From assembly GCF_003860405.1 (NCBI RefSeq), contig NZ_CP034170.1, positions 2,170,001-2,234,000 of the forward strand: a stretch of 64,000 nt of DNA. Reading direction: 5' to 3'. Under the pieces are notes generated by a model. The model did no database searches, was not told the DNA's origin, and saw only the letters and a program-made list of their open reading frames with translations. Below, in pieces: positions 1-64,000 of the stretch (within the stretch, counting starts at the first letter, position 1; each line of letters begins with the position of its first letter). Source of the stretch: Nakamurella antarctica (GTDB lineage: Bacteria > Actinomycetota > Actinomycetes > Mycobacteriales > Nakamurellaceae). A program made the translations under genes and the position numbers.

Positions 1-1247
1 AGCTAACGATGCTGCAAGCAGCGCTGGCCGAGGGCAGTGCCGATCGGTCTTGCACGTTCGAGGCGTTTACCCGGCGGCTACCAGAGGGGAGGCGCTACGG
101 CGTAGTGGCGGGGATAGGCCGCGTCGTAGAGGCGCTGCACGACTTCACTTTCGGGGATGACGAACTCGCGCAGCTCGCACCCATTCTCGACGAAGCAACT
201 CTGACCTACCTCTCGAACTACCGCTTTGATGGCGACATCGACGCCTACCCCGAAGGCGAGCTGTTCTTCGCCGGCTCCCCTATCTTGACGGTCCGCGGAA
301 GCTTCGGATCGGCCTGCATCCTGGAGACGTTGATCCTGTCGATCCTCAACCACGACTGCGCCATCGCCTCCGCCGCAGCCCGGATGGTCTCAGTAGCGGC
401 TGGCAGGCGCCTGATCGAAATGGGATCGCGCCGTACCCACGAGGAATCTGCGGTTGCCTGCGCGCGCGCGGCTTACCTTGCCGGCTTCGGATCTACCTCG
501 AATCTGGAGGCGGGACGCCGCTACGGGATCCCCACCGGAGGCACCGCCGCCCACTCATTCACGTTGCTGCACGACACAGAAGAAGCCGCCTTCGTCGCGC
601 AGATCGCTTCTCTCGGGGTGGACACCACCCTGCTGGTTGACACCTACGACATCACCCAAGGCATCGCCACCGCGATCAAGGTCGCGGGCACCGATCTGGG
701 CGCCATCCGCATTGACTCGGGAGACTTGGGCGTACTGGCCAGAGCAGCTCGGGATCAGCTCGACGCGTTGGGTGCAACGAAAACGAAGGTAGTGCTCTCC
801 GGTGATCTCGACGAATATGCCATCGCGGCGCTTCGATCGGAACCTGTTGATGTCTACGGCGTTGGGACCTCCGTCGTCACCGGATCAGGTGCGCCTACCG
901 CGAGTATGGTCTACAAACTGGTCGAAGTGGATGGCCGGCCCGTCGCAAAACGCAGCGAAAACAAGAAGTCGTACGGCGGGCGCAAATCAGCGCTCCGCCG
1001 CTATCGCGACACGGGCACCGCCACCGAAGAGGTTGTCTACCTTGCTGACGGTCCTGCGCCCGAGAGCCTTGCGAACGACAAGATTTTGCCGCAGCCGCTC
1101 CTCCGTGCCGGCAAGCCCGTCGAAGGTCTACCGAAACTCCAGGACTCCCGGCAGCACCTTGCCGCCGCACTTGTCAGCCTGCCGTGGGCTGGACTAAAGC
1201 TCTCTCGAGGTGAGGCAGCCATCCCCACCACGTCGTTAATTCCCTGA
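1..1247 (+). CDS. pncB: Nicotinate phosphoribosyltransferase, 5' end outside window
   Basis: This enzyme makes nicotinate mononucleotide from nicotinate and PRPP with ATP hydrolysis, the entry step of NAD salvage. The frame is open back to the window edge and reads LTMLQAAL just before the first ATG at 9. That matches the conserved DHYELTML start of the family, so the true start lies upstream and about 15-25 residues are missing. Visible family motifs include RRLPEGRRYGVVAG near the N-terminus, the GTxAHSFTLLH stretch around residue 180 and the IRIDSGDLG phosphate-binding segment near residue 235. The adjacent downstream gene is the nicotinamidase pncA, which supplies nicotinate, so the pair forms the Preiss-Handler salvage route. 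Confidence 0.95.
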   Translation, partial: LTMLQAALAEGSADRSCTFEAFTRRLPEGRRYGVVAGIGRVVEALHDFTFGDDELAQLAPILDEATLTYLSNYRFDGDIDAYPEGELFFAGSPILTVRGSFGSACILETLILSILNHDCAIASAAARMVSVAAGRRLIEMGSRRTHEESAVACARAAYLAGFGSTSNLEAGRRYGIPTGGTAAHSFTLLHDTEEAAFVAQIASLGVDTTLLVDTYDITQGIATAIKVAGTDLGAIRIDSGDLGVLARAARDQLDALGATKTKVVLSGDLDEYAIAALRSEPVDVYGVGTSVVTGSGAPTASMVYKLVEVDGRPVAKRSENKKSYGGRKSALRRYRDTGTATEEVVYLADGPAPESLANDKILPQPLLRAGKPVEGLPKLQDSRQHLAAALVSLPWAGLKLSRGEAAIPTTSLIP

Positions 1248-1275
1248 CACCTACCTCTGATAAAGGATTTTGGAC

Positions 1276-1863
1276 ATGACTTGGACCTACACTCCCGCAA
1301 CGGCGTTGATTGTGGTCGATGTGCAGCACGACTTCGCCGACCCTGCGGGCTCGCTGTATGTGCAGGGCGGCGAGGATATTCTCCCGGGCGTTGCGGCCGA
1401 AATTGCGGCAGCAGAAGCCGCTGGCGGCCTCATTGTCTATACCCAGGACTGGCATCCGGAGTCCACGCCACACTTCGCCAAAGACGGCGGAATATGGCCG
1501 GTGCACTGCGTTATCGACAGCATGGGCGCAGCATTCGCACCGGGATTTCCCATCGTCGGCCCTGTGGTGCGCAAAGGCTCCGGGCCCGAAGACGGCTACT
1601 CGGGATTCTCCGTCAAACACCTGGAAACCGGTGTGGTCCGCGGCACCGAACTGTCCACCATTCTGGACGAGAACGGGATCATGTCCATTGTGGTGATCGG
1701 CTTGGCCGGCGATTGGTGTGTCAAAGAAACCGCCATAGACGGCGTGAAGCTCGGATACGACGTTGCCGTCCCGCTCGCTCTCACCCGGTTCGTTGAGTTG
1801 CGGGCCGGTGACGGCGAAGCGGCGGTGGCTGCAATGCGGGAAGCGGGCGTCAAGCTCATCTGA
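1276..1863 (+). CDS. pncA: Nicotinamidase/pyrazinamidase
   Basis: PncA is a cytoplasmic cysteine hydrolase that deamidates nicotinamide to nicotinate. In mycobacteria it also activates the drug pyrazinamide. The 195-residue product keeps the catalytic triad (D15 in VVDVQHDF, K100, C148 in GDWCVKE) and the metal ligands D58 and H60 (TQDWH), H66 and H77. A TTG at 1270 opens the frame slightly earlier. The ATG at 1276 is preferred because the AAAGGA at 1262-1267 stands 8 nt before it but only 2 nt before the TTG. The gene lies 28 nt after pncB on the same strand, so co-transcription is likely. Confidence 0.95.
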   Translation: MTWTYTPATALIVVDVQHDFADPAGSLYVQGGEDILPGVAAEIAAAEAAGGLIVYTQDWHPESTPHFAKDGGIWPVHCVIDSMGAAFAPGFPIVGPVVRKGSGPEDGYSGFSVKHLETGVVRGTELSTILDENGIMSIVVIGLAGDWCVKETAIDGVKLGYDVAVPLALTRFVELRAGDGEAAVAAMREAGVKLI

Positions 1864-1890
1864 TAACGACGGTCCCCGATTTGAAGCCTG

Positions 1891-2523
1891 CTAGCGCACC
1901 AAGGTCACCATGCGGGCAGCGAGCCCGACGAATACCGTGCCAGCCACGCGATCGAGAGCTCGGCGCACCTTGGCGCGCGCAAAGAACCCTTTTGCACGGT
2001 GCGCTGCCAATGCCAGACAGACGAACCAGGCGGTATCAATGACGATCATGATCGCAGCAAGGAACATCGTTGTTGACAAGACAGGTGCGCCTGCAGGAAT
2101 GAATTGTGGGAAGAACGCCAGACAGAAAACCATAGCTTTTGGGTTGGCCAGGTTTGTCAGCAAGCCGACACCAAAGCCCCGCCACGCACGCTGGGTCCCG
2201 ACCAGTTCCGAATCTACCGGGCCACTGACCATCGCGAAGCTCGCGCGCCAGGCCTGGATCCCCATCCACAAAAGCACAATGGCACCCACTATTTTCAGCA
2301 CTGTGAATGCGCCCGGACTAGCCGCTACCAACCCTGCGACTCCGATGCCTGCCAGACTCACCCAACAAAAGACGCCAAGCTCGATCCCGGCCAGCACAGC
2401 GACAGACGACCGAAACCCATGAATCGCCGAATGGCGCACAATCAGGGCGGTTGCTGGCCCGGGGCTCAGTGTGATGAGGGAGGTCGCAAGGAGGAACGGA
2501 GCGAGCTGGGCACCGGTGAGCAT
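1891..2523 (-). CDS. LysE/RhtB family amino-acid exporter
   Basis: This is an integral membrane exporter of the LysE superfamily, which pumps amino acids or derivatives out of the cell. The product is about 210 residues with hydrophobic segments and the family signature SPGPATALIV near the N-terminus, followed by a charged turn and a GxxLGVFxW helix. The frame opens from a TTG at 2559, but the ATG at 2523 gives the usual family length and start (MLTGAQLAPFLLA). No clear Shine-Dalgarno sequence decides between them. It is convergent with pncA and lies just downstream of the pth2-type gene. The substrate cannot be read from sequence. Confidence 0.85.
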   Translation of the reverse strand: MLTGAQLAPFLLATSLITLSPGPATALIVRHSAIHGFRSSVAVLAGIELGVFCWVSLAGIGVAGLVAASPGAFTVLKIVGAIVLLWMGIQAWRASFAMVSGPVDSELVGTQRAWRGFGVGLLTNLANPKAMVFCLAFFPQFIPAGAPVLSTTMFLAAIMIVIDTAWFVCLALAAHRAKGFFARAKVRRALDRVAGTVFVGLAARMVTLVR

Positions 2524-2582
2524 CAGCAGATAATGACAGCACCTGGCACCTCCCAGCAACCGAATGAGACTGCGCAGGATGG

Positions 2583-3497
2583 CTAGATCGCTGATGCGTC
2601 CGCGATGACGGTGACAGTGCCTGGCGCGATCTCCGTGAAGCCGGCATCACGCACTGCTACCAACCCGTGCGACCAGGCTGCTTCCGGTGCGGCGACCGAT
2701 GCGGCCAACAGTGCCCACTGTCTGCCATCGGCTCGCCTCACCTGCGTCTGCAAGCCCGTTTCCCACCACCGCCTAAGACGCTCCTGCTGCACTCGCGCCA
2801 TCAACGCGGCGGCGATCATTCCAGCATGGCCCGTTTGCGCCATGGCTTTGCCCGCCGTCATCTGCACGTGAGGCGGCAGCCACATCAGCAATGACGGTGC
2901 TTCACGAATCGCCTCTTTCTGATCCCCTAAAGCGATCAGTTCGCGGTTGCATGCGGCTCGCACACCGCCCGCTCCGCCGACGTCCAGATCGGTCGCCACA
3001 TCGGTACCACCTACCTGGAGCTTGGAGATCCGGGGGTCAAGGTCAGTGACCAACCCAGGCACGATCGCATGCACCTGCGTACTGGGGCCTTGGAATCCGC
3101 CTGCCGTGATGGTGATCCCGGGAAGTTCTGCAGCGGCCACCCACTGGATACCCCGGGCTCGCCGCGTGACTTTGCGGATATGTGCCGCGCAGTAGGACGA
3201 CATCGCGTCGAACCACACACCACCCGGTGCTGCACGGGGGTCGAGGGACAACGCGGTCGCTGCTGTCGCTGCGCCTGCTAGAGCTGCCGACCACAGCGGC
3301 GGGTCGCTTCGCTCCATCCGCAAGATTAACGGCATTGACCGGACGTCGCACGCTGCCTCGTCGCGATCCAGGAGAACCTGGTGTGCATCCATCCCCAGCC
3401 AATACCCGTATCGCGCGGCTAACGGGGCGAGTGCGGCGCCAAGGACCGGCGGACCAGGCGGTGCGGTGTGGTCCGGGCCTGGGTCCGGGTTGCTCAT
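2583..3497 (-). CDS. Pth2-family peptidyl-tRNA hydrolase, actinobacterial long form
   Basis: The C-terminal half carries the Pth2 fold: GKAMAQTGHAGMIAA near residue 215, and VRDAGFTEIAPGTVTVIA at the C-terminus. Pth2 enzymes release peptides from peptidyl-tRNA that drops off the ribosome. At 304 residues it is much longer than archaeal Pth2 (about 120). The N-terminal 150-200 residues are a poorly conserved extension found in actinobacterial homologues. Its ATG overlaps the serB stop by 4 nt (ATGA), so it is translationally coupled to serB. That pairing is conserved in related actinobacteria. The hydrolase activity of the long form is inferred from the family. Confidence 0.8.
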   Translation of the reverse strand: MSNPDPGPDHTAPPGPPVLGAALAPLAARYGYWLGMDAHQVLLDRDEAACDVRSMPLILRMERSDPPLWSAALAGAATAATALSLDPRAAPGGVWFDAMSSYCAAHIRKVTRRARGIQWVAAAELPGITITAGGFQGPSTQVHAIVPGLVTDLDPRISKLQVGGTDVATDLDVGGAGGVRAACNRELIALGDQKEAIREAPSLLMWLPPHVQMTAGKAMAQTGHAGMIAAALMARVQQERLRRWWETGLQTQVRRADGRQWALLAASVAAPEAAWSHGLVAVRDAGFTEIAPGTVTVIADASAI

Positions 3498-4699
3498 ACC
3501 CGCGGAGATCTGGCGTGGTACCCGTCTTCCGCGTCTGCAGCCTCTACCTCGTCACGGCTGATCCCGAGGATAAAGAGCACCGGATCCAGGAATGGTTGAT
3601 TCAGTGCGGTATCGGCGCATTCCGCGACAATGGGCTTTGCGTTGAACGCGATACCCAACCCGGCGGCGGCGAGCATGTCGATGTCGTTGGCGCCGTCTCC
3701 GACGGCTACTGTCTGGTTCATCGGCACACCGGATTCCATCGCGAATCTTGCCAGCGCCCTTGCCTTACCCTGCCGATCGACCACCTCGCCCACAACCCGT
3801 CCCGTCAGTCGTCCGTCCACCACTTCCAATGTGTTGGCGGCGACGAAATCGAGATTGAGTTCTTTCACGAGGTGCCCCGTCACCTGGGTGAAACCGCCCG
3901 AAACGATGCCACACCGATACCCCAGCCGTTTGAGTGTGCGAATCGTCGTCCGCGCTCCGGGCGTGAGCTCCAAACTGCTGCCGACCTCGTCGAGAACCGC
4001 GGCATCCAACCCCGCCAGCATGGCGACCCGGCGGTGCAGTGACTCTGCAAAGTCCAGCTCACCGCGCATTGCGGCCTTCGTGATCTCCTCTACTTCGGCG
4101 AGACGCCCCGTGTGGTCTGCGAGCAACTCGATCACCTCACCCGTAATCAGCGTCGAGTCGACGTCAAAAACGATCAGCCGTTTCGAGCGCCGCGCCAGGC
4201 CCGCTCGCTGAACCGCCACATCAAAACCTGCTGCTGCGCCGATCTTCGTGACGGCCAGCCGCAGCTCTTCGTCATCCGGAGCGGTCACGAATAGCTCGAT
4301 ACCGGTGACCGGGTAATCAGCAATGCGTTTAATGGTTTCAATGTTGACGCCGAGCTCGCCGAATCTCCGAGCAAGATCCCCGATAGCTTTGGCCTGCAAC
4401 GGTTTCCCCATCACTACCAGGACATGGGTTGACGTGTCCCTGCCGCTTTCAAGATCGCCGCCGATCGACACCTGCAGTTGCATGCCGATAGAAGCCATGC
4501 CTTGTTCGACCGCTTCCTGGAGGGATTCCGGGTCGCCCCCAGTACTAACAAGCACGCCGAGGGTCAACTGCCCGCGGACCACCACCTGGTCGACGTCCAG
4601 GACATCTGCGCCATGCCGGCTGAGCATCCCGAACAACACACCTGTAACCCCGGGCCTATCGCGTCCAGACACAGTAAATAGCACCGAACTTTTCGCCAT
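3494..4699 (-). CDS. serB: Phosphoserine phosphatase with two N-terminal ACT domains (SerB2 type)
   Basis: This HAD phosphatase catalyses the last step of serine synthesis (phosphoserine to serine). Residues 1-80 and 90-165 look like tandem ACT domains, which bind amino acids and allow feedback control. The HAD domain follows, with motif I VFDVDSTL (nucleophile D179, acid/base D181), motif II VSGGF and motif III/IV GDGANDIDM. At 401 residues it matches M. tuberculosis SerB2, Rv3042c. The upstream neighbour is ctaD, as in mycobacteria. It overlaps the downstream pth2-type gene. Confidence 0.95.
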   Translation of the reverse strand: MAKSSVLFTVSGRDRPGVTGVLFGMLSRHGADVLDVDQVVVRGQLTLGVLVSTGGDPESLQEAVEQGMASIGMQLQVSIGGDLESGRDTSTHVLVVMGKPLQAKAIGDLARRFGELGVNIETIKRIADYPVTGIELFVTAPDDEELRLAVTKIGAAAGFDVAVQRAGLARRSKRLIVFDVDSTLITGEVIELLADHTGRLAEVEEITKAAMRGELDFAESLHRRVAMLAGLDAAVLDEVGSSLELTPGARTTIRTLKRLGYRCGIVSGGFTQVTGHLVKELNLDFVAANTLEVVDGRLTGRVVGEVVDRQGKARALARFAMESGVPMNQTVAVGDGANDIDMLAAAGLGIAFNAKPIVAECADTALNQPFLDPVLFILGISRDEVEAADAEDGYHARSPRV

Positions 4700-4760
4700 C
4701 GAAAGACTCCTCGCTCGAGAAACAGCAGGCAGGCCTCATCACAGACCCGTACGCAACGAA

Positions 4761-4786
4761 TCCCGCTGCCTCGATTGGCAGCGGGA
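4761..4786 (-). terminator. Hairpin downstream of ctaD
   Basis: A perfect 10-bp inverted repeat (TCCCGCTGCC / GGCAGCGGGA) with a 6-nt loop lies between ctaD and serB. It is placed to end the ctaD transcript. The following T-run is weak, so partial read-through into serB is possible. Confidence 0.6.
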
Positions 4787-4804
4787 CTCGTCACAACAGA
4801 TTCG

Positions 4805-6544
4805 TCAGAGGGACTCGGGGATCCTGACATGATCGCTGGATTCAAGATCGTCCAGCGGCTTCCAGTCCCGATTCGGGTGCGCTTCGTGCTTGAGCCGTTC
4901 CACCATGTGCGGGTGGTGCAACTCGAACGCTGGGCGCTCGCTACGGATTCGCGGGAGCGAAAGGAAGTTGTGCCGTGGCGGCGGTGAACTCGTTGCCCAC
5001 TCGAGCGAGTTGCCGTAGCCCCACGGGTCATCAGCGGTGGTGATCTCGCCATGACGCCAAGACCTGATGACGTTCCATACGAACGGCAATACTGAGGCTC
5101 CCAAGATGAAGGATCCGACAGTAGAGATGACATTGAGCGTTGTGAAGCCGTCGGAAGGAAGATAGTCCGCGTAGCGACGCGGCATACCCATGTTGCCCAG
5201 CCAATGCTGCACCAGGAAGGTGAGGTGGAACCCGATGAACGTCAGCCAGAAATGCATCTTCCCGAGGCCTTCGTCAAGGAATCTGCCCGTCATCTTCGGG
5301 AACCAAAAGTAGATCCCACCGAAGGTTGCGAAGACGATCACGCCGAACAACACGTAATGGAAATGCGCTACCACGAAGTAGCTATCGGAGACGTGGAAAT
5401 CGATTGCCGGGGCAGCGAGAATGACGCCCGTCAAGCCTCCGAACAGGAAGGTGACCAGGAACCCGCACACGAACAGCATGGGTGTTTCGTATGTCAACTG
5501 CCCCTTCCACATAGTGCCAATCCAGTTGAAGAACTTCAGACCGGTCGGCACCGCGATCAGGAACGTCATCATGCTGAAGAACGGAAGCAACACACCGCCC
5601 GTGGCGTACATGTGGTGCGCCCACACCGCAACTGACAGTGCAGCGATGGAGATGGTGGCAAATACCAGGCCGCGATATCCGAAGATTGGCTTCCGGCTAA
5701 ACACGGGAATGATTTCGGAGACGATGCCGAAGAATGGCAAAGCGAGGATGTAGACCTCAGGATGGCCGAAGAACCAGAACAGGTGCTGGAAGAGAATCGC
5801 TCCACCGTTTGCCGGGTCGAAGACATGGGAACCGAAGTGTCTATCGGCCGCCAGTCCGAACAAGGCTGCGGTAAGAACTGGGAAAGCAACCAAAACTAGG
5901 ATGGAGGTGATCAGGATGGTCCAGGTAAAGGCAGAAATCCGCCACATCGTCATACCCGGTGCACGCAGGCAGATGATCGTCGTGATCATGTTGACGGCGC
6001 CGAGAATGGTGCCGAGACCACCGACTGCTAGACCCATGATCCACAGATCACCGCCGACTCCTGGCGAGTTCTCCACGCCGGACAACGGCGTGTAAGCGGT
6101 CCAGCCGAACGCAGCCGCTCCGCCGGGAGTGAAGAATCCGGACAGCGCAATAAGGGCACCGAAAAGGAACAGCCAGTAGGAGAACGCATTCAACCGGGGG
6201 AAGGCGACGTCGGGCGCGCCGATCTGCAGCGGCATGATGAAGTTCGCGAAGCCGAAGACGATCGGGGTTGCGTAGAACAACAACATGACAGTGCCGTGCA
6301 TGGTGAACAGCTGGTTGTACTGATCATTCGACAGGAACTGCATCCCAGGCTGCGCCAGCTCGGCGCGCATCAGCAGCGCCATGACGCCGCCGATCATAAA
6401 GAACGTCATGCACGTAACGATGTACATGATGCCAAGGGTTTTATGGTCTGTCGTCTTCAACATTGACAGGAACTTGGTGCCCCGAGCAGCGCGTTGGACC
6501 GTAACGGGCCTACTCACAACAGGGCGGGGAGCGAGGGCGGTCAC
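4805..6544 (-). CDS. ctaD: Cytochrome c oxidase subunit I
   Basis: CtaD is the catalytic subunit of the aa3 terminal oxidase in the cytoplasmic membrane, reducing oxygen to water while pumping protons. The 579-residue product has about 12 membrane helices. Metal and heme ligands are visible: the histidine in FTMHGT, the CuB HPEVY with the cross-linked Tyr, the WAHHM pair, and VAHFHYV. The C-terminus ([16 protein letters not shown]) matches mycobacterial CtaD. The frame is open to 6700, but the GTG at 6544 is chosen: GGAGG at 6551-6555 sits 6 nt upstream, and the protein then starts like its homologues. The serB2-ctaD neighbourhood matches Rv3042c-Rv3043c. Confidence 0.96.
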
Positions 6545-6833
6545 TACGATCCTCCAGCTAATCGGCGTACTGGCAACACAGGAAATCTTACTCTTCGCGA
6601 GCCGCCGCGCACAGGGCGCGATCGAGATTGTGAAGCTGTAGACGAGCTTAGTCCGAGATTGGGCGAGAGGTGCGCCGGGGTCCGCGCGGCGGCGCGCCAC
6701 ATTTTGAGGGGGCCATCACGATCGGCGCCGATGACGGCCCTCCCGGACCACATTCATGGGCTCCGAAAAGGAGAAGGATGTTCCCTTCATCACGACGCCA
6801 CGAACGAGTAGCTGAAGGTACATACGTGGAACG
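6545..6833. other. Intergenic region upstream of ctaD
   Basis: About 290 bp without a supportable gene. Open frames here are shadows of ctaD or run through the tRNA. It presumably holds the ctaD promoter, but I see no clear -35/-10 pair. Confidence 0.6.
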
Positions 6834-6863
6834 AAAAAAGCTCTGACCCTCAGGTCAGAGCTT
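6834..6863 (-). terminator. Rho-independent terminator of tRNA-Ala
   Basis: Read on the minus strand, the stem AAGCTCTGACC / GGTCAGAGCTT is followed by a run of six T. It lies about 50 nt downstream of the tRNA-Ala 3' end and is a textbook intrinsic terminator. Confidence 0.85.
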
Positions 6864-6915
6864 CTTCGAAACGATCCGTGCTTGGCATCTCCGTTATCCG
6901 GGATGCTGCCAAACA

Positions 6916-6991
6916 TGGTGGAGCTGAGGGGACTCGAACCCCTGACCCCCACACTGCCAGTGTGGTGCGCTACCAGCTGCGCCACAGCCCC
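6916..6991 (-). tRNA. tRNA-Ala (anticodon GGC)
   Basis: The minus strand folds into a full cloverleaf: acceptor GGGGCTG paired with CAGCTCC, D-arm GCGC, anticodon stem CCACA/TGTGG with loop CTGGCAG, and T-loop TTCGAGT. The anticodon GGC lies at 6956-6958. The 3' CCA appears to be encoded (6916-6918), unlike in the tRNA-fMet and tmRNA genes of this window. Confidence 0.95.
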
Positions 6992-7060
6992 GTGCTGCCC
7001 TACGAGATTACCAAGCCCGGCCCGCGCATTCCTAATTGGCCGGTCAGCGCGGTGCGGTAG

Positions 7061-7990
7061 CTAGGAAGCCAAGAGATTGGTCAGCCAGTTGACGTCGTCA
7101 GTATTAACTCCTTTGTTTCCCACCAACACGACCGGGGCACCTACCCCTCCCAGGGCTTGAGTCAACCGCGCCTCGCTCGCGGTGTTCGCAGCAGCGGCTG
7201 CCGCGGTATCCCCGCCTCGCAGACAGGCCAGAGCCTTTCCCACTGCGGCTTCGTTGCCCGTGGCACCCACAGCAGTGCGAGCCTGCGTCAATTGGTCTAC
7301 GAGTTGCTCGGTGCTCAGGTCTGTGAAGGTGTTCTCCTGTGGCTGCACATCCTGTGCGAAGAGTTGTTCGTGGAAACGCGAAAATGTACCCGGTTCCGGT
7401 CCGAGGTTGGTGGCTACGCACAGTTGGGCAGCCGCGGCGCGGGTCGAGTAGGTCTGGGTGATTGAACGTGCGTCCAAGTAGGTCAGCAGGTGATAGCGCA
7501 CGGTCAGCTTGCCCTCATCCATTGCTTGGGCGATTTGCTGGCCGTACTGCCGCTCGAACTGACCGCAGTTCGCGCATAACGCGTCGGTGAAATAATCAAT
7601 GCTCACAGGCGCAGTTTTTGTTCCCACTGCGATGACGCCGTCGATAACCGTGGCAGTGGTTGATGTCGCGCTGCCGTATCCGTCGTTCTGAATCGCCGTA
7701 TTCACCTTGTTCAGGACCAGACCCACCACCAGTACAACAGCCATCACCACCACCACGATGCCGCCGATGATGAGCTGCTTCGACTGTGGACCAGCCTTCC
7801 GTTCCGAGGCCACGGATTGTCTTTTGATCGCACTACCCGCAGGGCCGCTACCGACGGCTGTCCGAAGCTCAGCGGGCGGCGGCGCAATCCAGCCAGGACG
7901 GACGGCGGTCTCCCCTTGGTCCGGCTCCGCCGGTAGCGGCTCATCCGCCGCAGGGGTATCGGAAACGTCATGCGGATCGCGGCTTACCAC
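7061..7990 (-). CDS. Membrane-anchored DsbA/thioredoxin-fold protein
   Basis: The 309-residue product has a Pro- and acid-rich cytoplasmic tail, one membrane helix near residues 72-92 (a long run of I/V/G), and an extracytoplasmic thioredoxin-like domain of the DsbA/Thioredoxin_4 type. The active-site motif is CxxC in the form CANC, after the typical DALC start. Such proteins assist disulfide formation or reduction in exported proteins. The GTG start at 7988-7990 has an AAGGTGA about 8-10 nt upstream. It lies downstream of the FKBP lipoprotein gene on the same strand, so both may serve protein folding outside the membrane. The direction of the redox reaction is not visible. Confidence 0.85.
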   Translation of the reverse strand: MVSRDPHDVSDTPAADEPLPAEPDQGETAVRPGWIAPPPAELRTAVGSGPAGSAIKRQSVASERKAGPQSKQLIIGGIVVVVMAVVLVVGLVLNKVNTAIQNDGYGSATSTTATVIDGVIAVGTKTAPVSIDYFTDALCANCGQFERQYGQQIAQAMDEGKLTVRYHLLTYLDARSITQTYSTRAAAAQLCVATNLGPEPGTFSRFHEQLFAQDVQPQENTFTDLSTEQLVDQLTQARTAVGATGNEAAVGKALACLRGGDTAAAAAANTASEARLTQALGGVGAPVVLVGNKGVNTDDVNWLTNLLAS

Positions 7991-8016
7991 CTTGAACGCT
8001 CACCTTCTATTGCCGA

Positions 8017-8048
8017 GTTTGCGGCGCATCACAGGATGCGCCGCAAAC
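8017..8048 (-). terminator. Long perfect hairpin between FKBP and thioredoxin-fold genes
   Basis: A 13-bp perfect stem (GTTTGCGGCGCAT / ATGCGCCGCAAAC) with a 6-nt loop follows the FKBP gene stop at 8107. There is no T-run, so it is either a weak terminator or an mRNA-stabilising hairpin between the two genes. Confidence 0.6.
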
Positions 8049-8106
8049 TATGTCGGTCTGCGCAGACAGGAATGCAGCCCGAGAGATCAGTCGAAACCGG
8101 TCGGAG

Positions 8107-9186
8107 CTACTTCGCTGCAGGAGCTTGGTACACAACGTCCATCACGAAGATGGACGCGGGGTTAGCCGGAACAGCTGCCGCTGAAGCCGACGCCGGGATT
8201 TCAGGGGTCGCCGGAATTTGGAGCATGATGCGACTGCCCACCGGAATGCCGAGCAGACTTTGGAGTTCCGGGATACCACCGAGGGTGATTTTTTGGGGAC
8301 CACCATTTTCCCAGGTTGTCCCCGCTTTTTTACCGTCATATCCGTAGCTTGCGAATTGCAGGAACGCATCGCCGGCAACCAGCGGCGCACCGGTGCCCTT
8401 GGCGAGGATTGTTGTCACGATGCCAGCTGGCTCGGCCGTCCCCGCGGGGACGGTCACTGTCGGGAAGGCGCCCAGTGCGCCTTCAACGGTCGGTAGACCT
8501 GCAGGTGGTGTCTGCACAGCCGCATCGGCCTGGCCCATTTTGTTGGCGCTGAGCGCAGCGATGACGTCGACCACGAAAACGAGAGTGTCAGTACCCAAAA
8601 TTGTTGGTGCACGGCCAGCAGTTCCATACCCATCCGATGGGGAGAGCGTGAGCAACACTCGCGAACCCTCGGCGACGCCAAGCAATCCGGTGTCCCACCC
8701 TTTCACGACCGATCCCTTTCCGATGGTGAAATCGAACGGGGTCTTTCCTGCGGCAAATGAAGTATCGAACGGGGTGGTGCCTCCCCAGACCACACCGTAA
8801 TAGTTGACGACCAGCACGTCCCCGGTAGCGACGGCGGGCCCGTTGCCCTGCGAAAGGGTCTGGATGTTGAGCTTGGGCGGAGCGGGGGTACTCGGGAAGG
8901 TAACAGTGGGCAACTCACCGAATTTGCCGGTAACAGACGGCATTTCTGCCGCTGGAATATCCGCATTAGCAACAGTAGCGGCGGGGGTCTCCGGCCCATT
9001 CACAGGCGCGGTTGGGTCTGCAACGACAGCGGCTGGCGCACTAGCGCTCCCCTCCCCCGTCGGACCCGACTGATTACTGGCGCTTGCTTGACTGGTCGAG
9101 TCAGCGCTCGAGGCGACAACGGGGGTGGAGCCACAGGCAGCGAGAGCCAACAGGGGCAGGACGACAAGCACAGTGCGGATACGCAT
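8107..9186 (-). CDS. FKBP-type peptidyl-prolyl isomerase lipoprotein
   Basis: The N-terminus is a lipoprotein signal: basic MRIR, a hydrophobic core, and lipobox LAAC with Cys18, followed by a Ser/Pro/Ala-rich linker. An FKBP domain (roughly residues 110-240) shows the core features GDVLVVNY, FDTSF, GKGSVVKGWDTGL, VLLTLSPSDGYG and TLVFVVDV. A second, diverged FKBP-like module (about 250-355) retains GDAFLQFASYGYDGK and SRIMLQIP but has lost most active-site residues. The protein is expected on the outer face of the membrane, helping exported proteins fold. Confidence 0.88.
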   Translation of the reverse strand: MRIRTVLVVLPLLALAACGSTPVVASSADSTSQASASNQSGPTGEGSASAPAAVVADPTAPVNGPETPAATVANADIPAAEMPSVTGKFGELPTVTFPSTPAPPKLNIQTLSQGNGPAVATGDVLVVNYYGVVWGGTTPFDTSFAAGKTPFDFTIGKGSVVKGWDTGLLGVAEGSRVLLTLSPSDGYGTAGRAPTILGTDTLVFVVDVIAALSANKMGQADAAVQTPPAGLPTVEGALGAFPTVTVPAGTAEPAGIVTTILAKGTGAPLVAGDAFLQFASYGYDGKKAGTTWENGGPQKITLGGIPELQSLLGIPVGSRIMLQIPATPEIPASASAAAVPANPASIFVMDVVYQAPAAK

Positions 9187-9366
9187 AGATTCCTCAAACT
9201 CGTAGAAGGCAACCGGCCAAGCTTACGGGGCAAGAGTGTGGGTTCGCTGCGAGCTGCGTGGCGCGGAGGATTCGCCTTCGCTGTTACACGCGCAAACAGT
9301 GAAGCGGATCGGGTACCCGATGGCTAAGTGGCGCGCGAGGACCCGCGCGCATCCTAGGCTGAACCC

Positions 9367-10647
9367 GTGGTCGCCAACGTGAAGGTCTTCGTCGCTCAGC
9401 TCGCAGGCCTGCCCGTGTACGGCCCGGACGGCGAGCCCATCGGCAAGGTGCGAGACGTAGTCGTGGTCCTCCGGCTAGACAAGCAGCCTCCCAGGGTTCT
9501 CGGCATCGTGGTTGATCTGCCCAGTCGGAAGCCAATCTTCGTCCCGATGCTGCGCGTCACCACCATCGAAGCCAACGCTGTGACCTTAGCCAAGGGCTCG
9601 GTTTCACTGCGGCGGTTCGGGCAGCGGCCTACAGAGGTGCTCCTGATGGCGCAACTGCTGGGTACGAAAGTCACCGTAGCCACCAGTCAGACTTCCGTCC
9701 TGATCGTCGACGCGGGGATGGAACAAAGCCGGACCCGCGATTGGCTGGTGAACAGGCTGGCGGTTCGCCCACGGGCCACACTTCTGGGTCGCCGACCACC
9801 AGTGCAGGTGCTGAACTGGGTGGATGTACGCGGCACCGACCTGATGAATCTGACCGGTACCGCGCCCGCCACCCAGCAATTGCTGGTCAGCATGGATGGG
9901 ATGCGGCCCGCCGATGCTGCCTCGGTGTTTCGGGATTTGTCCATGGCACGACGCCATGAACTCGCTGACGCACTCGACGACGAACGCCTCGCCGACGTCA
10001 TTGAAGAGCTATCCGAGGACGACCAGATGGACGTGCTCACGAATCTCGACGATGCGCGGGCGGCCGACATCCTCGAAGCGATGAACCCCGACGACGCCGC
10101 CGACCTCCTCGGCGAATTGCCGCCCGGTGTCTCCGAGCGCCTGCTGGCGTTGATGGAACCCGAGGACTCCGCGCCGGTCAAACGGCTGATGCAATACTCC
10201 TTCGACACAGCGGGTGGTCTGATGACACCCGAGCCAGTCGTTCTCACCCCGGACGCCACTATCGCCGAAGCTCTCGCTCGCGTCCGAGCGCCCAACCTCA
10301 CGCCCGCGCTTGCCTCCATGGTCTTCGTCTGCCGGCCGCCACAGTCCACTCCGACCGGTCGCTACTTGGGCTGCGTGCACACCCAACGGCTGCTCCGCGA
10401 GTCACCGTTCGACTTGGTCGCCGGTGCGTTGGATACCGACATGGCCAGACTCTCCCCGGATGCCGACATCGGCGAGGTCACGCGGTTCCTGGCCGCGTAT
10501 AACCTGGTGTGCGCGCCGGTGGTGGACGATGAAAACCATCTGCTGGGCGCGGTTTCCGTCGACGACCTACTTGACCACCTGCTTCCCGACAATTGGCGCG
10601 AAAACTCTGACAGGCTCGGGGTTGTGAATAGAGGGACCAATGGCTGA
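9367..10647 (+). CDS. PRC-barrel / MgtE-N / CBS-domain protein without a channel
   Basis: The order of parts is a PRC-barrel-like N-terminus (residues 5-90), a middle region, an MgtE N-terminal superhelical domain (about 190-290, with repeats of the type LADVIEEL, DDAADLLGELP), and a CBS pair (about 290-415). In MgtE magnesium channels the N and CBS domains sense Mg2+, but this 426-residue protein has no membrane helices. Homologues without the channel are common in mycobacteria and sit beside a DUF1003 protein, as here (8-nt overlap). A regulatory, Mg- or nucleotide-sensing role is inferred. The start is a GTG. Confidence 0.85.
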   Translation: MVANVKVFVAQLAGLPVYGPDGEPIGKVRDVVVVLRLDKQPPRVLGIVVDLPSRKPIFVPMLRVTTIEANAVTLAKGSVSLRRFGQRPTEVLLMAQLLGTKVTVATSQTSVLIVDAGMEQSRTRDWLVNRLAVRPRATLLGRRPPVQVLNWVDVRGTDLMNLTGTAPATQQLLVSMDGMRPADAASVFRDLSMARRHELADALDDERLADVIEELSEDDQMDVLTNLDDARAADILEAMNPDDAADLLGELPPGVSERLLALMEPEDSAPVKRLMQYSFDTAGGLMTPEPVVLTPDATIAEALARVRAPNLTPALASMVFVCRPPQSTPTGRYLGCVHTQRLLRESPFDLVAGALDTDMARLSPDADIGEVTRFLAAYNLVCAPVVDDENHLLGAVSVDDLLDHLLPDNWRENSDRLGVVNRGTNG

Positions 10648-11236
10648 CTCGTTTTCCCAGCGCCATTTGGACCAGCCCAAATCTGGAAGCCGTTTCACCT
10701 TCAAGATTGACCCAGATTCCTTTGGGAAGCTGTCCGAGCGCCTCGCAAGGTTCTTGGGGACCGGCAAATTCCTGTTCTGGCAGACGTTGTTCGTCATCAT
10801 GTGGATCTTGGTGAACATTCTCGCAGCGAGCAATAGCTGGGATCCGTACCCCTTCATCCTGCTGAACCTGGCCTTCTCTACCCAGGCTGCCTACGCCGCT
10901 CCGCTGATTCTTCTCGCACAAAACCGGCAGGATGATCGTGACCGTATTTCGCTGGAGGAGGACCGCAGCCGTGCAGTCCAGACAAAAGCGGGAACCGAAT
11001 ATCTCGCGCGCGAGATTGCTGCATTGCGCGTCGCAATCAACGAAGTAGCTACCCGCGACTACATTCGCGGCGAGGTCGATAAGCTACGCCAAGACTTGGA
11101 TGCGCTGGCTGGGCAGCTCAGCGGAGCCGAACCAGCCGATGGCACCGGGGTCCCTAGCGGTCAGGGCAACCGCAAGCGTGAAAAGCCGAAAGTAAAGGCC
11201 AAAGTTGTGTTGCCAACACCCACGGAAGTTTCCTAG
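10640..11236 (+). CDS. DUF1003 membrane protein
   Basis: The 198-residue protein contains two membrane helices (about residues 46-66 and 75-93) separated by a WDPYPFILLN loop, the signature of DUF1003. A charged, helical cytoplasmic tail with heptad-like spacing follows and ends in a Lys-rich segment. The ATG overlaps the end of the MgtE-N/CBS gene by 8 nt, so the two are translationally coupled and probably work together. Its molecular function is unknown. Confidence 0.88.
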   Translation: MADSFSQRHLDQPKSGSRFTFKIDPDSFGKLSERLARFLGTGKFLFWQTLFVIMWILVNILAASNSWDPYPFILLNLAFSTQAAYAAPLILLAQNRQDDRDRISLEEDRSRAVQTKAGTEYLAREIAALRVAINEVATRDYIRGEVDKLRQDLDALAGQLSGAEPADGTGVPSGQGNRKREKPKVKAKVVLPTPTEVS

Positions 11237-11260
11237 TTTTTCTCCAGAGATGAGTTTTTT

Positions 11261-12109
11261 GTGCCCTCGGTTCTCCTATTGACCTGTGCGGATCTACCAC
11301 ACCCAGAAGTCGAGACCGGCTTAATAGCAATGGCTTTGGGCGAACTCGGAATCGAATCGACTGTGCTCAACTGGGATGATCCAGCGCTCACCGACCTGCC
11401 CGCCGACCTCGTGGTACTTCGCTCAACGTGGGATTACACAACAGCCCTGCCGCGATTTCTCACGACACTCGAGGCCCTCCGGGCGCCGTTACTCAACTCG
11501 CTCCCGATCGTGAGATGGAACTGCCACAAGGGTTACCTCCTTGATCTAGCAGCCGCTGGGATCCCCATTGTTCCCACCTCGATCGTGAAACAGGGCGCTG
11601 CTATTCAAGTCCCAGAATTCGCCGGGGCCGATTCGGTCGTCATCAAACCTGCATCCTCAGCCGGCGCCCGAGGTGTGGGGAAGTTTGAAATCGGAGACCC
11701 CGCAGCGCTGGAACACTTGCAGACTTGGGCTCGGACTGGCGACATGCTCGTTCAGCCCTTCCTGCCTGAAATACTGTCCGGCGAACGATCGCTGATCTAT
11801 ATCGGCGGCACCTACTCGCACGCAGTGTGCAAAGTCCCGGGAGCACAGGACTTCCGGGTCCAAAGCGAATACGGCGGAGTGGTCAATCCGCACTCCCCGA
11901 CGCCTGCGGAATTCGAAGTCGCCGAAGCTGCACTGGCGCACACCCCCGGCGAACTGCTCTATGCCAGGGTCGATCTCGTGGCCGGCTCGAACGGTCCGTT
12001 GGTGATGGAGCTGGAGTTGATCGAGCCGGAGCTGTTTATCGCGCAATTCCCCGATCGGGCTGCGCTGTTCGCTGGAGCGGTCGCACAAAGGCTTCACCGC
12101 ACTGCATAG
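11261..12109 (+). CDS. ATP-grasp family protein
   Basis: The 282-residue product has the ATP-grasp layout seen in small RimK/glutathione-synthetase-like enzymes. There is a pre-ATP-grasp domain with LRSTWDY, then VVIKPASSAGARGVGKF (nucleotide-binding lysine), VQPFLPEILSGERSLIYI, and the metal-binding VMELELIEPELF at the end. Such enzymes ligate a carboxylate to an amine using ATP; the substrates are not evident. The start is a GTG at 11261 with only a weak upstream GA-rich stretch. It stands 24 nt after the DUF1003 gene and may be read through from it. Confidence 0.85.
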   Translation: MPSVLLLTCADLPHPEVETGLIAMALGELGIESTVLNWDDPALTDLPADLVVLRSTWDYTTALPRFLTTLEALRAPLLNSLPIVRWNCHKGYLLDLAAAGIPIVPTSIVKQGAAIQVPEFAGADSVVIKPASSAGARGVGKFEIGDPAALEHLQTWARTGDMLVQPFLPEILSGERSLIYIGGTYSHAVCKVPGAQDFRVQSEYGGVVNPHSPTPAEFEVAEAALAHTPGELLYARVDLVAGSNGPLVMELELIEPELFIAQFPDRAALFAGAVAQRLHRTA

Positions 12110-12196
12110 CGCGCTCCCTAAGTGTCCAGGTGCCGGGACCGGCTACTGACTCGCTAGCGCTCACCAGCGGGGGCCCACTCGATTACTCGATACAAC

Positions 12197-12239
12197 AACG
12201 AATCCACGACCCCGATACTGCTGGGGCCGAGGATTCGTT
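12197..12239 (-). terminator. Hairpin at the 3' end of tmRNA
   Basis: AACGAATCC at 12197 pairs with GGATTCGTT ending at 12239, with an inner ACCCC/GGGGC helix. It lies directly downstream of the tmRNA 3' end and also between it and the convergent ATP-grasp gene, so it may act on both strands. Confidence 0.65.
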
Positions 12240-12241
12240 AG

Positions 12242-12612
12242 TGGAGGTGCCGGGAATCGAACCCGGGTCCAACGTTGCTTTGTGAGGTCTTCTACGTGTG
12301 TAGTTTGCTACGTCTCTACTTGACCCCATTGATCTTGCAAACTAGCCAATGTGACGGGCCCAGTTACTGTTTGATTTCCCATCAACATCCGTAACCGATG
12401 CGGGTGGTAATCCTCCTAGTCGACGCCAGGTACTGGGCTGGAGGCCTGCCCAGGCTGACGGAATCGCAGCTAGCTCAGGCGGCTAGGGCGAATTCGCGCT
12501 GACTATTGTCGGCGCTTGATTTTTTGCGACATTATTGGTTTACGAGATCATCGTCGCCTTCCTCGACACGCTTCCCCTCACTCGACATCCGCTGTCGAAA
12601 CCAATCACCCCC
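12242..12612 (-). ncRNA. ssrA: tmRNA (transfer-messenger RNA)
   Basis: tmRNA rescues stalled ribosomes and tags the unfinished protein for proteolysis. The 5' end GGGGGTGATTGGTTTCGAC (minus strand from 12612) and the 3' end CCGGGTTCGATTCCCGG plus CACCTCC A form the tRNA-like domain, with a 7-bp acceptor containing one G-U pair. CCA is not encoded. The tag reading frame runs from the resume codon GCC at 12511-12513 to TGA at 12475-12477 and encodes ADNSQREFALAA, close to the mycobacterial and corynebacterial tags that end in ALAA. smpB, its protein partner, lies 1.3 kb upstream in the same direction with one MFS gene between them. Confidence 0.95.
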
Positions 12613-12699
12613 GCGTAGATACGATCACCGGCAACCGCCGACTCTGGTAAGTCTACCCAACCGCCAGCCAATGCCGCTCACGAATTCACGTTCCAGCCG

Positions 12700-13908
12700 C
12701 TACGGCCTCTTCACCCCTGACGGCGCAGCTTTCGGCAGGGTTTCCTTCGCCCACAACCAGGGCAAAAAAGCCAGGAGCACCACGCACCCGGCCAACAGGA
12801 ATGCCATCTTAAATCCGCTCGCATCGACAATGAGTCCCGCTGCGATAGAGCCGATAACAGTGCCAATGTCGGCTGACATCTGGAATCCGGCAAGAACCGA
12901 TCCGCCGTGCCGGCTGCCGATGACATCCGCCACTGCCGCTTGTTGGCCAGGGGTGATGAGTCCAGATCCGATCCCACCCAGGACGCTCAACAGCAATGTC
13001 ACCGCTATGGAAGAAGTAAGACCGATCGCTCCTGTGGCCACTGCGGACACGATGAGCCCGCACATCACGGCCGGTTTACGTCCGACACGGTCCGACCACC
13101 TGCCGGAAACAGGAAGAACTATCGCATTTCCTACCGCAAATAAGGTCAAAGCGTAGCCAGCCACCGCCACATCGGACTTGAGGACGGACGCGACAAACAG
13201 CGGCAACAAGGCAATCCTAATCCCGTAAACCGCCCACCCCACCGTAAAATTCGACGCCAACACTGCGCGATAGGTGGGATGGCGAAGTGCTTCAGACAGC
13301 AACATGTCAACAGCCCCTTCCACCCTTACCCTCGGCGTGAGCTTCCCGCGCCCCAGCAGTAGTTGCACCACCACAATCGCGACCAACAGAGCTCCCGCGT
13401 ACCCCAGGAACGGCGCCTTCATCGAAACCCCCACCAGCAACCCGCCGAGTAGGGGGCCCGTGATGTTGCCGATCAGAAACCCGCTGGCATACAGCGCGGA
13501 CGCTCGCCCGCGAATTGATGGCGGCGTTACGCGTACCAACAGCGCGAATGACGAAATGGTGAACATGCACGAGCCGATACCGCCAAAACTACGGGCGGCG
13601 ACGAGCCATCCGTACGACGGTGCAAAAGCAAACGCAATGTTGGACAGCGCCACAATCGCCAGGCCCATTAGGTAGATCGGGCGTTCCGACCAACGGTTAA
13701 GCAGCTTTCCCGCGACGGGCGAAAAGAGAAGCCGGCTGAGAGCGAAGGCTGAGATAATGACAGCCACAGCCGTAGCATTGACTCCAAAACTGGCGGCAAA
13801 AGTTGGCAACACCGGGGTCACTAACCCGAATCCGATAGCAACTACAAAGCTGCCCGCCACGAGCACCCAGACCTCACGCGGGATCCGCGGCGGCGCTGCC
13901 ACGTCCAC
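12700..13908 (-). CDS. MFS transporter (multidrug-type)
   Basis: The 402-residue protein has about 12 hydrophobic segments and MFS loop motifs such as GxxxGxRxGRKPAV-type loops (SDRVGRKPAV in the 8-9 loop) and RASALYASGFLIGN. It resembles drug/H+ antiporters of the DHA1 type. The frame opens at 14103, inside smpB, but the GTG at 13908 is chosen: a GAGGAG lies 8 nt upstream and the protein then begins with VDVAAPPRIPREVW before helix 1. The gene sits between smpB and tmRNA. The substrate is unknown. Confidence 0.88.
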   Translation of the reverse strand: MDVAAPPRIPREVWVLVAGSFVVAIGFGLVTPVLPTFAASFGVNATAVAVIISAFALSRLLFSPVAGKLLNRWSERPIYLMGLAIVALSNIAFAFAPSYGWLVAARSFGGIGSCMFTISSFALLVRVTPPSIRGRASALYASGFLIGNITGPLLGGLLVGVSMKAPFLGYAGALLVAIVVVQLLLGRGKLTPRVRVEGAVDMLLSEALRHPTYRAVLASNFTVGWAVYGIRIALLPLFVASVLKSDVAVAGYALTLFAVGNAIVLPVSGRWSDRVGRKPAVMCGLIVSAVATGAIGLTSSIAVTLLLSVLGGIGSGLITPGQQAAVADVIGSRHGGSVLAGFQMSADIGTVIGSIAAGLIVDASGFKMAFLLAGCVVLLAFLPWLWAKETLPKAAPSGVKRP

Positions 13909-13969
13909 GATGCGCGCTCCTCTACATTTTTTGGGGGGCCAACTCTTTCGTAGGGTCGGTATCGCTAGG

Positions 13970-14446
13970 TCAGTCCATGCCCTTAAAGCGACGACCGCCG
14001 ACCCTGGCCATTTCCCGGTTGGCATCGCGTTTGGCCATGTCTTGCCGTTTGTCGTACGTCTTCTTCCCTTTGGCGAGTCCCAGTTCGACCTTGGCCTTGC
14101 CATCGCTGAAATACAGACTCAGTGGCACCAACGACACGCCTGATTCCTTGAGCGCCGCGCGGAGCTTGCTGATCTGTTGGCGGTGGAGCAGGAGCTTGCG
14201 GGGACGCCGAGGGGTGTGGTTAGTCCACGTACCTTGGATGTACTCCTGAATGTGAACGTTGCGCAGCCAGATCTCGTCATCTGAGATGGTCGCGAAGCCA
14301 TCGACGAGAGAAGCCCGGCCATCGCGCAACGACTTCACCTCGGTACCCATCAAGACCATGCCAGCCTCGTAGGTTTCCAAAATGGTGTAATCGTGGCGAG
14401 CCTTGCGGTTCGAGGCGATCGCTTTGCGTCCGGTTTCTTTTGGCAT
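13970..14446 (-). CDS. smpB: SsrA-binding protein
   Basis: SmpB binds the tRNA-like part of tmRNA and guides it into the empty A site of stalled ribosomes. The 158-residue length and motifs are standard: NRKARHDY near the N-terminus, [26 protein letters not shown], and the basic C-terminal tail [19 protein letters not shown], which inserts into the mRNA channel. It follows ftsE-ftsX on the same strand, the conserved actinobacterial order, with tmRNA nearby. Confidence 0.97.
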
Positions 14447-14557
14447 AACCGCTTAAGGCTATCGGTGCGCGCAAATCAGTTTCCGGCCACGCTGGTGGAA
14501 GGCTAAAACCTGACCAGGGGTGTGTGGCGCCGGCTCTGGGCGTGCACTAGCTGTTCG

Positions 14558-15460
14558 TTACAGCCTGACGTACAAACGGAGGGTGAAGTAGGCCGAGATG
14601 GCGGCGAGGCCAGCGCCGACTGCGCCGAGAATAGGGCCGACGTAGAAGAAATAGGACTCGTCGACTGCGGGCAGAATTCCGGCTCTGATGGGGGCTCCGA
14701 GCGCATCGTCGATGAACCAGATTTTGGCAGCTATCAGTCCACCCAGTGCCAACACCGCACCGATAATGCCTGCCACCACCGCCTCGATGATGAACGGCAG
14801 CTGCGTCCGCCATCGCGAGGCTCCCACGAGTCGCATGATTTCTGTTTCGGTCCGTCTGGTGTAGGCGGCAATCTGAACCATATTGGAAATCAGCAGGAAA
14901 GCGGCCACCGCCTGCACTATCGCCACGACGATCGTCGCGTTCCGCAAACCGTTGAGCAGGGAGAAAAGCCTTTCCAGGAAGGCACTTTGGTCGCTGACGC
15001 TGTCTACTCCAGGCTTCCCGGAGTACTCGTCGATGATTATTTGATAGCGCTCCGGGTCCTTCAGCGTCACGTGCATTGAGGCGGGAAGCGCATCAGCAGA
15101 CCCGATGTCGAGCAGTTCGGGCTGATTCGCAAACGCAGCTTTGTAGCGCTCATAGGCCTGCGCCTGTGTCTCATAGGACACCCGCTCGACTTCTACATCG
15201 TTTTGGATCGACTTCAATAAATCGGCGCAGATAGCGTCGGTGCAGTTGGGGTCCGTTCGCGACTGGTCCGAGGTCAGATAAATGGTGACCTCGACCTTGT
15301 CGCCGAAAATTTCCTTCATCTTGTCGGTCATGCGGGCGATAATCAGCCCACCTCCCAACAAGCCCAGGGAGATCCCGGTGGTCAGGATCATCGCGATGGT
15401 CATCGTGACGTTCCGTCTCAGGCCGGTGACGACCTCACTGAACATGTATCCGGCTCGCAT
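14558..15460 (-). CDS. ftsX: Cell-division permease FtsX
   Basis: FtsX is the membrane half of the FtsEX complex, which couples cytokinesis to activation of peptidoglycan hydrolases. The 300-residue protein has an N-terminal helix (residues about 20-42), a large extracellular domain (about 45-165, with two Cys in DPNCTDAICADL that can form a disulfide), and three C-terminal helices. The conserved motif METEIMRLVG-like (TETEIMRLVGAS) marks the loop near the second helix. It follows ftsE by 48 nt and precedes smpB by about 110 nt. Confidence 0.95.
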   Translation of the reverse strand: MRAGYMFSEVVTGLRRNVTMTIAMILTTGISLGLLGGGLIIARMTDKMKEIFGDKVEVTIYLTSDQSRTDPNCTDAICADLLKSIQNDVEVERVSYETQAQAYERYKAAFANQPELLDIGSADALPASMHVTLKDPERYQIIIDEYSGKPGVDSVSDQSAFLERLFSLLNGLRNATIVVAIVQAVAAFLLISNMVQIAAYTRRTETEIMRLVGASRWRTQLPFIIEAVVAGIIGAVLALGGLIAAKIWFIDDALGAPIRAGILPAVDESYFFYVGPILGAVGAGLAAISAYFTLRLYVRL

Positions 15461-15508
15461 GTGTTCCTCTCGTGCGCCGCGGTTAATCGTTAGGGGTGCC
15501 GACCGGGG

Positions 15509-16210
15509 TCAGCGACCAACTCCGTAGACGCCGCGGGATTCGTCCCGCACGATCTTGCCGAGTTGGAGTTCGATGACGCGGCGGCGCATCGAGTCGACGA
15601 TGTGATTGTCGTGGGTTGCCATCAAGACGGTGGTCCCGGTCCGATTGATCCGCTCCAGAAGCAGCATGATGTCACTGCTGGTGTCCGGGTCGAGGTTGCC
15701 CGTAGGTTCGTCCGCCAGCATCAGGAGCGGTCGGTTGACGAAAGCACGGGCGATCGCAACACGTTGCTGCTCGCCTCCGGAGAGTTCGTGCGGCATGCGG
15801 TTGGACTTGCCCTCAAGCCCCACCAATTCCAACACCTCGGGAACGATCTTCTTGATGTGCGCCCTCGGCTTGCCCGTGACCTCTAGGGCAAAAGCGATGT
15901 TTTGATCGACGGTTTTGTTTTGCAGGAGCCGGAAGTCCTGGAATACGCAGCCAAGGGTTCGCCGATGAGCCGGGATCTTCGAGCGGCGTAGCCGATTCAT
16001 ATCGAGCTTGTTGACGGTCAGCTCACCTTTGCTTGGCAGCTCCTCGCGTAGCAACAGACGCAAGAACGTCGACTTGCCCGATCCGGAAGGACCAATAACG
16101 AAGACGAACTCCCCCTTCTCGATATCCATGGACACATCGTCCAGGGCGGGTCGAGTAGAGGTCTTATAGGACTTGGAAACATGAGACAGATGGATCACAG
16201 AAGAGGACAC
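15509..16210 (-). CDS. ftsE: Cell-division ATP-binding protein FtsE
   Basis: FtsE is the ABC ATPase partner of FtsX at the septum. The 233-residue protein shows Walker [10 protein letters not shown], the signature LSGGEQQR and Walker [11 protein letters not shown]. In most related actinobacteria prfB lies directly upstream on the same strand. Here hisN occupies that place, and prfB is 32 kb away on the opposite strand. Confidence 0.96.
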
Positions 16211-16330
16211 TACCCGGCACGACGTTATCTTGACGTTACTTTCACCCCGTGTGGCGCGCTCTCTCGATCCCTCATCTCACGCCCTTCTGTGGCTTCGAGC
16301 CCCCCGCGCTCTCAAGCCACACCTCGATCC

Positions 16331-17140
16331 TTAGCTATTGATGGCCTTCAACACGGCCGGGTGCAAGTGCGAATTGGTGGCAAGTGCGCTGGTGGACGTC
16401 TGCGAGATGGCAGGGCCGCCTATTTCGGTGAGCCGACCGCCGGCCTCCGTGACGATCGGGACCAGGGCTGCGACATCCCACAGGCTCAATGATGGCTCCA
16501 GCGCAACATCTACTGCCCCTTCGGCAACCAGCATGTAGGAGTAAAAATCGCCATAGCCGCGTACGCGCCAGCACGCGCGGGTCAGGTCGAGGAACGTGTC
16601 CAATTTGCCCGCCGTTTCCCATTCGGCAAGCTCCGAGAACGACAGATTGGCATCGCCGAGGTCGCGCACCCCCGACACGCTGATGGGGCGTGGCTCTTGG
16701 CCCTGGAAGCTGCTGTGCGCGCCGAGGCCACTCGCGGCCCACCAACGGCGTGATAACGCGGGGGCGGACACTACACCGACAACGACTTCGTCATCGTCGA
16801 ACAATGCGATCAACGTCGCCCACACCGGTACCCCGCGGACGAAACTCTTCGTGCCGTCGATGGGATCGATCACCCACCGCCGCCCGCTGGTGGGCAGGTC
16901 GGCGCCGAACTCCTCCCCGACGACCGCGTCATCTGGCCGTTCGGTCGTCAGTATTTTGCGGATCGCAGTCTCAACGGCGAGATCGGCGTCCGAGACCGGT
17001 GTCAAGTCCGGTTTGGATTCCACCACGAGATCGCTGGCACCAAAACGCTTCAAGCTAATGGAGTCCGCGGCGTCAGCCATGGTAAGGGCAAGTGCCAAGT
17101 CTCGTTCGAGGTCGGAGTGAAGCGCAGCTGCGTTAGTCAT
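16331..17140 (-). CDS. hisN: Histidinol-phosphatase of the inositol monophosphatase family
   Basis: The metal-dependent phosphatase fold is shown by [22 protein letters not shown] and [14 protein letters not shown], carrying the Mg-binding acidic residues. Length (269) and the [18 protein letters not shown] stretch fit actinobacterial HisN, which removes phosphate from histidinol phosphate. Other IMPase activities cannot be excluded. It lies upstream of ftsE on the same strand with a 120-nt gap. In corynebacteria hisN is also a neighbour of the prfB-ftsE block. Confidence 0.88.
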
Positions 17141-17155
17141 AGGAGGTGAGTCTAG

Positions 17156-18583
17156 GCACCCCTGGGGTCACAGCGGCTAAGGCAGCTTGCATTGCAGCAA
17201 CCTTCGACCGCACCGGCAGAGTTAGAAACAACAGGCTCGCCAGTCTCCAAGGCGCACTCATTAATAATCGCGCATGCCGAACCGTCGGTCACTCCCGGGG
17301 CTACAACGACAATGCTGCTGACTAACGGCTCGAGTTGGTCGTAGTACTTCAAAACTCAAAAACTACCGACGAACCCGGCGAAAATAGGTTTCACAGAGTC
17401 GGCGTGGCCCGCAGGCAACGCTCCATTGGGGTTCGGATACGCCAGCATTGTCACCAATGTTGACCCAGGTGGCATCAGTCCCAACCCGCGTGTCGCTTAC
17501 TTCCGAGGCGACTTCGACGCTCCCACCTTGGTGGGCGGCGAGACCTTCACCTTGAACACCGTCGCCGACGACGGGGTGATCGTGTACGTGAACGGCACCG
17601 AAATTGGCCGGTCCAACCTGATCGCTGGCCCGGACAGCCACGACCGTTTCGCTAATTCGACCTTTGGTGGACCCGCCACTTTCAACATTCCCCCCACTCT
17701 CATTACCGAGGGCCACAACGAGGTGAGCGCGTCGGTTCACCTGAACTATCGCGCCACCAAAACTCTTGCCTTCGACGCCCAAGTTCTGATGGAAACCCCG
17801 CCGCCGGCCGATCCCGCCGTCTTGGAGACGTGGACCGCCCCGTCTTTCCGGGATGAGTTTGATGGTGTTGCCGTCGATACCATCAAGTGGGGTATTAGGG
17901 ACAAAACCAGCGTTGGGTATGACCAGGCTGTCATCAACGCCTCTCAAGTGAAGGTTGGCGGCGGCGAACTCAGTATCAAAACCCAGTGGCTCCCCGCACC
18001 CGTGCAGGGCGCAAACCGCTTGCGCTACTTCAACTCTGGGTATATCGACACCATCGGTGAGTTCTCCCAGCAGTACGGGCGGTGGGCAATGCGGGCGAAG
18101 TTGCCGCTGGTGCAGGATGCGTCAAAGAGTATGTGGTCGGCGTTCTGGCTTCGCGACTCTCGTGGTCTCGGTGAAATAGACATCATGGAGGCGTTGGGAT
18201 CTCCTCACAACCAGCAGAGAACTCAGCCGCAGGGCAGTTTTTCCCGTTCAACCCACGATTCCACCAATCACGAGGCTGGGAAGGTAAGTATTTCCAATTT
18301 GATCAAGAAAATGCCTTCCGTTATTGGCGGTCACCACACGTGGGCGCTGGAATGGACCCCCATCGGGATGCAGTTTTTCTACGACGGATCGCTGGTCTAC
18401 ACCGCTACTACCGCCGACAACCCCTGGTTCAACACCGCGTTCACCGACGCAGGTGTCAACGTCCGCATCGACACGCGGGTGGGAAGCAGCTGGATGGGCT
18501 TCGCGGACCCGGCCGATAAGGAGCTGACGCGAAACGGTTCCTACGACATCGATTACGTGCGGGCATGGAAGTACACCGCCTAA
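17156..18583 (+). pseudogene. Glycoside hydrolase family 16 gene, interrupted by a stop codon and 5'-truncated
   Basis: The 3' part encodes an apparently intact GH16 domain (active-site motif GEIDIMEAL, E-x-D-x-x-E), as in secreted beta-glucanases. Before it stands a beta-sandwich module (YFRGDFDAP, VADDGVIVYVNGTEIGRSNL). That module continues in frame upstream of the first usable start (TTG 17426) as GFTESAWPAGNAPLGFG. It goes on through an in-frame TAG at 17342-17344 into LLTNGSSWS and a Ser/Thr/Pro-rich linker, open back to 17156. No signal peptide or plausible start is seen, so the gene appears to have lost its 5' end and gained a nonsense codon. It might survive as a cytoplasmic fragment, but function is doubtful. 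Confidence 0.75.
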
Positions 18584-18653
18584 TCCTGGCTAGCAGAGGT
18601 AGGTTTGTGCTCTCAAGTACGAGAAAGCAATAGCCAGCTCCCGGGGGGAACAG

Positions 18654-19877
18654 ATGTCGCAGGCCATCGACCATATTCAGTCCGAAGTTCGCGAACTCAT
18701 CAGGCGGCGTGGATTCGACCCCGTCATCAACCCCAGGTCCGCCCGCGAGCTCATCGACGAAGTGATGAACCACTACGAGGAACGCGCGAGCACGTCTTCA
18801 CTTCCACCGCTCCTCAACCGGCCCGAACTCGCCCGCTCCGTCTTCGACTCAGTGGCCGGATTCGGCCCCCTCCAACGGTTTCTGGACGACCCTGAGGTAG
18901 AAGAGATCTGGGTGAATCAACCCGGGCAGGTCTTTGTCGCCCGCAACGGGCTGTCCGAGCTGACCACCACGATGCTCGCGGCAGGCGAAATCGGCGACCT
19001 TGTCGAACGCATGTTGAAACCCTCCGGTCGACGTCTCGACGTGTCGTCGCCGTTCGTTGACGCGCTGCTACCCGACGGCAGCCGGCTGCACGCTGTTATT
19101 CCCGACATCACTCGCACTCATTTGTCTCTTAACATCCGCAAGTTCGTCGTTTCGGCACATTCCCTCGACGAACTGGTGATGCGCGGTTCCGTCACGGCAC
19201 ACGCAGCGAGATTCCTCGAAGCAGCCATCACCGCTGGCTTGAACGTCATCGTGGCCGGAGGTACCCAAGCCGGAAAGACGACGATGCTCAACGCCCTCAT
19301 CAATTCGATACCGGCCACCGAACGCGTCATCACCTGCGAAGAAGTGTTCGAACTCAAGCCCCGGCTGCCTGACGTCGTGGCAATGCAGACCCGCCAGCCG
19401 AACTTGGAGGGCAACGGAGAGATTCGCCTGCGACGCTTGATCAAGGAGGCGCTTCGGATGCGGCCGTCGAGGATTATCGTCGGAGAAGTACGCCAAGAAG
19501 AGTGCCTGGACCTGCTTATCGCGCTAAACTCTGGCCTCCCCGGGATGTGCAGCGTCCACGCGAACTCCGCCCGCGAGGCCGTCATCAAACTCTGTACCCT
19601 GCCCCTATTAGCAGGGGAAAACGTGACTGCCGCGTTCGTGGTACCGACGGTGGCCGCGTCGGTAGACCTCATCGTTCAAGTAGGGATGGACCACACAGGG
19701 TCGCGCACGGTCCGTGAGATCGTCGCGCTACCAGGCAGGGTCGAAAATGGAGTCGTCGAGACTGCTGACATCTTCACCACCCGCGATGGCGTACTGGTCC
19801 GAGCTGACGGCTACCCGCCGCACTTCGATCGGTTCCAGCGGCACGGGATCGATCTCGCGGGGCTTCTGGCTGATTAA
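18654..19877 (+). CDS. Tad/Flp pilus assembly ATPase (CpaF/TadA family)
   Basis: This is the secretion ATPase that powers assembly of Flp pili, homologous to M. tuberculosis Rv3659c. The 407-residue product has an N-terminal domain, Walker A GGTQAGKTTM near residue 205, the Asp-box region and Walker B RPSRIIVGEVRQEE, followed by the His-containing LPGMCSVHANS. A GGGGGG stretch lies just before the ATG. The natural partners tadB and tadC are not downstream. They lie 27 kb away on the opposite strand, so this gene is cut off from its operon. Confidence 0.92.
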   Translation: MSQAIDHIQSEVRELIRRRGFDPVINPRSARELIDEVMNHYEERASTSSLPPLLNRPELARSVFDSVAGFGPLQRFLDDPEVEEIWVNQPGQVFVARNGLSELTTTMLAAGEIGDLVERMLKPSGRRLDVSSPFVDALLPDGSRLHAVIPDITRTHLSLNIRKFVVSAHSLDELVMRGSVTAHAARFLEAAITAGLNVIVAGGTQAGKTTMLNALINSIPATERVITCEEVFELKPRLPDVVAMQTRQPNLEGNGEIRLRRLIKEALRMRPSRIIVGEVRQEECLDLLIALNSGLPGMCSVHANSAREAVIKLCTLPLLAGENVTAAFVVPTVAASVDLIVQVGMDHTGSRTVREIVALPGRVENGVVETADIFTTRDGVLVRADGYPPHFDRFQRHGIDLAGLLAD

Positions 19878-20048
19878 CAAGGGCGTCATCCTCGCCCGTG
19901 CGGCCATCCAACACACTGCGGAACCGCATGGCGTTTCACATCTTCTGCACATCCCACGGCTTTACGTTTCAATTTCCCAGCAAATGTTGAAGGTCGAAGA
20001 ACACGCCGATATGACGTGTGCGCGCCCCTGCAGAGAGAAAGTGGCTGT

Positions 20049-21650
20049 ATGTCTCATCCGCTCAGCTGGTCGTTATTTTCTGGACCGCTTCCTATTCTTC
20101 TGTGGATCACGGCCGCGTTAGCTCTCATTTTCTTGGGACGCCTCGTGACTAAGCGCTTACCTCGGCGCCTTATGCTGACTGTCTCTGTAGTCGCTCTTCT
20201 TGGCACGGCCACTGCTGTGGCGCTCTTGGCGTGGATTGTGGACGATGTGTGGCGGCCCTTTCCGGAGGCCTTACCGATAGAGGTACTCGGCTGGCTGGGC
20301 GTGGCAATTCTGGGAATTGGTCTCGGAATCGCCGCGATCTGGAAAACAGCAAGGCGGTGCGCGGGGACGCACCAGCTAATCGAACAGCCTCGGCGACTGC
20401 ACGGTAGAGCGAAGAGGTCGGTGGCCCGCAGAGAAGCGGCGTGGCAGATCCCGATGGCTATCCTGGCCGCTGTCGCCATGGTTCTGGCTGGTCTCAACCA
20501 AGTCAATCGGTTCTACGGTTACTACCCCACCACCGAAGCGGCCCTGGGGCTGGCTTTGCCCCAGGAAGCACCCCTTCCCCCTTTTATCCCTGGCACTGTG
20601 GCTTCGAGCACACAGTCCACGCCCGCTATGTCGCCCTCGCAGGCGGATGGAACGGCGACATCAGCGAACGGCTCCCCTGCCGCGGGACCTCGCTCGTCAA
20701 CGCCGTCTACGGTGACCACATCTGCACCAACTCCCCCGCCGAACGCGCCTTCTGCCGAGGTGACACCGCCGCCAGCGCCGCCCACTCCAGCGACCTGGGT
20801 GCCCCCCGTTGACCTCCCCAAAGCTGGCACTCTCACCCAAGTTGACATCCCCGGCACAACTTCTGGTTTCGCCGCACGTCAAGGATGGGTGTATCTGCCG
20901 CCGGCTTATCTGACCGCAAATCGTCCCCTGCTTCCGGTGCTGATGCTCATACCCGGGCAACCGGGTGACCCTCGGGATTGGCTGAATGGGGGGCAGGCTG
21001 CGGCCACCATGGACGCCTACGCTGCAGCGCATAAGGGGCTTGCGCCGATTGTGGTGATGCCGGATCCGCTTGGGTCAACCACCGCGAATCCGCTGTGCGC
21101 GGACACCGCATTCGGTAAGTCCGACACGTATTTAACTCAAGATGTTCCCGCTTGGATTTCCCAACATATCCAGGCCAACCCCGACACATCCCTCTGGGCG
21201 GTGGGTGGGTTTTCCTTCGGTGGAACCTGTTCGGTGCAATTAGCGGCAGCCCACCCGAAGCTGTTCCCGACGTTCTTGGATATTTCTGGCCAAGATGCAC
21301 CGACGCTCGGCACGAAGAAAGAAACGATCGACAAGGCTTTTGCTGGCGACGTCGAGGCATATGCCAAGGTGAACCCGATCGACCTGTTCGATAAAGCTGC
21401 CGCTTCGCTGGCGACGTCCCCCTACATCGGCATGGTCGGATTGATGGGGATTGGCGAGGCAGATCATACCTACGGACCTGAGCTGCGAAAGGTACGGGCT
21501 GCCGCTGAGAGCGCGGGGGTGAAGGTCGCGACGCTCCAAGTTGCGGGTGCTCACGACTGGTATGTGGCATCCGCGGCCCTCAGCCAAGCAATGCCGTGGC
21601 TCGGCGGCAGGATGGGTCTTACCGGACCCGTGCCGTTGCCTGCCACCTGA
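20049..21650 (+). CDS. Membrane-anchored esterase (antigen-85/esterase D type alpha/beta hydrolase)
   Basis: The 533-residue protein starts with three or four membrane helices (about residues 10-110 and one near 140-160). A Pro/Ser/Thr-rich linker (about 185-255) follows, then an extracytoplasmic alpha/beta hydrolase domain. The nucleophile elbow is GGFSFGG. A late histidine is in GAHDWYV, and the acid is probably in the GIGEADHTYG stretch. The fold is that of PF00756, which includes mycolyltransferases and esterases. The ATG at 20049 has AGAGAAAG 7 nt upstream and is preferred to the frame opening at 20016. The substrate is unknown. Confidence 0.82.
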   Translation: MSHPLSWSLFSGPLPILLWITAALALIFLGRLVTKRLPRRLMLTVSVVALLGTATAVALLAWIVDDVWRPFPEALPIEVLGWLGVAILGIGLGIAAIWKTARRCAGTHQLIEQPRRLHGRAKRSVARREAAWQIPMAILAAVAMVLAGLNQVNRFYGYYPTTEAALGLALPQEAPLPPFIPGTVASSTQSTPAMSPSQADGTATSANGSPAAGPRSSTPSTVTTSAPTPPPNAPSAEVTPPPAPPTPATWVPPVDLPKAGTLTQVDIPGTTSGFAARQGWVYLPPAYLTANRPLLPVLMLIPGQPGDPRDWLNGGQAAATMDAYAAAHKGLAPIVVMPDPLGSTTANPLCADTAFGKSDTYLTQDVPAWISQHIQANPDTSLWAVGGFSFGGTCSVQLAAAHPKLFPTFLDISGQDAPTLGTKKETIDKAFAGDVEAYAKVNPIDLFDKAAASLATSPYIGMVGLMGIGEADHTYGPELRKVRAAAESAGVKVATLQVAGAHDWYVASAALSQAMPWLGGRMGLTGPVPLPAT

Positions 21651-21890
21651 GGACAAACAGCGCGGGAGGATCACGCCAACTCTTTACCGGCTGCTCTCCT
21701 GTACCGTCGGACTCTGCACTTGCCGACGGCCCGGCCGTCTGTGCCTATCGGCACACACCACTCCGACCAGCATGAAGAATGCGATCGACATGAGCTCGAT
21801 TCACGTCACCGTCAGCGAGATTTACAGGTTCGCGGGGGTATCGGAGCGACTGCGCTCAGCTGACTGCAATGCGTGTGGGTACGCGCGGGC

Positions 21891-23321
21891 ATGGAATCGA
21901 AAATGACCATTCGATCCTCTCTTGCCGGCTTCGAACTCGCGACCCGTCCAGTGCACCCGGGAACGAAGGCGGCTCTTGCCCGCCGGTGGGCCGAACTCCC
22001 CGCCGGGGCCCGCACCAAATCGCAGACGTTGGGCCAGCATGCAGTCGGATGCGAAGGCACCCACGGAGTTTTCCCGAAATGCAACCTTGCCTGTACTCCG
22101 TGCTACCACTCTCGAGATGCTAACCAGGTGGCTGTAGACGGTGATCACACCCGCACAGCGGTGGCCGAACAAATGGCGCTGCTCCAACAGATCCGCGGGC
22201 CACGGGCCCATGCACAGTTGATCGGGGGCGAGGTCACACTCCTGCCGCCAGATGACCATGCCGCTACTTTGCGCACCATGCGGGACGCTGGCCGCGAACC
22301 GATGAGCATGACCCACGGGGATTTCGATTACGACTATCTCGAGGCTGTCGCGCTCGGCTCAGATGGCAAGCGCCGACTCGACCGAATGTCGTTCGCCGGT
22401 CACTTCGACATGTTCATGTTTGGACGGCGGGGTATCGCTCGGCCAGCCGACGAAGCCGCACTCACCCCCTACCGTCAAAAATTTGTCGACATGTTCCAAC
22501 GTCTTGAAACTGACCACGGGGTGCGGCACTTTCTGGCGCACAACATGACGGTGACGCCCCGCAATCTCGACCAGATTGCCGGGGTCGTTCAAACCTGCCA
22601 CGCGATGGGCTTTGGGTTGTTCTCGTTTCAACCCGCGGCCTTCGTCGGCGACGACCGACGATGGCACGACGGATACCGCGCCATTTCCGATGACGACGTG
22701 TGGGCAGAAATAGAGCGCGGCGCGGGCACTCGGCTGCCTTTCAAGCCGTTGCAGAACGGCGACGAACGCTGCAACCGGACCGCGTACGGCTTTTACGTTG
22801 GCCCGCAATGGTTCTCGATCCTTGACGAGAACATTCCGGCTGATCTGCGGTTGCGAGATGCCTTCATGTCTTACCTCGGCGGGGTCAACTTTTCTGGCAC
22901 GCCTGCGCCATTGTTGATCGTCAAGGTGCTCAGGAGTGTGGCCCGACACCCGTCCCTGGTGACCAAATTCGGCGGCTGGTTGATCCGAAAGGCTCGTGAT
23001 GTCAGGAGCGATGTGGGGTTAAAGATGATTCTTACCAACAAAATTCGTCCCGTCACTTTCGTCATGCACTCTTTCATGGATGCCAAAGACGTAGCACCGG
23101 CGTGGGCTGCGATGCAGCGGGGTGAACAGCTCACTGACCCCACACTGCGGGCAACGCAGGAGCGTCTTCAGGCCTGTAGTTACGCGATGGCCCACCCGGA
23201 GACTGGCGAACTGGTGCCCGCGTGTGTGCAGCACGGAGTCCTGGACCCGGGTGAAAATGTGGCGCTGCGAGCGCTTTTGCCGCTCGCCCCGGTTACAAGC
23301 AACCGAATTAAGCATGCTTGA
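21891..23321 (+). CDS. Radical SAM protein of unknown function
   Basis: The motif PKCNLACTPCYHS (C64, C68, C71 counting from the ATG at 21891) is a CxxxCxxC radical SAM cluster site. It is preceded by an extra Cys in GCEGTHG. LIGGEVTLLP supplies the GGE-type SAM-binding motif. The remaining 300 residues hold several Cys (DERCNRT, LQACSYAM, VPACVQHG) that could bind more metal. At about 477 residues it is not one of the well-known enzymes I can name. Starts at 21873 (GTG) and 21903 (ATG) are also possible. It overlaps the CDP-alcohol transferase gene by 8 nt and heads a seven-gene operon. Confidence 0.85.
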   Translation: MESKMTIRSSLAGFELATRPVHPGTKAALARRWAELPAGARTKSQTLGQHAVGCEGTHGVFPKCNLACTPCYHSRDANQVAVDGDHTRTAVAEQMALLQQIRGPRAHAQLIGGEVTLLPPDDHAATLRTMRDAGREPMSMTHGDFDYDYLEAVALGSDGKRRLDRMSFAGHFDMFMFGRRGIARPADEAALTPYRQKFVDMFQRLETDHGVRHFLAHNMTVTPRNLDQIAGVVQTCHAMGFGLFSFQPAAFVGDDRRWHDGYRAISDDDVWAEIERGAGTRLPFKPLQNGDERCNRTAYGFYVGPQWFSILDENIPADLRLRDAFMSYLGGVNFSGTPAPLLIVKVLRSVARHPSLVTKFGGWLIRKARDVRSDVGLKMILTNKIRPVTFVMHSFMDAKDVAPAWAAMQRGEQLTDPTLRATQERLQACSYAMAHPETGELVPACVQHGVLDPGENVALRALLPLAPVTSNRIKHA

Positions 23322-23934
23322 CCGACGCGCGCGAGCTCTTCTTACCCCCTCCCTGGACGCCGCTGCCGCAAGGCTTGCCGCCCTGGGGGTTCCCGCCTTG
23401 GCCCTTACCGGGGTGGGTTGGCTGCTGGGGGTAGGTGCCTGCGTGGCCGCTGCATTCGGCGGGTGGCTCCTTGCGCTCGCTCTGTGGCTGGCCAACCGTC
23501 TATGTGACGGGTTGGACGGACCGGTGGCCAGGCGGCGCGGAAGTACCGACCTCGGCGGGTTTCTCGATCTCTTAGCCGACTTCAGCATCTACGCCGGTTT
23601 CGTCCTGGCCGTTGGCATCGCGGCGCCGGACGCCCGGGTCGCCTGCCTGGCGCTGTTGGTGTCCTACTACCTGTCCGGAACGGCCTTTTTGGCGTTGTCC
23701 TCCCTCCAGGAGAAGCGCAAAGCAATCGCCCCCGACAACAGGTCACTCCAATTTGTTGGTGGATTGGCCGAAGGCACCGAGACTGTGATCGTCTACTGCG
23801 TGTTCTGCCTTTTCCCCGGCCACGCCCAGGTCATCGCCTGGGTGTTTGCTGCAGCTGTACTCATCACCGCACTCCAGCGAGTTCGATTTGCCGTCCTCAC
23901 CCTTCACACCCCTTCCTCACCGCGGAGAACATGA
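23314..23934 (+). CDS. CDP-alcohol phosphatidyltransferase (YnjF-like)
   Basis: The CDP-alcohol phosphotransferase motif (D-G-x2-A-R-x8-G-x3-D-x3-D) is present as DGPVARRRGSTDLGGFLDLLAD. The 206-residue protein is otherwise a bundle of about six membrane helices. Such enzymes move a phosphatidyl or similar group from CDP-linked donors to an alcohol. The start at 23314 overlaps the radical SAM stop, and the stop overlaps the next gene by 4 nt (ATGA), so translation is coupled. E. coli ynjF lies with ynjBCD in the same way. Confidence 0.85.
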   Translation: MLDRRARALLTPSLDAAAARLAALGVPALALTGVGWLLGVGACVAAAFGGWLLALALWLANRLCDGLDGPVARRRGSTDLGGFLDLLADFSIYAGFVLAVGIAAPDARVACLALLVSYYLSGTAFLALSSLQEKRKAIAPDNRSLQFVGGLAEGTETVIVYCVFCLFPGHAQVIAWVFAAAVLITALQRVRFAVLTLHTPSSPRRT

Positions 23935-25211
23935 CCTTGCGCATCACAACGACCTTCCCGAAGCCCTCCACCTTCGTGTGGCGCGCCGCAGTAGCTATCG
24001 CTGCGACGGTTCTCGCAGGATGCAGCTCGGGCGCCGCCGGCAACCCGTCAGCCAGCAATCCATCATCTCCGAGCGCCGCTGCAGGCTGGGATGCCGTACT
24101 CGCCCAGGCTCGGGGGCAGACCGTCAACTGGTACATGTACGGCGGCGATGACGTGCTCAATGGTTTTATCTCGGGGTTCCTCACCACAGCTCTCGCCGTC
24201 GACGGCGTCACACTCAACCAGGTGAAGATCACAGACACCAAAGACGCGGTAAACAAGGTGTTGGGTGAGCTGCAGGCGGGCCGAACTGCCGATGGTTCGG
24301 TGGATGCGATTTGGGTGAACGGCGTGAACTTCGCTACGGGCGTGCAAGCAAACATGTGGGACTGCGGATGGACCCCCACCCTGCCGAACGCTCGGTATGT
24401 CAATTTCGACGACCCTGCCGTCGCCAACGACTTCGGTACCCCTGTTAACGGGTGCGAAGCCGTGTGGCAGCAAGCCAACTCGGCACTGGTCTATGACAGC
24501 TCTGCGTTAGGCGCCAGTGACGTCGCTTCGGTGACCTCGCTCCTGTCCTGGGCGGCGGCGCATCCAGGCCGTTTCACCTACCCGGCGCTGCCTGACTTCA
24601 CCGGATCAATGGCGGTCCGCACCATCCTTTACGACCAGCTCGGCGGGCCTGCTGCCTTGGCCGGATCGTTCAACGAGCAGGCCTATTCCTCGGCCACCCA
24701 GAAGCTGTGGCCCACCCTGAATCAGATCGAGCCGTCCCTGTGGCGCGGCGGGTCCACCTATCCGCAAGATCAAGCAGCAGTCGAAAAACTATACGCAGCA
24801 GGGGAAATCAGCGCATTCTTCACCTACGGGCCGGGCGCGACGGGAGCGCAGGTAGCGGACGGCGTATTCCCCGCATCGACACGGACTGCCGTTCTCTCGG
24901 GCGGCAACATTGCTAACCGCAGCTTCCTCGCAGTGCCCGTCAATGCCGCACATCGAGCGGCAGCTTTGGTACTTGCCAACACGCTCCAGGCCCCAGCAAC
25001 CCAACTCGAGTTGCTCCGTGCCACTGGGACTAACCCCGGAATCGACTTGGCAAAGCTTGACGCAACAGATCGGGCAGCGTTCGCTAGCGTTCCAACGCCC
25101 GCATCCGTACTTCCAGTGCAAGAGCTGACCAAGAACACCCAGCCCGAACTGGCCGCACAGTATATCGCGCGGATCGAAAAGGATTGGGCCGTTGAAGTTT
25201 TGCAGAAGTAG
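23931..25211 (+). CDS. ABC transporter substrate-binding lipoprotein (YnjB-like)
   Basis: The signal peptide ends with lipobox LAGC (Cys31), then a Ser/Gly/Ala linker. The mature part matches the YnjB family: VNWYMYGGDDVLNGFI, DGSVDAIWVNGVNF, LPNARYVNFDD, GRFTYPALPDFTGS, and a YPQDQAAVEKLYAAGE stretch. E. coli YnjB and its transporter have no established substrate. It sits at the head of the transporter genes, coupled to the CDP-alcohol transferase gene. Confidence 0.88.
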   Translation: MTLRITTTFPKPSTFVWRAAVAIAATVLAGCSSGAAGNPSASNPSSPSAAAGWDAVLAQARGQTVNWYMYGGDDVLNGFISGFLTTALAVDGVTLNQVKITDTKDAVNKVLGELQAGRTADGSVDAIWVNGVNFATGVQANMWDCGWTPTLPNARYVNFDDPAVANDFGTPVNGCEAVWQQANSALVYDSSALGASDVASVTSLLSWAAAHPGRFTYPALPDFTGSMAVRTILYDQLGGPAALAGSFNEQAYSSATQKLWPTLNQIEPSLWRGGSTYPQDQAAVEKLYAAGEISAFFTYGPGATGAQVADGVFPASTRTAVLSGGNIANRSFLAVPVNAAHRAAALVLANTLQAPATQLELLRATGTNPGIDLAKLDATDRAAFASVPTPASVLPVQELTKNTQPELAAQYIARIEKDWAVEVLQK

Positions 25212-25220
25212 CGTGATCCA

Positions 25221-26102
25221 GTGAAGGTAGCGGCGCTGTCGCGGCGCACTCTCACCCTCAGCGCGCTGTTAGCTCCGGCGGCCCTCGTGGTGCTGGTCTT
25301 TTTTGGATCTGGCGTTATCCAAGCGCTCGCCCAGAGCTTCGGCTATCAACCCCTTCTCACCGGTTGGCGGTGGTCGACTGCGGCGTATCAGGACTTGTTT
25401 TCCGACCCGACCGTACAAGCCTCGGTGTGGTTGACCCTGCGGGTTGCAGTAATTCCCACCCTTTTATCAGCAGTACTGGGGATAGGTGCTGCGTTACTCA
25501 TCCGTCGGTTAGGTCGAGGCAAACGATGGATAGCAGCGGTCTTCTCGGCCAACCTGGCGGTTCCGCACTTGGTTGGAGCTCTCTGCATGACGTTGTTGCT
25601 CGCCCAATCCGGACTCGCATCCCGGGTCGGGTTTGCCTTGGGACTGTCCTCCAGCCCCGCGGATTTCCCTGCACTGACCCAGGACGGTTTTGGGGTGGCA
25701 ATCATGGCGGAATACGTCTGGAAAGAAACACCCTTCCTCGCTGTGATCGCGCTGGCTGCGTTGGGGCGCGGGGTGACCGAATTGGAGGACGCCGCGCGGG
25801 CCCTCGGAGCAGGGCCGTGGCAGCGGTTCCGTAGCGTGACGCTGCCCATCATCGCTGGCCCGGTTGCCGCAGGCTCGGTGTTGGTGTTCGCCTTTGCCGC
25901 CGGTTCCTACGAGGTGCCATATCTGCTGGGCCAGCCATACCCAGCGACGCTGCCCGTGGTCGCGTTACAGAAGTTTCAGGACAGCGACCTCACCTCACGG
26001 CCGCTGGCAATGGCGGTATCAGTGCTCATTGTGGGATTCAGTGTGGCTCTTGTCGCTGGATACCTGTTTCTTGCCGGACGAGCGAGCAGGCGAACCCTGT
26101 GA
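25221..26102 (+). CDS. ABC transporter permease (YnjC-like, first half)
   Basis: A 293-residue inner-membrane permease with about six helices. The cytoplasmic coupling (EAA-type) loop reads LEDAARALGAGPWQRFRSVTLPI near residue 195. In E. coli YnjC the two permease domains are fused in one protein. Here they are encoded by two adjacent genes with a 4-nt overlap. Confidence 0.88.
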   Translation: MKVAALSRRTLTLSALLAPAALVVLVFFGSGVIQALAQSFGYQPLLTGWRWSTAAYQDLFSDPTVQASVWLTLRVAVIPTLLSAVLGIGAALLIRRLGRGKRWIAAVFSANLAVPHLVGALCMTLLLAQSGLASRVGFALGLSSSPADFPALTQDGFGVAIMAEYVWKETPFLAVIALAALGRGVTELEDAARALGAGPWQRFRSVTLPIIAGPVAAGSVLVFAFAAGSYEVPYLLGQPYPATLPVVALQKFQDSDLTSRPLAMAVSVLIVGFSVALVAGYLFLAGRASRRTL

Positions 26103-26947
26103 ACACCCCCACGCCTCCGCCCCTTGACTCTCGCGCTCGCCGGGGCCGGAGCGCCGCAGTTGGCGGCGGTGCGGCGGTGCTCGTGGTGTTCGCGTTACTC
26201 CCGATCCTCGCGCTACTGATCTGGGCAGTTGCTGGTCAGTGGCGCTATCCGGATCTGTTGCCCCGGTCGTTGAGCATGCGGGCTCTTGAGCGGCTTTTCG
26301 ATCCGCGGCAGCAGATCATCACCGGACTGCTGACGTCGCTAGGGGTGGCCGCCGCGGTCACCATTCTCGCCTGCGGGATCGGCTATCCGGCTGGCCGAGC
26401 ACTCGGCCTTTACCGGTTCCGCGGGAGGCGCTTGGTGCAGTTTTTTCTGCTTGCACCGGTGATTGTGCCTGGAGTGGCAGTGACTTTGGGAATCCAGGTG
26501 TTTTTTATCCGGTTCAACCTTGCCGATACCGTGGTGGGAGTAATCGCAGTCCAACTCATGCCCACGGTGCCATACGCGGCCACCGTGTTAGCGGGTGCAT
26601 TTGCGAATTTCGACCCGGACTACGAACGACAAGCCCGCGCCCTCGGCGCCCGGCCGTGGCGAACATTTCTGCACGTCACCTTCCCTATTTTGCGGCCGGC
26701 GCTCATTCTGGCAGCAGTGTTTACCTCCCTCATCTCCTGGAGCGAATACATTTTGACCTTTCTCATCGGCGGCGGCCAGGTGAAAACTCTGCCACTGCTG
26801 TTGTTTTCAGCTCTGAGCACCTCAGATACCAGCAGCGCGGCCGCACTGGCCGTGCTGCTGGCGCTGCCCCCGCTGCTACTGGTGGCCGTTACCTCTCGCT
26901 GTGTGCGCAGCGGTTCGGTCGCAGCAATTGGATTTGCTCGACTATGA
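26099..26947 (+). CDS. ABC transporter permease (YnjC-like, second half)
   Basis: A 282-residue permease with about six helices. The EAA-type loop reads YERQARALGARPWRTFLHVTFPI near residue 185. The GTG start overlaps the preceding permease stop, and its own stop overlaps the ATPase start (ATGA), so the three genes are translationally coupled. Confidence 0.88.
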   Translation: MNTPTPPPLDSRARRGRSAAVGGGAAVLVVFALLPILALLIWAVAGQWRYPDLLPRSLSMRALERLFDPRQQIITGLLTSLGVAAAVTILACGIGYPAGRALGLYRFRGRRLVQFFLLAPVIVPGVAVTLGIQVFFIRFNLADTVVGVIAVQLMPTVPYAATVLAGAFANFDPDYERQARALGARPWRTFLHVTFPILRPALILAAVFTSLISWSEYILTFLIGGGQVKTLPLLLFSALSTSDTSSAAALAVLLALPPLLLVAVTSRCVRSGSVAAIGFARL

Positions 26948-28046
26948 CAACGAACTTTGAAAAAAACCCGCCGCCATTGCGCCACCACGGTGCGCCGAGA
27001 GTCGACATCGTCGGTGTCAGCAAAGCTTTCGCTGCGGTCCCAGCCGTCGTCGACCTCGACCTGCATTTGGTGGCCGGGTCGCTGACTGCGCTGCTGGGTC
27101 CCTCCGGATGCGGCAAGAGCACCACTTTGGCCATGATTGGCGGACTGACGAGTCCGGACTGCGGGGAGATTTTCGTCGATTCCTACCCCGTTACGAGAAT
27201 GCCCGCGGAGGACCGACCGACCGGGTTGGTGTTCCAAAAGCCTTTGCTCTTCCCACATCTGACTATGGAGCAGAACGTCGCCTTCGGCCTGCGGATGCGT
27301 GGACTGCCCCGTACCCTGATCCGCCACCGGGTCGGTGAGATGATGGAAAGAGTGCAGCTTGCCGGTCTCGGAAAACGGCGGGTGGGGGAGCTATCTGGCG
27401 GCCAAGAGCAGCGCGTCGCGCTTGCCCGCGCTTTGGTGCTGCAGCCCCCTGTCCTGCTGCTGGACGAGCCTTTTTCCGCACTTGACTCCGCACTCCGATC
27501 CCAGATGCGGTTGCTGCTGCGGGACTTGCACGCAGAATCAGAAATGACGACGTTGTTCGTCACCCATGATCAGGCCGAGGCCGTCGAAGTGGCCGACTCC
27601 ATCGCGCTGATGTTGGGCGGAGCACTGCAGGGAATCGGCGCGCCGCAACAGTTCTACCTGAACCCGCCGTCACTGGCTGCCGCGCGTTTCTTCAACGTCA
27701 CCAACGAATTGCCCGGCGCCGTAGCAGGGGGGTGTTCGTCGAGCCGCGGAGCGGTTGGCGATCTCCCGTCACCATGGCCGACGGCGCCGCTGTTGCCGTC
27801 ATCAGACCTGAACGTCTCATGTTGCGCGAGAGCATCGTCGGCAATCGTAGCGCCCCGAATACAGCGTGCTGGGCCGGCACTATCAGTGCCATCAGATTTG
27901 CTGGAAGCCACCTTGCAGTGGAAGTCACGCTGGTCGATGGGGCTACTTTGCAGGTGCACTCCGCCCTCGGCACGCCAGGGGCTCCGGGCCAGGCCGTCAG
28001 CGTCTTTGCCGCCGACGATGCTGCGATCACCGTGGTGGGGCGATGA
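26944..28046 (+). pseudogene. ABC transporter ATP-binding protein (YnjD-like), frameshifted in a G run
   Basis: The N-terminal ATPase is complete: Walker A GPSGCGKST (about residues 52-60), LSGGQEQR signature, Walker B VLLLDEPFSALD and the switch His in FVTHDQ. After FFNVTNELPGAVAGG the frame changes at GGGGGG (27727-27732). In the original frame a low-quality tail runs to 28056. In the next frame a typical C-terminal transporter domain continues (VFVEPRSGW, VAVIRPERLML) to a stop at 28046. That second stop overlaps the next ATG (ATGA), supporting it as the ancestral end. One missing G explains the change. It could be mutation, slippage-based phase variation or a sequencing error. Confidence 0.8.
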
Positions 28047-28759
28047 GCGCGCCTGAACCCGTGGTGGAGCCGTGTGCCGCCGCGCCGATGAGCCGGTCGC
28101 TGCGCTGGCAGTTGATCGGAATAGCTGCGGTTGCCATCATCGTCATCACCGTGACAGTTACCGTTGGATTGCCGGACCTGGCGCAGTTGCGCAACACATT
28201 CGCGCAGTACCCGAGGTGGATAGCGGCGCCTATTTTTGCCGGGGTCTATGCGGTTGCGACATTGTCCCCGCTGCCGAAGACGGTCTTCAGTTTGGCCGCT
28301 GGCGCTCTGTTCGGTCTGCCTCTCGGACTGCTTGCCGTGTGGGTCGGCACCAATCTTGGCGCGGTCGCAGCCTTCGCAATCGGCCGAGCGTTAGGCAAGG
28401 ACGGGTTACACCGCGTACTCGGTAAGCGGGCGAAAACGATGGATAAGTACCTGGAGCGTAAGGGGTTTGCCACTATTTTGGCCGCGCGGCTGATACCGAT
28501 CGTGCCCTTCACCGTTGTTAATTACGCCTCGGGCGCCGCATCAATCGCGTTGCCCGGGTTTGTTGCTGCCACCGCGCTTGGCGTGTTGCCAGCGTCCACC
28601 GCGTACGTCAGCGTCGGCGCTTTTGGCGTCAACCCAAATTCCTGGCAATTTTGGTCCGCAGTGGGTGCGCTGACGGCGTTGACGGTGGCAGGTTGGATTG
28701 CGGTGGTCATGAGGCGCAGGTCCGCCGCACGTCGCGCTGCAGAAGTGACCGAATTGTAG
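28043..28759 (+). CDS. TVP38/TMEM64 (DedA/SNARE-associated superfamily) membrane protein
   Basis: A 238-residue protein with about five to six hydrophobic segments. It has the family pattern YAVATLSPLPKTVFSLAAG, FGLPLGLLAVWVGTNLGA, and RLIPIVPFTVVNYASG. Relatives (E. coli YdjX and YdjZ, yeast Tvp38) are thought to act in membrane lipid handling, but their transport role is not settled. It ends the operon and overlaps the ATPase gene by 4 nt. E. coli ydjXZ lie beside ynjBCD, which supports treating these genes as one system. Confidence 0.88.
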   Translation: MSAPEPVVEPCAAAPMSRSLRWQLIGIAAVAIIVITVTVTVGLPDLAQLRNTFAQYPRWIAAPIFAGVYAVATLSPLPKTVFSLAAGALFGLPLGLLAVWVGTNLGAVAAFAIGRALGKDGLHRVLGKRAKTMDKYLERKGFATILAARLIPIVPFTVVNYASGAASIALPGFVAATALGVLPASTAYVSVGAFGVNPNSWQFWSAVGALTALTVAGWIAVVMRRRSAARRAAEVTEL

Positions 28760-28772
28760 ATGTGACGGCGCT

Positions 28773-30229
28773 CTAGCGGCGCCGCAACTGCACCAAGCGC
28801 CGGAGAAAAAACCGCGTCAACGGCTTCTTCAACCGCCCTTGGGCCAATGCCACTGCGGCGTTCCAGACCCCATCACCGTAGGTGGGATAGGCATGAATCG
28901 ACCCCGCGATATCCGTGGCGGTGAGGCCCTTCTTAATAGCGAGGACCGCTTCGGCCAGCGACTCCCCCGCCCTCGGCCCGACGATGGTCGCGCCGATCAC
29001 TTTCCCGCGGCGGCCAAGCACCAATCGCGAAAACCCCGCCATGTCCTGCTCTGCGACCGCGCGGTCCACGTCTGCGTGCCACAGGGTGTGGGACTGTTTT
29101 CCCGTGGCTGCGCCCACCGCCGCAACCTCCGGGCTGGTGAAAGTAACTCGCGGGATTGCGGTGAGATCCACCTTCCGGCGAAGCCCCAACACCGCATTGC
29201 TAGCGGCTATGGACCCGTGCATCCCTGCTACGTGGGTGAAAGGCGGGTAGCCGGTGAGATCCCCGGCTGCCCAAATCGCCGCATTGGTGGTCTGCAACGA
29301 GTTGCTGACCACCACGAATCCCCGCTGGTCGGTATCCACGCTAGCCGCTGCAAGGCCCAACGCGTCTGTGCGCGGAGCTCGACCCACAGCTACCAAGATC
29401 TGGTCGAAATTCACCGTGGAGCCATCGGAAAGCTCCGCGCGCCAGTTGCCTCCCGTTCCCAAGACGCGTTGCAGCCCAACATTTGTCCGTAGGGTGACGC
29501 CATCGCGCGTCAACGCTGCTGTGATGAGTTCGGCAGCATCGGTGTCCTCCCTTGCAAGCACAGTGGGGAGAGACTCGACGAGCGTCACGTTCGAGCCAAG
29601 GCGGGCAAAGGCCTGCCCGAGTTCGCAGCCGATACTGCCGCCGCCCAACACCAGCAACCGCGCGGGCAAGGTGTCGATGCGCCAGAGAGTTTCGCTCGTC
29701 AGCGGCGAGGCTGATTCGAGGCCCGGAATATTCGGCAGCACCGGATGGGCACCGGTGGCTATCAGCGCCCGGGTAAACGGAACTGATCGTCCGTTGATCG
29801 ACACCGATTTCTCGCCATCAAACGTGGCGTCGCCGCGCACCACCCGGACTCCGGCCTTCCGCAGGGTCTCCGGCGAATCGTGGGGTTCGATGGAGCTGAT
29901 CGATTGCCGGACGTGGGCCATCACCTCACCGAAATTGACATGTGCGGGCAGGACCTCAACGCCAAACTTCCCCGCCCCTCGGAGGTAGCCCGGCCGCTGA
30001 CCTGAGCTGCAGCGGCAATCAACGCCTTACTCGGTACGCAGCCGGTCCACAGACAGTCACCGCCTGGGCGGTCCCGCTCGACCAACATCACCGTGGCGCC
30101 GAGGCTGGCTGCGGTACGCGCAGCGACCAAGCCCGCAGTTCCGCCCCCAATCACCACCAAGTCCCAGCCAGCCCGCGGCGGTGTGGGGTCGTCGGATTTC
30201 CAGTTCTGCGATGTCTGCGGTGCGGTCAT
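28773..30229 (-). pseudogene. Mercuric-reductase-like pyridine nucleotide-disulfide oxidoreductase, frameshifted
   Basis: The N-terminal part (start ATG 30229) has the FAD site VVIGGGTAGLVAARTA and the redox-active disulfide GGDCLWTGCVPSKAL. Near 29973-29979 the frame is lost in a GGGGCGGGG stretch. The rest (NAD-binding LVLGGGSIGCELGQAFARLG, second FAD motif AAGDLTGYPPFTHVA, and dimerisation domain with the late HAYPTYGDG) continues in another frame down to 28773. Restoring one G joins them (GAGKFGVEVLP). Family members reduce metal ions, disulfides or quinones with NAD(P)H. The start overlaps the upstream methyltransferase stop (ATGA). Confidence 0.8.
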
Positions 30230-30870
30230 GGCAAATCCTTTCCTATGGGGCCAACGGCAACTTGCACATGGCCGGCCCAAAACTGTTGCCGCGTGGAACC
30301 TGTCGTCTGCGGCAGGTAGAGCCAAGGCTTACGGTCTGGGTCCGCGCCGCCGAGCCAGCACGCTGCCCGGGCAAGAGGCCGGGCCAGAAGCGTGGTGGGG
30401 CGTCCGAGGTCGACTATCGCGGCCCTGCCGCCGAGACGCAACGCGGCAATCGCCTGCTGCCACGCCCTGAGCGGCTCGTCGATGATGGAAAGTGCATAGC
30501 TGCAAATAATCGCGTCATAAGGCGCAGGTGCCAACGCGCTCGCGCGGAGCACTGCCGCATCAGCGTGGATGAGTGTCACATGGTCTCCACGGCGATCCGC
30601 CGACCGTTGCGCGGTGGCGAGCATCTTCGCAGAACTATCCACTCCGACGATCAGCCCACTGGCACCGACCTTCGCACGCAAAAGCGGGAAGTTCAGACCT
30701 GTGCCGCAGGCCAGGTCCAGCACCCGGTCGCCCGGTCGTAGGTCGAGTAGCTCAATGGCAGCCATTCGCGGCGGGCGATACAACGGCCATTCGAGCGAGG
30801 CCACGTCGTACCACCGGGCCACTATGCCGTACCCGGTTGCACGATTTCCGCCCATCCACCAAGCATGCAC
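30226..30870 (-). CDS. Class I SAM-dependent methyltransferase
   Basis: The 214-residue protein has the SAM-binding motif I VLDLACGTGLNFPLL near residue 50, an acidic residue at GVDSS, and motif II/III regions (YDAIICSYALSIID, RLGGRAAIVDLGRP). The N-terminus (YGIVARWYDVASLEWPLYR) resembles UbiE/COQ5-type small-molecule methyltransferases. It is translationally coupled to the flavoprotein gene, and the pair converges on the Ynj-like operon. The substrate is unknown. Confidence 0.85.
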   Translation of the reverse strand: MHAWWMGGNRATGYGIVARWYDVASLEWPLYRPPRMAAIELLDLRPGDRVLDLACGTGLNFPLLRAKVGASGLIVGVDSSAKMLATAQRSADRRGDHVTLIHADAAVLRASALAPAPYDAIICSYALSIIDEPLRAWQQAIAALRLGGRAAIVDLGRPTTLLARPLARAACWLGGADPDRKPWLYLPQTTGSTRQQFWAGHVQVAVGPIGKDLP

Positions 30871-30944
30871 TACTGCAGGGTTTCGTCCCGGACCCGGGTT
30901 AAGGATAAAAAAACTTGCCGGGATCTCCCTCCTTGTTTCCGGAT

Positions 30945-32483
30945 CTAGCCTGCACCGCCGAGGTGACCGGTGAGTCGTTCATGTCGTTCTGCGCTATCAA
31001 TATTGAGCCCGACAATCGTCACACGCTTGTGATGGCGTTCGAATTTGGCGGTGACGGCGTCCAAAGTAGCGATTGTCGAGGCATCCCATAGATGTGCACC
31101 CGACAGGTCGATCACGATCTGTTCGGCTAGGTCCGCATAGTCGAACTGGCTGTACAGGTCGTTTGAGGATGCGAAAAACAGCTCGCCCGTGACCTTATAA
31201 GTTCGGGTCTTCGCGTCAGCCGAAACCTCGCTGGTGAGATTCACCAAGTGCGCTACTCGCCTCGCGAACAGCATCAGAGCCACGATTACTCCAACAAAAA
31301 CTCCATAGGCGAGGTTGGAGGTAATCACAGTGACGGCAACAGTCGCGAGCATCACCGCGTGCTCGCTTTTGGGCAGACGACGAATTGTGGTGGGTGCGAT
31401 CGAGTGCCAGTCGAAGGTGGAGATGGACACCATCACCATCACCGCGACTAGGGCTGCCATCGGAATTTTGCCCACGATATCTCCGAGCGCCACCACCAAA
31501 ATCAGTAAGAACACGCCCGCCAGAAAGGTGGACAGCCTTGTCCTGGCGCCAGATTTCACGTTGATCATGGTCTGCCCGATCATCGCGCATCCCCCCATTC
31601 CGCCGAAGAAGCCGGTGATAATGTTGGCGGCTCCCTGGCCCCAACTTTCGCGCCGCTTGCTGGAGCGCGTATCGGTTACATCATCGACCAGCTTGGCCGT
31701 CATCAGTGATTCGAGCAGACCCACCAGCGCTATCGCCAGCGCGAACGGCGCGATGATGGTGAGGGTTTCGAACGTGTACGGCACATCGGGCAGCAACAGG
31801 GTCGGCAGGCTGTCGGGCAGCGCCCCTTGATCGCCCACCGTTGGCACTCGGATGCCTGTAGTCGCGACCACAACCGTGATCCCAACAATGGCTACTAGCG
31901 GCGGGGGCACGACTCCGAACAAACGAGTCAGCACTCTCGGCGCGAGATAGATAATGACCAGTCCGGCGCCCACCAGCGGGTACACCAACCCGGGCACGTT
32001 AATGAGTTGGGGTAGTTGCGCCATAAAAATCAGGATCGCCAGTGCGTTCACGAATCCCACCATGACGCTGCGCGGGACGAACCGCATCAAGCTGGCGACT
32101 CCCAACACGCCAAGCACCACCTGAAAAATACCGCCGAGAATCACAGCAGCGACCAGATATCGGAGCCCGTGGCTAGCCACCAAGGGAGCAACGACAAGTG
32201 CGATAGCTCCGGTAGCTGCGGATATCATCGCGGGCCGACCGCCGAGGATGGAGATTGACACTGCCATCGTGAACGATGCGAACAAGCCAATGCGCGGATC
32301 GACCCCGGCGATGATAGAAAACGAAATCGCCTCTGGGATCAGCGCCAACGCCACCACGAGCCCGGCGAGCACCTCTGTGCGGAAAACCCTGGGGTGCAGC
32401 CAGCTCGGCCGCGACAAGGCATGTGTGATGAGGGAGATCTGAGGCAAGGGAATCCGTTCTGCCTGGCGCCGTAAGTGCCACAC
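30945..32483 (-). CDS. SulP family anion transporter with STAS domain
   Basis: The 512-residue protein has about ten to twelve membrane helices with the SulP start EVLAGLVVALALIPEAISFSIIAGV. A C-terminal STAS domain follows (about residues 410-500; ELFFASSNDLY, IVIDLSGAHLWDASTIATLDAV). SulP proteins move sulfate, bicarbonate or similar anions. The ion here cannot be told. The GTG start at 32483 lacks a clear Shine-Dalgarno sequence; a TTG 12 codons later is possible. It lies 75 nt upstream of the methyltransferase gene in the same direction. Confidence 0.88.
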   Translation of the reverse strand: MWHLRRQAERIPLPQISLITHALSRPSWLHPRVFRTEVLAGLVVALALIPEAISFSIIAGVDPRIGLFASFTMAVSISILGGRPAMISAATGAIALVVAPLVASHGLRYLVAAVILGGIFQVVLGVLGVASLMRFVPRSVMVGFVNALAILIFMAQLPQLINVPGLVYPLVGAGLVIIYLAPRVLTRLFGVVPPPLVAIVGITVVVATTGIRVPTVGDQGALPDSLPTLLLPDVPYTFETLTIIAPFALAIALVGLLESLMTAKLVDDVTDTRSSKRRESWGQGAANIITGFFGGMGGCAMIGQTMINVKSGARTRLSTFLAGVFLLILVVALGDIVGKIPMAALVAVMVMVSISTFDWHSIAPTTIRRLPKSEHAVMLATVAVTVITSNLAYGVFVGVIVALMLFARRVAHLVNLTSEVSADAKTRTYKVTGELFFASSNDLYSQFDYADLAEQIVIDLSGAHLWDASTIATLDAVTAKFERHHKRVTIVGLNIDSAERHERLTGHLGGAG

Positions 32484-32703
32484 GTAATTGTTCGGCCACG
32501 TCGAAAGGAGCCAGCAAATCAGAGTTTGCTAGGGCTCTGGAAAACACGGCTCGTGACCTACCGTAGGCACCACACTGCGGCGAACGGAAATTCTGCGGTC
32601 GGCCGCTCGCTCCTGCGCTGTGCGCGGAGGAAGCGCGTAACCACTTTCGCTCTCAATGGGGATAACTGCCACGAGCGTCATCGCCGCCGTGCAGACTTAA
32701 CCC

Positions 32704-33318
32704 GTGAAAGATACAGACGAGCTCGCCTTAAATGTCGTCCTTGGGTCCGATGGACTGGCACGGCCGGCTTGGGCATCACAGGACGAGTTGATGCGCACGT
32801 ACTACGACACAGAATGGGGCATGCCAGTCCGCGACGAACAAGGGCTGTTCGAGCGAATCTGCCTCGAAGGTTTTCAAGCTGGGCTCTCGTGGTCAACCAT
32901 CCTTCGTAAGAGGCCCGCGTTCAGGCTCGCCTTCTCAAACTTTGACCCTCCCGCAGTAGCCGATTTCACTGACGACGACGTGGCTCGGTTGATGGACGAC
33001 CGCACGATTGTCCGCAACCGACCGAAGATCCTTGCCTGCATAGGCAACGCGAAAGCAACTCTGGCCCTGCGAAGCGAAGGCGGCTTGTCCAGCTTCGTGT
33101 GGGGCTACCAGCCCGACAACACTCCATCGCCGCGCACCATCGCAGACCTCGCCACCACGTCGGCAGAATCGACCGCGCTCGCGAAAGCCCTGCGCAAAAA
33201 GGGCTTCGCTTTCGTCGGACCGACCACCATGCACGCGCTGATGGAAGCAACTGGCATCATCGATACCCACCTGCTCGGCAGCCATCGGCGGGGCAGCTCC
33301 GGCGTGTGGCCCAGCTGA
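32704..33318 (+). CDS. tag: DNA-3-methyladenine glycosylase I
   Basis: Tag removes 3-methyladenine from alkylated DNA. The 204-residue product has the family motifs YYDTEWGMPVRDEQGLFE, LEGFQAGLSWSTILRKR, FVGPTTMHALMEATG, and zinc-binding-type His/Cys positions are only partly kept at the ends. The start is GTG 32704. The 220 bp upstream, between it and the divergent SulP gene, show no other gene. Confidence 0.92.
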   Translation: MKDTDELALNVVLGSDGLARPAWASQDELMRTYYDTEWGMPVRDEQGLFERICLEGFQAGLSWSTILRKRPAFRLAFSNFDPPAVADFTDDDVARLMDDRTIVRNRPKILACIGNAKATLALRSEGGLSSFVWGYQPDNTPSPRTIADLATTSAESTALAKALRKKGFAFVGPTTMHALMEATGIIDTHLLGSHRRGSSGVWPS

Positions 33319-33330
33319 TTTCGCCTGCCT

Positions 33331-33371
33331 GATATGGCCTGACTGGTATGGCCTGACTGCTAGGGCCTGAG
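33331..33371. repeat. Short tandem repeat, 14-bp unit, about 3 copies
   Basis: Units GATATGGCCTGACT, GGTATGGCCTGACT and GCTAGGGCCTGA follow one another just after tag. No function is evident. Confidence 0.7.
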
Positions 33372-33468
33372 CTGTGTCGCGCGAGCGCCGTGACCTGGAT
33401 GCTGTCCAAAACGCTGGCCTTTCTGGCCCGCTACAACGCATGCTGGTACGGCGCCCCCGGCTGCCCCA

Positions 33469-34152
33469 TTAGCGCTGGGGGACGGTGGCGATAAGGATGA
33501 ACTCGTTATAGATAAACGCTTTCCCGGTAAAACGGGGAAACGGGAACGAATAGTGCTTGACCACATCCAGCCCCAAATCGTGTGACAACTGACGAAGCTC
33601 GTCGAAACCGGTGAACGCCACGTGGGTGGCATCCGAGGCGTACCCGCGCTCTTGGGGAGTGAAAAACACGACTCGCCCACCCGGTCGCAGCATCGGCAGA
33701 TACGAGGACAGAATCTCGCGTGCCTCCGGCGGCTGGAGATGCTCGACCAAATGAGCGGCCAAGATGGAATCGAAACTGCCTGGCTTCGCCACGGCTGGGT
33801 CAGCAAAGAACTCGTCAACCGTGTAGGCCTCGCATCCCAGAGCACGCGCTGTTTGAACCGAGTACGGGTTGTGATCAACACCTACTGAACCAGCATCCAG
33901 CCGGCTCAAATTGCGGCCATTGCCGCAACCGACGTCAAGGGTCCGGCCCATTGCAAGCCTTCTGATGTGAAGCTGCCAGGGAAGCTGAACATTCAGCAGT
34001 TTCTTCCACCGCTTCCCCTGCAGAGCGTTCAGTCGGTCGGCATACGCGCGGTCTGCCGTTGCCGCGACACCCTCCGCGGGTTCCGGCCGCGAAGTAGGTG
34101 CAGGGATCGGAGTGGGTGTTGGTTCAGATGCATCTGGCATGAGGGTGATCAT
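33469..34152 (-). CDS. SAM-dependent methyltransferase
   Basis: The protein has motif I LDVGCGNGRNLSRL, an acidic GVDHNPYSV, HLVEHLQPPEAR and LRPGGRVVFFTPQERG, typical of class I methyltransferases. The N-terminal 30-40 residues are a Pro/Thr/Glu-rich disordered stretch. Possible starts are 34194, 34152 and 34140, and none has a good Shine-Dalgarno sequence. It follows the oxygenase gene on the same strand. The substrate is unknown. Confidence 0.82.
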   Translation of the reverse strand: MITLMPDASEPTPTPIPAPTSRPEPAEGVAATADRAYADRLNALQGKRWKKLLNVQLPWQLHIRRLAMGRTLDVGCGNGRNLSRLDAGSVGVDHNPYSVQTARALGCEAYTVDEFFADPAVAKPGSFDSILAAHLVEHLQPPEAREILSSYLPMLRPGGRVVFFTPQERGYASDATHVAFTGFDELRQLSHDLGLDVVKHYSFPFPRFTGKAFIYNEFILIATVPQR

Positions 34153-34199
34153 GCCAGCAGCGCTGGTGCTCTTCCTACTAAGGCTGGCGTGCAACGGGA

Positions 34200-35258
34200 T
34201 CAGTTTTGCTTCGCCAAGAGATCCTGATGATGCGCGGCCGCGACGTTTGGATGGGCCCGCAGCCTAGATTTGAGGGCATTCTCACCGTAGGTTCCAAATA
34301 TCGGGTTCGATGGATCGGTCGTAACGCCCGTGGCCCCCGCAGCGAGTTCCGGCGGCAGGTCAAGCTTCGGAATCGTCGCCTCTAGCGCTGGGTTGTAAAA
34401 GAACGGAACGGAAATTCGATCCTGATTTGCCACAGGTGAAATCACCCTGTGCACCGTTGCCTTGAGGTATCCATCGGTTGCAACTTCCAGCAACTCGCCG
34501 ATATTGACCACGAACGCGCCCGGAATGGGAGGCGCATCGATCCACTCCCCATTCTTTTCGACCTGTAAACCGCCCTTACCCGGCTCAACGAGGAGAAGCG
34601 TCAGCACACCGGAATCCTTGTGCGCGCCCACTCCCTGGCTGGACTGCTCCGCTGGCCGAGGTGGGTACCGCACGATCTTGATCAACGTTGACGGACGCTC
34701 GGCGAAGGCGTCGTCGAACACGGACACGTCGGCTCCTAGCGATGCGGCCCACGCTTGCAACAACTTCAGACCAATTGCCGATAGCTTTTCGTGCCATTCT
34801 CCGATGATCGATTGGAGCTGTGGCAACGCAGCTGGCCATTGATTGGGCCCCTCCAGCCGTTGGTAGTCTGGGACCCCAGGACCAGCGGGGATAGCTGGCC
34901 GCTCCGGGCCGATGTCGATCTGCTCCCGCCAGTCCACTTGGCCCTGGGTCAGCTCGCCGCCCACACGGGTGTACCCGCGAAAATGCGGGCTGTAAACGTT
35001 CTCGATTGCCAGCTTGTCTGACTCGGGCAGCGCAAAGAATGCTCGCGCTGTACTGATCACCTCGTCGACGGTCTCCTCGTTGATACCGTGGCCGATCAGG
35101 TAGAAGAATCCAAATTCGTGAGTCGCTTGCCGAAGGTTCGAGCGGAATTCATCGGCAGCAGCAGTTCCGGCATCCAAGAGGGACATGTCGAGGATGGGTA
35201 ACCTCGCAGGATTTCCGCCTAGCGCCGCGGATCCACTCGGGGGTGAAATCTGGTTCAT
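34200..35258 (-). CDS. Isopenicillin N synthase-like 2OG-Fe(II) oxygenase
   Basis: The N-terminal DIOX_N domain (about residues 20-130, with HEFGFFYLIGHGI) is followed by a jelly-roll oxygenase domain. Iron ligands are the His and Asp of GVGAHKDSGVL and the His of KATVHRVISP. The cosubstrate Arg is in RISVPFFYNP. At 352 residues it fits actinobacterial members annotated as isopenicillin N synthase family oxygenases, whose substrates are mostly unknown. No antibiotic cluster surrounds it. The ATG at 35258 is preferred to the frame opening at 35354, since the protein then starts like its homologues. Confidence 0.87.
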   Translation of the reverse strand: MNQISPPSGSAALGGNPARLPILDMSLLDAGTAAADEFRSNLRQATHEFGFFYLIGHGINEETVDEVISTARAFFALPESDKLAIENVYSPHFRGYTRVGGELTQGQVDWREQIDIGPERPAIPAGPGVPDYQRLEGPNQWPAALPQLQSIIGEWHEKLSAIGLKLLQAWAASLGADVSVFDDAFAERPSTLIKIVRYPPRPAEQSSQGVGAHKDSGVLTLLLVEPGKGGLQVEKNGEWIDAPPIPGAFVVNIGELLEVATDGYLKATVHRVISPVANQDRISVPFFYNPALEATIPKLDLPPELAAGATGVTTDPSNPIFGTYGENALKSRLRAHPNVAAAHHQDLLAKQN

Positions 35259-35430
35259 CGTTTTGCCTCGCTCGAATAAAGAACGGCCTAGTTGATTCGC
35301 TGTGATGTTTGCTCGCAGACCACACTGCTGCGGTGCACGCCGGCTCAGCGTCAACTCAGGCTATCGAGTTCATGGTGTCCTGGACAGTGCTGGGTCTTGT
35401 ATCGGGTGGCTATCGTTCTAGGCTGTTGTC

Positions 35431-35709
35431 ATGGTCGGAGATTCACCCTTGACGAAAGTTCCTGCTGCTCAGGCATTTTCGCGGCTGTCCGTGCTGGGCG
35501 TCGGAGCCAGAGTCGTCATCAGGTATCGGATCGAGGGCGGGTTTACAGACGCTCTGGGCAACCTGACCGAGCTAGATGAGCGGTTTTGCACCGTTGCGAC
35601 GAAGCGGGATGAGGTCCGGATCGACTTGAGCAGGGTGGTAGCTACGAAGGGAGTTCCGCCGCCACCAACTCCACGGTCGCGGCGGGAGGCACCGGATTCG
35701 GGTTCGTAG
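35431..35709 (+). CDS. Stand-alone N-terminal domain related to Rv0428c-type acetyltransferases
   Basis: The 92-residue product contains GARVVIRYRIEGGFTDALG, then VRIDLSRVVATKGVPPPP. This resembles the small beta-barrel module at the N-terminus of actinobacterial GNAT proteins such as Rv0428c. No acetyltransferase domain follows. Such free-standing modules occur in actinobacteria with no known role. Confidence 0.65.
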   Translation: MVGDSPLTKVPAAQAFSRLSVLGVGARVVIRYRIEGGFTDALGNLTELDERFCTVATKRDEVRIDLSRVVATKGVPPPPTPRSRREAPDSGS

Positions 35710-35722
35710 CGCGTCCCTGTTC

Positions 35723-36145
35723 TTATTTCGCGCGGCTGGATTTCATCGCTCGGGTAACCGTGACCACGTCTGCGCCCGACATGAAATGTAAATATTCGAT
35801 CGAGTTCACGGGGTAGAGCGCCACTCGCCCCTGACTATCGGCGTGTACCCCCCACCCGTACCGTTTGCCAAGATCACTGGACCGCAAACACGCTCGCCCC
35901 TTCGCGAAGAATTCTGTACGCGCTGCTTCCCACGCTTCGGCGGCCAGCCCTTGCCTCATCGCCCAGACGCCGAACACCACATCGTCGCTCGTGAAGCGGT
36001 AGGGGTTGTCGACGATCATTGCGTAGGTCAGCTCGGCCACGCTGGGTGTCTTCCTCGGCGAGGGAACCAGACCGACAGAAGCCGTGCAATCATGCGCGAC
36101 AGCAATGAACGTGTCGACATAGTTGGTGGTGTGCGCCCTGCCCAT
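35723..36145 (-). CDS. DUF6157 family protein
   Basis: The 140-residue protein matches the DUF6157 pattern: an HTTNYVDTFI start, then DNPYRFTSDDVVFGVWA, FFAKGRACLRSSDLGKRYGWG, and an ending with VALYPVNSIEY. It is soluble and its function is unknown. Confidence 0.75.
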   Translation of the reverse strand: MGRAHTTNYVDTFIAVAHDCTASVGLVPSPRKTPSVAELTYAMIVDNPYRFTSDDVVFGVWAMRQGLAAEAWEAARTEFFAKGRACLRSSDLGKRYGWGVHADSQGRVALYPVNSIEYLHFMSGADVVTVTRAMKSSRAK

Positions 36146-36199
36146 AGATCGGATGGTAGCGCGAGGTCGGCATTGGCAGCGCCCGATAGAACAAGCGCG

Positions 36200-36751
36200 T
36201 CACGGACCTTCCCGAAACTCGCCGACATGCAGGGTGTAGACACCAGTTACCGTGTTGCGTGAACAAGTCACAGAGGTCGGCACTCCTGGCAGCGTCACTA
36301 TGGTGATGACACATACGTCATACACCGAGCCCGCCGTGAGGTCGGGGTTTCGGTCAGGCGCAGAGCCGCAGTCCGCCCCAGGTTCGACGAACCGCAGGCG
36401 TAGCCCATCCGGCGGGATGTTCTGGTCGCTGAGCGCTGTGATCGACACCAGGCTCGCTCGCTGCAGGCCGGTAGGAAGATCGGGCGCTGTGTCGATCACT
36501 TGAGCGGCGTCCCTGGCCGCCTGCGCTACGGCGAAGGTGCCCGCTTGCAAGCGGAGAACAGCAATCAACAGATAGATGACGGGAATCATCAGAACCACCG
36601 CCAACACGAGAACCTCAATCAGTGCGCGCCCGCTGTCGGGTTGACCACCCTGGCAGGCGGGTTCCTGGCAGGCGGGTTCCTGGCACGCGGCTGGGGAAGC
36701 CCCAGCGGAAATCACAGTGGCGCAGATTGGGCTATCTGCAAAGCTGCTCAT
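36200..36751 (-). CDS. TadE/TadF-like minor pilin (Rv3654c type)
   Basis: A 183-residue protein with a Cys-rich N-terminal segment made of a short repeat (EPACQ-type units), then GRALIEVLVLAVVLMIPVIYLL, a single helix as in TadE/F pseudopilins, and an extracytoplasmic domain with three Cys. The GxxxIE-type sequence before the helix is a likely prepilin processing site. Position matches Rv3654c, the last gene of the tad cluster, and its start overlaps the preceding tadE gene by 4 nt. Confidence 0.75.
   Translation of the reverse strand: MSSFADSPICATVISAGASPAACQEPACQEPACQGGQPDSGRALIEVLVLAVVLMIPVIYLLIAVLRLQAGTFAVAQAARDAAQVIDTAPDLPTGLQRASLVSITALSDQNIPPDGLRLRFVEPGADCGSAPDRNPDLTAGSVYDVCVITIVTLPGVPTSVTCSRNTVTGVYTLHVGEFREGP
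36655..36694. repeat. 15-bp tandem repeat inside the TadF-like gene
   Basis: The unit GGCAGGCGGGTTCCT occurs about two and a half times and encodes the repeated EPACQ segment ahead of the membrane helix. Confidence 0.7.
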
Positions 36752-37263
36752 CCCGGAATCTCAAGAGCAGAGTGACCAGTCACCGATATCTCGGGCATCA
36801 AGCCGTCAAGAACACCCACAATGCCCGGCGCTTGCATGGTGCATTCCACTCGCGCCATCAATCCGTCGTTAGAGATATTGCATCGCAGCGTGTCTCGGGT
36901 CGCGCCGGTAATCCCGCCACCGAGGGACGCTCCCACCGCCCCCGTCACGTTACTGACGTGACTGCCCGCCAATCCGGCCGAGTGCGCGGTTTCGACCGCC
37001 GCAGAGGTAAGAAGTGTGCGGCTGTAAGCCCACAAGCAGATCTGGACCAGACTGAGAAAGAGCAGCATCAAAACCACGATGACCAAAGCGAACTCGGCCA
37101 CTGACGAACCTCTATCCACCGAACTTTGCTTGCTCGCAAGGTCCGCGCTGGAGGCTTCGTCGGTTGGATCCGTGACGCTGGCGGCATCAGTATCGATGGC
37201 GCCGTGACACTCTTTCCATCGCGAGTGAGCCTCGAAACTAGCCGGTGATGTTGGCAAATGCAC
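36748..37263 (-). CDS. TadE-like minor pilin (Rv3655c type)
   Basis: The central helix SSVAEFALVIVVLMLLFLSLVQI is a TadE-type signal/anchor with the Glu five residues into the hydrophobic stretch. The external part has two Cys (LRCN, VECTM). The frame opens at 37311, but the GTG at 37263 reduces overlap with the Flp gene to 26 nt. No start has a clear ribosome site. It probably caps or primes the Flp pilus. Confidence 0.78.
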   Translation of the reverse strand: MHLPTSPASFEAHSRWKECHGAIDTDAASVTDPTDEASSADLASKQSSVDRGSSVAEFALVIVVLMLLFLSLVQICLWAYSRTLLTSAAVETAHSAGLAGSHVSNVTGAVGASLGGGITGATRDTLRCNISNDGLMARVECTMQAPGIVGVLDGLMPEISVTGHSALEIPG

Positions 37264-37474
37264 TTCGCACAGCTTCTTCCACTGCCGGGCCGAACACGGC
37301 AAGGAGTCCAATCACCACGATCGACGTCATGACGGTGATCATGACCCAACCGGGCACGTCTCCGCGATCGACGTCGTCATTCCCGACGCACTTTTCCTTT
37401 TCCGCGGTCGCGACATGCTTGATGAGCAGCAAAGTCCGGACAAACCCGAGGGCAAAACGGTCTTTCAATGGCAT
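37238..37474 (-). CDS. Flp-type pilin, DUF4244 family (Rv3656c type)
   Basis: The 78-residue product has a charged N-terminal leader, then DRGDVPGWVMITVMTSIVVIGLLAVFG, a single hydrophobic segment as in actinobacterial Flp pilins. Small size and position between tadC and the tadE-like gene match Rv3656c. AAGGAG lies about 6 nt upstream of the ATG. Confidence 0.82.
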   Translation of the reverse strand: MPLKDRFALGFVRTLLLIKHVATAEKEKCVGNDDVDRGDVPGWVMITVMTSIVVIGLLAVFGPAVEEAVRSAFANITG

Positions 37475-37507
37475 GGTGCTTCTCCTTGGTGTGATGGTTG
37501 GATGCGG

Positions 37508-37591
37508 TTATCCAGCAATGGTGGTAATGGCAATCAGCCCGGGATACATGGCGAACAAGATGGTGGTGGGGAGAACGAGGAACACCACGGG
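37508..37591 (-). pseudogene. 3' fragment of tadC (left junction of the integrated element)
   Basis: On the minus strand this stretch reads PVVFLVLPTTILFAMYPG and ends in GLIAITTIAG and TAA, the last helix and C-terminus of a TadC protein. It has no start of its own. The 5' part of tadC stops after MMVPA near 46100, so the two pieces were one gene before the element inserted. Confidence 0.85.
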
Positions 37592-37617
37592 TGTCAATAG
37601 TGATCTAAGGTGTCTTT

Positions 37618-39036
37618 ATGACCGAGACCGTTAGAGGCGCGATCTACGCCCGAATCAGCAGTGACGCCGAAGGGTTCGGACTCGGTGTGCAACGACAGAC
37701 CGACGACTGCAGGTCCGCTGCATTGAAGCGAGGCTGGAAAGTCGAAACCATCTACACCGACAACGATGTCAGCGCCACGCGGTCAAAGGTCCGCCCCGAG
37801 TATCAGCGGATGCTGGCCGATATTGCTGCAGGCCGCATCACCGGCGTGATCGTCTGGGACGTGGACCGGCTGACCCGCACACCGCGCGAGCTAGAGGACA
37901 TAATCGACCTTGCCGACCGTCAGGGACTCTCGCTGGCGAGCGTAGGAGGAGAGATTGACCTATCGACGCCGCAGGGCAGGATGACCGCCCGAATCAAAGG
38001 CACCGTGGCAAGGCACGAGACAGAGCAGCAATCCCGACGACTACGGCGCAAGTTCCAAGAGAGAGCCGAAGCTGGGAAGCCACACAGCTTTGCCGCCTAC
38101 GGTTACCGGCGTATCAACGAGTTTGACGACCGAGGACACCGCGTCAACACCCGCGACGAGCTAGACCAGGAGCAGGCCGCAATCGTCAGGCAGGCAGCAC
38201 GGTTGCTACTCGCTGGGCAGTCGCTCCGCGCGGTGACGACAGAGCTAAACACGCAGGGTGCGTTATCGCCACGAGGTAAGCCGTGGGCAAGCGCAACGCT
38301 GAAACAGATCATGGTCCGAGATCGCAATGCTGGCCTACGCACTCACCGAGGCGAGATCATCGGCAAGGGACAGTGGCCGCCGATCTATGACGAAGGCACC
38401 CACGACCGGGTAGTCGCACTCCTGACCGACCCGAGCAGGCGCACGAATAAAGGCACCGCCCGCAAACATCTGCTCACCGGCCTGGCGCGTTGTGGTCTAT
38501 GCGCCGGACCCATGGTCGTGAACATCGGCAGGGTGACAGCGGACGGCAGACAACCCTCCGCCTATACCTGCCAGCAATGCACCCGCATACGCCGCAAACA
38601 GTCCGCAGTCGATGAAGTAGTAGAAGGCGTGATGATCGCCCGACTGACTAAGCCCGATGCCCTGAGCGTCCTTGCGGCTGGAGATCCCGAGGAAGCCGAA
38701 CGAGCCGCCGCTGAAATGGCCGCGCTGGGCGCAAGGCTGGAGCTGGCCGCCGACGAATATGCCGAAGGCAATCTGACCGGCCCACAGTTGAAACGAATCA
38801 CCGCGAACCTACGCCCGAAGATTGAAGGGCTGAAGTCGGTTGTCAGTTCGCACTCCCCCGCGCCGGGATTGCTGGATCTCGTGGGAGACAAAGCACTAGA
38901 GCGCTGGCACCTTGCGCCGCTGGAGGTCAAGCGGACCGTAATCGACCTATTGGCGACTGTAACGATCATGCCGACGGGATCTGGCAAACGGTTCGACCCT
39001 GAGCTGATCAAAATCGAATGGAAAGCGAATGGTTAA
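37618..39036 (+). CDS. Large serine recombinase (integrase)
   Basis: The 472-residue protein has the resolvase domain first (YARISSD with nucleophile Ser14; LGVQRQTDDC; VWDVDRLTR; GEIDLSTPQGRMTARI). A recombinase domain follows (about 180-290), then a zinc ribbon (CGLCAGP ... CQQC), and a coiled-coil-like C-terminal part. It should integrate and excise the element between attP and the tadC site. phiRv1 integrase has the same layout and nearly the same length (469). Confidence 0.95.
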   Translation: MTETVRGAIYARISSDAEGFGLGVQRQTDDCRSAALKRGWKVETIYTDNDVSATRSKVRPEYQRMLADIAAGRITGVIVWDVDRLTRTPRELEDIIDLADRQGLSLASVGGEIDLSTPQGRMTARIKGTVARHETEQQSRRLRRKFQERAEAGKPHSFAAYGYRRINEFDDRGHRVNTRDELDQEQAAIVRQAARLLLAGQSLRAVTTELNTQGALSPRGKPWASATLKQIMVRDRNAGLRTHRGEIIGKGQWPPIYDEGTHDRVVALLTDPSRRTNKGTARKHLLTGLARCGLCAGPMVVNIGRVTADGRQPSAYTCQQCTRIRRKQSAVDEVVEGVMIARLTKPDALSVLAAGDPEEAERAAAEMAALGARLELAADEYAEGNLTGPQLKRITANLRPKIEGLKSVVSSHSPAPGLLDLVGDKALERWHLAPLEVKRTVIDLLATVTIMPTGSGKRFDPELIKIEWKANG

Positions 39037-39421
39037 GAGGCAGAAGGTCACCATCATCTGCAACGCCAAATCCCACGAAGGAAACGAAGTCTACGTGGAC
39101 CGGCTCATGGTGACTCACTATGCGCCACGCCCGTGGGCCGGTGCCTTCGGTTCGCCGTACTCAGTACCGATGTATGGCGACACCACACACCTGGACGCCG
39201 CCGACCAAACACTCAGCGAGAGTCAGATATTCGGGAGCAGCGAGCGAGCACCCGATCAGGAGCTAAGTAAGCGAATCACGAGGAGGCGCACGACGTTTCG
39301 CTGCAAATTATGCGGATTGAACGTGCAAGTGAGGGAAGAAAAACTCGACAAACTGATGGCGAGTCTGGAAGCCCTAAAAATTGACACCGTGACCCTAACC
39401 ACTCTTGCTGCTATCCTATGA
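39029..39421 (+). CDS. Hypothetical phage-element protein with a C-terminal Cys pair
   Basis: The 130-residue protein overlaps the integrase gene by 8 nt. It contains FRCKLCGLNVQVREEKL near the end, a half zinc ribbon. I do not recognise the family. Confidence 0.65.
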   Translation: MVKRQKVTIICNAKSHEGNEVYVDRLMVTHYAPRPWAGAFGSPYSVPMYGDTTHLDAADQTLSESQIFGSSERAPDQELSKRITRRRTTFRCKLCGLNVQVREEKLDKLMASLEALKIDTVTLTTLAAIL

Positions 39422-39522
39422 AGCAGTGGGCGAGTAGTAGCGCCCACTCTGGCCTAAATCTTTAACTGGACTACTTCACTCAAGTCGGTCATCGCCGGCA
39501 GGTTCACCCTGCCCTGGAGACG

Positions 39523-39753
39523 ATGATGACGACCGAATCCCCAAACTGGCGTTCGCTCCGCGCGAGCGTTGCATCTCTCACGAGATCTCGAAAGCCGGAC
39601 GATCCCGCATTACTGGACGCCCGCCGCAACCTCCGCACCGAACGGCTTGCTGACTATATCCGCGAGACCGTAGACGCAGCACCACCTTTGACTCAGGATC
39701 AGCGCGACCGTCTGGCCGTCTTGCTCCGAGGCGGTGCATCTGATGCTTCCTGA
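39523..39753 (+). CDS. Small conserved protein of actinobacterial integrated elements
   Basis: The 76-residue product contains LDARRNLRTERLADYIRETV and APPLTQDQRDRLAVLL, a pattern often seen upstream of replication genes in actinobacterial integrated elements. Function unknown. Starts at 39523 and 39526 are equivalent. Confidence 0.7.
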   Translation: MMTTESPNWRSLRASVASLTRSRKPDDPALLDARRNLRTERLADYIRETVDAAPPLTQDQRDRLAVLLRGGASDAS

Positions 39754-40291
39754 AAACAGAAAAGGCACCCCGGCGAAGGGTGCCCAATCCGAAAACTTAG
39801 CTGACGAAGCCACTTTCAACGATAGCGATTATTTCGCGCTCGTGGCCGAGGCCGAGAAGGGTTACGTCCTCGCACTGTTCCAAGTGCCGATCTCGCAAGT
39901 CGTCAATCTGGCGACCATCCCGGAACCGGGATTCTTCCAAGACCCGTTATGCGGCATGGCTTATCTGGCAATTGTTTCGACGTTCGCCGCTGGAATCCAG
40001 CCCGATCTGGTGACCGTCGCTGAAACCATCCGCCGCGAGTCAATCGAGATCCCCGAAGTCCTACGGTCACGACTGATTCCCTGGATCGCTCATCTGGCCG
40101 TACACGCCCCGGTGCCGACGGCGTGCCAGTTCTACCGCGATCTGGTGAGGCATTACCGCCGAGCAGCAATGGTCACCGCTGCAGGCGAGCGACTGATCCG
40201 CGCAGCACGGACCCTAGCACCGGAGGATCTGCCAGTTGTATCGGAGATCGTCTCAACTGACTTACTGGCGATCTTTGCGGTGACGAAATGA
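39743..40291 (+). CDS. DnaB N-terminal-like protein
   Basis: The protein (182 residues from the ATG at 39743) has a helical domain like the N-terminal domain of replicative helicases (DPLCGMAYLAIVSTFAAG ... DLVTVAETIRRE ... CQFYRDLVRHYRRA). No helicase domain follows. It overlaps the preceding gene by 11 nt and the DUF3631 gene by 4 nt. A role in replication of the excised element together with the ATPase is inferred. Confidence 0.7.
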   Translation: MLPENRKGTPAKGAQSENLADEATFNDSDYFALVAEAEKGYVLALFQVPISQVVNLATIPEPGFFQDPLCGMAYLAIVSTFAAGIQPDLVTVAETIRRESIEIPEVLRSRLIPWIAHLAVHAPVPTACQFYRDLVRHYRRAAMVTAAGERLIRAARTLAPEDLPVVSEIVSTDLLAIFAVTK

Positions 40292-41658
40292 CCGGCAACT
40301 TTGCGCCGGATGCGCCGTCCGCGCCGGATGCGCCGGTTACTTTCCGACCCCCTAGTCAAACCGGCGCACCGCTCCTGGAGGAGGTTCGCCAGTGGTTCGC
40401 GACCTACATCTGCACCATGACCGAGGCCGACCTGGACCTGCTCACGTTATGGGCCGTGCACACTCACGTTGCGACCGAGACCTACACCACCCCAAGACTC
40501 CTGATCGACTCTCCGGTCCCTGGCTCCGGTAAGACGACCGTGCTGGAGCACCTGAGCCGCTTGTGTCTCAACGCGGTGCAAATGGCGTCGTTATCGTCGC
40601 CAGCGTTACTCGTTCGGATGCTCGACGTGGGAATGCGAACGATCCTTATTGACGAAGCCGACCGAAGCCTTAACCCGGCGAAGGAGGGTATCGCTGAGCT
40701 GTACGCGGTATTGAACACAGGTTACAAAAAAGGTGGATCAAGGCCGGTGCTTGTGCCCGTCAAAGGTGGCTCCTGGGAAGCGCAAGAAATGAGCACGTTC
40801 TCCCCCGTTGCCATGGCCGGCAACGCGCCACAGTTGCCAGACGACACCCGCGAGCGCGTGATCCGCGTCCTCCTCCTGCCCGACGTCCTGGGCGTCGTGC
40901 AGGAAAGCGACTGGGAACTTATCGACGACCCCGCGAAGGAACTAGGCGCACGAATAGTCGCCTGGACAGATGAGGTTCGAGACTTCATCCGAGCCAATAG
41001 GCCGCCGCTGCCCGAGATCGTCAAGGGCCGCGCCCGCGAGCGCTGGTCACCACTCATGCGGGTTGCTACCGCTGCAGGAGGCCGCTGGCCCGAGGCAGTG
41101 CGACAACTGGCAATCCACGATGTCGAACGAATCCAACTCGAACGGGAGGAGGGCATCGTGCAGGAAAAGCCCGCCATCGCCTTACTCCAACACACAATCA
41201 ACATCTGGCCCGAGGAAAAGAACTTCATCTCCACCGCATCTTTGATCGACCGCCTGATCCAAAATCACCCGAAAACATGGGGAGCAGAATCCGCGTTCGG
41301 TAAGCCACTGACAGCGCAGCGGCTCGGCAAGATGCTCGTTACATCGTTCAACGTGCACTCAATCCGACCTGACCGGGAAGGCCCACGCGGATACTCCAAA
41401 GTGAGTTTCGAGAAGGTCTGGCGAGGTATGGGAATCACCCGCGCCGGTTCGGATGACCCTCTCAAAGTAACCGGCGCAAGTGGCGCGACCGGTGCAAGTG
41501 GCGCAGAAACAGCGCAACTGGAGATCCCCGACCCGTTAGTTATTCCTGAGCCGATCGCCGCGTTCGTGTGCACGATCTGTCGCTCCGAGACGGCGTTCAC
41601 GCTGCAGAAAACCGATGCCGGTATGGCTTGCCGCAAGTGCCACGGAGCGAACCGGTGA
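40288..41658 (+). CDS. DUF3631 ATPase (Rv1582c-like)
   Basis: The 456-residue protein has Walker A SPVPGSGKTT (about residues 75-84), Walker B TILIDEAD (about 118-125), and sensor-like GNAPQLPDDTRERV. The DUF3631 domain spans roughly residues 180-390, and a C-terminal zinc ribbon (CTICR ... CRKCHG) follows. phiRv1 and other actinobacterial elements carry the same gene in the same place, where it is thought to serve replication. It starts at an ATGA overlap. The tail before the zinc ribbon has a GASGATGASGA repeat. Confidence 0.88.
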   Translation: MTGNFAPDAPSAPDAPVTFRPPSQTGAPLLEEVRQWFATYICTMTEADLDLLTLWAVHTHVATETYTTPRLLIDSPVPGSGKTTVLEHLSRLCLNAVQMASLSSPALLVRMLDVGMRTILIDEADRSLNPAKEGIAELYAVLNTGYKKGGSRPVLVPVKGGSWEAQEMSTFSPVAMAGNAPQLPDDTRERVIRVLLLPDVLGVVQESDWELIDDPAKELGARIVAWTDEVRDFIRANRPPLPEIVKGRARERWSPLMRVATAAGGRWPEAVRQLAIHDVERIQLEREEGIVQEKPAIALLQHTINIWPEEKNFISTASLIDRLIQNHPKTWGAESAFGKPLTAQRLGKMLVTSFNVHSIRPDREGPRGYSKVSFEKVWRGMGITRAGSDDPLKVTGASGATGASGAETAQLEIPDPLVIPEPIAAFVCTICRSETAFTLQKTDAGMACRKCHGANR

Positions 41659-41843
41659 CCCGCCAGCGACCGACCGAGGCGACCCTAGTTAGCGCCATAA
41701 GCCCGACCGGCGAGGTCGCCTATTGCCGCTGGTTTATCCACCACGACGCCGCGTCCGCGAGAGCCGAGGAGCTAGCCCGCCGTGGGTTAGAAGTCTCGGT
41801 GAGCAGCACCGCCGCCGACTGGCGACCGGCGGTGACCCGGTGA
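41655..41843 (+). CDS. Small phage-element protein
   Basis: 62 residues starting at a GTG that overlaps the ATPase stop (GTGA). The core reads GEVAYCRWFIHHDAASARAEE. No family recognised. The coupled position in the operon supports a real gene. Confidence 0.6.
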   Translation: MTRQRPTEATLVSAISPTGEVAYCRWFIHHDAASARAEELARRGLEVSVSSTAADWRPAVTR

Positions 41844-42145
41844 GCTTCCCGGTCCCGATTAGGCCAACCGCCCGAGCTGCCTGGGCCGTGCTGCAGTCAG
41901 TGCTGGCCGACGTCGAATGGCGCGTGCCCTGCTCGGCTGATCCTTGCCAGTGGGATACCGACGGAGCGTCCGAGGAGCAGCGGGAAGTCGCCGCGTCCAA
42001 GTGCTGGCCGTGCCCCGCGATCACGCAATGCGGTGCGTTCGCTGGAGCCAACCGAGAAGTGCACGGCATCTGGGCAGGGCACGACAGAAGCAAATTACAG
42101 GGCCGCAAGGCCGCCAAAACTAAGCGCACCGAGGAGACGAAATGA
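41840..42145 (+). CDS. WhiB-like iron-sulfur regulator
   Basis: The 101-residue product has four Cys in WhiB-like spacing (a first Cys in VPCSADP, then CWPCPAITQC) followed by HGIWAGHDRSK, the G[VI]W turn, and a basic tail KLQGRKAAKTKR. WhiB proteins bind a 4Fe-4S cluster and the main sigma factor. Phage-borne copies often modify host transcription. An extra Cys lies in DPCQW. It starts at a GTGA overlap. Confidence 0.85.
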   Translation: MSFPVPIRPTARAAWAVLQSVLADVEWRVPCSADPCQWDTDGASEEQREVAASKCWPCPAITQCGAFAGANREVHGIWAGHDRSKLQGRKAAKTKRTEETK

Positions 42146-42375
42146 GAAAAAGATCGACCCAACAAACCGCGCAAGTCCGGGTGATCGGACACCGCCACAA
42201 GTGGGCCGCGTTCGTTGCCGTGAGAGCTGGCGAGGAGGAGGTTCGCGTGCGATGGATTCACCGGCCAACTGACGATAGCTGGCGATGCGACGTGCACGGC
42301 GCATCCCGAGATCCGATCTGCCTGCACAGTTTCGCCGCGTCCGAAGCCGCAACCTATTCACTGGAGCTCAAATGA
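42142..42375 (+). CDS. Small phage-element protein
   Basis: 77 residues starting at an ATGA overlap with whiB. Basic N-terminus (RKRSTQQTAQVRVIGHRHKW), then a WRCDVHGASRDPICLH segment with two Cys and two His that might bind a metal. Family not recognised. Confidence 0.6.
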   Translation: MRKRSTQQTAQVRVIGHRHKWAAFVAVRAGEEEVRVRWIHRPTDDSWRCDVHGASRDPICLHSFAASEAATYSLELK

Positions 42376-42704
42376 CAGTCACCCCGAACTACATGCTCGT
42401 TGACGACGACGGCGCGCCGCTGGGCATGGTGGACCCCGAAGCGATCAGCACCGCTGGCGCTCGGCTCGCGTTCGAGTTCGCAAACGCTTGCGACGACCAG
42501 GACGCCCTCAACCAGATCACCGCCCGCTACATCACGGAAGCCGGACCCGCAGGTTTCGGATACGTCGCTACCGCCGCGCTGAGCATCATCACCACCGTCG
42601 TGCTGTCCGGCGTCCTGGCCGTCACCGACGCGCTCGGCACCGATATGCGGACCGGAATCAAAGCACTGGCCGAAGGCCGCGACCCGAACGAGGAGACCAA
42701 ATGA
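42372..42704 (+). CDS. Small phage-element protein with one hydrophobic helix
   Basis: 110 residues, ATGA start overlap. An acidic N-terminus is followed by a hydrophobic helix (VATAALSIITTVVLSGVLAV, residues about 65-84), so it may be a membrane protein. Function unknown. Confidence 0.6.
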   Translation: MTVTPNYMLVDDDGAPLGMVDPEAISTAGARLAFEFANACDDQDALNQITARYITEAGPAGFGYVATAALSIITTVVLSGVLAVTDALGTDMRTGIKALAEGRDPNEETK

Positions 42705-42925
42705 CAACCGACCCAAGCGACCCCGTTGCCGAGTTCCGCCGCCTAGTGGCCGGAAGGAAACTAACCGTCATCTTCCCCGGAGATCTGGTGGAGATAGACG
42801 GATTCCCGGACGGCATGACCGCAAACCGCGTCCTGGAGACCACCGCCGACGCCGACGGCAACTTACTGCCGATCTGGGAAGAAACCGAGAACTACATCAG
42901 CACCACACAAACCGAGGAGATCTGA
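42701..42925 (+). CDS. Small acidic phage-element protein
   Basis: 74 residues, ATGA start overlap. Acidic, soluble, family not recognised. It is the last link of a chain of overlapping genes that starts at 39523. Confidence 0.6.
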   Translation: MTTDPSDPVAEFRRLVAGRKLTVIFPGDLVEIDGFPDGMTANRVLETTADADGNLLPIWEETENYISTTQTEEI

Positions 42926-42926
42926 A

Positions 42927-43397
42927 ATGCCAGAGAACACCACCACCGAAATAGTCACCGCCGAAGTCGTCACCGAGCTACCGGAGCCGATCGAACAAGA
43001 CCAGCTCGACACCGACGACCAGGACACCGACGCCGACACCGCGAAGGCAGGAGCCGAGGCCGCGAAGTATCGGGCACGCCTACGGGCCACCGAAGCGGAG
43101 CGCGACGGACTGGCAACCCGGTTGGAAGCGTTGCAGCGCAGCGAGATAACCCGGCTGGCCTCAAAGGAATTACTACAGGGCGAAGCGATCTGGGCAAGCG
43201 GTAAAACCGTGGCCGACCTGATCGACGACGACGGGAACATCGACCGCGAAAAGGTCAAGGCAGCCGCGACCGAAGCCGCCGAAAGGTTCGGACTCAAACC
43301 AGCCCTCACGTGGCCGAGGTCCGACCCATCACAAGGTGCGACGGGCAACCAGGTCGGCCGTGGCGAAAGTAGCTGGCAGAAGATCTTGGCGCAGTAG
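42927..43397 (+). CDS. Scaffold-like phage protein
   Basis: The 156-residue product is acidic and Glu/Ala-rich with a long helix (EAAKYRARLRATEAERDGLA) and ends in a Gly/Ser-rich tail. This is the usual look of head scaffolding proteins, and it lies just before the capsid gene as scaffolds do. The assignment rests on composition and position. Confidence 0.65.
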   Translation: MPENTTTEIVTAEVVTELPEPIEQDQLDTDDQDTDADTAKAGAEAAKYRARLRATEAERDGLATRLEALQRSEITRLASKELLQGEAIWASGKTVADLIDDDGNIDREKVKAAATEAAERFGLKPALTWPRSDPSQGATGNQVGRGESSWQKILAQ

Positions 43398-43407
43398 GCC
43401 CCAGAGT

Positions 43408-43458
43408 CAAACGATGGAGCAGGTTATCCGCAAGGACGACCTGCTCCATTGTCGTTTG
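43408..43458. promoter_or_regulatory. Long hairpin between the scaffold-like and capsid genes
   Basis: CAAACGA-TGGAGCAGGT (43408-43424) pairs with ACCTGCTCCA...TCGTTTG (43439-43458) with a three-base bulge. There is no T-run. It may trim or stabilise mRNA between the scaffold and capsid genes, or attenuate transcription. Confidence 0.6.
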
Positions 43459-43614
43459 CGATATGCTTGACCTGGTACGGATGCCGGATCTTGATGGTCC
43501 GCCCGTCCCACGAAGCCCCTGGAGGGCAACGCGTTCGGCCTGGAGCCGCCGCGAGGATAGTTCCCCAATTCCTCAAGGCGCGCAATGCCGCGCCGAGCAC
43601 ACACTGGAGTCACA

Positions 43615-44445
43615 ATGACTTTGTACAGCCCCCAAGCAAACGGATCGTTTCTGCCCTTCGACGTCGGCGCACTGATCGTCCAGCCCGTCACCACCGAATC
43701 CATTGCCACCCGAATCTCCACAGTCGTCAAGACCGGCGCGCAGACGTTCCGAATCCCCATCGTGAGCGCCGACCCCACCGCAGCGTGGACCGCCGAAGGC
43801 GCCGAGATCGCCCCGTCAGATCCCACTCTCACCGAGCTGATCGTCACCCCGAAGAAGCTGGCCGGATTGACCGTCATCAGCAACGAGCTGGCCCACGACT
43901 CCAGCCCTGAAGCCGCGAAGGTCGTAGGCGACGGACTGGCCCGAGACCTGGCCCGCAAAATTGATGCCGCATTCTTCGCTGCCACCACCGTGAACGGTCC
44001 AAGTGGCGTCAAGTCCCTGACCACCACCGTCGTCAGTGCGGGTGGAAACTGGAGCAACGTAGACCCGTTCACCGAAGCGCAGTACGCCGCCGAAGGAGCT
44101 GGCACCACTATCACCGCATTCGTGGCGAATCCTGCCGACGCGTTGTTGCTGGCAAAGCTGAAGGCCGCGACCGCGAGCAACCTCAACTTGCTACAGCCCG
44201 ACCCGACACAGGCCGGACGCCGCACCATCGGCGGCGTGCCGCTCTACATCAGCACCGCCGTCACCGTCGGCGAAGTCTGGGCAATCCCGCAAGACCGCGC
44301 ATTCGTCGTGATCCGCGAGGACGCAACAGTCACGGCTGACAGCAGTGTGTTCTTCACGAGCGACCGCGTTGCCGTCCGAGCAACGTTGCGTGTTGGGTTC
44401 GCCTTCCCTCAACCGCTTGGCCTGGTGAAGATCACCAAGGTCTAG
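43615..44445 (+). CDS. HK97-fold major capsid protein
   Basis: The 276-residue product has the HK97 capsid pattern: RIPIVSADPTAAWTAEGAE (E-loop side), KLAGLTVISNELAHDS, GLARDLARKIDAAFF (spine helix), and IGGVPLYISTAVTVGEVW near the end. It has no N-terminal scaffold (delta) domain, in keeping with a separate scaffold-like gene upstream. The ATG at 43615 has GGAG 6 nt upstream and is preferred to the frame opening at 43585. phiRv1 also carries a capsid gene (Rv1576c). Confidence 0.9.
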   Translation: MTLYSPQANGSFLPFDVGALIVQPVTTESIATRISTVVKTGAQTFRIPIVSADPTAAWTAEGAEIAPSDPTLTELIVTPKKLAGLTVISNELAHDSSPEAAKVVGDGLARDLARKIDAAFFAATTVNGPSGVKSLTTTVVSAGGNWSNVDPFTEAQYAAEGAGTTITAFVANPADALLLAKLKAATASNLNLLQPDPTQAGRRTIGGVPLYISTAVTVGEVWAIPQDRAFVVIREDATVTADSSVFFTSDRVAVRATLRVGFAFPQPLGLVKITKV

Positions 44446-44490
44446 CCCTGACTATCTGACCGTGCGTCAAGCTCACCGCTGGCAGGAAGT

Positions 44491-44703
44491 ATGGATGGCG
44501 AGTGGCCTAACCATGGAGCCGCAGTGACCCATCCAGCGCACCGAGGGCAGACCCGACTCAGAGACTTAGAGCGGGTCTGCCTGGTGCAGATCGTGGACCT
44601 TGGCAGCACCCTAGGCGAGGTTCGTTCGTGGCTTAGGGACGACCTGAGACCCCCCCACCCACGGGAGGTGACCGTGACCTGCGGCGACTCCACCCGCTGG
44701 TGA
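44491..44703 (+). CDS. Possible small phage-element protein
   Basis: A 70-residue frame with AGGAAG 5 nt before the ATG, in a 313-bp gap between the capsid and terminase genes. A helical core (RLRDLERVCLVQIVDLGSTL) is plausible, but no family is recognised. It may not be expressed. Confidence 0.35.
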   Translation: MDGEWPNHGAAVTHPAHRGQTRLRDLERVCLVQIVDLGSTLGEVRSWLRDDLRPPHPREVTVTCGDSTRW

Positions 44704-44758
44704 GCTGTCTCAGATCTTTGGCACTGCTCAGCACTCAATTTTCAACCTAGGAGACGAC

Positions 44759-45130
44759 ATGCAAACCCTTGCACCATCTGGTCTGGCCGCTCGAGGCCGG
44801 CAGTTCTGGGAGACCACAAACCAGTCCTACGACCTCACCGAATCCGAGCTGGCCCTGCTCACCGAGACGTGCAGAACGATGGACAACCTCGACGCCCTGG
44901 CCGCCGCGATCAAGTCCGAAGGCGCAATGACCGTTGGATCCACTGGGCAGCTAGTCGTCAATCCGGCGCTCACCGAAGCGCGTGGACAACGGCTGGCCCT
45001 GCACCGACTGATCGCTTCCCTGGCACTGCCTGACATCGACGGGGCGACCGTGAACAAGGCATCCAGCATCCGAGGCAAGACAGCCGCTAAGGCACGCTGG
45101 AATGGTCACGTCAAAGAGAGAGGCGCTTAG
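44759..45130 (+). CDS. P27-type phage terminase small subunit
   Basis: The 123-residue protein resembles P27 small terminases, which recognise packaging sites: GLAARGRQFWETT, LLTETCRTMDNLDAL, NPALTEARGQRLALHRLIASLALP. GGAG lies 6 nt upstream of the ATG. phiRv1 encodes a similar protein (Rv1578c). No large subunit is present, so packaging would need a helper's motor. Confidence 0.75.
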   Translation: MQTLAPSGLAARGRQFWETTNQSYDLTESELALLTETCRTMDNLDALAAAIKSEGAMTVGSTGQLVVNPALTEARGQRLALHRLIASLALPDIDGATVNKASSIRGKTAAKARWNGHVKERGA

Positions 45131-45132
45131 CT

Positions 45133-45495
45133 ATGGCGCGACTACGCGAACCAGAGCAATCGACACCGACCGCCGAATCTGTCCCCGCAGCATTGAAAGA
45201 TCCGATGGGATCGACCGTCTGGCGTCAAACCGCGACCTATGACCGTTGGTGCCGAAAGTATCTTGGCAAAACGATCAAGCTCCACTCCGAGGGCACTTAC
45301 TGGCGCTACGACGCCGCTATGACCGAATGGTGCCGACAGAATGGCCTCATGTCCGAGCGCTTCCCGACGCATGTGGACTATCAACGCGCCAAAGACGCGG
45401 GTATCGGCAAGCTCGGAGCGCTACGCCGAAGCCAACTCAACTGTGAGGACGGCAATTCAGACGCGATCCGATTGGTCCGACCGCCGAAAATCTAA
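45133..45495 (+). CDS. Hypothetical phage-element protein
   Basis: 120 residues, 2 nt after the small terminase gene. Rich in Trp, Arg and Lys (YDRWCRKYLGKTIKLH, RYDAAMTEWCRQNGL). Family not recognised. A DNA- or head-related role is only suggested by position. Confidence 0.65.
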   Translation: MARLREPEQSTPTAESVPAALKDPMGSTVWRQTATYDRWCRKYLGKTIKLHSEGTYWRYDAAMTEWCRQNGLMSERFPTHVDYQRAKDAGIGKLGALRRSQLNCEDGNSDAIRLVRPPKI

Positions 45496-45557
45496 CCCAG
45501 AACGCAGAACGGACCCCGACCGCGTGATGCAGTCAGGGTCCGTTTCGTCGTTTGGTT

Positions 45558-45869
45558 CTACTTGTTCAACTGCCAGCCTAGAAGGTGGTTCGCGAGAGCG
45601 ATATCCTGCTGCAGTTCCACCGCCATGGCCCGATCCATAATCAGGTCTGGCATCTCCAGAAGAATAAGAGCAGGCCCATCTGAAGTCGGCTTCTGGACGT
45701 GATCCTCTCGCCAGTAAATCTCTACATGCTTACCGGCGTAGCCCTCGTGATTACGGTAGAACTCGTCACCATCAAATATCCACTTGTGCTCATCGGGCGG
45801 GATCTGGCACCACGCTGGCTCGGTGTCGTTTGCGGTAGCGGGCGAAGGAATTACTGGAGCCTGATTCAT
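45558..45869 (-). CDS. Hypothetical phage-element protein
   Basis: 103 residues from the ATG at 45869 (a GTG at 45872 is also possible). Acidic, with EIYWREDHVQ and a helical C-terminus (LQQDIALANHLLGWQL). It overlaps the stop of the preceding small gene. These two are the only leftward genes of the element and may belong to a lysogenic transcript. Confidence 0.65.
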   Translation of the reverse strand: MNQAPVIPSPATANDTEPAWCQIPPDEHKWIFDGDEFYRNHEGYAGKHVEIYWREDHVQKPTSDGPALILLEMPDLIMDRAMAVELQQDIALANHLLGWQLNK

Positions 45870-46036
45870 CACGCACCTGCCGCAATCTCTGGTTCTGCTG
45901 CATTGACTACAGGTGGCCGTGCTTTGATCTCCTCAATCTTGGCAATCGCCGCGTCCCGAGCAACCTTGCTGAGATAGACGCGCTCCGCCCTGGTGAGCAC
46001 TGTTCCTGGTGGCAACGGGATTCTAAAGACTGGCAT
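45869..46036 (-). CDS. Small phage-element protein (55 aa)
   Basis: Reads MPVFRIPLPPGTVLTRAERV, then YLSKVARDAAIAKIEEIKAR, and ends in AAGA. GAGAGAGG lies about 7 nt before the ATG. Its TGA overlaps the next ATG by one base (TGATG). Function unknown. Confidence 0.65.
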   Translation of the reverse strand: MPVFRIPLPPGTVLTRAERVYLSKVARDAAIAKIEEIKARPPVVNAAEPEIAAGA

Positions 46037-46084
46037 GGTGCGACCTCTCTCTGGAGCGGCTTAGTTGCCGCATACCGAGAGAAA

Positions 46085-46951
46085 CTACGGGTAGTTGACA
46101 GCTGGGACCATCATGGCGATTTCCTTGCGGCCCCCGGCTTCCATAAGTTCTCGCTTGCCAAGCGCACGAACGTCTGCGGCTTGCGCCCGGAGCACGTCTG
46201 CCAGCGGCGTGCCACGCTCTATCGCCACAGCCATTCCGTCCAGAAACCGGGAGAACGGTTCGAGTCGAGCCCTATCGCGCGCTGAGGTGAGTGCCTCCAG
46301 CAGTGGAGTACCTGAGCGAGTGTCGGCCAGAATCGCGGCGAGCTGACTTACTAGGGCTCCACGCGCCAGTTTGGTGATTCGCTCGATTGCTCCAGCAGGG
46401 CCTTCACCCGCTGTCACTGCCAGAGCCAACATTTCGGCAATTACCGGAAATTCTGCGAGGATTTCAGCGTCAATTTGCTGCACTTCCCGAGTCAACCAAT
46501 AGTCGCGCATCAAGACGCCGGTAGCACCGAACCCCACTGCTAGCAGCATCACGGCCAAGGGGTTAGCTGCAGCAATGAACACCGCCAGGAGCCCCGCTGC
46601 TATGCCCGCTAAAAACCCTAATGCCCCCCACAACACTTGATCGGCCCTGAATTGTTCGATTGTCATGGGCGAACCGGTGGCCTGCAGGCGGTTCTCCACG
46701 GACTTCCGGCCACCGAGCAAGGTATCTAATCGGCCGACAAATTTTTTAACTAAAGGTGCGCTCAGCTGACTCAAGCTGCTGCCCGATGTCGTTGCGCTCA
46801 GCAGCTTGGACGGTACGGGTGCATCCGCAAGATAGGGCGCGATCCTGTCGCCCAAACTCATTTTTCGCATGGGTGGCGCGAAGAAAATCAGGAGAAGTAC
46901 ACCGACGCCTACCGCTCCCCCTAACAGCATCCCCACCCAGGTGCCCGTCAT
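46085..46951 (-). pseudogene. 5' part of tadC, truncated by the integrated element (Rv3657c type)
   Basis: This type II secretion F-domain membrane protein forms the Flp pilus platform with TadB. The ATG at 46951 overlaps the tadB stop (ATGA). The sequence runs normally up to KRELMEAGGRKEIAMMVPA, then ends in VNYP and a stop supplied by the element. The missing last 27 residues, including a hydrophobic helix, remain at 37508-37591. The 288-residue product might be partly active, but the loss of the final helix makes that doubtful. Confidence 0.85.
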
Positions 46952-47802
46952 CGCAGGACCCGTTTCTCTACCGGCAGGCGACCGATTCTTACCATCAGTC
47001 GGTAGGCCGACACCGAGACGACCGCGCCAAAAGCCAGAATCAGCGTCCCAGTTGGTCGGTCGTAGGCTTCCAACGTCTCCCGTTGCGTCGCCAGCAGTAG
47101 CAAGACAAGCCAAGGCGCGCAGACTGCCATCCGAGCCGCGTTTACCGACCATGACTGCCGCGCGGTCAGCTCGGAGCGAGTCCGCGCGTCTTCGCGCAGG
47201 AACCCGCTCAGCGTGCTGAGCAACCGGCCCAGGTCCGTGCCGCCCACCTCTCGCGCTACTCGAAGCGACTCGCAGACTCTGTCCCCGATGGGGTCCGCCA
47301 AGGAGGCTTTGAGCCGGTCCAACGAATCGTTGAACCTTCCCGATGCTCGGTAGTCACTGCCAAAGCGCCTAAATGGTTCGCGAATCGACTCGGGACCGCG
47401 CGAACCAACGGCAGCCAGCGCTTCGGGCAGCGAAAGACCAGCGCGCACACCAGATGTCAAATTGTCAACGACCTCCGGCCACACCTCGCGTAGATCGGAC
47501 TGGCGTCGATTACGTAGGCGCACGACCCACATCCGAGGAAGCACCGCAGCAAAGAGACTGAAAATGGCTGACACCGAAAGCGAACTTGTCGCGACCACCA
47601 CCACCGCAAAGCCCAGGATTCCGCTTCCAAGTTGAGCTAGGTGCAAGTGGATCGGTTGCATCCGTGGCAAACCTGCTTGCTGCAAAGACTCCCGCAGCCG
47701 GTCAGCGCGACGATGAACGCGGTGGCGACGTGGCCGGTTGCTAAGCCCGTGCCAGATGAGCAGCAGCCCGACCCCCGCCACCAGACCTATAAACGCCCCC
47801 AT
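46948..47802 (-). CDS. tadB: Pilus assembly protein TadB (Rv3658c type)
   Basis: A 284-residue membrane protein with an N-terminal helix, a second hydrophobic region, and the F-domain (EVWPEVVDNLTSGVRAGLSL, FRRFGSDYRASGRFNDSL, REVGGTDLGRLLSTLSGFL), then two C-terminal helices. The frame is open to 48192, but the ATG at 47802, preceded by a G-rich run with AGGA, gives the usual length and start. It is translationally coupled to tadC. Its normal upstream neighbour, the CpaF gene, is 27 kb away and inverted. Confidence 0.85.
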   Translation of the reverse strand: MGAFIGLVAGVGLLLIWHGLSNRPRRHRVHRRADRLRESLQQAGLPRMQPIHLHLAQLGSGILGFAVVVVATSSLSVSAIFSLFAAVLPRMWVVRLRNRRQSDLREVWPEVVDNLTSGVRAGLSLPEALAAVGSRGPESIREPFRRFGSDYRASGRFNDSLDRLKASLADPIGDRVCESLRVAREVGGTDLGRLLSTLSGFLREDARTRSELTARQSWSVNAARMAVCAPWLVLLLLATQRETLEAYDRPTGTLILAFGAVVSVSAYRLMVRIGRLPVEKRVLR

Positions 47803-48326
47803 TCCTGCCCCCCCCGCCGATACTGCTGTGTCACCCTCACGACACACTGCCAATATGACACCCCTAAAGAGGTAAGTAAAGGACGATTTTACGAAATGTG
47901 GATGACTCTGTGTAATAACAGCCCCGCCACTAGCCTGGAGCCACACGATGGTGTCGCCGACTTGAGCGGCCAGCCGAGTCCCTGAAACCGCGCGCACCAG
48001 CGGCTTTAGCTCTCTGATGGTCCGCCATTCAAGACATGCCACTCTCAGCTTGAAGCTGAGCTTTCCGATGCCAATGGCTTTGCCTCCTTGCGCTGCCACC
48101 GCTGCTGCACCTGCCGTGCCTGAAACCCATGCGGAAGTCCACCCCCACTGCCTCAAGGCCACTGGTATCGCGGTGCCGACTACACACCCCAAGACTCAGC
48201 GTTCGGCGGGCATATCGATATCGAGCTGTACTCGGACCTACCTCGAACGGGGCGACTCCCCCGGGATTTAATGCGGGCAACAACGCGGGTGGGGCCTCTG
48301 AGCCCCACCGCGTAAGCTCCACAGTT
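47803..48326. other. Intergenic region between divergent tadB and prfB
   Basis: About 520 bp without a supportable gene. The minus frame of tadB stays open to 48192 but shows no recognisable domain. A near-perfect palindrome CTCAGCTT-G-AAGCTGAG lies at 48044-48060. A possible tadB promoter reads TTTACT, 17 bp, CATATT on the minus strand (about 47856-47884). An inferred inversion breakpoint falls here. Confidence 0.5.
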
Positions 48327-49427
48327 GTGCATCCCGACGATACGGCCGATGTAAAGGCCCTTGAAACCACGCTGACCAGTATTGAAAACGCGCTCGACGT
48401 GGATTCGATCCACACAAATATTGCTGCCCTTTCAGAGGCAGCGAGCGTGCCCGACCTGTGGAACGACCCAGAAAATGCCCAAAAGGTGACCTCTGCCCTG
48501 TCCCACGCGCAGGCGGAATTAAAACGAATCTCAGATCTACGACAGCGGCTCGACGATTTGGATGTGCTCTTCGAATTGGGCGACGATGACGAAGACACCC
48601 TCCAGGAGGCGCGCGGCGAGGTCACCAAGTTGCGGGCCGACGTCGAGGCGATGGAAGTACGCACGTTGTTGTCCGGCGAATATGACGTCCGCGACGCACT
48701 TGTCACCATTCGTTCCGAAGCTGGAGGCGTTGACGCCGCTGACTTCGCCGAAATGCTGATGCGGATGTACCTGCGCTGGGCGGAGCGACACCACTACGCC
48801 ACCGAAGTCTACGAAACCTCCTACGCCGAAGAGGCTGGCATTAAGTCGACTACTTTCCAGGTCAAAGCGCCCTACGCCTACGGCACGCTTTCCGTCGAGC
48901 AAGGCACGCATCGTCTCGTGCGGATTTCCCCCTTCGACAACCAGGGCCGCCGCCAGACCTCCTTCGCCGGCGTCGAGGTCCTCCCAGTGGTTGCTTCCAC
49001 CGACGCTGTCGACATTGACGAGAAGGAGCTTCGGGTGGATGTCTATCGTTCCTCCGGGCCCGGTGGTCAAGGCGTCAACACCACTGACTCTGCAGTCCGC
49101 ATCACCCACCTTCCCACTGGCATCGTTGTTTCGTGCCAAAACGAGCGTTCGCAGATTCAGAACCGCGCCTCCGCGATGACGGTCCTGTCGGCAAAGTTGC
49201 TGGAACGTCGCCGCCAGGAGGAGAAGGCCACCATGGATGCTCTGAAGGATGGTGGCAACTCTTGGGGTAACCAGATGCGCTCCTATGTCCTGCACCCGTA
49301 CCAAATGGTTAAGGACCTCCGCACCAACTTCGAGGTGGGCAACCCCTCCGCGGTATTCGATGGTGACATCGATGGATTCGTAGAAGCCGGCATTCGGTGG
49401 CGTCGGAATTCGGAAAGTAGCAACTAA
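48327..49427 (+). CDS. prfB: Peptide chain release factor 2
   Basis: RF2 ends translation at UGA and UAA. The 366-residue product has the GGQ motif ([20 protein letters not shown]) and the SPF codon-recognition tripeptide ([14 protein letters not shown]). The GTG at 48327 gives the standard N-terminus ([13 protein letters not shown]). The frame's opening at 48129 is an extension without family similarity. There is no in-frame UGA frameshift site as in E. coli. Normally ftsE follows prfB in this group; here a terminator and a tRNA gene do. Confidence 0.95.
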
Positions 49428-49511
49428 CTCTCCCCACCCGCCAACCCAGCACTGTCGGCCCGACTCGGACCGACGACGTGCGGGTGTGGTCCGGTGAGGC
49501 GAGAATGAAAG

Positions 49512-49546
49512 AACCACCGTCCTCGATGAGAACGGTGGTTTTTTTT
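49512..49546 (+). terminator. Rho-independent terminator of prfB
   Basis: AACCACCGT pairs with ACGGTGGTT, followed by six more T. It lies about 85 nt after the prfB stop. Confidence 0.9.
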
Positions 49547-49556
49547 ACTGCCTTCG

Positions 49557-49630
49557 TAGCGGGGACAGGATTTGAACCTGCGACCTCTGGGTTATGAGCC
49601 CAGCGAGCTACCGAGCTGCTCCACCCCGCG
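49557..49630 (-). tRNA. Initiator tRNA-fMet (CAT), copy 1
   Basis: The minus strand gives CGCGGGGTGGAGCAGCTCGG..., with anticodon CAT at 49594-49596. Initiator marks are present: a mismatch between C1 and T72, and three G-C pairs (GGG/CCC) below the anticodon loop. CCA is not encoded. It is identical to the copy at 52697-52770. Confidence 0.95.
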
Positions 49631-49739
49631 CTGCGATGTATTCCTACTGTAACTGGTAGAAACTCAAAACAAAAACCGGCTGGCGAAAGGCGCACGCCAC
49701 CAACGGTTATCATCCAAAACAACCGACGCTGCGACAAAG

Positions 49740-49772
49740 AAAAAGCCCCAGCCAAATCGACTGGGACCTTTT
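49740..49772 (-). terminator. Terminator originally serving tRNA-fMet copy 2
   Basis: On the minus strand GGTCCCAG and CTGGGGCT form a stem followed by TTTTT. It would lie about 20 nt downstream of tRNA copy 2 if the insertion sequence were removed, so the insertion has separated the tRNA from its terminator. Confidence 0.6.
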
Positions 49773-49807
49773 CTCTGTAACTTTCGTAGCGGGGACAGTG
49801 TCCTGGT

Positions 49808-49876
49808 TCAGGACATAGGAAACGCATGTCTCAAGACATAGGAAACTGATCTCTCAGGACATCGGAAACTCCCGTC
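49808..49876 (+). repeat. Three 23-bp direct repeats at the left end of the IS481-type element
   Basis: Units start at 49808, 49831 and 49854, each of the form TCAGGACATAGGAAAC plus 7 variable bases. One related copy stands at the right end. They are probable transposase-binding sites. Confidence 0.8.
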
Positions 49877-49892
49877 CTGGTCAGATTCGCCT

Positions 49893-49955
49893 ATGTCGAA
49901 AGCGCGTTTGATCATCACCGCGGTCGTCCTTCAAGGACGTCCCCAGGCCGAAGTA
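49893..49955 (+). pseudogene. 5' fragment of IS481-family transposase
   Basis: MSKARLIITAVVLQGRPQAEV is the helix-turn-helix start of an IS481-family transposase. It breaks off at 49953-49958, where an IS3-type sequence begins. Confidence 0.8.
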
Positions 49956-50495
49956 CGTTCTACGCGGCGGTGAAACGGGCGCCGTGCGCCAGAGCTATCC
50001 GCGACGTTGAGGTGCTTGCCCAGATCCGCAGGGTGCACGAGGGGTCCCGCGGCGGCTTGTACGGGGTGTTGAAGGTCTATCACCAACTCCACCGGGAGAA
50101 CGTGCTGGTCCAGGGCACGCCGGTGGCTAGGTGCACCGCGGAACGGCTGATGCGTCTGCACGGGTTGAAGGGTGTTCACCGCAGCCGCCGGGTCCGCACC
50201 ACCATCCCGGATGTCACCGCTGATAGGGCACCGGATCTGGTGAAACGCAAGTTCACAGCGACCGCCCCGAACCAGCTATGGGTAGTCGATTTCACCTATG
50301 TGAGCACCATCGCTGGTTGGGTGTACGTGGCGTTCGCGATTGATGTTTTCTTCACCGATGATCGTCGGGTGGCAATCGTCGACGTCAATGAAAACGGATC
50401 TACCATTGGATGCGCTTGAGATGGCGTTGTGGAACCGAGAACGGTTGGGCCATAGGGTGTCTGGACTGATACTTCACAGCGACGCCGGGGCTCAA

Positions 50496-51946
50496 GGCGG
50501 ACTCAACCGGTGGAAGCAACACCATGTTGATCTGATGATTTTAACTGATCGTGCATAGCCTCAGCAGGTGTCCTCCAGCCAAGGCATCTGCGTGGGCGGT
50601 GGTTCAAAGCCATTGCTACCGAATCGATTTCCGTGGCACTCCAGCGGGCCAGGTCAGTTCCTTTGGGGAAGTACTGACGAAGTAGGCCGTTGGTGTTCTC
50701 GTTGGTCGCGCGCTGCCAGGGCTGTGTGGGTCGGCGAAGAAGATTGCCATGCCAGTCTGGGCCTTGAGCGCGGCATGTTGTGCCAATTCTTTGCCGCGGT
50801 CCCAGGTCAGCGAGCGACGCAGATCCTGTGGCACAGCGAGCATTCTGGCCGCGATTGCGTCCTTGGTCGCTTCGGCGCCGTAGCCCGATAGGGCGGGTCC
50901 GTTCTTGGTCGGCGCGATGATGCCGTGCCCGACCATTCGAGGTAGATGAACCAGCATGGTGAACCGGGTGCTGCGTTCGACAATCGTTGCAATCGCAGAC
51001 CTTTCGGTGCCGATGATCAGGTCACCTTCCCAATGGCCGGCGACCTTGCGCCCGGCTACCTCTGCCGGCCGGTTGCTGATCAAAGTCTCCGGGGTCACAT
51101 GGCCGGCAGTGCGCCGTCTGGCTCGGCTTCGGGGAACCCTGAGAGAACGTCCGGTGCGCAGACACTGCACCAAATGACGACTCAAAGCTCCGCGGGTTTC
51201 CACGTAAAGAGCTTGATAGATCGCCTCATGCGAGATCCGCATGGAAGGGTCATCCGGAAAGTCGATGGGAAGTCGATGAGCGATTTGCTCCGGGCTCCAC
51301 GACGTGAACCACGGACGATCCTGCCGGTGAGGTTTGTTGCGTCCCTTCCACTCTGGAACCGTAGGGCCCAACACCACGTCGCCGCTATCGGCGCGGACGG
51401 CACCAGACAGACGGTCCTGCACATAACTGCGCAGTCGTTCGTTAACTACCAATCTGGCTTCTTTCGGGCGACGCGCAACGCGCTCGGCCTTCCACTGTGC
51501 AATCGAGGCCCGGTATTCCAGCCGGCCTCTGCGGGTAGCCGCATTGCGACGCAGCTCCCGGGAAATCGTCAACGGCGATCGCCCGACCCCGCGGGCAATC
51601 TCCCGAATCCCACTGCCCACAGCTCTGAGAAGAGCGATCTCTTCCCGTTCAGCGAACGACAGATACCTACCCGAACCCGGCTCCAGCTCAATTAGTGGCA
51701 TGCCACCACTGTCGCGGAACCAACGCGATCCGACCGGACCCGACACGCCGCAGGCAATTGCGGCATCCTCGCTGGTCAACCCATCCGCAACGAGCAGCCA
51801 GAACGACCGCTCCAGATCGCGCCTTATCGGTGGTCGCCCCGGTGAGCGCATCGCAGCCCGCCCCGTTTTTGCCGTGACCCAACCAGCAGGTCGACCCATC
51901 CCACACCTCCACTGTCAGGGTGTTGCGACGACCACTTGAATCCGCC
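50496..51946. mobile_element. IS30-family insertion sequence, 1451 bp
   Basis: Inverted repeats of about 28 bp bound it: GGCGGACTCAACCGGTGGAA on the left (50496), and GGCGGATTCAAGTGGTCGTC inward from the right (51946), both continuing to GCAACACC. A 3-bp duplication CAA (50493-50495 and 51947-51949) fits the family. It disrupts the IS3-type transposase between Gln and Tyr codons. Confidence 0.92.
50503..51899 (-). pseudogene. IS30-family transposase, frameshifted near the C-terminus
   Basis: N-terminal helix-turn-helix regions (LTSEDAAIACGVSG; IREIARGVGRSPLTISRELRRNA) precede the DDE domain with HWEGDLIIG and LTWDRGKELAQH. After FFADPHSP one base is missing near 50716-50721. The continuation in the other frame reads WQRATNENTNGLLRQYF, then LGWRTPAEA, to the stop at 50503. 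The frameshift removes the catalytic Glu and the last 70 or so residues, so the copy should be inactive unless rescued by slippage. Confidence 0.88.
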
Positions 51947-52284
51947 CAATACACATCTGTTCGCTACACCGACCGGCTCGTCGAGGCCGGCATGAACGCT
52001 TCTATCGGGACCGTCGGCGACAGTTACGACAACGCCATGGCTGAGACGGTGAACGGCCTTTACAAAGCTGAGGTGGTGTACAGGGAAGGCCCATGGCGCA
52101 ACGCCTGCGAGCTGGAACTGGCAACCGTGGGGTGGGTCGCCTGGTTCAACAACACCCGCATCCACTCAGCGTTGGGCTATCAAACACCCGCCGAAGCAGA
52201 AGTCGAGTATTACAGTCAGCACAACACTCCCGCCGAGCACCAGCTCGTCGGGTAAATCACCCTCCACCAAACCCGGGGTGATTC

Positions 52285-52644
52285 AATGCGTTCGTTGACG
52301 ATTACAACCACCGCCGCCCGCACCGATCGCTGCCGCACCACGCCACCCCCGCAGCGGCATACACGTTGCGACCCAAAGCCACCCCGACCATCGACCGCAC
52401 AGGTGACACCCACGACCGGGTCCGTGAGGACCGGGTCAACAAATCAGGCACCATCACCCTGCGCCACAACGGGAAGCTGCACCACATCGGAGTCGGCCGA
52501 ACCTACGCCGGAACCTACGTCACAGTGCTCATCCAAGACCGGGACATCACCATCGCCGAAACCACCACCGGGCACATCATCCGAGAACTGAAACTGGACC
52601 CCACCCGCGACTACCAACCCACCCGCCAAACAAAAAACTCCTGA
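52285..52644 (+). pseudogene. 3' fragment of IS481-family transposase
   Basis: The frame reads NAFVDDYNHRRPHRSLPH, then RVNKSGTITLRHNGKLHHIG and LKLDPTRDYQP, the C-terminus of IS481-family transposases. The start is cut by the IS3 remnant. The stop lies in a 15-bp perfect hairpin (52636-52670) that probably ends transcription. Confidence 0.85.
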
Positions 52645-52670
52645 ACCTACAAAACGTAGGTTCAGGAGTT
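52636..52670 (+). terminator. Terminator-like hairpin at the end of the IS481-type transposase
   Basis: A perfect 15-bp stem AACTCCTGAACCTAC / GTAGGTTCAGGAGTT with a 5-nt loop, followed by TTTCC counting the last stem bases. Confidence 0.65.
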
Positions 52671-52696
52671 TCCGATGTCCCGAGACATCACAATCG

Positions 52697-52770
52697 TAGC
52701 GGGGACAGGATTTGAACCTGCGACCTCTGGGTTATGAGCCCAGCGAGCTACCGAGCTGCTCCACCCCGCG
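52697..52770 (-). tRNA. Initiator tRNA-fMet (CAT), copy 2
   Basis: Identical in all 74 bases to copy 1 (anticodon CAT at 52734-52736, three G-C pairs in the anticodon stem, C1 unpaired). The IS481-type element begins 4 nt past its 3' end, leaving the gene itself whole. Confidence 0.95.
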
Positions 52771-52820
52771 CTGCGGTGTAGCTTCACAGTAGCCGCAGAA
52801 CGGGGTGAAACTCAAATCGA

Positions 52821-55790
52821 CTACCCGCCGCTGGAAGTAGCCGGGGCCGAGTTCGGCGCGCTGCCCACCGATGGCCCCGCTACCTCGAGGTAGTTTTGAA
52901 CCGCATCATTCAGCCTGTCCTGCGCCGCCCCAATTTCGGCAAAACTGCCCGTGGTTTTCGCCGACTCCAGAGCCTTCAGAGCGCCGTCCACCTGAACTAG
53001 AGCCTGCGCCGCGTCAGCAGAGAGCGGCTGTGTCGGGGTGGGCACCGCAGTGCTCGTTGATGTACCCATCCCAGCGCCGGCGCTGCCAGTGGCGTTGGGG
53101 TCAATGGTGCCGGGGGTCCCTGGATCCACAGTGTCGGGCACGGCAACAGGCGCGCTTGAGGCAGCCTTTTCCAGAGCAGCCTTCAGCGTGGCGCCGTAGC
53201 CAACTCTGCTGCCGAACCAGACCAGCACCATGTTCAACTGGGGGAAAGCCCGCTCACTATTGGTGCCTTTCACATAGATCGGCTCCACATACAACAGGCC
53301 CTGCTCTGTAGGTAGCGTCAACAGGTTCCCGTAGACAACGTCACTGGAGAGAGCCAGCTGGGAAATGGTTCTCGTGATCTCGTCGGTGTTTCGGAAGGCT
53401 TGCTGCACCTGCGCTGGCCCCGGCGTCTGAATCGTTGTCGGGAATTTCAGGACGGTGATTTTTCCATACGTCGCCGGGTCCGAGGATGCCGAAATGTAGG
53501 CGCCCATGAAGTCTCGCTTAAATCCGGTCAGAGCACTGGTCAATTCGAATTGCTCCCGATCCGTACCGGGAAGCTTGACTTGGAGGTAGTACGGAGGCTG
53601 CGGTGACACCACGCCCGTGTCCGCCGTCGGGTCGTTGGGAACCTGCCAGAAGTTTGACGTCTGGTAGAAGTCTGTCGGGTTGGTCACCTGATACTTGGCG
53701 ATCAGTGAGCGCTGAACCTCGAACAGATCCTGTGGGTAACGAAAGTGTGCCCGCAGGTCGTCGCTGATCGCGCTAGAGGGCGTGATAAGTCCCGGGAATA
53801 CACCCTCCCATGCCTTCAAAATCGGGTCAGTGTCGTCTACACCGTACAACGTCACCGTGCCGTCGTAAGCGTCGACCGTTGCCTTCACCGAGTTACGCAT
53901 GTAGGAGACCTGCTGGTCAGTTTGACCGAGAGCGCCACGTGCTTGCTGCGAGTTCTGGGTTGCATCGGACAGTGTGATGTTCTGCGCGTATGGGAAGTTT
54001 GCGGCTGTGGTGTAGCCGTCGACAATCCACTTGATCCGGCCATCAATGACGGCCGGGTAGGGCTTGGTATCCGTTGTCAAAAATGGTGCCGCTTCCTTGA
54101 CGCGGGCTACCGGATCTCGTTGATAGAGGATCTTTGAGTTGTCGTTAATTTCCGAAGACAACAGGAAATTGGTATCGCGGTACTGGGTAGCGAACACCAG
54201 TCGCTGGAAAAGGCTACCTAATCCCACACCGCCAGAACCGGTGTAGGTGTACGTGTCGGTCTGAGTGTCGTATTCGCGGCCACGGACTGGGGTATCCGCG
54301 CTGGGAGCCGAAGCTCCGACAATGGCATAGTCGGCGCCCAGTTGCCCGTAGTAGACCCGCGGCTGATCCACCTTGATGGCGCCTTGGTTCTCGACATCCG
54401 AAACTTGGAACTTGGGGTAGCCGTTGCCCTTCGCGGAGACAGCCTCAACGTCGCTCGCTGGCGCGGCCACGAAGCCGTTGCCGTGGGTGTAGACGAGGTG
54501 CTCATTAATCCAGTTGCTCTGGCCCTCATCGAGCCGGCTGACGTCGAGCTCCCGCACCGCCACAACGTAATCCTGCGACTTGCCGTCAACCGTGTATCGG
54601 TCGACGGAGAGCAGCTTCGAGAAGTTGTAGAAGTTACGGAGCTGCTGCAGCTGCACAAAGGTCGGAGACAGCACGTTCGGATCCAGCAACCTCGCATTCG
54701 GCAGGTCCGCCGCTTTGTTGGTGAGAACAGCCGGGTTTGCCACGACGCTGGTTTCGTAGGGGACATACTCGACTTTGTCGTCGCCAATCCCGTAGGCACT
54801 GCGGGTGGCATCGATGTTGCGCGAGATGAATTGGGATTCCAGCGTGATGGCGTTCGGGTTCACACGGACGCTCTGCAGGATCAGCGGCCATGCGCCTCCT
54901 ATGAGGACGCCGGACAAGATCAACAGGGATAGCGCGATGGCTGGCAATTTGACGGAGCGCAGAAAGGCCCCCACAAAGAAGCCGACAGCGCAGATCGCGG
55001 CAATAATCAGCAGGATCAGCTTGGCCGGTAGCACCGCGTTCACGTCGGTGTAAGAGGCGCCGGTGAACACGTCGCTGCGGTTGCTGAATAGCAGACTGTA
55101 ACGGTCATACCAGTACTGAACAGCCTTGATGAGAACGAAAGCTCCGACGAGCAGCGACAATTGCATGCTCGCAGACGCGGTGATTTTGCGCCCAGGTCCG
55201 GCAGTCCGGACACCGCCGTACAGGTACTGGACGGCCAAGACAGCGATAAAGGACATCGCAACAAGCACGAACAACCAGCCAAGAACGGTCTCGATCATTG
55301 GCAGCGTGAAAATATAGAAGCCCACATCGTTGCCGAACTCAGCGTCGACCTGGCCGAACGGCTGGCTGTTCAGCCAGAGCTGAACGACCGTCCACTGGGC
55401 TTGAGCTGAGATTCCGCAAATGAAGCCTACGAGAACGGAAACTCCGATGGTGATGAGCTTCGGTCGCGTCGAGATGATCGTCCGATAGGGGCCGAGCGGA
55501 TCTGCCTCGTCCGTCGGCACGAAAACTGGCCGAGACTTATAGGCGATGAATAGTGAGCCGAAGACAGCGGCTCCTGCCACGATGCCTGCGATCAGGAAGA
55601 GCGCCACCCGGCTGACCACCTGTGTGGTGAACACCTGGGTGAAACCGACCTCCTTGAACCACAGATAATCGACGTAAACGCCAACGAAGTTGAACCAGAT
55701 CACTACCAAGACGGCCAGCGATCCCAGCGCGATGATGGTGCGCTTGGATCGTTTGGACATGACCGGCATGTTTATCGGGGGGCGCTGCAC
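52821..55790 (-). CDS. UPF0182 family membrane protein (Rv3193c type)
   Basis: The 989-residue protein has about seven N-terminal membrane helices (residues 10-320) and a large extracytoplasmic region. A Ser/Thr/Pro/Ala-rich C-terminal tail follows. Family hallmarks include YVDYLWFKEVGFTQVF, FVYTHGNGFVAAP-like (LVYTHGNGFVAAP), VYYGQLGADYAIVG, and PFLTTDTKPYPAV. Its function is unknown although it is nearly universal in Mycobacteriales. The GTG at 55790 is used; ATGs at 55769 and 55760 are alternatives. Its place beside the PDZ-protease gene matches Rv3193c-Rv3194c. Confidence 0.93.
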   Translation of the reverse strand: MQRPPINMPVMSKRSKRTIIALGSLAVLVVIWFNFVGVYVDYLWFKEVGFTQVFTTQVVSRVALFLIAGIVAGAAVFGSLFIAYKSRPVFVPTDEADPLGPYRTIISTRPKLITIGVSVLVGFICGISAQAQWTVVQLWLNSQPFGQVDAEFGNDVGFYIFTLPMIETVLGWLFVLVAMSFIAVLAVQYLYGGVRTAGPGRKITASASMQLSLLVGAFVLIKAVQYWYDRYSLLFSNRSDVFTGASYTDVNAVLPAKLILLIIAAICAVGFFVGAFLRSVKLPAIALSLLILSGVLIGGAWPLILQSVRVNPNAITLESQFISRNIDATRSAYGIGDDKVEYVPYETSVVANPAVLTNKAADLPNARLLDPNVLSPTFVQLQQLRNFYNFSKLLSVDRYTVDGKSQDYVVAVRELDVSRLDEGQSNWINEHLVYTHGNGFVAAPASDVEAVSAKGNGYPKFQVSDVENQGAIKVDQPRVYYGQLGADYAIVGASAPSADTPVRGREYDTQTDTYTYTGSGGVGLGSLFQRLVFATQYRDTNFLLSSEINDNSKILYQRDPVARVKEAAPFLTTDTKPYPAVIDGRIKWIVDGYTTAANFPYAQNITLSDATQNSQQARGALGQTDQQVSYMRNSVKATVDAYDGTVTLYGVDDTDPILKAWEGVFPGLITPSSAISDDLRAHFRYPQDLFEVQRSLIAKYQVTNPTDFYQTSNFWQVPNDPTADTGVVSPQPPYYLQVKLPGTDREQFELTSALTGFKRDFMGAYISASSDPATYGKITVLKFPTTIQTPGPAQVQQAFRNTDEITRTISQLALSSDVVYGNLLTLPTEQGLLYVEPIYVKGTNSERAFPQLNMVLVWFGSRVGYGATLKAALEKAASSAPVAVPDTVDPGTPGTIDPNATGSAGAGMGTSTSTAVPTPTQPLSADAAQALVQVDGALKALESAKTTGSFAEIGAAQDRLNDAVQNYLEVAGPSVGSAPNSAPATSSGG

Positions 55791-56031
55791 AGAGAACTCC
55801 AGACGTTGTTTTTCGCTCTCGCGTCTGGCGAACGTTCACCAGCGCGGCTTTTTCCGGTGAAAAGCAAAATCGCCACACCGGACCTCTCCAGCTAACTGTA
55901 GAAGATCGACCAAGGTTCCACTGCAGGAGCTTTCCGCACCACCTGAGGCCAAAGCGTTACCTTCCCCCTCCAGCAATGAGTGGTGGGTCACCTAGTCGTG
56001 TCGTCGGCGCCGCCCGTGGCACGATCTGATC

Positions 56032-56571
56032 ATGACCGAATCCGGCGAACACCCCCCTGTCCCCGCCTTCCTGGAAGACCCATTGCTGGCCACAGCGGTG
56101 ACCGAGGCAGAGCAGTTCGCCGCCGGCGCGGGCTGGGACCGACCGGCGCAACTCTTCGCCCTGGTGGCCACCGCCGAGTTGTTGGCCGACCAGCCGGACA
56201 TGGCGGGACACTTGGACGCGACATCCCACTACACCCCGATCGCGCAGGAAGAGCTGCCTGAAGGCGAACTCAGCGAAGCGCTGGCGAATATCGCCTGGCC
56301 TGCTGCGGTGGTGGGTTGCATTGTGGTGCAGGAGATCGTCGTGCTCCCGCCCTCCGCCGAAGGAGAGCTCTCCCAGGACGCGACGGAAGCGGCCGAACAG
56401 GCTGCCGCGCACCCTGAACGCACTGAAGCCAGGCTTGCGGTGGGTGTTTTGCGTTCGGGGGGTGCTGCCTGCCTGATGCGTCTGCGAGGCGAGCACGAAG
56501 AAACTCCCCTGCGTGGCGCCGATTTAGCCCCCAACCTGGTCGAGGCGCTGAGCCTGACCTTCGAGGACTAA
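56032..56571 (+). CDS. PPA1309 family protein
   Basis: A 179-residue soluble protein with PAFLEDPLLATAVTEAEQF, GWDRPAQLFALVATAELLA, PEGELSEALANIAWPAAVVGC and GGAACLMRLRGE, the pattern of the actinobacterial PPA1309 family. It is divergent from UPF0182 and convergent with the PDZ protease, a common neighbourhood. Function unknown. Confidence 0.82.
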   Translation: MTESGEHPPVPAFLEDPLLATAVTEAEQFAAGAGWDRPAQLFALVATAELLADQPDMAGHLDATSHYTPIAQEELPEGELSEALANIAWPAAVVGCIVVQEIVVLPPSAEGELSQDATEAAEQAAAHPERTEARLAVGVLRSGGAACLMRLRGEHEETPLRGADLAPNLVEALSLTFED

Positions 56572-56581
56572 CGCCGCAACA

Positions 56582-57673
56582 TCAGCACCCGGGCGGGGTT
56601 TCGCCCTTGCTGATGAGGTCTAGAGCTGTGGTCGCATCGGTCAGCTTCGCCACCTTGACCAACTGCAACCCGCTGGGGACGCGGGTCAATGCCTCGGTGC
56701 AATTATCGGCTGGGACGAGAAATATCGTCGCGCCGACATCTTTGGCCGCAATCATCTTCATCAAAATGCCGCCAATAGGACCGACAACCCCGCTGGTATC
56801 GATGGTTCCAGTGCCAGCGATGTAATGGCCAGAAGTGAGGTCACCGCTGGTGAGGCGATCGATGATGCCGAGCGTGAACATCAGACCAGCCGAGGGACCT
56901 CCAATATCGGACTTGGCGAGGGAGTTGCTGATGGTAAAAGGGGCCACCGGCCGCATTTGCGGGACAATCCCGAGGAAACCCCGTCCTGACTCGGCGGCTG
57001 GATCTGGGTTTTTCCCCAACGTCACTTTCAGATCTTTCTGTGCTGCTGAACCCCCAGGAGCGGCCCGCAGTACAGTCACCGTCACCACCTGGCCCGGGGT
57101 CGTGTTGGCTAAGGCCGCTTGGAGCGCCGCGCTGTCCGCCACCTGAACGCCATCGACAGCCACCACCTGATCCTGCGGGTCCAACACGTCGTAGCTCGGC
57201 GAATTGTCGGCGATGGTACCGACGTAGATAACCTGCGGGTATTTCAGGTAGGTCAGGGCAGCAATTTCTGAACTATTTTGCGACTCCTTGAAGCTCTTCG
57301 CATTCTCTTCCTTCACCTGCTCAGTGGTCTGACCTGGAGGGTAAACCTCCTCGCGCGGCACCAACGCGGAATTGCCGCTGGCCCACAACCCAAGAGCGCC
57401 GAAAAGCGTCATGCCGTCAGTTACCGACACCGTCGTCATATTGAGATGGCTTCCGTCACCGAAGTTTTCGTTCACTGCTGGCGGAATGTCCTCGCCCGCG
57501 AACGTGTAGATCGGAGCGCCGTCGTAGGTTCCCAAAGTGTTGATGGTGACGCCCGGCCCCAGCGCAACGTACGGAATGCTGACCGTGGAACCCGCTACGA
57601 CTAGCACCCCCGTGAGGACGAGACCAATGCTTAACGTGCGGCCGCGAACACTCAGCGACTTAAACCAGGACAT
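56582..57673 (-). CDS. PDZ-domain Lon-like serine protease (YlbL/Rv3194c type)
   Basis: One N-terminal membrane helix (about residues 12-32) anchors an extracytoplasmic PDZ domain (about 135-225; DVLDPQDQVVAVDGVQVAD). A Lon-type (S16) protease domain follows. The catalytic Ser is in DIGGPSAGLMF and the Lys in GGILMKMIAAKDVG, giving the Ser-Lys dyad. The ATG at 57673 gives 363 residues and a normal start (MSWFKSLSVRGR); the frame's opening at 58024 is a shadow extension. Confidence 0.92.
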   Translation of the reverse strand: MSWFKSLSVRGRTLSIGLVLTGVLVVAGSTVSIPYVALGPGVTINTLGTYDGAPIYTFAGEDIPPAVNENFGDGSHLNMTTVSVTDGMTLFGALGLWASGNSALVPREEVYPPGQTTEQVKEENAKSFKESQNSSEIAALTYLKYPQVIYVGTIADNSPSYDVLDPQDQVVAVDGVQVADSAALQAALANTTPGQVVTVTVLRAAPGGSAAQKDLKVTLGKNPDPAAESGRGFLGIVPQMRPVAPFTISNSLAKSDIGGPSAGLMFTLGIIDRLTSGDLTSGHYIAGTGTIDTSGVVGPIGGILMKMIAAKDVGATIFLVPADNCTEALTRVPSGLQLVKVAKLTDATTALDLISKGETPPGC

Positions 57674-57796
57674 GGAAACCAACCCTAGGCGGCTCAGATG
57701 AGTTTTGTATCCACAGCACCCGGGAGGGCGAGTGATGCCGGCGCACTCGAGTAGTCCCACAACATTTCTTGGGTAACAGTGAGTACCTTTGAACCC

Positions 57797-59251
57797 ATGA
57801 CGAACTTCCCCTTCGGTTTCGGGTTGCCAGCTGATGATTCCGGTAACGACAACAACAATCGTGAAGGTCAACCGGATCCCGCAGCAAGCGGCTTCGACAT
57901 GACCCAACTCGGAGCGATGCTGTCGCAGCTTGGCGCGATGATGTCGTCGGCGACACCTTCGGCCGGCCCGGTCAACTACGACCTGGCCAAGCAGATGGCA
58001 ATGCAGGCACTCCCCAACAACCATCCGGTTTCATCGGTGGATCTCGCTGCCGTGCGTGATGCGGTTGCGCTGGCCGAAGTGTGGCTCGATGGGGCCACCA
58101 GCTTTCCAGCTGGCGCGCACAAGGTGACGGCGTGGACCCCCAAGGAGTGGGTAGAAGCAACCATGCCGGTCTGGCAAGAATTATGCTCCCCCATTGCCGA
58201 CCGGATGGGCGGGGCCATGTTGGAGGGCCTCCCCGAGGAAGCGAAGGCACAAGCGGGCCCGATGATGGCGATGCTGGGGTCTGTTGGCGGAATGGCCTTT
58301 GGCTCACACCTTGGCCAAGCGCTCGCCCAGCTCGCCAGCGAGGTGCTGACCTCCACCGATATCGGACTACCGATGGGCCCGGCCGGCACTGCCGTGCTGC
58401 TTCCCCGTGCGCTCGCCGAGTTCGGCACCAGTCTTGGAATCGACTCTGATCAAGCCCGGCTATTCATGGCTGCTCGGGAAGCTGCCCATCAGCGTCTCTA
58501 TGCGAGCGTTCCCTGGCTGCGAAAAGCTGTAATTGCCACCATCGCTCAATACGCCGCAACCATCACGGTCGACTTTTCTGCCGCTGAAGGACTTGCCGCA
58601 AACTTCAACCCAGCAGACATGGCCGCTATCGAGCAGTCCCTGAACCAGGGAATGTTCTCGGCGGTCAGTACCCCGGAACAAGAATGGGTGTTGGGCAAAT
58701 TAGAGACGATGCTGGCGCTGGTCGAGGGTTGGGTCGACACCGTTGTGAGTGATGCGGTAGGAGACCGCCTTCCTACCGCATCGGCGCTGAGCGAAACGCT
58801 TCGCCGTCGCCGGGCCACAGGTGGACCGGCCGAGCAAACCTTTGCCAGCCTGATTGGGATGGAGTTGCGTCCTCGGCGTCTGCGGGCTGCTGCGCAGCTG
58901 TGGCGCAGCCTCGGTGAATCCAGGGGCATCGATGGCCGCGACACACTGTGGTCGGATCCTGACCTACTTCCCACCAGCGCTGACTTAGATGACCCTCAAG
59001 CGTTCGTTGCCACGGATAAACAGTTCAACGAGTTACTGAGCAGCCTCGAGGGGCTCGGGACAGACCTCGGAGACGGAGCCACAACCACTGATCCATCTCC
59101 GCTGACGTTTGAAGCATCATCCACCGCAGAGTCGACGGATCGCCCCGTTTCCGATTCCCCGGACTCTCCCGGAGCCATGCCAGACGGAGCCATGCCAGAC
59201 GGAGCCATGGACGAAGACGGCCCCCAGACACCCGATCAGACGTCGCGGTAA
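57797..59251 (+). CDS. DUF2342-type protein (Rv3195 type; annotated as zinc-dependent metalloprotease)
   Basis: The protein starts with a Gly/Asn/Gln-rich segment, then conserved stretches LTSTDIGLPMGPAGTAVLLP, REAAHQRLYASVPWLRKAV, EGWVDTVVSDAVGDRLP and AAQLWRSLGE. This is the DUF2342 family, found beside Rv3194c in mycobacteria. I see no HExxH. The C-terminus has a three-fold repeat of GAMPD coded by GGAGCCATGCCAGAC units (about 59178-59214). Starts at 57797 (ATG) and 57779 (GTG) are possible. Confidence 0.88.
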   Translation: MTNFPFGFGLPADDSGNDNNNREGQPDPAASGFDMTQLGAMLSQLGAMMSSATPSAGPVNYDLAKQMAMQALPNNHPVSSVDLAAVRDAVALAEVWLDGATSFPAGAHKVTAWTPKEWVEATMPVWQELCSPIADRMGGAMLEGLPEEAKAQAGPMMAMLGSVGGMAFGSHLGQALAQLASEVLTSTDIGLPMGPAGTAVLLPRALAEFGTSLGIDSDQARLFMAAREAAHQRLYASVPWLRKAVIATIAQYAATITVDFSAAEGLAANFNPADMAAIEQSLNQGMFSAVSTPEQEWVLGKLETMLALVEGWVDTVVSDAVGDRLPTASALSETLRRRRATGGPAEQTFASLIGMELRPRRLRAAAQLWRSLGESRGIDGRDTLWSDPDLLPTSADLDDPQAFVATDKQFNELLSSLEGLGTDLGDGATTTDPSPLTFEASSTAESTDRPVSDSPDSPGAMPDGAMPDGAMDEDGPQTPDQTSR

Positions 59252-59260
59252 ATTCCACAA

Positions 59261-59299
59261 AAAAGAGCCGACCCCAGGCTCACTGGGGCGGGCGCTTTT
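59261..59299. terminator. Bidirectional terminator between convergent genes
   Basis: An imperfect GC-rich stem (GAGCCGACCCCAG / CTGGGGCGGGCGC) is flanked by an A-run on the left and TTTT on the right, so it can serve both the DUF2342 gene and the aldo/keto reductase gene. Confidence 0.75.
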
Positions 59300-59310
59300 C
59301 AGCGAAAGAT

Positions 59311-60336
59311 TCAAGACTTGCTGGAGTTGCTCCAGAGGTTAATACCAGCCTCGACCGCGAATTCGTCGATCCGGGCAAGCTCGGATTCAGAGAACGTGAG
59401 CTTGTCAATAGCGGCCACGTTGTCCTCTAACTGCTTCACCGATGATGCCCCCACCAAAACCGAGGTGACCCTGTCATCACGTAACGCCCAGGCGAGAGCC
59501 ATTTGGGCCAAGCTTTGACCGCGACCAGCAGCGACATCATTGAGTCCGCGAATCTTGGTGAGGTTTTCCGGGGTCAACAAGTCTTGCGATAAAGACGACG
59601 GCCTAGCTGCCCGCGAATCGGCTGGGATCCCATTGAGGTAGCGCGAGGTAAGCATTCCTTGGGCTAATGGCGAAAAAGCAATGCACCCAACGCCGAGCTC
59701 GCCTACGGCATTCAACAGCTCTGGTTCAATCCACCGGTTCAGCATCGAATACGAAGGTTGGTGGATCAGCAGCGGCGTTCCCATTTCCGACAGGATCTTC
59801 GCGGCTTCGATGGTCCGTTCTGCGGAGTAGGAAGAGATACCTGCGTAGAGGGCCCGGCCGGACGTCACCGCTGTGTGCAATGCACCCATCGTCTCCTCCA
59901 GCGGTGTCTCCGGATCGAAACGGTGGGAATAAAAGATATCGACATAGTCGAGGCCCATCCGCTCCAGCGACTGATCCAGGCTGGCTAGTAGATACTTCCG
60001 TGAACCCCAGTTCCCATACGGACCCGGCCACATGTCATAGCCAGCCTTCGAGGAGATCACCAATTCGTCACGAAGCCCGGCGAAGAGCGTCTTCATGTGC
60101 CGCCCGAAGTTGGTCTCAGAACTGCCGTAGGGCGGTCCGTAATTGTTGGCTAGATCGAAATGCGTAACGCCCAGATCGAAGGCGCGGGTCAGAATCTCAC
60201 CCTGGGTGTGCAAGCTATCCGTGTCGCCGAAGTTATGCCAGAGACCAAGGGAAACGGCTGGTAGCTTCAGTCCGCTCCGTCCTACTCGGCGAAAGGTCAT
60301 GCTGTCGTATCTATGTGGGTCACAGTGGTAGGCCAT
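59311..60336 (-). CDS. Aldo/keto reductase (YghZ/glyceraldehyde-3-phosphate reductase type)
   Basis: A 341-residue NADPH-dependent oxidoreductase with the TIM-barrel motifs VTHFDLANNYGPPYG (catalytic Asp and Tyr), ISSKAGYDMWPGPYG (Lys), FYSHRFDPETPLEETMGAL (His) and LVGASSVKQLEDN (cofactor binding). The start MAYHCDPHRYDSMTFRRVG matches E. coli YghZ-like enzymes, which reduce L-glyceraldehyde 3-phosphate and methylglyoxal. The true substrate is not known here. Confidence 0.9.
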   Translation of the reverse strand: MAYHCDPHRYDSMTFRRVGRSGLKLPAVSLGLWHNFGDTDSLHTQGEILTRAFDLGVTHFDLANNYGPPYGSSETNFGRHMKTLFAGLRDELVISSKAGYDMWPGPYGNWGSRKYLLASLDQSLERMGLDYVDIFYSHRFDPETPLEETMGALHTAVTSGRALYAGISSYSAERTIEAAKILSEMGTPLLIHQPSYSMLNRWIEPELLNAVGELGVGCIAFSPLAQGMLTSRYLNGIPADSRAARPSSLSQDLLTPENLTKIRGLNDVAAGRGQSLAQMALAWALRDDRVTSVLVGASSVKQLEDNVAAIDKLTFSESELARIDEFAVEAGINLWSNSSKS

Positions 60337-60408
60337 AGAGCTATTGTGTCAGCCCTGTTGCCCCAGCTAGCTGACGGGAACCTCTCAGCGCCGCTCAGCG
60401 AGCAGATT

Positions 60409-61071
60409 TCACCACAAGGACGGCTCATTGTTGTTTAATAGCAAACCATTTCGGTTCACCCCCGGCCTGGTGTGCGGGTTGGGGACGCGAACGGGTGGCT
60501 CCGGAAACCGCTCGCTTTTCGGACGTGTTGGGGCATCGACGAGATGCGCTGCACTGAATCCCTCCAGATAGCCCTGCGCTTTTGCCGCATCGGAAAAGGC
60601 ACCAAGGAGAGCTACAAATCTTGGGCCGTGGCCCGGTTCCAGAAGGTGCGCGAGTTCGTGTAACAACACGAAGTCCACGACGTAAGCAGGCATCATTTTG
60701 AGGCGGTGAGACAACCGAATCGTGCCGTCATCCGGAGTGCAAGATCCCCATCTCTGCTGTTGGTTCTGGACCCAGCGGACCGAAACGGGCCGGGCGAGGC
60801 CGGAGAGGAACTGCGCCGACAATTGACGCGCTCGCTCCACCAAGGCCGAGTCCGACCCGAGAGCACCGGCGCCCTTGCGACTATCGGATGCATCGAGCCG
60901 CCTCACCATCTCGCCCACCCAGTGAACTTCCTCGTCGTCGCTCAGGCCCTCCGGGATGAAGACAATGGTGCGCTGACCCTCCCGGCGCGCCGAAACGGTG
61001 CGCCTTCGCTTGGAGCTCCGACGAATCTCCACCTGCTGATCCGCACCAGCTCGTAACGCCGACGCTGTCAT
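60409..61071 (-). CDS. YgjP-like (M48 clan) metallopeptidase
   Basis: The zinc-binding motif HELAH lies in VVDFVLLHELAHLLEPGHG, with VRWVQNQQQRWGSCTPDDGTI upstream, the hallmark of the YgjP/DUF45 family. Two adjacent ATGs follow GGGAGG: that at 61071 has the better spacing (6 nt), that at 61074 is possible. The C-terminal tail is Pro/Arg-rich. It lies 72 nt upstream of the aldo/keto reductase start in the same direction. Substrates of the family are unknown. Confidence 0.87.
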   Translation of the reverse strand: MTASALRAGADQQVEIRRSSKRRRTVSARREGQRTIVFIPEGLSDDEEVHWVGEMVRRLDASDSRKGAGALGSDSALVERARQLSAQFLSGLARPVSVRWVQNQQQRWGSCTPDDGTIRLSHRLKMMPAYVVDFVLLHELAHLLEPGHGPRFVALLGAFSDAAKAQGYLEGFSAAHLVDAPTRPKSERFPEPPVRVPNPHTRPGVNRNGLLLNNNEPSLW

Positions 61072-61559
61072 CATTTTCCTCCCTGGGATCTGGTCCGACA
61101 TAGCTGCCTTCGCCAGCCGCTGACGGGCGTTGCCACATCGTCACTGACCTAGTGAATTAAGCGTAGGACCGACCACCGACAGCGTCGGCTCCTACTACAT
61201 CTGCGCTGCTCGTAGGCTGATTCCCGGTAGAAAACTGCTCGCATCGCCGATGCGTTAATCCCCACGGCGGAGCGCCGCAATCAACCACACACTCGCCGAA
61301 CGACGGTTCCCTCCCCCGTGCTCATCACCTCTGTCACGTGTCGTGTCAGTGCCGGTCCAGATGCGGGGCCCGCAGTCGGAAATCTGCCTTCTTCCCAGCT
61401 GCCGTGGCCACAGTCTGAGACCGTCAAAGTGTCGGATTGGGACCGCAATACAGCAAGGTGTCGGGCCGTCGCGGTAGCGTGACGGGGAATTCCGAGCACA
61501 AACTCGGGTACCACGACCGGTGACTGCATCGGTCGGACGTTCTCATGGGAGGCAACAAC
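61072..61559. other. Intergenic region between divergent genes
   Basis: About 490 bp with no supportable gene. A GTAGGA-CCGAC / GTCGG-CTCCTAC hairpin lies at about 61163-61195. Promoters for both neighbours are expected here but not clearly visible. Confidence 0.5.
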
Positions 61560-61718
61560 ATGGCACAGACCTATAACGGTTACTGCGTGAAGTGCAAAGA
61601 AAAGCGTGATTTCGAGGGCGAAGCCGTCGAGACCAATGGTCGCCGGATGGCCAAGGGGATCTGCCCTGTCTGCGGTACCAAAATGAACCGCATCCTGGGC
61701 AAGGAAAAGACTGAATAG
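61560..61718 (+). CDS. DUF5679 zinc-ribbon protein
   Basis: A 52-residue protein with two CxxC pairs (YCVKCKEK and ICPVCGTK) and a basic tail, matching DUF5679. GGGAGG lies 7 nt before the ATG. In M. tuberculosis a gene of this kind (Rv3196A region) lies between the Rv3196 and Rv3197 homologues' neighbourhood, in agreement with the synteny here. Function unknown. Confidence 0.85.
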   Translation: MAQTYNGYCVKCKEKRDFEGEAVETNGRRMAKGICPVCGTKMNRILGKEKTE

Positions 61719-61865
61719 CTGATTCGTCTCCGCTCGCACCCCAGGCTGGGCTGCGCGCGATGATCGACGATGCGGCGCCGGTGTGTCCTATCAGGCCAGC
61801 CCGATGTGGACAACTCCGGCGCCGCGCTTCGCCCTGTGTCAGTCTCTGGACAAGGGGGAAACACC

Positions 61866-63179
61866 ATGGACAGTTTGGATCTACTCGACCCAGCCGCAAG
61901 GCTCCGTTTGGCGCCCGGCCTATGCGTGGTCCAGCGATCAGAATCTATTCTGCAAATCGGCAGCGAGGCGCCTAGATGCGCGCTGGTTCGCAACGCTCCC
62001 CGAAACGCTGCCAAGGTGCTCGCTTCCCTTGATGGAATGAGTTCCATCGCCGAATTAATCAATCGTCTCGGCCCGTGCCCAGATTTTGATGACGCGGGCT
62101 GGCAAGTTCTCCTCTCGGATCTCGTTGACGCCGGCTACCTCCTTGTGGCGGGAAAATCCGAGAGACCGTCGCACCGACCCGACACCGCGACAGTGGCTCC
62201 AGAACATGAACAGCTCGCCCTTCTGGCTGGCCCTTCGCGAGCATCACTGGCGATGCGCAACCGCCGCGAGGCCGTCATTCAAATCCTTGGAGCGGGCCGC
62301 ATAGCAGCATCCGTCGCGTCTCTGCTCGCAAACGCCGGAGTCGGGCGTATCCACCTCAACCCAGACAGGCCGCTGCGCCCTACCGATGTCTGCGCCGCGG
62401 GAGTGGGGCATCCGCCGACTCCAGCTCACGCGACTAGGACGAAACGAACCGCCGTCGATCTGGCAGCAGGATCCGAGGTAAGGACTGAGACTGGCGAGGC
62501 CACGGGTGCTGACCATGTTGACCGTGCGGGTTTGCTCGGGCCCAGCACCTCGCGACAAGCCCCACTTCGGGACCCTCGCAACCCGGTGCGCCCCGATCGT
62601 GTGACAAGTCCGCGCATCGAACCAGTTGCTAGCGCCCGGGTGTCATTGGCCGAAGTGGTTCACCGCGTAGCCCCCCTGGTAGCGACCCATGCGCCAAGCG
62701 GATACGTGCCGGCGACTTTGGTAGTGATAGCCGGCGATGGGCCACCCGATCCAGCACGGGTGAGTGATTTGATGGAGCGAGGTATCCCGCATTTGGCGAT
62801 CCGCGCGGGCTCACTTCGAGGGGTCGTGGGTCCGCTGGTGCTGCCGCGCCGCACCGCCTGCCTCACGTGCACAGACTTACATCGAACGGCAATGGACCCG
62901 GGGTGGCCGCTGGTCAGTCTTGCGCTGACACACTCGCACGCCGTGCCAACGGCGGTAATGACCGCAGCAGTGGCGGCGGCCAGTGCCGACCAAATTCTGC
63001 ATTTTCTCGACGGTATAGCTACCCCCGAGACAGTCGGGGGAACACTGGAATTCCAAGCTCAGCAGTGGCAACCGCGCCGGCGCTCCTGGGATCTGCACCC
63101 GGACTGCCGGTGCCAATCCCCCGCCGTGCGGCCAACGGTTCAGCCACCGAAAATAAGCCAGAAGAAACCCTTGGGCTAG
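61866..63179 (+). CDS. ThiF-like / TOMM leader-binding-like protein (Rv3196 type)
   Basis: The 437-residue protein has an N-terminal winged-helix-like part (VVQRSESILQIG ... ELINRL ... LVDAGYLL), a Rossmann segment (ILGAGRIAASVASLLANAGVGRIHL) and a C-terminal part with RRTACLTCTDLHR and CRCQ Cys. This is the E1/ThiF-like layout of proteins annotated as TOMM precursor leader peptide-binding. No peptide precursor or heterocyclase is nearby, so its real role is unclear. The ATG at 61866 with GGGGGAAA upstream is preferred to 61770. Confidence 0.8.
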   Translation: MDSLDLLDPAARLRLAPGLCVVQRSESILQIGSEAPRCALVRNAPRNAAKVLASLDGMSSIAELINRLGPCPDFDDAGWQVLLSDLVDAGYLLVAGKSERPSHRPDTATVAPEHEQLALLAGPSRASLAMRNRREAVIQILGAGRIAASVASLLANAGVGRIHLNPDRPLRPTDVCAAGVGHPPTPAHATRTKRTAVDLAAGSEVRTETGEATGADHVDRAGLLGPSTSRQAPLRDPRNPVRPDRVTSPRIEPVASARVSLAEVVHRVAPLVATHAPSGYVPATLVVIAGDGPPDPARVSDLMERGIPHLAIRAGSLRGVVGPLVLPRRTACLTCTDLHRTAMDPGWPLVSLALTHSHAVPTAVMTAAVAAASADQILHFLDGIATPETVGGTLEFQAQQWQPRRRSWDLHPDCRCQSPAVRPTVQPPKISQKKPLG

Positions 63180-63331
63180 CCGAAACTCCAGTGCAGGCTG
63201 CAGCAGAAGACGGCAGCAAAAACTCCGGGAAAGACGTCGGGACACTGAAATAGCAACCGCCGGTAAGCCTCCGACCTGCGGCGGCGGGCGTGTCCCACCC
63301 ACCCGAGGCCAGGACGGTCCACAATGGGAGG

Positions 63332-64000
63332 GTGTCCGACATTCCACAGGGTTCACTGAACCGAAGCGCAAAGCTGGCAAGCCTCCCGATTTCGGCCGCT
63401 GGTCGCGCCACCAAGGGCTTTGGTCAACGTCTTCTGGGTAAGGACAGGGCTGAAATCAGCGCTGAAATGCAGCGCCGCACCGCCGAGCAGCTATTCGAAG
63501 TGCTCGGCACCCTCAAGGGCGGCGCCATGAAATTCGGCCAAGCACTGAGCGTCTTCGAAGCCGCCCTCCCCGAGGAGGCGGCAGCGCCGTACCGCGCTGC
63601 TCTCACCAAGTTGCAAAATAGTGCGCCGCCGATGGATGGAGCCACCGTTCGGTCCATCATGGCCGAACAACTTGGCACTGGGTGGCCCCAATATTTTCGC
63701 GACTTCGACGACACGGCGGCCGCGGCCGCGAGCATCGGCCAGGTGCATCGGGCGATATGGCGAGATGGTCGCGATGTCGCAGTCAAGCTCCAGTACCCCG
63801 GCGCTGCGCAGGCGTTAACGGCTGATATGAACCAACTCTCGAGGCTCAGCAGGTTGATGACGCCCCTGTTGCCGGGCATCGAAGTGAAGCCGCTCATGGC
63901 CGAGCTGAAGGTGCGGATTCTCGAGGAAATTGACTATGCGGCAGAGGCTGCCAACCAACGTGCGTTCGCTGCGGCCTACGCGGACGATCCCGAAATTTAT
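63332..64000 (+). CDS. ABC1/AarF-family atypical kinase (Rv3197 type), cut by window end
   Basis: The GTG at 63332 begins MSDIPQGSLNRSAKLASLP, like Rv3197. Family marks are KGGAMKFGQALS (KxGQ motif), AAAASIGQVHRA (Ala-rich nucleotide loop) and VAVKLQYPG (ATP-binding Lys). ABC1 proteins are atypical kinases/ATPases linked to quinone and lipid metabolism; in M. tuberculosis this gene lies beside whiB7. The gene continues past the window edge. Confidence 0.9.
   Translation, partial: MSDIPQGSLNRSAKLASLPISAAGRATKGFGQRLLGKDRAEISAEMQRRTAEQLFEVLGTLKGGAMKFGQALSVFEAALPEEAAAPYRAALTKLQNSAPPMDGATVRSIMAEQLGTGWPQYFRDFDDTAAAAASIGQVHRAIWRDGRDVAVKLQYPGAAQALTADMNQLSRLSRLMTPLLPGIEVKPLMAELKVRILEEIDYAAEAANQRAFAAAYADDPEIY

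Follow-up and report, generated by a model that had tools for sequence, protein, structure and literature searches.

The question that is raised by this locus is why a mobile element should lie inside tadC, the gene of the Tad/Flp pilus platform protein, in Nakamurella antarctica. In this paper we looked at a 64,000-nucleotide stretch of its genome (contig NZ_CP034170.1, positions 2,170,001 to 2,234,000), called here the window, and we compared it with tadC loci and with related integrases from other genomes. A first-pass annotation had described a phiRv1-like element that splits tadC and had suggested that its excision acts as a switch for the pilus.

The split tadC gene

The truncated 5' part of tadC runs as ...KEIAMMVP, and the missing end of the protein, (P)VVFLVLPTTILFAMYPGLIAITTIAG*, is found on the same strand, with a serine integrase gene starting about 30 bases away and the split point at MMVP|VVF (Table 1). 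The hydropathy of this tail (mean Kyte-Doolittle 1.9) suggests that it is the absent C-terminal membrane helix. Both pieces stay in one frame across the element and precise excision could therefore restore the last TadC membrane helix, as had been proposed. A search of the genome gave a single TadC match, and thus no second tadC copy was found. The element separates flp, tadE and tadF from tadBC. The tadA gene is not beside tadB, which corrects the first-pass annotation, and a release-factor-2-like frame (named by eye) lies upstream of tadB on the plus strand. Open frames of the transformation genes comEC (886 aa), comM (508 aa) and tadA (407 aa) are kept in the host.

Table 1. Features of the tad genes, the element and its two junctions in the window.
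Feature	Positions	Strand	Evidence and remarks
tadA (CpaF-type) motor ATPase, 407-codon open frame	18654..19877	+	TIGR03819 9.1e-78, below its cut-off
tadF-like minor pilin	36200..36751	-	By position; Pfam search without match
tadE	36748..37311	-	PF07811 1.2e-9
Flp-like pilin	37238..37474	-	By eye; in relatives, matches lie next to the tail of tadC
tadC 3' part	37508..37591	-	26 hydrophobic residues and stop after the shared Pro codon
Junction, integrase end	37589..37594		Crossover may be at CC of the Pro codon or at the GT after it
Integrated phage-satellite-like element	37592..46102		About 8.5 kb
Large serine integrase, 472 aa	37618..39036	+	PF00239 2.2e-32, PF07508 3.9e-12; phrog_95 4.5e-97
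76-aa protein after the integrase	39523..39753	+	Candidate recombination directionality factor
DUF3631 protein, probable replication ATPase	40288..41658	+	PF12307 2.9e-22
WhiB-like regulator	41840..42145	+	PF02467 3.7e-6, PHROG match
Probable scaffold	42927..43397	+	By place before the capsid gene; weak phrog_7813, unknown function
HK97-type major capsid protein	43585..44445	+	PF05065 7.5e-29; TIGR01554
Small terminase subunit	44759..45130	+	phrog_1496 1.6e-20; Pfam and NCBIfam matches below cut-off
tadC 5' part	46085..46951	-	Native for 283 codons, up to MMVP, followed by AVNYP and stop; PF00482 2.9e-10
Junction, far end	46100..46105		CC-to-GTCAA gap 3 bases longer than in G001, G012 and NIO-1057
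tadB open frame	46948..48192	-	PF00482 5.6e-9; true start probably near 47808

A TadC match was obtained in 46 of the 61 genomes that were searched, with 30 places where a locus could be read. In 27 of these the gene passes the split point as PVVF and continues to a full-length end; it is stopped there in the remaining three, which are the window and the genomes G001 and G012. A natural tadC end at VNYP, which the first-pass annotation had named as the case against its reading, is seen in none of the 30. The missing tail was located at the far end of insertions of 17.9 kb in G001, 14.4 kb in G012 and about 9.5 kb in Arthrobacter sp. NIO-1057, and these are different elements lying at tadC codons identical to those used by the window element. 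This recurrence of the displaced tail indicates insertion and not chance. Two more integrases, in G504 and G496, lie beside the tadC site, as viewed from one side. The observation that the element splits tadC, next to a serine integrase gene, is thus confirmed. An artefact of assembly or annotation would be another way to obtain a split gene, and each species is represented by one assembly; yet the host assembly is a single 3.38-Mb contig and the same join between tadC and an element recurs in other genomes, including Arthrobacter sp. NIO-1057, and we give this explanation almost no weight. The use of tadC as an attachment site appears to be new, with no mention of it found in the literature searched.

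By comparing the four element pairs we obtain two candidates for the crossover. One is the CC in the Pro codon, which is common to all four and would give an attP with TTGAC...GTCAA arms in three. The other is the GT after the Pro codon, which is common as well, provided that the window's host had one extra Ala codon. The restoration of the tadC frame by excision may depend on which of the two is used and on the three additional bases at the far junction.

The element and its genes

A serine integrase and an HK97-type capsid within a small element are a phiRv1-type trait, and both are present here. Among the element proteins scanned (the frames 41655-41843, 44491-44703 and 45869-46039 lay outside the scan) no match to a portal, large terminase or tail protein was found. 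Based on this gene content, integrase and major capsid without the full phage gene set, the element is a candidate small phage satellite of the PICI-like kind. In 34 of 104 loci, the window counted, the integrase is followed by the 76-aa protein or a relative of it; the 76-aa protein gave no match in Pfam and NCBIfam profile searches. The target of phiRv1 is the 13E12 repeat. The name phiRv1-like therefore suits the gene content of the element but not its site, which is tadC, and the integrases that use 13E12 fall on other branches of the integrase tree than the window integrase. The element also differs in its target from the phiRv1-type and PICI-like elements of mycobacteria, and its host is not among the mycobacterial records listed (PMC10654092).

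Targets of related integrases

We analyzed 104 related integrases with flanking DNA, for which at most four candidates per genome were scored, and further integrases may exist. Target genes were called by tblastn, in place of longest-frame and then codon-composition-weighted readings. Fifty of the 104 begin beside or inside one of four genes: tadA (19), comM (12), tadC (11) and comEC (8). This count becomes 49 of 103 without L221, a biased inclusion that was picked for the tadB beside it; it contains L132 and L215, which fell outside the distance rule and were added from their matches, and it leaves out L194, where 0.8 kb separates tadA and the integrase. The class-wide sample, taken by itself, has 11 of its 30 new loci at one of the four genes. 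For comEC and comM only the flank on the side of the integrase was read; Pfam backs seven of the eight comEC or comM fragments tested (L134 among the seven only below its cut-off), and three comEC calls (L070, L133 and L220) rest on weak matches with E values of 5e-7 to 2e-5. Paralogues may account for four of the 19 tadA cases (L131, L152, L172 and L176), in which the match to TadA is 35-44%. None of the 12 relatives from IMG/VR has a tad or com neighbour, and six of them have fewer than 150 bases before the integrase.

The relatives share descent, so the 50 insertions represent far fewer events. In the integrase tree, which was built without the fragments L174, L180, L192 and L213, tadC is reached by two clades, the second of five members, and the number of label changes needed is eight for tadA, five for comM and four for comEC. 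The breakpoints in tadA also differ, being at Walker A, at CEEVFEL and near residues 90, 148 and 323. Divergent integrases thus converge on the transformation pathway, with separate tadC, tadA, comEC and comM branches.

The function that these four genes share is natural transformation, and comEC and comM have no role in pilus display. Transformation that depends on tad genes has been shown for Actinobacteria in Micrococcus luteus, where deletion of tadC, like that of nearly every tad gene, abolishes transformation (the authors did not exclude polar effects) and where comEC is also required (PMC4322843). M. luteus supplies the function of the target; it differs from our case in having two tad clusters and, in the part of that source available, no mobile element involved (PMC4322843).

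Possible roles: pilus switch or block of DNA uptake

One possible option is that excision under regulation makes tadC whole again and thereby switches the pilus on, in the manner of the phages found in comK or of the sigK skin element. The two tadC pieces in frame and the intact integrase frame would fit such a switch, and the conserved 76-aa protein after the integrase may drive the excision. Yet tadC is occupied in only 3 of 17 genomes of the genus, by elements that are unlike in size and cargo, which tells us that the element is not kept in the lineage as a part of host regulation. The far junction, being three bases longer than that of its sisters, may upset the attP spacing, and some relatives disrupt comEC and comM too. 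The pilus switch of the first-pass annotation is thus not borne out and we regard it as improbable. Since many of the relatives sit in genes of DNA uptake and incorporation, a block of DNA uptake is likelier than a pilus that is turned on and off.

Pilus-dependent phages exist, and another hypothesis is that the element destroys a pilus that serves other phages as a receptor and so excludes its rivals. Both tadA and tadC are pilus-assembly genes, as this would require, but the relatives in comEC (the DNA channel) and comM (recombination) are left unexplained, and we find this hypothesis even harder to accept than the switch.

The explanation that we favour, by analogy with M. luteus and at somewhat better than an even chance, is that the element disables a DNA-uptake pilus and thereby escapes deletion by transformation. 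The serine integrase would use a site in tadC as attB, and with integration the platform protein loses its last 26 residues. The Tad/Flp pilus would then not be built; if this pilus is part of the DNA-uptake machine of the host, as it is in M. luteus, the occupied cell would no longer be transformable, and imported DNA with an empty site could not delete the element by recombination. On leaving, perhaps aided by the 76-aa protein, the element would give back an in-frame tadC, and the restoration would be a by-product of the element life cycle and not a host switch. The insertion of different elements at the same site in four genomes counts for this escape from transformation, as do the 50 of 104 integrases at the four genes, their spread over the integrase tree and the open comEC, comM and tadA frames of the host.

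Its main rival is neutral choice, in which integrases need a sequence that is conserved across hosts within a gene whose loss is tolerable, a description that fits tad, comEC and comM, with the loss of transformation as a side effect. Many tadA insertions indeed lie at strongly conserved motifs, Walker A among them, and the surveyed relatives outside the four genes are found at 13E12/HNH repeats (17, a circular class, as its queries derived from the surveyed loci themselves) or at other or unknown places (37). Four genomes with two insertions each also agree with neutral choice: G319 (tadC and comM), G271 (comEC and comM), and G039 and G256 (two tadA-like genes in each); these doubly hit genomes fit neutral decay once transformation is lost. 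Against this, about half of the surveyed relatives are concentrated in a single pathway, whose genes are hit at several sites each and by separate integrase clades, and 37 other frames of the window, which were unmatched for conservation or dispensability, gave no adjacent match as decoys. Neutral choice is on balance unlikely, even as the strongest of the alternatives.

A larger decoy control had 142 clusters of other frames from the surveyed loci. Matches were obtained for 36 of them, and for 10 a match lay close to the start of an integrase. As we read them, the ten consist of frames that shadow or run antisense to tad and com genes, of TadE next to the tail of tadC, and of paralogues of TadA; the larger control therefore adds little and the 37-frame control was used.

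Relation to known systems and meaning

Insertion of mobile elements into comK, comYC, comFA, comM and comEC is established in other bacteria (PMC4774983). As in our case, transformation genes are interrupted by mobile elements, other species have orthologous integrases at the same site, and divergent integrases converge on one gene (PMC4774983). The examples in the available part of that source are from streptococci, Lactococcus, bacilli, Listeria and proteobacteria, whereas here the targets are the Tad/Flp genes tadC and tadA of probable Actinobacteria; neither tad nor actinobacteria occurs as a term in its main text (PMC4774983). Large serine recombinases, the enzyme class seen here, likewise have targets enriched for competence genes, and a magnesium chelatase gene, which we read as the ComM family, is targeted by 12.4% of predicted site-specific integrases (PMC10083194). 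The terms 'secretion' and 'type II' are absent from the main text available for that source, and its supplementary note on target genes may name tad genes (PMC10083194). The best reading is that targeting of Tad is a new variant, the Tad variant, of this known anti-transformation strategy (PMC4774983; PMC10083194).

A wider claim, which we put forward tentatively and at slightly less than an even chance, is that phiRv1-like serine integrases of actinobacterial satellites and prophages evolved to target every stage of transformation, namely the uptake pilus (tadA and tadC), the channel (comEC) and recombination (comM). If this is true, the Tad pilus would be the general DNA-uptake pilus of Actinobacteria and the attachment sites of such elements map the machinery that threatens them. 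The repeated insertion in tadA, tadC, comEC and comM would be independent genomic evidence for a wide role of Tad in DNA uptake. The sites described here offer new attachment sites for serine integrases, and the occupied loci point to strains that are suited to testing Tad-based uptake. A new type of pilus would also be drawn into the conflict of mobile elements with transformation.

Insertion in tadC and its relatives

The first-pass annotation had proposed that tadC is split by an inserted element, and this was confirmed: the 5′ part stops just past MMVP, the tail lies 8.5 kb off, and the same split is found in relatives. The host genome is one contig of 3.38 Mb, of which the window covers 64 kb. 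A TadC match was found in 46 of 61 related genomes. Among 30 tadC loci the gene reads on through the break point as PVVF in 27, ending 305 to 311 residues beyond the point where the match begins, and stops at MMVP or MMMP in three (the window and the relatives G001 and G012, where the missing halves lie 17.9 kb and 14.4 kb away). Since these loci include all 17 genomes of the genus (the window and 16 searched genomes), the insertion is present in 3 of 17. Arthrobacter sp. NIO-1057, a named record reached via the integrase, has an identical tadC split of 9.5 kb.

Features of the window and of related loci
Feature	Position	Strand	Description
tadC 5′ part	46951->46085	-	normal as far as MMVP, then AVNYP and stop, five residues on
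tadC 3′ end, last 26 residues	37588->37511, stop to 37508	-	8.5 kb from 5′ part
Serine integrase, 472 aa	within element		PF00239, PF07508
Other element genes	between tadC parts		DUF3631 protein, WhiB-like protein, HK97 major capsid protein, small terminase
76-aa protein	39523-39753		candidate directionality factor
tadA	18654-19877	opposite to tadBC	far from tadBC
tadB	46948-48192		release-factor-2-like frame upstream of tadB
G012 TadA match	G012:C1:1532441-1533064		profile positions 72-273 only, 299-aa open frame
G012 tape-measure gene	L071:12730-16416	+	1229 aa, despite 14-18 kb element size
G001 tape-measure gene	L073:9548-14902	-	1785 aa, despite 14-18 kb element size
Gene beside L154 integrase	L154:10861-12348		weak FtsK/SpoIIIE match, GATGSG at break

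Attachment site and element content

Eight junction sides from four elements were oriented in the sense of tadC. The N-side endings are ATGATGGTCCCAGCTGTCAAC in the window, ATGATGGTCCCGGTCAAG in G001, ATGATGATGCCGGTCAAT in G012 and ATGCTCGTTCCTGTCAAG in NIO-1057, and the corresponding C-side starts are ATTGACACCCGTGGTGTTC, ATTGACACCGGTCGTCTTC, GTTGACCCCCGTCGTCTTC and TTTACAGCCCGGTGGTATTC. All eight share the CC of a Pro codon and a G after the next base. TTGAC and GTCAA arms lie on the element halves in three of the four elements, the exception being NIO-1057 with a left arm TTTAC. In the window three extra bases separate CC from GTCAA. Either they are of element origin, and excision would restore MMVPVVF as in relatives, or they are an additional host codon, and excision would yield MMVPAVVF; the reading frame is kept both ways.

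The element has a GC content of 61%, resembling the window. The element proteins scanned include no portal, large terminase or tail protein, and the element therefore looks like a phage satellite. The closest named records to its integrase are from Arthrobacter and Actinopolymorpha, and the closest phages are those of Mycobacterium and Streptomyces; from these neighbours the host is probably an actinobacterium. Elements at the same tadC site carry the integrase at either end and differ in cargo: a large terminase and a tape-measure gene in G012, a tape-measure gene, a small terminase and a WhiB-like gene in G001, and a primase in NIO-1057.

The first-pass annotation had also read the insertion as a possible pilus switch controlled by excision. 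The kept tadC frame and the open integrase frame are consistent with excision, as is the 76-aa protein, which itself or as a relative follows the integrase within 0.91 kb in 34 of 104 surveyed loci (same strand in 31) and is a candidate directionality factor. It has no Pfam or NCBIfam match and a weak one to phrog_24177, and is conserved across elements whose targets and cargo differ widely. A switch, however, predicts a kept element, whereas the tadC site is empty in 14 of the 17 genus members and the elements in the others are unlike one another, so that this proposal was not upheld.

Target genes of related integrases

Searches for the integrase covered 150 relatives, of which 35 had a match at 1e-40, as well as 397 genomes from the order, 58 of them matching at 1e-60, and 394 from the class, 31 of them matching at 1e-60; in the order and class searches at most four candidates were scored per genome. 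The survey set, which covers relatives of this one integrase, comprises 101 places at 1e-60 from order and class (71 and 30 new, window included) together with L069, L070 and L221, the last chosen for its neighbour. A target was called when tblastn with host TadA, TadB, TadC, Flp, ComEC or ComM hit a gene no more than 400 bases from where the integrase starts. With two corrections to these calls, the 104 loci divide into tadA (19), tadC (11), comM (12), comEC (8), 13E12/HNH repeats (17) and other or unknown (37). Without L221 the four tad and com genes account for 49 of 103 loci. They account for 11 of the 30 loci new to the class-wide sample.

Support is weak for three of the comEC assignments and for four of those to tadA. 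Pfam searches of target fragments gave Competence for L079 and L160, DUF4131 below cut-off for L134, ChlI for L136, L141 and L198, Mg_chelatase for L163 and no match for L133. Four tadC cases and eight tadA cases (L076, L077 with L078, L130, L132, L137, L195, L210, L216) have the two parts of the interrupted gene within the flanking DNA; the others are one-sided. The control consisted of 37 further open frames from the window: none had a match adjoining an integrase in any locus, with at least eight matching somewhere. In a second control, with frames from the survey loci, 10 of 142 clusters lay near an integrase, but shadow frames of the target genes confound this figure. None of twelve IMG/VR relatives had a tad or com gene as neighbour; in six of these the sequence before the integrase is shorter than 150 bases. 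One, L268, adjoins a 13E12-type gene; it and L269, both uncultured contigs, combine a related integrase with a 76-aa-type protein and an HK97-type capsid match. The gene beside the L154 integrase possibly encodes a type VII secretion ATPase.

On a tree of 100 integrases (quick search) the integrases that use tadC fall into two distinct clades, one with the window, G001, G012, NIO-1057, G504 and G496, the other with five integrases of a single further family, whose cut lies one codon earlier. Label changes, which may be gains or losses, number 8 for tadA, 5 for comM, 4 for comEC and 7 for 13E12, the label "other" pooling targets that have no gene assigned. In tadA-type genes the Walker A motif is cut on three branches (seven entries; L075, L176, L210 and L216; L152 and L172) and CEEVFEL in three lineages (L076, L137, L195), with further cuts near residues 90, 148 and 323.

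One possible explanation is that the integrases choose conserved, dispensable genes neutrally. The Walker A cuts fit such a choice, as do four genomes in which a pair of related integrases lies in transformation genes, a state to be expected once transformation is lost: G319 (L145, L147; tadC and comM), G271 (L134, L141; comEC and comM), and G039 (L075, L176) and G256 (L127, L131) with two tadA-like insertions each. The ComEC match of G319 is only partial (profile 1-118 of 270), and in G012 tadA may be damaged in addition to tadC. The lack of tad or com neighbours among the IMG/VR relatives and the weak comEC and tadA assignments also speak against a block of the DNA-uptake pilus. The fourth such genome and the weak comEC calls tip the balance very slightly from a block of the DNA-uptake pilus towards neutral choice, which we still regard as rather unlikely.

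A proposed block of the DNA-uptake pilus

In Micrococcus luteus, according to PMC4322843, transformation was lost on deletion of tadC or of almost any of the remaining tad genes, polar effects of the tad deletions could not be excluded by the authors, and comEC was also required. A model in PMC4774983 holds that mobile elements in competence genes thereby escape being removed through recombination with imported DNA. In pneumococcus, PMC12637031 reports three prophages lost through such recombination, and over 40% of isolates carrying a prophage where it inhibits transformation. The tadA and tadC genes are at least 12 kb apart on one contig in 14 of 17 genus members.

Competence genes are known element targets: PMC10083194 reports their enrichment among serine-recombinase targets, with magnesium chelatase at 12.4%. 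In the titles and abstract openings of the papers searched we found neither tadC nor tadA as an attachment site, and these sites are apparently unreported.

The host of the window retains open comEC, comM and tadA frames. Based on these frames, the M. luteus requirements and the self-protection model, we interpret the insertion as blocking the DNA-uptake pilus to the element's benefit, an explanation that we favour by a modest degree. The tadC split, its recurrence and comEC and comM as fellow targets are observed; the Tad pilus would take up DNA in this host, the truncated TadC would be non-functional, and the resulting block of the pilus would benefit the element.
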